A DNA stretch of 22,838 nucleotides, from IMG/VR virus record IMGVR_UViG_3300010149_004609, positions 1-22,838 of that record; one strand, written 5' to 3'. Below, piece by piece: positions 1 through 22,838 of this stretch (within the stretch, counting starts at the first letter, position 1; each line of letters starts with the position of its first letter). The notes under the pieces were generated by a model. The model did no database searches. It had not been told where the DNA came from and was given only the letters and a program-made list of their open reading frames with translations. This DNA is from a virus. The translations under genes were made by a program, and so were the position numbers.

Positions 1-2
1 AC

Positions 3-209
3 TCTGTAAGAAACTGTACAAGCGCTATGCTAGTGAATGTCCGTTCTCCACTAATCGGCAACCCAACAGTTGCAGAGAGAAGATTCAGTATTGGCTTCCA
101 TGACGAACCAACAAAGGACAGATTCGTGCTTATTCCTAAGCAAGATGTTGCCTTCGCAGTTCGCTATGATGAGGCAATATGCACCATTCACGGATTAGCA
201 ACTCTTTGA
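3..209 (+). CDS. C-terminal end of probable HK97-fold major capsid protein (partial)
   Basis: The frame is open to the left edge of the window, so this is the last 68 codons of a longer gene; the first ATG (27) is probably internal. The end reads KQDVAFAVRYDEAICTIHG before the stop, a style seen in C-termini of HK97-fold capsid proteins, where a late beta strand of the A domain is followed by a short tail. The capsid call is mainly an inference from position: the next two genes look like a gp6-type head-tail connector and a neck/tail completion protein, which normally follow the capsid gene in head-tailed viruses. Too little sequence is present to exclude another structural protein. Confidence 0.5.
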   Translation, partial: SVRNCTSAMLVNVRSPLIGNPTVAERRFSIGFHDEPTKDRFVLIPKQDVAFAVRYDEAICTIHGLATL

Positions 210-223
210 GGCTGATTAACTAA

Positions 224-273
224 CCTTTTAACAAAGGCGATAGCGTAAGCCATAGCCCTCAAGAGAGGGGGCT
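224..273 (+). other. Two hairpins in the capsid-connector gap
   Basis: The 105-bp gap holds CCTTT-TAAC-AAAGG (224-237) and CCCTC-AAGA-GAGGG (256-269), the latter extended by AG/CT pairs across a two-G bulge (254-273). Neither is followed by a T-run, so a terminator is unlikely. They could stabilise or mark processing of the highly expressed capsid transcript; that role is inferred. Confidence 0.35.
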
Positions 274-285
274 AAGGCTCAACCG

Positions 286-294
286 TTAAAGCCC
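286..294 (+). promoter_or_regulatory. Weak TATA-like box for connector gene
   Basis: TTAAAGCCC begins 29 nt before the ATG at 315, the spacing used by the clear leaderless promoters in this window. The box lacks the ATAGG end of the strong promoters, so it may be weak or a coincidence. Confidence 0.3.
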
Positions 295-314
295 ATCTTG
301 ACAAGGGATATGTT

Positions 315-944
315 ATGAGCGCAATAGATTACTGCACAGTGACAGAGGTTAGAACTTATTCGGGTCTAATTGATGGTAATAACATCGGACCAACTGATGC
401 TGAATTGGCTACAATGATAACCAATGCTTCACGCTTGGTTGATATGTATGCAGGTCGGCAGTTAGCAGGTGTTGTTAGCCATGTCGAATATCATGATTCA
501 ACATACAGGATGAGGCACATTACTCTAAAAAATAGACCCGTCGCTTCTATTACCTCTGTTGAAGAAACTAAATCTGATGGTTCGACTACTGTTCTTGAAG
601 AAGGAAGAAAAAGAGATGGAACAGATGACTGGTGGTTGGATGATGCGGAAGCCGGAGTTATTAGATTCCATAACCTCGTCGGACTAAATGCTATTCAACT
701 ATTCAAAATAACTTACACATCAGGAATTGCCACTGCCCCAATCGAGGCGAAAATGGCTACAATTCTCTTAGTTGTTAGACAGGCGGCAAGAGCGAGTTTG
801 AATGATGAGAACTCGGCTGAAAGAATCAAACAATTTTGGCGACCATTACTAGACTCAACGGAGAAAGAATACAAAGAATACTTGGAGAAAGTCAAGGCTA
901 ATTCTTTCATGGCCGTAGCAGTCTTTGGTAATGGCGGTGCATGA
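315..944 (+). CDS. Head-tail connector protein, HK97 gp6-like
   Basis: A 209-aa protein. The N-terminus (about residues 6-50) has the pattern TVTEVRTYSG ... DAELATMITNASRLVDMYAGR, which matches the start of gp6-like head-tail connectors: a short helix-turn followed by a helix of hydrophobic residues and conserved Ala/Asp/Tyr. The middle (70-140) is beta-rich (RPVASITSVEE, GVIRFHN, FKITYTSG), and the C-terminal half is helical with a final KEYKEYLEKVKA helix. In the family, a ring of about a dozen copies sits under the portal and joins the head to the tail. Its place directly after the capsid gene fits. It is somewhat longer than typical gp6 proteins (about 100-200 aa). The stop overlaps the start region of the next gene, which suggests translational coupling. 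Confidence 0.65.
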   Translation: MSAIDYCTVTEVRTYSGLIDGNNIGPTDAELATMITNASRLVDMYAGRQLAGVVSHVEYHDSTYRMRHITLKNRPVASITSVEETKSDGSTTVLEEGRKRDGTDDWWLDDAEAGVIRFHNLVGLNAIQLFKITYTSGIATAPIEAKMATILLVVRQAARASLNDENSAERIKQFWRPLLDSTEKEYKEYLEKVKANSFMAVAVFGNGGA

Positions 945-945
945 T

Positions 946-1467
946 ATGCCCGCTACAAATAATGAGCCTACACTTAGCCCAAAGGCTCTTACCAAAGTTA
1001 TCTTAGAATCAGGGCTTGCTGCTAAACTCACGGCTGCGGGGCTGCCAAGTATAACAATACAAACTGATAGTTGGTTTTCTATGAAGAATCAAAAAGTGCC
1101 ACAAATTGTATTGACTAATTTTTATCAAGAAACTGAAATCGCTAACATGAACCCTGCTGCCACGATTGCAGCGACAACAAATACTGGTTATGTCGTGGTT
1201 CATTTGCTAACACCAACTGACGAACAGATGTGGAAGTTATTGAAAATAATAAGAGAGCAAGTGCTTGTCAATGCTAATAACGGAAGTGCTAACCCAGAAT
1301 GGGGCGGTTATGGATATAAATTCATTAAAATATCCGATGTTGTCAATGTCGCTGAACCCATACAAGTCAAGGACAAGGAGGCTTTCTTTGGTAAAGGGTT
1401 TGAAGGCAACACCATAGGCGGTGTGCGAACTGACATAGAACTGACTATATTATGGGATAATGCTTAA
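946..1467 (+). CDS. Putative neck / tail-completion protein
   Basis: About 173 aa from ATG 946; ATG 931 and TTG 925 are in frame upstream. I prefer 946 because GGTG (936-939) lies six bases before it, resembling an archaeal SD, but 931 is possible. The protein starts with a helix (LSPKALTKVILESGLAAKL) and continues with alternating beta segments ending TDIELTILWDN. A helix followed by a beta sandwich of about 170 residues, placed directly after a gp6-like connector, is the usual profile of neck or tail terminator (gp10/gpU-like) proteins, which close the tail tube or head channel. The assignment is from position and secondary-structure pattern; no diagnostic motif is visible. Confidence 0.45.
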   Translation: MPATNNEPTLSPKALTKVILESGLAAKLTAAGLPSITIQTDSWFSMKNQKVPQIVLTNFYQETEIANMNPAATIAATTNTGYVVVHLLTPTDEQMWKLLKIIREQVLVNANNGSANPEWGGYGYKFIKISDVVNVAEPIQVKDKEAFFGKGFEGNTIGGVRTDIELTILWDNA

Positions 1468-1472
1468 TAACT
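1464..1472 (+). promoter_or_regulatory. Weak TATA-like box for the Lys/Glu-rich gene
   Basis: TTAATAACT overlaps the stop codon of the neck gene and starts 30 nt before ATG 1494, matching the leaderless spacing rule. The AGG end of the strong boxes is missing. Confidence 0.35.
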
Positions 1473-1493
1473 ATTCATGGGTTTGGAACAAAC

Positions 1494-1778
1494 ATGGCTA
1501 AGAAAGCGAAAGCGGAAGAGAAAGCGGAAGTAAAGGTTGAAGAGAAAGTTGTTGAAGAAAAGAAAGCAACCAAGCCAACCAAAAAGGCCGAACCTAAGAT
1601 TCTAAATGAATGTCCTTCACCCCTTGATTATGCAACTCCAACAGAGGAATATATCAAACTGGCTTACGGTTTTTACAGAGGCCGAGAACCTACACAGGAT
1701 GAAATGTCTTTTTACAAATCAAAACTTGACTCGGAAGGACAACCAAGAATCATTTTGACAAAACTTGCTGATGAATGA
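1494..1778 (+). CDS. Lys/Glu-rich small protein with DUF4214-like end
   Basis: 94 aa in two parts. Residues 1-37 are a low-complexity Lys/Glu/Ala/Val stretch, probably disordered. Residues about 46-90 read as a single domain with EYIKLAYGFYRGREPTQDEM and then FYKSKLDSEG, which resembles DUF4214 (a pattern like 'YVxxLYxxxLGRxPDxxGxxYW'). DUF4214 modules occur in surface-layer and adhesin-like proteins and in some phage structural proteins; the exact role is unclear. The stop overlaps ATGA with an in-frame upstream ATG of the HNH gene. An alternative reading is a small scaffold or assembly protein, because of its place among head/neck genes. The domain match is from memory. Confidence 0.55.
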   Translation: MAKKAKAEEKAEVKVEEKVVEEKKATKPTKKAEPKILNECPSPLDYATPTEEYIKLAYGFYRGREPTQDEMSFYKSKLDSEGQPRIILTKLADE

Positions 1779-1789
1779 GGCGGGCGTTA

Positions 1790-2272
1790 ATGCCCTTCAA
1801 AGATGCTGATAAACGCAGAGAATATCAGCGAAATTATCACAAGAAATGGTATCAAAGTAATGCTGATAAAAGGAGAGCGCAGGTTAGACTGCGACGAAAG
1901 CAAACAAGAGAAAAACTCCAGAAGATAAAAGCGGAGGGGTCTTGTGTTGTGTGTGGCCTATCGGGTCAAATAGCAACATGGGCTTTAGATTATCATCATA
2001 TTAACCACGATGACAAGGTTGCATCAATTTCTTATCTTGTTGGTAACGGCTACTCTTGGAAGAGAATAGAAAAAGAGATTGCTAAGTGTCAATTAATATG
2101 TTCTAATTGTCACCGTATAAAACATTACAAAGAGCATTTGGCGGGCAAAAAGCATAATGAAAAAATCGAAGGCAGGGCTGATAAAACCCGCCAAGAAAGA
2201 AAAAGAAGAAAGCGGCATGAGCGTAAGAAATACATGGATGCTAAACTAAGAGAAATGCGAGAGGAAGAATGA
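1790..2272 (+). CDS. HNH endonuclease
   Basis: 160 aa from ATG 1790; an in-frame ATG at 1775 overlaps the previous stop, but the residues MPFKDADKRREYQRNYHKKW are a common N-terminus of phage HNH proteins, so 1790 is preferred. The N-terminal ~50 residues are very basic and probably bind DNA. The HNH core follows: CVVC (C52, C55) as the first zinc pair, LDYHH (H69-H70) as the catalytic histidine region, and CSNCH (C104, C107, H108) supplying the second zinc pair with N106. The family makes metal-dependent DNA nicks or breaks. It may be a free-standing homing-type nuclease or help DNA packaging. No interrupted gene or intron is visible around it. The C-terminus is strongly basic. Confidence 0.85.
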   Translation: MPFKDADKRREYQRNYHKKWYQSNADKRRAQVRLRRKQTREKLQKIKAEGSCVVCGLSGQIATWALDYHHINHDDKVASISYLVGNGYSWKRIEKEIAKCQLICSNCHRIKHYKEHLAGKKHNEKIEGRADKTRQERKRRKRHERKKYMDAKLREMREEE

Positions 2273-2403
2273 TGAAGTGCATTCGCCCTTTGGTTCACAA
2301 TCCACAGTTTGAAGGCAAGCATAAGTGTAAGGCATGTATGCGTGAGGCGATTGAAGAATATCGTCAGGGCTTAATCACTTCTAATAAACATTATATGCGG
2401 TAG
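2269..2403 (+). CDS. 44-aa Cys-containing protein
   Basis: The start ATG overlaps the HNH stop (ATGATG with TGA at 2270-2272), so translation is probably coupled to HNH. The protein begins MMKCIRPLVHNPQFEG and has CKAC (C20, C23) with an additional C4 and nearby His residues, which could form a small zinc site. The stop TAG lies immediately beside the TATA box of the next promoter. A chance short ORF is possible, but the tight overlap and the Cys/His pattern argue for a real gene. No function is recognised. Confidence 0.5.
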   Translation: MMKCIRPLVHNPQFEGKHKCKACMREAIEEYRQGLITSNKHYMR

Positions 2404-2414
2404 GTTTATATAGG
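2391..2414 (+). promoter_or_regulatory. Strong archaeal promoter upstream of a small RNA
   Basis: The TATA box TTATATAGG is at 2406-2414, followed by ACTGACC, close to the ACTGGCC seen after the box at 4517. A related element, TTATATGCGG, lies 15 bp upstream at 2391-2400, inside the end of the preceding gene. By the 28-30 nt rule, transcription should start near 2434-2436. No start codon sits there; the next gene has its own box at 2518. Confidence 0.65.
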
Positions 2415-2433
2415 ACTGACCCATAGGATAGTT

Positions 2434-2513
2434 TGAGAGGCAAGGATTACTCAACACCAAACGAGCAATACCTTATGCAAAAGAACCGTTAGAATCGGCC
2501 TACAAATCTCTCA
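2434..2513 (+). ncRNA. Candidate ~80-nt structured RNA
   Basis: The predicted transcription start coincides with the 5' strand of a closing helix, TGAGAG (2434-2439) with CTCTCA (2508-2513). Inside are GCA/AGG pairing with CCT-TA-TGC (2440-2445 with 2471-2478) and a small CCG-TTAGAAT-CGG hairpin (2486-2498), giving a three-way junction. No ORF fills the interval, and the following gene carries its own leaderless promoter. Two blocks, AAACGA-GCAATACC (2459-2472) and CCTACAAATC (2499-2508), recur in the RNA at 19133. It is not a tRNA: the T-arm is not adjacent to the closing stem. An untranslated leader is the alternative. Confidence 0.4.
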
Positions 2514-2517
2514 CACC

Positions 2518-2526
2518 TAATATAGG
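2518..2526 (+). promoter_or_regulatory. TATA box of leaderless gene at 2548
   Basis: TAATATAGG begins 30 nt before ATG 2548, matching the spacing of the other leaderless promoters. The start codon has no SD just upstream. Confidence 0.6.
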
Positions 2527-2547
2527 TGGGTTATACAAGACCCTCTC

Positions 2548-2769
2548 ATGAGTATGAGAGCAGGTAGTGTAAAACATGCCGAGTATGAAATAATAGAATA
2601 CATAACACAGAACATAGACTTGAGCGCACTTTATGCTCAAATGGCAGTTGATGTGCATTCTAAGAAGCGTTTTGATACTGCGGCTGAAAACTTAGTAAAG
2701 CACCTTGACAAAATGGCTGCTACAAGGCGTAAGAGCCTACCCAAGAGTCACCCTGACAAGGAGGATTGA
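2548..2769 (+). CDS. Small helical protein of unknown function
   Basis: 73 aa, predicted mostly helical: EYEIIEYITQNIDLSALYAQM, then a basic second half (KKRFDTAAENLVKHLDKM, ATRRKSLPKS). No known domain is recognised. It is first in a two-gene unit: its last codons contain AAGGAGG (2758-2764), the SD of the next gene, and the two coding regions are separated by two bases. The basic second half could bind nucleic acid; that is inference only. Confidence 0.65.
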   Translation: MSMRAGSVKHAEYEIIEYITQNIDLSALYAQMAVDVHSKKRFDTAAENLVKHLDKMAATRRKSLPKSHPDKED

Positions 2770-2771
2770 GT

Positions 2772-3113
2772 ATGCCTTGTCCTAACTGCGGAGGAAGTTT
2801 GAGTATGGTGAATCCAGTTGTTTCAACATCAAAGGATAGAGATTATGATTATGAGTCAGCAGTATGTGTTGGCAAGGTCAAGAAACAAGGCTACCGACGC
2901 TTGAAGATGAAAGATGGGGATAAATACCCAGTTAGTAGGTATTGCATTGTGTATCATAAAGATGGAAAACCCTGCGGTTGGAGTTTTGGTCGCCGAAAGC
3001 GAATAGAAAGACCGTTGAAGATGAGCGAGGACATTTCCTTAACCGCCACCGGAGGTAGCACACCTACCCCATTAAGGAAAAGCCTCACATTGTCTAATTA
3101 CAGAGTTAGTTAA
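2772..3113 (+). CDS. Small zinc-ribbon-like protein
   Basis: 113 aa from ATG 2772; a TTG is in frame at 2766, but the AAGGAGG SD is seven bases before 2772, which decides the start. The N-terminus MPCPNCGG is a typical zinc knuckle; later Cys (SAVCVGK, RYCIVYH, KPCGWSF) could complete one or two sites. After about residue 80 the chain is basic (GRRKRIERP), then Ser/Thr-rich. Zinc ribbons with this CPxC start often belong to transcription-related or nucleic-acid binding proteins in archaeal viruses, but the family is not recognised. It is cotranscribed with the gene before it. Confidence 0.6.
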   Translation: MPCPNCGGSLSMVNPVVSTSKDRDYDYESAVCVGKVKKQGYRRLKMKDGDKYPVSRYCIVYHKDGKPCGWSFGRRKRIERPLKMSEDISLTATGGSTPTPLRKSLTLSNYRVS

Positions 3114-3118
3114 TATCC
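3110..3118 (+). promoter_or_regulatory. Weak TATA-like box for LamG-like gene
   Basis: TTAATATCC starts exactly 29 nt before ATG 3139, overlapping the stop codon of the preceding gene. It has the TATA-like core but CC in place of the usual GG. Confidence 0.4.
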
Positions 3119-3138
3119 GTATCGCATAACAATCATCT

Positions 3139-4503
3139 ATGGGGCGGAGAAATCTAAAAGCCGTTGGGTTATTTGACGGGTTGGCTAACACGCCTAATCC
3201 GTCTTTAATATCCGATTCTTTTAACAATATGTCTTTAAATTATACGGATAGTTCAATACTTTCATTATCTCCTACAAACAGTCACCTTTTGCCAATTAAC
3301 CCAAGTAGTCTAACAACTCCTGATGCTGCAAATGCGAAAAAAGGAGGGTTCAGTTTTTGGATTAAGATTCAACATGAGGTTGCTTTTCATTCAACTACGG
3401 CAGGTATCATAGGTATAAATCGTAATGTGGGTGGCAGTTATCTAAACCCATTTCCAGCAGTAAATTTGAATTTATTTAATGACAACGGAGTTTCAAGACT
3501 TCAATTACAAGTTTTGGCAACAAATGGAACGCTAAATACTTACAATGCGAATGTGACTTTGACAGTAGGACAATGGCATAATGCAACTGTTGTATTTGAT
3601 GTGGTTGGTGGCGGTGACACTATTTCTCTGTATCAAGATGCTGCGCTCGCTACTGTTGCCACATTATCGTATAACGCTGATGTATATGCTAACGACAATT
3701 ACTACATCATAGGGATGACGGCTTCATCTTTTATTACAAATCCTGATGGTACACTTGCACCCATATTCACCCCGCTCAAATATGCTTTAATAAATCACTT
3801 TCTTTTTTATGCCGGAACTGCAATTAATCACACTGTTATGTTTGGTCCTTCGCCTTCTATACCAAATCCTTACTACCCCGCAATAACCGATGCAGGTTTT
3901 TTGGCATTGTACCTAACGAGAGCGAATCAAACTATTGACAGTAATAGACTTTCAACATACATGAAAGCAACTACAATATCGGACTCAATAGATTTTGTAG
4001 CAACAAACATTAGTCCTATCCATCCGTCAGGAAGATATGTTGTCTATGATTTTATTAAGAAAAAAGGAACATATAACATGGTAGGGAATCAATACTCAAG
4101 AAGCGTTGAGCGGTTTCATACATGGGCTGATACCACTAATGGGCTTGAAACCAGTTGGGGAATGCCTCAAACAATTAGGGCTTTTTCTCAAGCGGTTACG
4201 AATGGAATGTTCATGCGCCCCGCATATTTACCATTTCAAAGAGGCGTTGGTCTTGATGTACCTTTAACTTCTATGTCCGGTGCTATAAATAAGAAACTTG
4301 CCCCGTTGTCTAATGTAAAACCATTGACGGCAAGTTATGTCAATGACTGGCCTAATGCCCCATCAGTCTTTGGTGGAAGTGGGTCTTTGTATCGAAAGGC
4401 ACATGAGAACACCTACCCAACACAGACAATAGGAACTATCACCGTCAATAATTACAAAGCGGTAGCCCCAACAAAAGGTTATTTCACCCCATCTTTTAGT
4501 TAA
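3139..4503 (+). CDS. LamG/concanavalin A-like virion surface protein
   Basis: 454 aa. Residues about 65-235 have the pattern of a laminin-G/concanavalin A-like jelly roll: GGFSFWIKIQHEV, then LNLFNDNGVSRLQLQVL, then VGQWHNATVVFDVVGGGDTISLYQD, which matches the 'W-x-hxxvxxdxxxxxxxLYxDG' signature of the fold. The remainder is rich in Asn, Pro, Tyr and Thr with no clear domain. Such folds bind sugars or cell surfaces; in virus structural regions they occur in decoration proteins, tail fibres or receptor-binding proteins. There is no signal peptide or membrane segment, which fits a virion protein assembled in the cytoplasm. The start has no SD, fitting leaderless translation. Confidence 0.65.
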   Translation: MGRRNLKAVGLFDGLANTPNPSLISDSFNNMSLNYTDSSILSLSPTNSHLLPINPSSLTTPDAANAKKGGFSFWIKIQHEVAFHSTTAGIIGINRNVGGSYLNPFPAVNLNLFNDNGVSRLQLQVLATNGTLNTYNANVTLTVGQWHNATVVFDVVGGGDTISLYQDAALATVATLSYNADVYANDNYYIIGMTASSFITNPDGTLAPIFTPLKYALINHFLFYAGTAINHTVMFGPSPSIPNPYYPAITDAGFLALYLTRANQTIDSNRLSTYMKATTISDSIDFVATNISPIHPSGRYVVYDFIKKKGTYNMVGNQYSRSVERFHTWADTTNGLETSWGMPQTIRAFSQAVTNGMFMRPAYLPFQRGVGLDVPLTSMSGAINKKLAPLSNVKPLTASYVNDWPNAPSVFGGSGSLYRKAHENTYPTQTIGTITVNNYKAVAPTKGYFTPSFS

Positions 4504-4525
4504 ATAGGCGGTATCTTTATATAGG
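4500..4525 (+). promoter_or_regulatory. Strong promoter with two ATAGG-type elements
   Basis: TTAAATAGG (4500-4508) is followed 17 bp later by the TATA box TTATATAGG (4517-4525), then ACTGGCC. The TATA box starts 28 nt before ATG 4545, so this mRNA should be leaderless. The first element overlaps the stop of the preceding gene and could be a viral activator site or a second box. Confidence 0.7.
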
Positions 4526-4544
4526 ACTGGCCTAATGGCTAATC

Positions 4545-4856
4545 ATGAACGGAACACCGAACACCCCCGAACAGAAACTTGCCCGACAAATTATTGCACA
4601 TCAAATCATGGCGGAGAATGCGTCATGTAGTGCAGGTGCAGGTGGCTACAAATCACCAGAAAACCCTCATGGTGAATGCCCTAAGAAACACCGAGCAATT
4701 AATGTTGAAATGAACTTTTTAATTAATGAGTATGAAGCAACTTATGGTGCATGGACTTGTGACAAAATGGAACAGGCTTTTACTGCTTATGACTTACAAA
4801 GAAAGGCTATTAAAAAAGAAACAATGAGAATGATGGAACGAATGTCTTATGTTTGA
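4545..4856 (+). CDS. Small protein of unknown function
   Basis: 103 aa, leaderless from a strong promoter. The N-terminal half has CSAGAGGYKSPENPHGECPKK, a Gly/Pro-rich loop with two Cys, and the C-terminal half is helical (EMNFLINEYEATYGAWTCDKM, then DLQRKAIKKETMRMMERM). No family is recognised. Having its own strong promoter suggests a separately regulated or abundant product. It lies between a LamG-like surface protein and a glycosyltransferase. Confidence 0.65.
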   Translation: MNGTPNTPEQKLARQIIAHQIMAENASCSAGAGGYKSPENPHGECPKKHRAINVEMNFLINEYEATYGAWTCDKMEQAFTAYDLQRKAIKKETMRMMERMSYV

Positions 4857-4867
4857 GCCTTAATTAC

Positions 4868-4876
4868 TTAAATAGG
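4868..4876 (+). promoter_or_regulatory. TATA box deciding the glycosyltransferase start
   Basis: TTAAATAGG starts 29 nt before ATG 4897. This supports ATG 4897 over the in-frame GTG at 4876, which would lie inside the box. Confidence 0.6.
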
Positions 4877-4896
4877 TGGCAGGTTCACCAAAATAC

Positions 4897-6162
4897 ATGA
4901 CAGAGGCGAAGCGAATACTAATTGCATCGGAATCACCACTACTAACTACTTCATCTTCACAACAAACCAGACGACTTGCCCGACACTTGGCAAGTCAAGG
5001 CCACGAAGTCTTTTGCATGGCGTTTAATCATCAAGGACAGGACTTCTTTCACCCCGAAGGGTGGATTATGACCGCAGGTGGCTCTAACTTCGGTGCTACG
5101 CCGTTAAACGGTGTTAGTGGTGTAACAGTTATGGATAGAGAACTCAATCGGATTCAACCAAATGTAGTTTACACAGACCTCCCTCTTTGGGCGGTTGGTT
5201 CTTTAGTCAAAGCGTGTAACCAGTTCAAGATACCTCTTGTATCTTATATTACACAGAGAGGGCTTCCAATATCAAGAAAGTACATTGAACTTCTATCTAT
5301 GATTCATACTCCGGTGTTTCAAACACATGCTCTTTACGCAGGGTTTGAGGATTTGGTGAAAAGGTATAACTCCAAAGGAACGGCAGTCATACAGGAACAA
5401 AGAACACCGTTTTTAGATAGGTTTGCGGAAGAAGCGATAGCAACCATACCATTCACGCCTGACACAAGATTTACTACACTTGAAGATGAGCAAGTTAAAC
5501 AAATTAAAGAAACTATGGGATTACCTAATTGGGATTATACATTCATAACAGTTGGTAGGAATCAAAACCATAGACAATATCCGAGATTGCTTGAGGCTTT
5601 TAGAGAGTTAGTTTTTGAAAGCGGCAAAGGAGAAAGTAACTACGGTTTAATCATTCATTCGGGCGACCCTCAAGATACTGGCGGTCAAGGATTTAATCTA
5701 GTATCATTGGTTGAGCAAATGGGATTAGCAAAGCATATAGCATTCTCCGACCAGTCATGTAATTTAGTCGAAGGTTTATCGGTTGATGATATGGTCAAGT
5801 TGTATAATATAGCCGATTGTTTTGTGAGTTCATCAAGTGCATTTTCAAAAGAAACAACCCTGAAAGAAGCGTTAGCGTGTGGGCTACCAGTTATTGTACC
5901 CGATAGCCACATAAGTACAAAACACAAAAAATTAACCAAAGTAAAAATTGCTACACAAATTTTAGGGCGTGATGAAGTTGTGTATAACATAGTTGATGAG
6001 TCGGCTTTGAAAAATGCTATGGCTAAGATTATTACAAGCGGTAAGAAATCAAACAATAATAACGAGGAAAAGGATATTATGTGCGAGGCTTTGGAAGAAG
6101 TATTGTTAAATGCCATAGACGCTCCCCATCCTAACGGCAATAATTCGGTGATACCACAATGA
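4897..6162 (+). CDS. GT4-type glycosyltransferase (GT-B fold)
   Basis: 421 aa from ATG 4897. The N-terminal Rossmann domain starts KRILIASESPLLTTSSSQQ and continues RRLARHLASQGHEVFCMAF, the typical acceptor-side start of GT4 enzymes. The C-terminal nucleotide-sugar domain has FITVGRNQNHRQYPRLLEAF (about 217-236) and ETTLKEALACGLPVIVPD (about 319-336). In the family these enzymes move a sugar from a nucleotide donor to a glycan, lipid or protein. The first Glu of the usual E-x7-E donor motif is not at the expected place (Phe there); only the second is clear, so the donor site may be atypical. Its neighbours are virion-surface genes, which suggests glycosylation of virion or host-surface proteins. 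The stop overlaps the next start (ATGA). Confidence 0.75.
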   Translation: MTEAKRILIASESPLLTTSSSQQTRRLARHLASQGHEVFCMAFNHQGQDFFHPEGWIMTAGGSNFGATPLNGVSGVTVMDRELNRIQPNVVYTDLPLWAVGSLVKACNQFKIPLVSYITQRGLPISRKYIELLSMIHTPVFQTHALYAGFEDLVKRYNSKGTAVIQEQRTPFLDRFAEEAIATIPFTPDTRFTTLEDEQVKQIKETMGLPNWDYTFITVGRNQNHRQYPRLLEAFRELVFESGKGESNYGLIIHSGDPQDTGGQGFNLVSLVEQMGLAKHIAFSDQSCNLVEGLSVDDMVKLYNIADCFVSSSSAFSKETTLKEALACGLPVIVPDSHISTKHKKLTKVKIATQILGRDEVVYNIVDESALKNAMAKIITSGKKSNNNNEEKDIMCEALEEVLLNAIDAPHPNGNNSVIPQ

Positions 6163-6587
6163 CGAGAAAAAGGTTCAAACCAAAGGGTGAAAAGAAGCCC
6201 AAGAAAGTTAAACAAGACCGTTCTAACTACGCTAAGTTAGACCATGAGTATGACCCTTTGACCGGAGAACTAAAGGAAGAGGAAATGGATTTAAGCGGAA
6301 CAATTTGTCCTCATAGGTGTGAGTATCATGATGAGCCTTGTGTTGTTGTAATGGAATACAAAGATAAAAGAGTTCAAAAAATGGTTGAAACATTGTCATC
6401 AATAACCGGCACTGATGCACATACCAAAGAGTCAATCCACTACTGCGAATTGTGTCAATTGGCAAATAGACAAAATGGAAATCCGGCGACATATTATAGA
6501 AATCCAGAGAACGGAGTTATTTATCAAGATAAGCCAAGAAAACTATCTTACAAACTATGGCTCAAGAAACAAGGGAAAACGGTTTAG
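6159..6587 (+). CDS. Cys/His-rich protein, possible zinc binding
   Basis: 142 aa; the start overlaps the glycosyltransferase stop (ATGA), so the two are translationally coupled. The first ~30 residues are very basic (KRFKPKGEKKPKKVK). A Cys/His region follows: ICPHRCEYHDEPC (about 49-61) and HYCELCQLAN (about 94-103), enough for one or two zinc sites. The C-terminal third is Tyr/Lys-rich (KLSYKLWLKKQGK). No family is recognised. Coupling to a glycosyltransferase suggests a related role, but a nucleic-acid binding role is equally possible given the basic N-terminus. Confidence 0.6.
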   Translation: MTRKRFKPKGEKKPKKVKQDRSNYAKLDHEYDPLTGELKEEEMDLSGTICPHRCEYHDEPCVVVMEYKDKRVQKMVETLSSITGTDAHTKESIHYCELCQLANRQNGNPATYYRNPENGVIYQDKPRKLSYKLWLKKQGKTV

Positions 6588-6592
6588 AACCG
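6580..6592 (+). other. Hairpin with stop codon in its loop
   Basis: CGGTT-TAG-AACCG; the three loop bases are the stop codon of the preceding gene. It lies 20 bp upstream of the giant gene. It may be an mRNA processing or attenuation element, or chance. Confidence 0.25.
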
Positions 6593-6611
6593 CTAATGCA
6601 AACGAAATGTT

Positions 6612-9600
6612 ATGCCAACCACTTTAACCGACCTGACTCCGCCGGTTGGAACAAGAGCGGGATTGCCTTTTACGGTTGTGTGGTCGGATAATGATGCCAA
6701 TTTATACACTGGAACGGCTGACACAGGCAACCCAATGCAAAACTTGGCTACTTCAAGTATATGGCAAGCCGATTCTCAAGCAACATCAACTAACAAACCA
6801 ATAGTTGTGGGCGGGGCTAATTATGATTCAACCGCACTTGGCGACGACTTCATATCTTTGTCGAGTGGTAATGTTTGTTTTCAAGGACAACTTCTTAACA
6901 TTGGTTCACCAGTTCTTAACTTTGGAACAGGTGATTTAGAGTATGCTCAAATGATGTTACACACCGTAAATGGTAGGAGTGTATCTAAAAGAACTCAACC
7001 AGTAGGAACTGCTTTGACATTCACTAAAGCGGGGAGATACAATGTTGCTCATAATGAACAATATACCGGAGGGGTTTATGGAAAAGGCCGACCTGCTAAT
7101 CATACTTGGCATAGATTCAGTGCTGAACACGATGGGTCGCAAAGCATGACGCATGACAACGGCTTACTTGAGGCACATGATGTATATGCGGGGAGATACA
7201 ATGCACCCGTAACTGATACAGACGACCCTCTAAAAACTGGAATGGGTATAGTTTATGATTCAAAAATATGTTTACCCAGTAATGGCATGGGTGCAACTTA
7301 TGGAGATAATCACAATATCAAATATGGAGTTTCAATTAACTCAAGTCCGGTCATGACGCATTATTCAGGCGAACCAATTTTACCATCGCAACTCCCCGCT
7401 ATGGAGGACTCCTACACAATGTCAGCACACTGGGCTATCAATGTTCAATCACTACAACCTATTCCAATACATAGCGGTTCTAATAGTGGTAATTACAAAC
7501 CCATTTCTCAACCCGATGGATTAGGCGGCCAAACAACTTCATCTATGCCCCAAGAACCAATACCTTTCAATGAAACAATACAATACATTGGAACTAATGA
7601 TTTTCTTAGCGATTCAAACAATACTCCTGCCGATGCTGGCGAAATGCTTTGGCGACCACTTGGCCGACCCGATTTAGGCAACCTATGTGTCATGGACTCA
7701 TGTGGTTTGATAGGATATGAAGGAATCTTTACGGCAACTGCTTTTATGTCCGTATCGGAAGATGCACAGTCGGGTTGGTCGGATGACGATTTAGGAACTT
7801 TTGCAGGTATAAATATTCAAGTTCATTCTGGAACTTCGCCAAGAAGGAACAGTAAAGCCTATCGAACTCAATCACTAGCCGATAGAGCGTACAGATATGG
7901 TACAGACGGTGCTTATATCACACCAATTACAGAGGCCATGACTACCACTGGAAATCGTGATTCTATTAAGAGTGCAAGTTATTATGAATCGAATGATACT
8001 AGAAGTGATAATGCTAGTAAATTTGCACTTGGAAGAAGTACAAGATGGGTAAGTGGTTCAACTCCAATAACACTAGACACTTCACAAACTCCACCAACAG
8101 ACGGAACAACCCAACAATTAGTTAAGCCAGTGGGATATATTCTCGGAGATAACGGACATTTGAATGGAGGAAACTATACAAAGACCAGTAGTTTGAGTCA
8201 GGACTTTATGAAAAACATGATACCGACTAAAATACAAATTGTTCCTGCATTAGTTAATTATCAAGAAGTCACCGTTGAAAAAGGAAATTCACACCCTCAA
8301 CCGAATACAAATTCAAAATTCAATAAACCATTAGTTGATTATCATGTGTTAGTTAGTCTTGCACCAAGAACCAGATTGTCAGCATCAGCATCAGCATCAA
8401 ATTCAAAATTGGGAGTACCAAAAGAAAGAAATGCACCGGAAGCAAGAACAAGTGTCAATCTAAATTTAAAAGATGAGGGGTGTTATATCTATCATGCCAT
8501 ATTTAGACTAAACCCTGACTTAGAGCGCATTTATGTTGATGGTGCAGATGTAGCAAAAATAAATTCAACAAATGATAGTTATTGTGTCAATAGTGTTATG
8601 CCAAGACAATTCAACCTAATTCAACTAACGCCATTCAAACCGCTCGCCAGTGCGGGCTTTGCCGAAGTGCCTTTGTTATCGAGCGCAATAGAGGCAGGTG
8701 GCTTCTATCAACAAGGGGGTATTTCCCATCATTGGTCGGCTGATGTTTTTAATGACGAATTATTTGTTGCCACCGATGTTATTGAAATGGCACATCTAAA
8801 TTCACAAATCTATGGAACAGGACAAATCAAAGCGGGCGGAGGGGCTGCCGGTGCTGCTGCAATTCCTGACGGACCGGAGATGGTGATTTTCAAATACTCC
8901 CCATTCAAAGACCCGTTTTATACAACAAAAATGTCCGTTGAAGGAGTTTTGGATAAATGGTATTTAGGGAAGTCATTGATAGGTGATGTGAACTTCATCA
9001 AAAAAATTAATTCCAATCAATCATATGACCTTGCTCATTCGCATGGTTACGATAAAGACAAAATTAGACGAGTACAACAACCTGCCGCATGTTGGAGCGT
9101 ACATGAATGGGTATTCCCACAGATAGAGGCTATGCGCTATCTTGGTGTCGAAAATAAGGCTTTTATGAAGCATCCAAGACATTCTCTAAACACTAACAAC
9201 CAACCAATGAAACACCCGACTCTTCATGTTGGAGATTTTCAAATTATGGAAGATGGAAGAATGAAGATATTGGCTATTCATCGTGATAGGATTGACACCA
9301 CTTTAGATTACCCTTCACCCTTAATCGGCTATCCGCCTCAACCAGATATTGCTCAAAATGGCCGTTGCCCTGCGGGGTATTATTATCACAACGGGGTATG
9401 TAAGCCAATAATTTCATCAAGAAATACAATACCTGCCGACACAAGCACTACACATTTTGACCCGATTCTTGGTGTTGAAATTACAACAAGTGGACCACCT
9501 TTGCCCGATATAGCAACGGGTACACATTATGTAGGGGGCTTGTCAAATTTTTCAGGACTTCCAACATGGAATTTCATGTTAGGTGACACTTATGCTCGCA

Positions 9601-12600
9601 GTCTTGTGTTATTATTTAATAACAAAAAAGCAAGAAAGGTTGAAGGCTCTAAATTATTTAGTTTCACAAGAGATGGTAAAAATATAACTTTGGACTTTAA
9701 ACCAACACTAAGATATGAGTTACAATCAAACCCATACATTTTTGATGTTGAAACCGAAGATGGAAATTCATATCACAATTGGAAGCGTGATGTTGGTTTT
9801 TGGTCGGGTTCACAGTTGGCATATTGGTTTCAAGAGAGCGGTCAAAAAGCAATACCAATTACTTACGGTTCTTATCCAGAGTGTCGTATGTCTTATCCAA
9901 ATTTTGCCAAGTGTTTACCACACTTACAGTTAGAAGATTTTTTGTTGTATAGACAATCCACATCTTCACCTTCAACCTTGATGACTCAATTATTTACTGA
10001 TGCAAATATTGATGTTGAAAAAGATGAAGATAAGATGTTTTATGTTGATGCAAAATTGACAAGACCAGTTAGCGGTTATCCATTTTATCAACCGACAATT
10101 AACTTTTCTATGATGAATCCAATAACGGGTGATACATATCAAGCGTATGATATTCTCCGTCATTGGGATAATTTAAATGCAGTCTATAAGCACTTATTCC
10201 AAACACATTACAATCCTACTACAATTGGGTTTGCTGACTTTGGCGCAGGTGCTAATCCACATCAAGAATTGGGTTGGGCGGGATGGTCTTTCAAACAAGG
10301 ATTATATGATACAACAGTTAGTAACGGGCTTCAATTTTATTCAAATCAACCTCAAGCAGTTGGGGTTCAAGGGCTTCACATTGGAACTCAATCAACTGGG
10401 TTATGGAAAAACTTCTATGCAAACGATGTAAGCGACGAGGGGGCAACTCTTAGTCAATTTACAGGTGGTATGATTGGTATTTCACATCACGGACCGTTGC
10501 ATTATGGTATAATGTCATCCGACCATCCTTTCAAACCTGACAGGGTATGGAAGCAAGTCAATGCGGGTCTTGGTTATGAGATACCATTAGAATTACTAAT
10601 ACCTGAAAAAATACAGGTTAGAGCAAGAGCGAAGGCCAAGAATAGTTTAGACCTTGAATTACATTTACCGTTGCATAGATACAACTTAGAAAACAATCCT
10701 TTGATTGGAAGAATAAAAGGACAGACACCGACTAATTTTGCTCAATCTTCAATGTCACCTTATATTGCTCAACCATATCTTAGAACTAATCTTTGGAATA
10801 TGGAATCCACATTGTCATCAATTGAAATAGGACAGGCGGAATTAAACGCCAATGCAAGAATACTTGGCAAGCCAAGAAAGACGGGTGGAACAAACTTGTT
10901 ACAACCCACTTTCTCAGAATTTTGGAAAGACCACCCAACAGAGTTTTTCCATGCAGGGGCTATTCCCATCAATACAGGAACAGACTATGATGCTCTCCAT
11001 GTAGCAAATGAAAGATATTCTCCGGCATTACTTGGGAATATTGATTCTATGAACAAGCACGATTACATAGCAACGGCAGAACAATTGCAGTCATCGGTTG
11101 ATGTTCACCTATCTAACTCAATAAGGGCAGTGTGGGATAGTGGAGGCATTGTGAGTGCAAGGGGAAGTGGTTATGAAGATACTTCAATGACTGTATATAC
11201 ACCATTTGAAAGAAGTCAAAATTCAAATCTTGGAGTTCCTACACATAATCAATCAACCGCAGGTGCTAATACAAACTTAGACGATGGTTACGGCTTGGGT
11301 ATGGGTCAAAGAATTGTGAGAACTCCAGATGGAACATTACATACATTTAGTTTAGACCGTTCAGCAAAATCAGCAACAGATAACATACCAGTATGGACTC
11401 ATTATTCTAAACCCGCTCATTCGGACTTGTTTTGGAATAGGAAGTCAGTCAAGGTCACTAATAATCAAATCCACGATGGAAAAGATGAAGTCGGACCACA
11501 TTTGAAGGTGATTGTCGGTGGCACACCAACAAATTACAGACAACATGGTTCGGCATTTGCTTCCGATAGCAACGGAACAATACATGCAATTGTTGAAATT
11601 AAAAAACCAGATGGTCAGCATGTTTTGTATTATACATACGCTAAGAGGGATTTAGTTACTACCCAACCGGAGTTAGTGTATTCTTGGGATTGGTCGGCTC
11701 ACACGCCAGTTTTGGTTGGGGGGTCAAACAATTGGGATTTGAGAGAACCAAGTTTAGTTTGTGACTCCAAAAATAGGTTGCATTTAGTGTGCAGAGTTGT
11801 TGAGCGTGATTATGGCGCAATACCGGCAGGGAGTCAAATTCTTTACACATTAAAATTAGAAAATGAAACATCATGGCCTTTGTTGGCTTCGGGCAACGGT
11901 TCAACCGGCGGTTCAAGTTTTCAACAAAATAAAACTTGGCAAGTTGTTTCAAGACGACCCGTTAATGATGCACAGGTAAGCACCATGACTATGACAAAAG
12001 GACATTATACATACGATTGTGATAAACCCAAAGTGTGTTTACAAGGTGATGACTTCCCCGTTGTATTTTATAGAGGGGCGAATTATAATCTCGGAAATAA
12101 TTACAACTTTGCTACTGCTTATGGCAATTTGAGTCACACTTCAATTTATGCAAATTATGGAAAAGTCATTAAAGACTTAACACCATCGGGAAGGTTTGAA
12201 TTTGATAGAGAAAACGCTACAATAATTTTAGGGGCAAATACGGATTTTGCAGGAAATCCTATAACTTACTATGATGCAGTCATTGACACAGATGATATTG
12301 CTTATGTTACTGGGTGGCAAAGCGGAGGCTCGGCGGAGTATTCATCATACATTGTATCTTGGAAAACAAAAGAAGATTGGTCTAAGAGATTTGTATCGGG
12401 TTCGGGAATGTCCTACATGAGTTTAGTTAATCAAAGCAGGGATGGTATATATGCCGGACTTAATTACCAATATAGATACATGACAACCACAATATCGGAC
12501 AAAGATGAGTTGCACATGGTATTTGGTTTTACAATACCCCGAATCAATACAGGGAATCCAAGAGTATTTACTGGAACTGGAACACAAGCAACACAAGCCG

Positions 12601-13112
12601 GTACTGCTACACCGTTTCAATGGGTTGGAACTCCATCTAGCGCACAGTTAGAAGGCTTTGATGAAAATATAACGATGAGTTGGCCTGACGGTGGACTGAA
12701 TGTAAGTATAGCGCATGGTGAACGGGTTCATTTTATGGAATTATTTATCCCAACAGTTGAGGTATCAAAACCAAGTGGTAGTTTTAGTTCTGTTGCCCGT
12801 GATGTAAATTTGAGATTTTTGTCTGTGCCATCTATGGCTTACGATTCAAGGACTGGAAAATACTCGCCCGCATCATCGGCTCAAACTATGGCAGGGCATG
12901 AGGACTTTACTCATTCCTCTCCACAGTTGAGGTATCAAAAGTTTCACGGACACAATGCCGGAGAAATAGATTTACGATGGACTACTAACGAATTGTCTTG
13001 GTATTCAACCCCGCACTTTGGAAGTAAGTTGTATTATCCGTTTGTTGGCGGTGCTACAATGTCAATCGGTGAGAATACAAATACAGGTGAAGGCATAGCC
13101 GGTTGGCCTTGA
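6612..13112 (+). CDS. Giant probable virion-surface protein with propeller-like repeats
   Basis: 2166 aa, over a quarter of the window. The composition (Asn, Ser, Thr, Gly, Tyr rich; few Cys; no signal peptide or membrane helix) is that of a virion fibre or baseplate-attached adhesin. Visible parts: a beta-rich N-terminus (LPFTVVWSDNDANLYTG); an SASASAS linker near 590; a compact Cys motif CPAGYYYHNGVC at 919-930, as in small secreted or EGF-like modules; and, from about 1570, repeats resembling sialidase/BNR-type propeller blades: FASDSNGTIHAIVE (near 1650), VCDSKNRLHLVCR (near 1717), DTDDIAYVTGW (near 1893) and SDKDELHMVFGF (near 1962). Propellers of this type often bind or cleave sugars; no catalytic set was identified. 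ATG 6607 is out of frame. No clear TATA box precedes it; it is probably cotranscribed with the gene before. Confidence 0.75.
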   Translation: MPTTLTDLTPPVGTRAGLPFTVVWSDNDANLYTGTADTGNPMQNLATSSIWQADSQATSTNKPIVVGGANYDSTALGDDFISLSSGNVCFQGQLLNIGSPVLNFGTGDLEYAQMMLHTVNGRSVSKRTQPVGTALTFTKAGRYNVAHNEQYTGGVYGKGRPANHTWHRFSAEHDGSQSMTHDNGLLEAHDVYAGRYNAPVTDTDDPLKTGMGIVYDSKICLPSNGMGATYGDNHNIKYGVSINSSPVMTHYSGEPILPSQLPAMEDSYTMSAHWAINVQSLQPIPIHSGSNSGNYKPISQPDGLGGQTTSSMPQEPIPFNETIQYIGTNDFLSDSNNTPADAGEMLWRPLGRPDLGNLCVMDSCGLIGYEGIFTATAFMSVSEDAQSGWSDDDLGTFAGINIQVHSGTSPRRNSKAYRTQSLADRAYRYGTDGAYITPITEAMTTTGNRDSIKSASYYESNDTRSDNASKFALGRSTRWVSGSTPITLDTSQTPPTDGTTQQLVKPVGYILGDNGHLNGGNYTKTSSLSQDFMKNMIPTKIQIVPALVNYQEVTVEKGNSHPQPNTNSKFNKPLVDYHVLVSLAPRTRLSASASASNSKLGVPKERNAPEARTSVNLNLKDEGCYIYHAIFRLNPDLERIYVDGADVAKINSTNDSYCVNSVMPRQFNLIQLTPFKPLASAGFAEVPLLSSAIEAGGFYQQGGISHHWSADVFNDELFVATDVIEMAHLNSQIYGTGQIKAGGGAAGAAAIPDGPEMVIFKYSPFKDPFYTTKMSVEGVLDKWYLGKSLIGDVNFIKKINSNQSYDLAHSHGYDKDKIRRVQQPAACWSVHEWVFPQIEAMRYLGVENKAFMKHPRHSLNTNNQPMKHPTLHVGDFQIMEDGRMKILAIHRDRIDTTLDYPSPLIGYPPQPDIAQNGRCPAGYYYHNGVCKPIISSRNTIPADTSTTHFDPILGVEITTSGPPLPDIATGTHYVGGLSNFSGLPTWNFMLGDTYARSLVLLFNNKKARKVEGSKLFSFTRDGKNITLDFKPTLRYELQSNPYIFDVETEDGNSYHNWKRDVGFWSGSQLAYWFQESGQKAIPITYGSYPECRMSYPNFAKCLPHLQLEDFLLYRQSTSSPSTLMTQLFTDANIDVEKDEDKMFYVDAKLTRPVSGYPFYQPTINFSMMNPITGDTYQAYDILRHWDNLNAVYKHLFQTHYNPTTIGFADFGAGANPHQELGWAGWSFKQGLYDTTVSNGLQFYSNQPQAVGVQGLHIGTQSTGLWKNFYANDVSDEGATLSQFTGGMIGISHHGPLHYGIMSSDHPFKPDRVWKQVNAGLGYEIPLELLIPEKIQVRARAKAKNSLDLELHLPLHRYNLENNPLIGRIKGQTPTNFAQSSMSPYIAQPYLRTNLWNMESTLSSIEIGQAELNANARILGKPRKTGGTNLLQPTFSEFWKDHPTEFFHAGAIPINTGTDYDALHVANERYSPALLGNIDSMNKHDYIATAEQLQSSVDVHLSNSIRAVWDSGGIVSARGSGYEDTSMTVYTPFERSQNSNLGVPTHNQSTAGANTNLDDGYGLGMGQRIVRTPDGTLHTFSLDRSAKSATDNIPVWTHYSKPAHSDLFWNRKSVKVTNNQIHDGKDEVGPHLKVIVGGTPTNYRQHGSAFASDSNGTIHAIVEIKKPDGQHVLYYTYAKRDLVTTQPELVYSWDWSAHTPVLVGGSNNWDLREPSLVCDSKNRLHLVCRVVERDYGAIPAGSQILYTLKLENETSWPLLASGNGSTGGSSFQQNKTWQVVSRRPVNDAQVSTMTMTKGHYTYDCDKPKVCLQGDDFPVVFYRGANYNLGNNYNFATAYGNLSHTSIYANYGKVIKDLTPSGRFEFDRENATIILGANTDFAGNPITYYDAVIDTDDIAYVTGWQSGGSAEYSSYIVSWKTKEDWSKRFVSGSGMSYMSLVNQSRDGIYAGLNYQYRYMTTTISDKDELHMVFGFTIPRINTGNPRVFTGTGTQATQAGTATPFQWVGTPSSAQLEGFDENITMSWPDGGLNVSIAHGERVHFMELFIPTVEVSKPSGSFSSVARDVNLRFLSVPSMAYDSRTGKYSPASSAQTMAGHEDFTHSSPQLRYQKFHGHNAGEIDLRWTTNELSWYSTPHFGSKLYYPFVGGATMSIGENTNTGEGIAGWP
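8380..8400 (+). repeat. TCAGCA hexamer repeat (SASASAS linker)
   Basis: Three and a half copies of TCAGCA encode alternating Ser/Ala near residue 590 of the giant protein. It is a simple-sequence tract in frame; length changes by six would not shift the frame. Confidence 0.7.
12753..12940 (+). repeat. 18-nt direct repeat in two reading frames
   Basis: ACAGTTGAGGTATCAAAA occurs at 12753-12770 and 12923-12940 inside the giant gene. The two copies are read in different frames (TVEVSK against QLRYQK), so the identity is not due to protein repetition. Confidence 0.8.
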
Positions 13113-13147
13113 TGTTATCGTGGTCAATAGCCTCCAATGGAAGTTAG

Positions 13148-13161
13148 GGTAGCAATTTTTT
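13148..13161 (+). terminator. T-run terminator after the giant gene
   Basis: A run of six T (13156-13161) lies 44 bp after the stop and before the next promoter, in an intergenic region without an ORF. Archaeal RNA polymerase can stop at such T-runs. Confidence 0.45.
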
Positions 13162-13206
13162 ACCTGACTGTATTTAAACTCTTGATAATAAATATATGAG
13201 ATAGTA

Positions 13207-13215
13207 TTATATAGG
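13207..13215 (+). promoter_or_regulatory. Strong TATA box with short leader
   Basis: TTATATAGG starts 42 nt before ATG 13249, giving a leader of about 13 nt that contains GAGGGA, a possible SD. This differs from the 28-30 nt of the leaderless genes and matches the spacing at 21565. Confidence 0.65.
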
Positions 13216-13248
13216 GGCGACTGCTACGATTAAACAGAGGGAACAGAA

Positions 13249-13482
13249 ATGAGCCAAGACGAATACGAATATGACGAATATGTAGGACACAAGCAAGATT
13301 ACTTAGATGACATTTACAACACTACTGCGGAAAATGTAGCAGCAAGTGATGCGGATAGAGAATTAAGAGAGGTTCTTTACCTTCAATCCGATATTGAAAA
13401 TGCAAATATAACTACTGCAACTGGAAGAAAAATAAACACCCACAGAGTCGTGGCAAGACTATGCCACAGACTAACAAATTAA
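13249..13482 (+). CDS. Small acidic-start protein of unknown function
   Basis: 77 aa. The first ~25 residues are very acidic and Tyr-rich (DEYEYDEYVGHKQDYLDD); the rest is helical and ends basic (TGRKINTHRVVARLCHRL). No domain is recognised. It has its own strong promoter with a short leader and sits just before the helicase, whose TATA box overlaps this gene's end. An acidic N-terminus on a small early-type viral protein can mimic DNA or contact a host factor; this is speculation. Confidence 0.65.
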   Translation: MSQDEYEYDEYVGHKQDYLDDIYNTTAENVAASDADRELREVLYLQSDIENANITTATGRKINTHRVVARLCHRLTN

Positions 13483-13487
13483 ATAGG
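13479..13487 (+). promoter_or_regulatory. TATA box of the helicase gene
   Basis: TTAAATAGG starts 29 nt before ATG 13508, overlapping the stop of the preceding gene. A second ATAGG (TAGTATAGG, ending at 13505) follows but is too close to the ATG to be its TATA box. Confidence 0.6.
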
Positions 13488-13507
13488 TGGATAATTTAGT
13501 ATAGGAT

Positions 13508-15265
13508 ATGTCGGTAGTCCGTATTAATATACCAAGTAAGGCAAAACTGCCTGACAAATGGGATGAGATACGCCCCGACTTCCCAATGCCGACACCGAGA
13601 AAGTATCAAGATGATGCCCTCTCTGTAATGTATTGGGCTTTACAAAACGACGATTTTGATAACATTGTTCTTCAAGCCCCGACAGGAATTGGTAAATCGG
13701 CAGTTGCCATGACAATACAGAATCAGTTTCAATCAGCATATCTAATGACTCCTTCACTTGGTCTAATAGACCAATACAAAGCCGACTACGGACATAAACT
13801 GGAAGAGGTTAGAGGAAGAGATAACTTCCCTTGTTGGGTACGAACAGGAACGGCTAAGTCAGCCCCTTGTTGGACTAAAGCCGGTTCATGTCGCCATGCG
13901 AAGCGTGATGTGGAAGAACCATGCCCTTACTACGAACAAAGGTGGGCGGCAGAGGATGCACGCCTGACTCTTAGCAACCCTGCGTATATGTTTAGAGCAA
14001 TAAAAGGAAGAACCAAGTTCGACCAACGGGATTTTGCTATTATTGATGAAGCACATGACATGGAGGGTTTCATGAATGATTTACTGGAAGTTAGATTGTC
14101 GGAGAAAGAATGGCATAGGATATTTGGCGCAGGTCAAAAATTTCCTTCACACTTCACGCCTCAAGACTGGAAGGTTGAGATAGGGGATAGAATAAAGGTA
14201 GCCCGTAAAGTATTGTCCGATGCCGAAGATGATTTAGGCTTGACAGTAAACGAGAAAGAAGTTGAAAAGATAAGAGAAGCAGTTAGCAAAATAGAAACTG
14301 CGTTTGACATTTTACTCAAACCAAACAATGTGCATATTTCATTTGATAACTCCAAATACGGCACATATCTTTGTTTGAAACCAATTAGAGTTAGAGATTA
14401 TGCGTCAGAGATTTTGGAAATGGTAGCCAAAAAGAGAATTTTCCTATCGGCTACAATACTTGACATTGATACATTTCTTCACGGATTAGGATTAGATGCT
14501 CAAAAGACTCTGTATATCAATATCACAAAGTCACCATTCCCAAGTGAAAATTTCAATGTCTATTATGCGCCATGTGGCTCTATGTCATGGGCTAAAAGAA
14601 AACACACCCTGCCAAGACAGGTGAATGCAATAGATGCTATCATGAACAAATTTCCTCACAAGAGGGGGGTTATTCTTCCTCATAGCCATGCGATAAGAAA
14701 AGAGTTAGTCAAAGGACTGACAGAGCGAGGTCACGGTGATAGAATAATAACACATGATGGAAATGCGAGAGCAAGAGAATCAGCGTTAGAAGAATTTTTC
14801 ACTAATGACAAAGATGATTTGGTGTTAATATCAACTTATGTAACTCAAGGCTTTGACTTCAAAGGAAAACTGGCGGAATGGCTTGTGATATGTAAAGTAC
14901 CATACCTACCCACCAATGATGCGGTTATAGCAGAGCGCATGATGCAAGATGAGTTAGCGTGGAGGAAGGTGCATGAAGATACTCCGTCATGTCCGTATCA
15001 GCCTCCGAGTAAGTATAGTGGTGATTTATGCGGTGCAGGTTTCACTTGTAATGCCCCTTGTCAAAAATGGTATCAACTTCAAACGGCTTTGTCAATTGTT
15101 CAAGGTGCAGGTAGGGTAGTAAGAACTCCTGACGATGTAGGACACTTGTTCATCTTAGACGGTGGGTGGCAAAGGTTTGCTCGCAATAACGGTCATTTGT
15201 TGCCAACATGGTTTAGGGGCAATATACAGGAATGTCCTAACTGGCTGAAAAGACAAATAAAATAG
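13508..15265 (+). CDS. XPD/DinG-like Fe-S superfamily 2 helicase
   Basis: 585 aa. Motifs in order: a Q-motif-like PRKYQ (30-34), Walker A APTGIGKS (57-64), four Cys (109, 121, 128, 139) placed as in the Fe-S domain of XPD/DinG, DEAH (180-183), SAT (314-316), TQGFDFKG (446-453) and QGAGRVVR (532-539) as motif VI. In the family these enzymes unwind DNA 5' to 3' using ATP, with the Fe-S domain as a wedge; likely roles are viral DNA replication, repair or recombination. Unusual is a second Cys group, C495, C508, C514, C518, between motif V and VI, which could bind a second metal. The length is shorter than DinG/XPD (about 620-760). Leaderless start from its own TATA box. Confidence 0.85.
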   Translation: MSVVRINIPSKAKLPDKWDEIRPDFPMPTPRKYQDDALSVMYWALQNDDFDNIVLQAPTGIGKSAVAMTIQNQFQSAYLMTPSLGLIDQYKADYGHKLEEVRGRDNFPCWVRTGTAKSAPCWTKAGSCRHAKRDVEEPCPYYEQRWAAEDARLTLSNPAYMFRAIKGRTKFDQRDFAIIDEAHDMEGFMNDLLEVRLSEKEWHRIFGAGQKFPSHFTPQDWKVEIGDRIKVARKVLSDAEDDLGLTVNEKEVEKIREAVSKIETAFDILLKPNNVHISFDNSKYGTYLCLKPIRVRDYASEILEMVAKKRIFLSATILDIDTFLHGLGLDAQKTLYINITKSPFPSENFNVYYAPCGSMSWAKRKHTLPRQVNAIDAIMNKFPHKRGVILPHSHAIRKELVKGLTERGHGDRIITHDGNARARESALEEFFTNDKDDLVLISTYVTQGFDFKGKLAEWLVICKVPYLPTNDAVIAERMMQDELAWRKVHEDTPSCPYQPPSKYSGDLCGAGFTCNAPCQKWYQLQTALSIVQGAGRVVRTPDDVGHLFILDGGWQRFARNNGHLLPTWFRGNIQECPNWLKRQIK

Positions 15266-15282
15266 GACAACTGTTATATAGG
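15258..15282 (+). promoter_or_regulatory. Promoter of the short-gene chain
   Basis: TTATATAGG (15274-15282) starts 29 nt before ATG 15303, so ATG 15303 rather than the in-frame GTG 15297 is the likely start. An upstream TAAAATAGG (15258-15266) overlaps the helicase stop, 16 bp before. Confidence 0.65.
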
Positions 15283-15302
15283 TCAGCCAATTAGGGGTGT
15301 AT

Positions 15303-15491
15303 ATGACGAACCCGATAAAGTTTAAGATGCCGGAAGGCGATAGCCCGATGAAGTTCATTAGCAAAGCCATGTTTTACATGGCACTTGTTGATTGTAGCAT
15401 ACCTGATGAAGATAGCGCAGTTGAGTTGGCGAAAGCAAATCACCGACAGATGCCAATTGTAGTAATAGGAGGAATTTGTAATGTCGAATGA
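15303..15491 (+). CDS. Small protein of unknown function
   Basis: 62 aa, leaderless. It reads PIKFKMPEGDSPMKFISKAMFYMALVDCSIPDEDSAVELAKANH and ends with a hydrophobic strand PIVVIGGICNVE. Looks globular, alpha plus beta, with no membrane helix. No family is recognised. Its last codons carry AGGAGG (15468-15473), the SD of the 24-aa gene that overlaps its end. First of six short genes transcribed together. Confidence 0.6.
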   Translation: MTNPIKFKMPEGDSPMKFISKAMFYMALVDCSIPDEDSAVELAKANHRQMPIVVIGGICNVE

Positions 15492-15555
15492 ATTAGTGTT
15501 AAAAATTAGAATAGAAACCGAAGAGTACATCTTTGAAGAATACATGGAGGCTTGA
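15481..15555 (+). CDS. 24-aa microprotein with strong SD
   Basis: ATG 15481 lies seven bases after a perfect AGGAGG (15468-15473), and overlaps the end of the preceding gene in another frame. The product, MSNELVLKIRIETEEYIFEEYMEA, is acidic with alternating hydrophobic residues. Its last codons contain GGAGG (15546-15550), the SD of the next gene, so it could be a small regulatory protein or a leader peptide that couples translation. A strong SD on so short an ORF argues that ribosomes do start here. Confidence 0.5.
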   Translation: MSNELVLKIRIETEEYIFEEYMEA

Positions 15556-15557
15556 GT

Positions 15558-16091
15558 ATGAATATTTTTTACACCAACCACGACCCACGACTGGCGGCTT
15601 TAGATTTAGCCGACCCTCACATTGTCAAAATGCCAAGTGAAGCAACTCAAATGATTGTTCAAAGTCTTAGAGATAATGGATGCCCCCAAGAATTGCTACC
15701 GTTGGCTCAATCAACCGGAGAACCACATAAAGGCGGTTATCCCAACCACCCTGCGACAAAGTGGACTATGCAAACAAGAAATAACTTCAACTGGGTCTTG
15801 GAATGGGGATTGGCATTGTGTAAAGAGTTTAAATCCAGATTTGGTAAAGAACATTATTGCTATAATGGTTTGATGATGATTGACTCTCAAAAACTAAGAC
15901 GATATATCAAACGAGGTAAAATATCAAAACCACCACGATGTTTCAAGGGTCATGATGACTTAAGAGATTCTAAGATTTGGAAATGTGGCGTTGAGGCTAA
16001 CAGAGAATATTACATTAGAGATAAAAACCGACCCACTATTGGTTGGAATAAGAACAGAGCAAAACCTGAATGGTGGCGTAACGATGAATGA
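15558..16091 (+). CDS. Conserved phage protein of the MNIFY...DP family
   Basis: 177 aa from ATG 15558; a TTG at 15552 is in frame, but GGAGG (15546-15550) is correctly spaced for 15558. The N-terminus MNIFYTNHDPRLAALDLADPHIVKMPSEATQM matches, from memory, a family widespread in marine phages with the start 'MNIFYLDxDPxxAAxxHCDKHVVKMxxExAQ'. NHPATKWTMQTRNNFNWV and LCKEFKSRFGKEH also fit it. The function is not firmly known; some database entries call it a pyrimidine dimer DNA glycosylase, which I cannot confirm. The conserved His of the family's HCDKH is here DPH. The C-terminus is basic and ends PEWWRND. The stop overlaps the next start. Confidence 0.6.
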   Translation: MNIFYTNHDPRLAALDLADPHIVKMPSEATQMIVQSLRDNGCPQELLPLAQSTGEPHKGGYPNHPATKWTMQTRNNFNWVLEWGLALCKEFKSRFGKEHYCYNGLMMIDSQKLRRYIKRGKISKPPRCFKGHDDLRDSKIWKCGVEANREYYIRDKNRPTIGWNKNRAKPEWWRNDE

Positions 16092-16203
16092 TTCAATAAG
16101 TAAAATAGCAATAGATGCTATCACAATAATACATCATTTGGGTCAAGAAGATTTGGCTAAGATATTATTAGATAGATACGATAAGGTGATTAAAAATGAA
16201 TGA
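16084..16203 (+). CDS. 39-aa small helical protein
   Basis: Start ATG 16084 overlaps the preceding stop (16089-16091). The sequence MNDSISKIAIDAITIIHHLG followed by EDLAKILLDRYDKVIKNE looks like two amphipathic helices. Upstream in-frame ATG 15985 lies inside the preceding gene and is unlikely. The stop overlaps the start of the next gene (ATGAATGA), so translation is coupled. No family recognised. Confidence 0.5.
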   Translation: MNDSISKIAIDAITIIHHLGQEDLAKILLDRYDKVIKNE

Positions 16204-16864
16204 ACAAGACATAGAGGACAGGATAGGAGGTTTAATCTTCATACTACTTTTCCCGATACTGGGTTTTTTTGTAACAGGAAGTCTTGAAGGTGCTTGGCAA
16301 GGGTTTTTACTTATGTTTGTGGTTATAATTTTTGGAATAATTGCATATATATGCATCTTTGTTGTTTTTTTACCAATCATAATTCCATTTGTTGCTATAT
16401 CCAGTTTTAGAGATAAAAAAAGAAGCCAAAAATTTATTGAAGATGCGGAGAGGAAACACTTAGAATGGAAGCGAGAATACGAGGAACTTGAAGAAGCAAA
16501 AACCAATCTTACAAAATTACACCTTGCTGATGAAATAGACTTAGAAGAATATGAAAAGCGTTTGATTGCCTTATTTAAGTCAAGTGATTCAATGCGTTAC
16601 TCACAAGTCGTTACCAATGAATATGGAGAAAAAGTCATTGAAACTGGGATTAAAAAGAGAGATGTGGATATAGAAATTTTCCGTGTAAAAATGGCGAAGG
16701 AACATGATAAAGAAAGGGCGGCTTTGGCGAGTTTAAACCTTGATGAAGAAGAACTCATTGAGCAAACCGTTTTACTTTTCATGAAACACATGGAAGAAAT
16801 ACAGACAAGGTTTGATGACCTTCCAAAGATAAATTATAGTGAGAAGTACGAGTTGATAATGTGA
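16196..16864 (+). CDS. Membrane-anchored coiled-coil protein with SHOCT-like motif
   Basis: 222 aa. Residues about 11-30 and 36-69 are strongly hydrophobic, giving two or three membrane segments; the rest should face the cytoplasm. Residues 75-110 form a charged coiled coil (EDAERKHLEWKREYEELEEAK). The short LADEIDLEEYEKRL (about 110-123) resembles the SHOCT motif, which occurs at the end of many membrane proteins. The remainder is charged and helical. No enzyme motif is seen. As a viral membrane protein it could act in lysis, superinfection exclusion or remodelling of the membrane for replication; none is supported directly. The start overlaps the preceding stop. Confidence 0.6.
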   Translation: MNEQDIEDRIGGLIFILLFPILGFFVTGSLEGAWQGFLLMFVVIIFGIIAYICIFVVFLPIIIPFVAISSFRDKKRSQKFIEDAERKHLEWKREYEELEEAKTNLTKLHLADEIDLEEYEKRLIALFKSSDSMRYSQVVTNEYGEKVIETGIKKRDVDIEIFRVKMAKEHDKERAALASLNLDEEELIEQTVLLFMKHMEEIQTRFDDLPKINYSEKYELIM

Positions 16865-16989
16865 AATGCCCCAAATGCAAAGGTGGAACTGTTAGAGGTT
16901 TTTCACTTGGCGATAAAATTCAGATAAAATGTCGTCGGTGTAATTTTATTTGGGATAAGAATCTAAGTTGGTGGAAAAATAGGCGGTAG
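16861..16989 (+). CDS. 42-aa zinc ribbon
   Basis: GTG start at 16861 overlapping the preceding stop (ATGTGA). The product has CPKC (C3, C6) and CRRC (C24, C27), an even zinc-ribbon spacing, then a Trp/Lys/Arg-rich tail (WDKNLSWWKNRR). A compact ribbon of this type commonly binds nucleic acid or RNA polymerase. Its last codons and stop contain ATAGGCGG, an element of the next promoter, so coding sequence and promoter are shared. Too short for many gene finders but the paired CxxC motifs make it convincing. Confidence 0.65.
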   Translation: MKCPKCKGGTVRGFSLGDKIQIKCRRCNFIWDKNLSWWKNRR

Positions 16990-17000
16990 TCTTATATAGG
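16975..17000 (+). promoter_or_regulatory. Strong promoter with two ATAGG-type elements
   Basis: AAAAATAGG (16975-16983), then 17 bp later the TATA box TTATATAGG (16992-17000), followed by GGTGGCC. The TATA box starts 30 nt before ATG 17022, which has no SD. Confidence 0.7.
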
Positions 17001-17021
17001 GGTGGCCTCCCATCTTGTAAC

Positions 17022-17231
17022 ATGGACAGAAAACAAGGAGCAGTTAGAAGATTAGTAGTAGGTGACACAGTTTATGCGTGGAATGCAGAGAAAGGGAAAA
17101 TTATGTATTGTTTAACAGGCATGAGAAATGAAGGTAAATCTTTCACCACACCCACTGACACTTCGACCATCGGTAAAAGAGGCGAGGGTAAATCGTTTAT
17201 GCCTAAAATGGTTAATAACGATAACCAGTAA
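17022..17231 (+). CDS. Small basic protein with EGKSF repeat
   Basis: 69 aa, leaderless from a strong promoter. The N-terminal part (DRKQGAVRRLVVGDTVYAWN) could be a small beta barrel; the second part has EGKSF twice (NEGKSFTTP and GEGKSFMPK), encoded by similar DNA. The repeat resembles a Walker A only superficially. No family recognised. It ends nine bases before the tail-hub-like gene, whose TATA-like box lies within this gene. Confidence 0.55.
   Translation: MDRKQGAVRRLVVGDTVYAWNAEKGKIMYCLTGMRNEGKSFTTPTDTSTIGKRGEGKSFMPKMVNNDNQ
17212..17220 (+). promoter_or_regulatory. Weak TATA-like box for tail-hub-like gene
   Basis: TTAATAACG starts 29 nt before ATG 17241, within the end of the preceding gene. 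It lacks the AGG end. Cotranscription with the preceding gene is also likely. Confidence 0.4.
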
Positions 17232-17240
17232 CCATACAAT

Positions 17241-19091
17241 ATGTCCGATGCTATTGAGAGGTATAACAGGATTGTTAGGAAGCCGGAAGACGGCTTTTCC
17301 TACATACTACCTCCCGATGAAATGAAGCAGGACATAGAGGAAATAGGTCAAGACCACAGAATACCAAGAACTGCTATTGCCAGATGGGTTTCAAGAACCT
17401 ACGCTGAAACTGTAACACATGAACTCCAAGAGAATGAAAAACTATCAACCCCAATAGCCCAATCTGTAAGTGAAAAAGAAATGATGGAGCGGCCAATTCA
17501 TTATCCGAGCGATTTTGGTTTATCTTTGATACCATTTCCTTCCGATATAGGCGGTAATTATCTTCAAGACAGGATAGAAACAGTTTGCTACACAAGTTTA
17601 GCCGTGCCAAGACCATTTGACCCCCAAATATTCGCTTCGGGCGTTGGAGGGGGAGGTAACATAGGTAGCGGTGATGTTGCAGGTATGGGGTTTCACGCCT
17701 ATTCATCTTCACCAATTGGCGACATAAATGACTTGACAACCAGAAGAGGCGGTGGGTCAAGGGGTGGATTTGCTTTTACTACAACTCCATTTTCAAACGG
17801 TGAACCTTCCTCTGTTCAAGATGGAGGCTTAGAATTTGATTTGGGGGATTTAGGCTTTACAAACGGCGGGTGGAATCCCGAAGGACTGAAATATCAATTT
17901 AGGCCGAAGTCACTTAGACTCGGCGGGTTGAGAAATGGTTGGAAACACAGAGTATTTTTTGCACGGTCAAGGCAAGTATTGTATCGTAATATCTATGGTC
18001 AAATATCGGAAGATGAAGGAATACCAAATTGCCCTATGGTTGTAGTTAATGGCTTAGGGTTATTGAAGGGCATAACTTCAATATCATGCTCGGAAGGATT
18101 GAATACACCACGCAGTATGAACATTTCAATTTCAAGCATTCAAGGAAGGAGGGAAGGAATTGTCAATGTCGGAGATACAGTTCAAGTTTATCTTTCACCG
18201 AATAATTGGGCTAATCCACCTTTGATTTACACAGGTTATGTATCGGATATACAAGAAACGGCAAGGTCAATCACCCTGACCTGCTTAGATACATTGGGCT
18301 ACTTATCGAATGAAATAGTTCAATCCAGTAAACTTATTTCAACAAGTGATGGTTTAGCGATACTAAAAAACCTGATAGCGGGTTCTTCCGTTCCTATTCC
18401 AATTGATAGCATAATTGTTGAATCAAATGTAGTTGTTCCTAACTCCTTGAGCGTAGCAAATAAAACAATTCTAAGTGCATGTCAATCAGTTTTACAATTC
18501 ATGAACTCCGCACCAAAAATACATTCTTTGAGGGCAGAGAAAACTGGACTTATCAACATTAGGATATTACAAGATTTGGCGGATAGCAATTTACAACCTC
18601 TAAGGGGTGGAGAATTAACGGCTACCGGAAGAACAAGTAAGCCTTTGGATTTTTACCCAACTTATGTTGAGCAAGATAAAGGAGATTTGGATTTTTTCAA
18701 TGTTGTAGTTGTGATGAATGAAACTGCCGGAATAAACTTCACTTATCCGAACATTGGTAGCGTACAATATCCAACAAGACCCGTTCAAAAAATATTTACT
18801 GAATCTTCAATAACGAATAATATTCAAGCGGAGAGGTTTGCCAAACTAATGTTATCAAACATAGGTAGGGCAAAGGTTAGATATTCAGTTGATGGAATAC
18901 CTTCAACATTCGATATTAGAGTTGGTGACGCTATGGAATTTGCCACGACTGGAATATCAGGAATACATAGAATCATGGGTGTGTCGTGGAATATGACTGT
19001 TGATAGCCCACCTTCAATGACACTAAATGTGGGAAGAGAATCACCTGATTTGACTAAGACTTTGCAGTTAGCGTTGGAATTATCTAACTAA
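17241..19091 (+). CDS. Tail / baseplate hub-like protein
   Basis: 616 aa. The N-terminal ~220 residues are variable, with Gly-rich linkers (GVGGGGNIGSGDVAG near 135; RRGGGSRGG near 169). From about 270 the pattern fits gpD/gp27/XkdQ-type hub proteins: NISISSIQGRREGIVNVGD (near 294-312) followed by VQVYLSPN, YTGYVSDIQETARSITLTC and DTLGYLSNE. In that family the N-terminal beta barrel defines a reference frame 'GDxVxVxx...YxGxV...' and the trimer forms the hub that pierces the host surface. DGIPSTFDIRVGDAMEF near 555 is typical of the C-terminal barrel. No lysozyme or peptidase motif is seen. The family call rests on the barrel pattern and could be another tail-tip protein. Confidence 0.6.
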   Translation: MSDAIERYNRIVRKPEDGFSYILPPDEMKQDIEEIGQDHRIPRTAIARWVSRTYAETVTHELQENEKLSTPIAQSVSEKEMMERPIHYPSDFGLSLIPFPSDIGGNYLQDRIETVCYTSLAVPRPFDPQIFASGVGGGGNIGSGDVAGMGFHAYSSSPIGDINDLTTRRGGGSRGGFAFTTTPFSNGEPSSVQDGGLEFDLGDLGFTNGGWNPEGLKYQFRPKSLRLGGLRNGWKHRVFFARSRQVLYRNIYGQISEDEGIPNCPMVVVNGLGLLKGITSISCSEGLNTPRSMNISISSIQGRREGIVNVGDTVQVYLSPNNWANPPLIYTGYVSDIQETARSITLTCLDTLGYLSNEIVQSSKLISTSDGLAILKNLIAGSSVPIPIDSIIVESNVVVPNSLSVANKTILSACQSVLQFMNSAPKIHSLRAEKTGLINIRILQDLADSNLQPLRGGELTATGRTSKPLDFYPTYVEQDKGDLDFFNVVVVMNETAGINFTYPNIGSVQYPTRPVQKIFTESSITNNIQAERFAKLMLSNIGRAKVRYSVDGIPSTFDIRVGDAMEFATTGISGIHRIMGVSWNMTVDSPPSMTLNVGRESPDLTKTLQLALELSN

Positions 19092-19112
19092 TAGGCGATA
19101 TACTTATATAGG
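19087..19112 (+). promoter_or_regulatory. Strong promoter of the GC-rich RNA
   Basis: ACTAATAGG (19087-19095), then 17 bp later TTATATAGG (19104-19112), then GGTGGTC. By the window's spacing rule transcription starts near 19132-19134. A TTG at 19131 is followed at once by a stop, and no ORF begins there, so the product is an RNA. Confidence 0.7.
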
Positions 19113-19132
19113 GGTGGTCACTACCATTGTTT

Positions 19133-19323
19133 GTAGCCGACACATGAAACGACTGCAATACCGGACCACAACCTACGAATCCACCCTCGACGGGGGGAAT
19201 GGGCGGAGGCTCTGTACGGAAAGGAAAGTGTGTCAAAAAAGTCCTTGCCCCCGACAGTTAAGGCTCTCGCTCGGTTGAGCGGCAGATGGTGAGATAGAAC
19301 GGGCGGGCAAGGCACATCTTTTT
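19133..19323 (+). ncRNA. GC-rich structured RNA, ~190 nt, family not recognised
   Basis: GC-rich block in an otherwise AT-rich genome, bounded by a strong promoter and a T-run. It has no ORF on the + strand from the predicted start. Two domains are visible. Domain 1: GACACAT (19139-19145) pairs with GTGTGTC (19228-19234) and encloses a ~80-nt region with a CCCTC/GGGGG stem. Domain 2: CCTTGCCC (19243-19250) pairs with GGGCAAGG (19305-19312), enclosing CGCTC-GGTT-GAGCG (19268-19281). Then come C and ACA (19314-19316) and the U-run. Possible relatives are an H/ACA-type guide (hairpin plus ACA) or a reduced RNase P-like RNA (G-U-CC helix with an unpaired U and an AGAA nearby); neither is established. 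Two blocks are shared with the RNA at 2434. Confidence 0.6.
19316..19323 (+). terminator. T-run terminator of the GC-rich RNA
   Basis: The T-rich run at 19318-19323 follows the closing stem of domain 2 after six bases, matching the archaeal U-run terminator style. Confidence 0.5.
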
Positions 19324-19337
19324 CAATATTAATGATT

Positions 19338-19420
19338 ACAATTAATTGGTGTTTTTGTCGCCAAGTGTTTTTCTTGCATATAGTTTTGAAAGACCTTGAC
19401 GGTTCAAACCCTGCAATTGT
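19338..19420 (+). other. Degenerate cloverleaf-like fold (tRNA-like)
   Basis: ACAATT (19338-19343) pairs with AATTGT (19415-19420). Inside lie TTGGTG/CGCCAA (19346-19351 with 19359-19364, 7-nt loop), GTTTTTC/GAAAGAC (19367-19373 with 19388-19394, 14-nt loop) and a weak GG-TTCAAA-CC (19401-19410) T-arm-like element. The order is that of a cloverleaf, but the D-loop lacks GG, the third loop is too long and the T-stem has mismatches, so it is not a working tRNA. It may be a tRNA remnant or attachment-site-like piece, or chance in AT-rich DNA. Confidence 0.25.
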
Positions 19421-19430
19421 CTGATTCTTT

Positions 19431-19449
19431 AACCCCCCTACGGGGGGTT
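19431..19449 (+). other. Perfect G/C hairpin
   Basis: AACCCCCC-TAC-GGGGGGTT: eight perfect pairs with a three-base loop, the most stable hairpin in the window, in an AT-rich setting. No T-run follows, so a terminator is less likely than a replication or protein-binding site. Confidence 0.6.
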
Positions 19450-19479
19450 ATCCTAATTATTCATACTACAACACATACT

Positions 19480-19510
19480 AACACACACACATAACAGATA
19501 ACATATATGT
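19480..19510 (+). other. CA tract and palindrome, possible origin part
   Basis: ACACACACACA (19481-19491) is followed by the perfect palindrome ACATATATGT (19501-19510). Together with the G/C hairpin 31 bp upstream and the AT-rich surroundings, next to a helicase-like ATPase and an SSB-like gene, this is a candidate replication origin. This is inference from context; no iterated initiator sites were seen. Confidence 0.3.
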
Positions 19511-19542
19511 ATAAACTAAAGAGAATGGTTTGAAGGATTAAT

Positions 19543-19551
19543 TCATAATGG
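19543..19551 (+). promoter_or_regulatory. TATA-like box of the ATPase gene
   Basis: TCATAATGG starts 30 nt before ATG 19573. This supports ATG 19573 over the in-frame TTG at 19564. Confidence 0.45.
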
Positions 19552-19572
19552 TGGGTATGCACCTTGACAGAT

Positions 19573-21555
19573 ATGGCGACTGACCTTGAAGTAAAACAAT
19601 CCCCCGAATCTTCAACCGTATTTGAGTTTGAATCGGGCGACATAAGCATATCTTTGACCTTCCTTACATCAACAAAGGGCAGGATGGAGTTTGCAGTCGA
19701 GATAGATGAAAAGCCACAGGGCAAGGTAAATGTCCTATCCCAACATTCAATTGCTCGACTTGCTAAGAGCGCAGGTATTGTTGATTCTAAAGATTTTACA
19801 GATGACTTCCTGCAAGCCGGAACTATACTTCGGGATGGAAAATATACTCCTGCACCAATGAAAGATAAAATTCAAGTCGAAACTGAAACATTTGAAGGTG
19901 AAGAAAGCACCTACGGGTCTATTGATGAGAATACCATTAGTAATTTTTTGGGAGAAAGACATTTGCTCGATAAGGTAAATTCAATCCTCCACGAATCAAG
20001 AGAAACACCGTTTGTTGGTGATGATGCAAACCTCATGCTAACCTTCCTTGTTTTCTTGTCTTGTAAGACCGACAATCCACTTAATCTTGAAATGATAGGA
20101 CAGTCGGCCAGTGGAAAAACATACATGACCCTGACGGCGAGAAACGGTTTTCCTAAGAGCATGATTATGGTTTTAGCGGGTGCATCGAAAGAGGCATTGA
20201 AGTACGACTACGATGAGATTGATGAGGAAGGTAACTTCATTGTTAATGTTGATGGGCGTTGCATTGTTGTCTTGGAAAAGGATGAATCATACGCTTTTAT
20301 CAAAAAGATGAAACCGATTATGAGCGGTGACGATGATGAGTTAGTTTGGAAAACTCCAATCAAGAATGAGTTATCGGGTGAAATAGAAACAAAGGACTTC
20401 ATCATTAGAGGAAGGCCATCATTTATCACCCTGACTACAAGAAATCCAAGCGAGGCTGAACAGATAACCCGTCAATTGATTATGACTCCCGATACCACAG
20501 TTGAGAAAGTTGATAATGTTGTTAAGAATGCTTTGATGCAAAAAGCAAGACCGGAGAAATTTACTATTCATCCAGATTTGAAACTACTACAAGCGTCTAT
20601 GCTCGGACTAACTCAATACAAAGTTAGGAACATATTCGCCCCTCTAATGGCTGACTTCTTCCCTGCAAGAAATGCTCAACACCAAAGGGATATAGGCAAG
20701 GTATTGTCAATAATAGATGCAGTTACTTTGTTGCATCAAAACCAACGGCCAGTACAAAAAACAGATGACGAACAAGAATTTTTATTGTCATCAATTGAAG
20801 ATAATGTCATTGGCCTACTTCTTTGTGACCTTGTTCTAAGAGCCAGTTTGTCGGGTGTACCTGACGGAACTTGGACTATATTTCAACAAATGAATGCTAT
20901 GCAAGAAGCAAGGCGTTCTCTCACAGAGGACAACATACTACAATGGTTGAGTATTCACGCTTTTAGCACCACTAAGAATGCCTTGAAGGAAAAGCACCTG
21001 CCAACCTTAGAAGATGCAGGGTTGGTTGAAGTTAGTCGCAGAGGCGGCGGCAGAGGCGGCGGCAGAAAGACTTACAAAATTGTCAAATCCAAAGCAGGAT
21101 TGATGGATGATTATGCACTTGCACCATTATTTGTTGAAGCAGCGAGAAACAAACTACCGGAGATAATAACCGAATACGATGATATTTTACAACAGGCAGT
21201 AAAAGCAAAAATACTTCATCCAATCAAAGGGTCGGATAAAGATAATCTAAAGTCAATCGGTTGTACTAAAGAACAATCAAGCGTTTGGCGGTCACTGTTC
21301 CTACCTGCCTATCTTAGACCTCAAGGCAAAAAGACATTGATAGATGAAGTAATTGGTGATTCAAAGCATAAAACGAATTTATTTTCAGGTTCAGCATGGT
21401 TTAGTGGTGAAAACATAGCCACCGACAAACTAAGCAAGCGTAGGGAAGTTATCGAGAATATTCAAACAAGTTCAAAGCAGATAGCACCCGAAGATGACGA
21501 ACTATGGGAAGCCATGCTAAATGCTCAAATTGACGACATGGAAGATGAGGATTAA
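19573..21555 (+). CDS. AAA+ ATPase, MCM / primase-helicase-like replication protein
   Basis: 660 aa from ATG 19573. Residues 1-120 are an acidic, unassigned N-terminal domain. The ATPase core has Walker A GQSASGKT (176-183), a Walker B-like strand CIVVLEKDE (230-238), and TTRNPSEAEQITRQ (288-301), which places Arg residues like the sensor/finger region of MCM-type and related helicases. Around 447-503 a winged helix is visible, ending in a wing with GGGRGGGRKTYKI. This layout fits viral helicases or initiators that load at an origin. Its direct neighbours are a gene-free, structured region upstream and an SSB-like gene downstream, so a replication role is likely. The exact family is not certain; D of Walker B is replaced by EK in front of DE. 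The last residues are acidic. Confidence 0.65.
   Translation: MATDLEVKQSPESSTVFEFESGDISISLTFLTSTKGRMEFAVEIDEKPQGKVNVLSQHSIARLAKSAGIVDSKDFTDDFLQAGTILRDGKYTPAPMKDKIQVETETFEGEESTYGSIDENTISNFLGERHLLDKVNSILHESRETPFVGDDANLMLTFLVFLSCKTDNPLNLEMIGQSASGKTYMTLTARNGFPKSMIMVLAGASKEALKYDYDEIDEEGNFIVNVDGRCIVVLEKDESYAFIKKMKPIMSGDDDELVWKTPIKNELSGEIETKDFIIRGRPSFITLTTRNPSEAEQITRQLIMTPDTTVEKVDNVVKNALMQKARPEKFTIHPDLKLLQASMLGLTQYKVRNIFAPLMADFFPARNAQHQRDIGKVLSIIDAVTLLHQNQRPVQKTDDEQEFLLSSIEDNVIGLLLCDLVLRASLSGVPDGTWTIFQQMNAMQEARRSLTEDNILQWLSIHAFSTTKNALKEKHLPTLEDAGLVEVSRRGGGRGGGRKTYKIVKSKAGLMDDYALAPLFVEAARNKLPEIITEYDDILQQAVKAKILHPIKGSDKDNLKSIGCTKEQSSVWRSLFLPAYLRPQGKKTLIDEVIGDSKHKTNLFSGSAWFSGENIATDKLSKRREVIENIQTSSKQIAPEDDELWEAMLNAQIDDMEDED
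21039..21062 (+). repeat. 12-bp tandem repeat in the winged-helix wing
   Basis: Two perfect copies of CAGAGGCGGCGG encode RGGGRGGG of the wing. The insertion is in frame and GC-rich unlike its surroundings, suggesting a recent duplication. Confidence 0.8.
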
Positions 21556-21564
21556 GATATTCAT

Positions 21565-21573
21565 TCATATAGG
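21565..21573 (+). promoter_or_regulatory. TATA box of the SSB-like gene
   Basis: TCATATAGG starts 42 nt before ATG 21607, giving a ~13-nt leader with GAAGTGAT, close to the archaeal SD GGTGAT. The spacing equals that at 13207. Confidence 0.55.
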
Positions 21574-21606
21574 TGTGGATAATAGGACAGAATACGAAGT
21601 GATAAT

Positions 21607-22776
21607 ATGGCGAAAAAAGCAACACTACCAAAAAGCGTAAAACAAAGACTGCAACCTTTCATTGACAAGGGCGTTCAAAACGGGATATTCAAAGATGAAC
21701 AACCCGTCGCTCTAAAGTTTAAGAAAAAAGCACAGGAACTAAAAGATTCAATTGCTGACTTAGGCGGAATCAAGACTGCAAGCGCACAGAGATTTGTAGC
21801 GAATTGTATTATGTCCGACCTCTCATCAATGCTAAGGCAAAAATCCTATGTGGCTCACTTAGATATTTGGTCTTGTGAATCCAGAATACTAAGAAATGGC
21901 CGTGCTATGGCTAATGTATTTGGCTCTGTTGTAATTGAAGATGGAGATAGCACTATGTCACCGGCTCTTTTCAAGATGGGTCTATGGGATGAAGACGCTT
22001 CTTTGGCTGACGACATTGTTCAAAATGGAACATACAGTGCGCCAGTTTCATGTCGAAACCTTGACCTTGATATTCTTGACCTACGCCCTCTATCGGGTAT
22101 GACAGTATTTGTTGAGGAAGAGTTTGATGGTCATGGTGACAAGGTTCAACTACTCCGTGATACTTACGATGTAACACCTATTGCTGAATTGGAAAATGAT
22201 ATATCCAGAAATAGAAATGACTACCGCATGGTGGAAGCAACCGTTTCTTATTCGGGTGTTCAACAGTCTAAAACAGGTAATACATTTGGTAAAATGTTGC
22301 TGAAAGACGAATCAACAATGACTATTGAAGCAATTGAGTCCGGTGAAAACCTATTACTCAATGCTCTTTGTTCATCTTCAACTGCTAATGCTTTTGGTAA
22401 ATACTCCGAAGTATTGGCACTGATAACAACTTCAATGTCCGACCAATACGGGTTATCGGCTACAATAGAATGTGCAGTTGGAATTATTACAATCGCACCA
22501 CCAAAACCTGAAACACCAAACACAGGTGACGATTCGGGCGACGATGCTTCTTCATACTTCAACAATGACACTGTTGAAACTATTGACCTTGACGACGACG
22601 ACGATGACGACTCGGAAGAGGAAGTCAAGGAAGAAGTCAAGGAAGAAGTCAAGGAAGAACCTACTCAAGCGTCTAAGCCAAAAGGTACTACTGATGCCTC
22701 CAAGAAGCCGGAAGCGAAAGCCGATGGTGAATGGACTACTGGCGACGATGACGACTGGGATGACGACTGGGATTGA
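21607..22776 (+). CDS. SSB-like DNA-binding protein with acidic tail
   Basis: 389 aa. Residues 1-300 alternate helices and strands; the segment YRMVEATVSYSGVQQSKTGN with FGKMLLKDESTMTIEAIESG and the following strands (about 198-295) look like an OB fold. From about 305 the chain is very acidic and disordered, ending DDDDWDDDWD: an acidic tail with aromatic residues at the end, as in many SSBs (T7 gp2.5, T4 gp32, bacterial SSB), where it recruits partner proteins and blocks non-specific binding. The neighbouring ATPase fits a replication unit. The acidic tail includes three perfect 12-bp repeats (KEEV units). SSB is an inference; a different acidic-tailed DNA-binding protein is possible. The gene is closed by a clear terminator. 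Confidence 0.55.
   Translation: MAKKATLPKSVKQRLQPFIDKGVQNGIFKDEQPVALKFKKKAQELKDSIADLGGIKTASAQRFVANCIMSDLSSMLRQKSYVAHLDIWSCESRILRNGRAMANVFGSVVIEDGDSTMSPALFKMGLWDEDASLADDIVQNGTYSAPVSCRNLDLDILDLRPLSGMTVFVEEEFDGHGDKVQLLRDTYDVTPIAELENDISRNRNDYRMVEATVSYSGVQQSKTGNTFGKMLLKDESTMTIEAIESGENLLLNALCSSSTANAFGKYSEVLALITTSMSDQYGLSATIECAVGIITIAPPKPETPNTGDDSGDDASSYFNNDTVETIDLDDDDDDDSEEEVKEEVKEEVKEEPTQASKPKGTTDASKKPEAKADGEWTTGDDDDWDDDWD
22621..22656 (+). repeat. Three 12-bp tandem repeats in the acidic tail
   Basis: GAAGTCAAGGAA occurs three times in a row, encoding the EVKE units of the charged linker before the terminal acidic residues. Copy number can change without a frameshift. Confidence 0.85.
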
Positions 22777-22803
22777 TGAACCAGTTATCGGGCGTTGGTA
22801 GTT

Positions 22804-22836
22804 GCCTTCATCAAGGCGGGTATTTTTGTTTCTTTT
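22804..22836 (+). terminator. Hairpin plus T-rich terminator
   Basis: GCCTT-CATC-AAGGC (22804-22817) followed by GGG and T-rich sequence (five T, then TTT and TTTT) to the window end. It follows the SSB-like stop by 27 bp and fits the end of the ATPase-SSB unit. Confidence 0.65.
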
Positions 22837-22838
22837 GC

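Follow-up and report, generated by a model that had tools for sequence, protein, structure and literature searches.

A probable promoter-driven noncoding RNA gene in an exchangeable accessory site of a viral genome

A 22,838-nt stretch of viral DNA (IMG/VR record IMGVR_UViG_3300010149_004609; hereafter the window) carries a well-supported predicted transcription unit at 19104-19323. We consider it probable that this unit is an independent noncoding RNA (ncRNA) gene, that it is one cassette in an accessory-gene site and that its product acts in trans. A standard leaderless-gene promoter would drive transcription from about 19129, a start predicted from promoter spacing, to a run of U near 19323, where the transcript is predicted to end. 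The unit would be separate from the downstream replication gene rather than its leader, and a monocistronic RNA that is so freely replaced would most likely be an accessory factor acting in trans. In its favor, the promoter equals those of protein genes in strength, the flanks in a close relative are highly similar around an unrelated insert, and other inserts at the site, all of which are GC-rich, show covariation. Against it stand the fold of the window RNA, which is no better than that of shuffled sequences, and the failure to find a diverged homologue. The features are listed in Table 1.

Table 1. Features at and around the predicted ncRNA gene of the window
Feature	Coordinates	Strand	Basis or remarks
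Tail protein gene, left border of site	17241-19091	+	Match to PHROG 1887 (tail protein) at E 1.7e-5; 91% identity to L002 in the left flank
Promoter	19090-19114	+	Upstream ATAGGCGATA (BRE-like region); TATA box TTATATAG from 19104
Predicted ncRNA, ~195 nt, GC 0.56	19129-19323	+	Start from promoter spacing; end from U5
GUUUGUAG start	19129-19136	+	Same +25 offset from TATA as ncRNAs of L003, L004 and L005
Alternative 5' hairpin, 19133-19139/19150-19156, loop ACACAUGAAA	19133-19156	+	6/7 positions paired; pair probability ~0.48
Helix 1, 7 bp, 19139-19145/19228-19234	19139-19234	+	Pair probability ~0.52; domain z -0.42
Helix 2, 8 bp, 19243-19250/19305-19312	19243-19312	+	Pair probability 0.70-1.0; domain z -1.1
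CCCGACAGUUAAGGC, module X loop-like	19250-19264	+	Such a match in 0.55% of shuffles
U5 run, likely transcription terminator	19319-19323	+	Sequence
Conserved structured element, right border (C6/G6 hairpin)	19331-19455	.	Aligned in 12-14 relatives; z -4.39 for 19335-19455
Conserved protein of 663 aa downstream, presumed to act in replication	19564-21555	+	71 relatives in viral contigs

An initial annotation of this DNA had described a strong promoter ahead of a noncoding segment that ends in a U-run, and both signals are present. The promoter is of the archaeal type, with TTATATAGGGG at 19104 and ATAGGCGATA upstream of it. A scoring matrix built from 74 promoters of leaderless genes in related contigs, each with an ATG 27-30 nt downstream, gave it 31.3 bits compared with a training median of 29.0. 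Five sites in the window exceeded 30 bits, all on the plus strand (4517, 16992, 2406, 19104 and 13207); a sixth promoter, at 15274, scored 19.8 bits and the next best site 13.2 bits. An ATG lies at an offset of 27-30 after the motif in 67 of 97 distinct TTATATAG sites. At 19104 the elements of such leaderless promoters are found together, namely the TTATATAG box, ATAGGCGA upstream of it and a predicted start about 25-29 nt downstream. The earlier extent of the unit, 19133-19323, has the same predicted end, and the start is predicted nearer 19129 than 19133. The GC-rich character ascribed to the segment was also borne out, with a GC content of 0.56 for the insert against about 0.40 for the genome. 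A second promoter-driven ncRNA candidate was noticed at 2432-2525 (promoter of 31.5 bits at 2406, z -2.28), and it is 91% identical to L138 5060-5164.

The segment had also been described as free of open reading frames, which is roughly the case: two small frames beginning with GTG overlap the insert, one of 54 aa on the plus strand and one of 64 aa on the minus strand. We regard it as very improbable that either is a small protein gene. Open frames do exist over the insert and small ORFs fill the same site in two relatives (L002 and L009), but the leaderless position has no ATG, minus-strand promoter matches here reach at most 7.1 bits, and a search for relatives of the 64-aa frame found none.

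The loci of relatives were gathered by searching with the 663-aa protein, giving 36 and then 71 loci. This protein matched no Pfam or PHROG family and its replication function is presumed. In the nearest clade, the tail gene and the 19331-19455 element are kept while the insert between them changes completely. In L002 the flanks are 91% and 96% identical to those of the window and the inserts are 51% identical, compared with 52% for shuffles; the L002 insert encodes a 61-aa acidic protein. The L009 insert is an ORF with many Cys pairs, which by eye resembles a zinc ribbon and has no match in Pfam. In L005 the site holds an ncRNA followed in tandem by a near-identical copy of the L002 ORF, and the two have near-identical promoters with 25 bp in common. 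GC-rich ncRNA candidates were found at the site in L003, L004, L007/L054, L008, L010, L011/L013, L012, L055, L058 and L061-L063, so that an ncRNA is present in most distinct versions of the site. These comparisons show that the contents of the site are exchanged among relatives for other ncRNAs, for small proteins or for both in tandem. Recombination points are possibly provided by the near-identical promoter together with the conserved right border. As for the right border itself, the C6/G6 hairpin of 19331-19455 covaries and the element is kept in all loci of the clade while the adjoining cassette changes; it may be an origin of replication or a structured RNA.

The exchange of site contents bears on the role in replication that the initial annotation had entertained. 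The window RNA adjoins both the conserved structured element and the presumed replication gene, as expected if it were the leader of the 663-aa protein gene or acted in cis in replication. Relatives, however, keep the element and the gene while replacing the RNA with a protein gene (L002 and L009) or with an ncRNA on the opposite strand (L010, L012, L055 and L058), and the U-run would terminate the RNA about 240 nt ahead of the gene. Since the RNA is replaced where the replication gene is kept, a replication role in cis is disfavored and we judge it improbable.

Several of the ncRNAs at the site in relatives are real by covariation. Family D (L008, L061 and L062) has 12 compensatory pairs and folds into a four-way junction followed by a 3' hairpin. 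The junction, seen in L008 at 4305-4505 and in L061 and L062, is small and cloverleaf-like, is supported by compensatory changes and is possibly a mimic of another RNA. The 3' hairpin of family D, which we call module X, recurs at the 3' terminus of otherwise different RNAs; it is carried by families B and D, by E in L058 and by the minus-strand RNA of L010. Module X was defined by a 12-bp stem, a CCCGAC..UAGGC loop and recognition by a covariance model, R1, with which true members score 40-75 bits. Over seven sequences, 8 of its 12 pairs show double changes and 97.6% of cells are paired, which no shuffle equals. A further copy ends a promoter-driven RNA in L138 (16323-16367, 40.4 bits). In view of how many bases were scanned, X-loop matches in the unrelated contigs L120-L122 were attributed to chance.

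Constant domains occur at the 5' end as well. Motif Y consists of a UUU tail, a 7-8 bp stem, a CAA or AAA loop and then CGAAG, and it lies about 29 nt from the TATA box in RNAs of L004, L005, L010, L043, L061 and L136. L004 has a second copy immediately downstream of the first; L151 carries the motif too, with a less clear TATA box. Family I (L010, L055, L061, L062 on the minus strand, L136 5440 and L151 5363) starts with GAUUGUUGGGGCAACAACCCCGACCGAAG, a near-invariant 5' domain, and the body that comes next is unrelated from one virus to another. A 22-nt part of the form that motif Y takes in family I is identical even where the replication proteins of the viruses share only about 62% identity. 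The conserved 5' domain was not found in GTDB genomes and there is thus no support for its mimicking a host RNA. RNA family A occupies a different site (L002 11155-11440, L004 6840-7112 and L005 9709-9989). It combines a 5' hairpin whose sequence is unrelated between viruses with a 3' domain, some 170 nt long, that is conserved, and it has z of -3 to -4.4 and 12 compensatory pairs. L066, which is from the same record as L014, and L113 have in common a GC-rich noncoding segment with GGGAGATACCCGTAAAACAGGAAA, which lies upstream of the homologue of the 663-aa protein and is on the plus strand of one contig relative to the minus strand of the other.

The window RNA itself presents a different picture. 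The initial annotation had described two long-range helices, and both can be drawn, but the overall fold is not beyond chance: the MFE z was 0.28 for 19133-19323, no better than dinucleotide shuffles, and 0.07 for 19131-19318. The z values of the ncRNA candidates of relatives range from -1.25 to -5.0. By pair probability helix 2 is firm, helix 1 and the alternative 5' hairpin are near-equal competitors, and the hairpin is matched by 9% of shuffles, or by 2% if an A-rich loop is required. The sequence of the window RNA is present in two further contigs, apparently of the same virus, one of them with 1 difference in 144 nt. It was found nowhere else among 25 related viral records, and the search yielded no diverged homologue. 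Among phage records, similar DNA was limited to three short chance matches, and antisense complementarity of the RNA to its own viral genome was of chance length. The values of z near 0 and the restriction of the sequence to one virus would fit a decayed or neutral insert, in which a working promoter makes a functionless RNA. We consider such an insert unlikely, as its GC content is held at 0.56 in an AT-rich genome like that of the confirmed RNAs, its promoter is intact and top-scoring, and ncRNAs occupy most distinct versions of the site. The earlier description of a promoter-driven ncRNA is supported, mostly by context, that is, by the other ncRNA genes at the site in relatives, some of them covarying.

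We compared the window RNA with the constant domains of the relatives' RNAs. It is possible, if somewhat doubtful, that it is a diverged, remote member of the class with motif Y and module X, with an extra hairpin inserted in the X domain; membership would refine the explanation as an accessory ncRNA and not exclude it. The RNA has GUUUGUAG at its predicted start, at +25 as in three relatives, and at the motif Y position there is a possible 5' stem of seven positions, six of them paired, with an A-rich loop. The CCCGACAGUUAAGGC loop resembles that of module X, and both ends of the RNA are positioned where Y and X sit. On the other hand, the Y-like stem competes with helix 1, the CGAAG of motif Y is missing, with AAUAC after the stem instead, helix 2 shows the reverse of module X's strand bias, and the comparison was post hoc, made on sequences already seen. 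The covariance model R1, run with filters off, gave no meaningful score at 19251 of the window. Module X as the 3' domain of the window RNA was rejected on this result, which leaves a resemblance in the loop only.

The initial annotation had placed the RNA in no known family and had suggested a covariance search. In Rfam 15 at the gathering cutoff, neither the window nor the RNAs of relatives had a match, and a relaxed threshold produced chance matches only. It had also raised a role in RNA modification or processing, for which the one positive sign was an ACA at 19314-19316, one base past helix 2, above which lies an internal loop. These features would recall an H/ACA-type modification guide RNA, a type marked by a hairpin with a pseudouridylation pocket, a K-turn and an ACA. 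That identity appears extremely improbable, given the outcome of the relaxed Rfam search, the weak upper stem, the lack of a K-turn recognizable by eye and the missing ACA at this position in some other RNAs of the site.

Tailed phages have accessory ('moron'-type) loci, including anti-defence islands. The site in the window is similar in being a small independent unit between structural and replication genes that is exchanged among relatives; it differs in carrying mostly structured RNA instead of proteins and in that its anti-defence action is putative. GOLLD and ROOL occur in phages. These ornate large RNAs are, like the window RNA, structured ncRNAs of unknown function (PMC12286853), but they are much larger and the window RNA did not match them in the Rfam search. 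RNA-based anti-CRISPRs (Racrs) are likewise small virus-encoded ncRNAs with their own genes (PMC10651486); Racrs mimic CRISPR repeats, whereas the likeness of the window RNA to them lies in its small size and in its probably having a gene of its own. VIPR vrRNAs, reported in archaeal viruses too, are virus-encoded ncRNAs that join a variable part to a structured tail, but they consist of tandem GGY/NN repeats (PMC13142463). The window RNA was rejected as a vrRNA on the absence of GGYNNGGYNNGGY from the window.

The virus is tailed and marine, with a host that is probably archaeal. The archaeal host is argued from the TATA box and the leaderless architecture, so that the earlier suggestion of archaea agrees with the promoter type and stands as a deduction rather than a demonstration. 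Marine Poseidoniales would be a plausible guess; Satyavativiridae are an example of the described viruses of this group (PMC13108676), with no kinship to the present virus claimed. The replication protein has no relative in GTDB genomes, and no match to the tail, head-tail adaptor or replication proteins was found in named phage records. The helicase has distant relatives in named phages at about 25-28% identity, including viruses of haloarchaea and methanogens. A 222-aa protein at 16196-16864 matched Csx27 weakly (E 0.0065), probably by chance.

Returning to the independent, trans-acting ncRNA gene that we favor, one can ask what its product may act on. Host defence, host RNA or competing viruses are conceivable targets, a suggestion that fits since the site has a high turnover and mixes RNAs with small proteins, although we hold it to be less likely than not. 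Both this anti-defence step and the action in trans are drawn from context. On a larger scale, we tentatively propose that this lineage of archaeal tailed viruses may keep a fast-exchanging repertoire of structured ncRNAs, which would take over from small proteins the part of weapons or shields that act in trans, with the window RNA as one cassette. With similar reserve, this repertoire might use one common promoter type, some of its RNAs combining a constant 5' or 3' domain with a variable body.

A virus-encoded accessory ncRNA is of an already known kind, but families unmatched in Rfam, in a cassette site shared with ORFs, look new; no description of the lineage's RNA repertoire was found in the open-licence full-text literature. 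The main interest therefore lies in that repertoire, and the window RNA alone deserves less. Accessory loci of tailed viruses are usually taken to carry proteins, whereas this one holds mostly structured RNAs that lack Rfam relatives, some of them certified by covariation. These RNAs make up a defined set for testing host take-over or anti-defence in marine, probably archaeal, hosts, and they show that viral ncRNA genes can be discovered through their promoter even if the RNA is a singleton.
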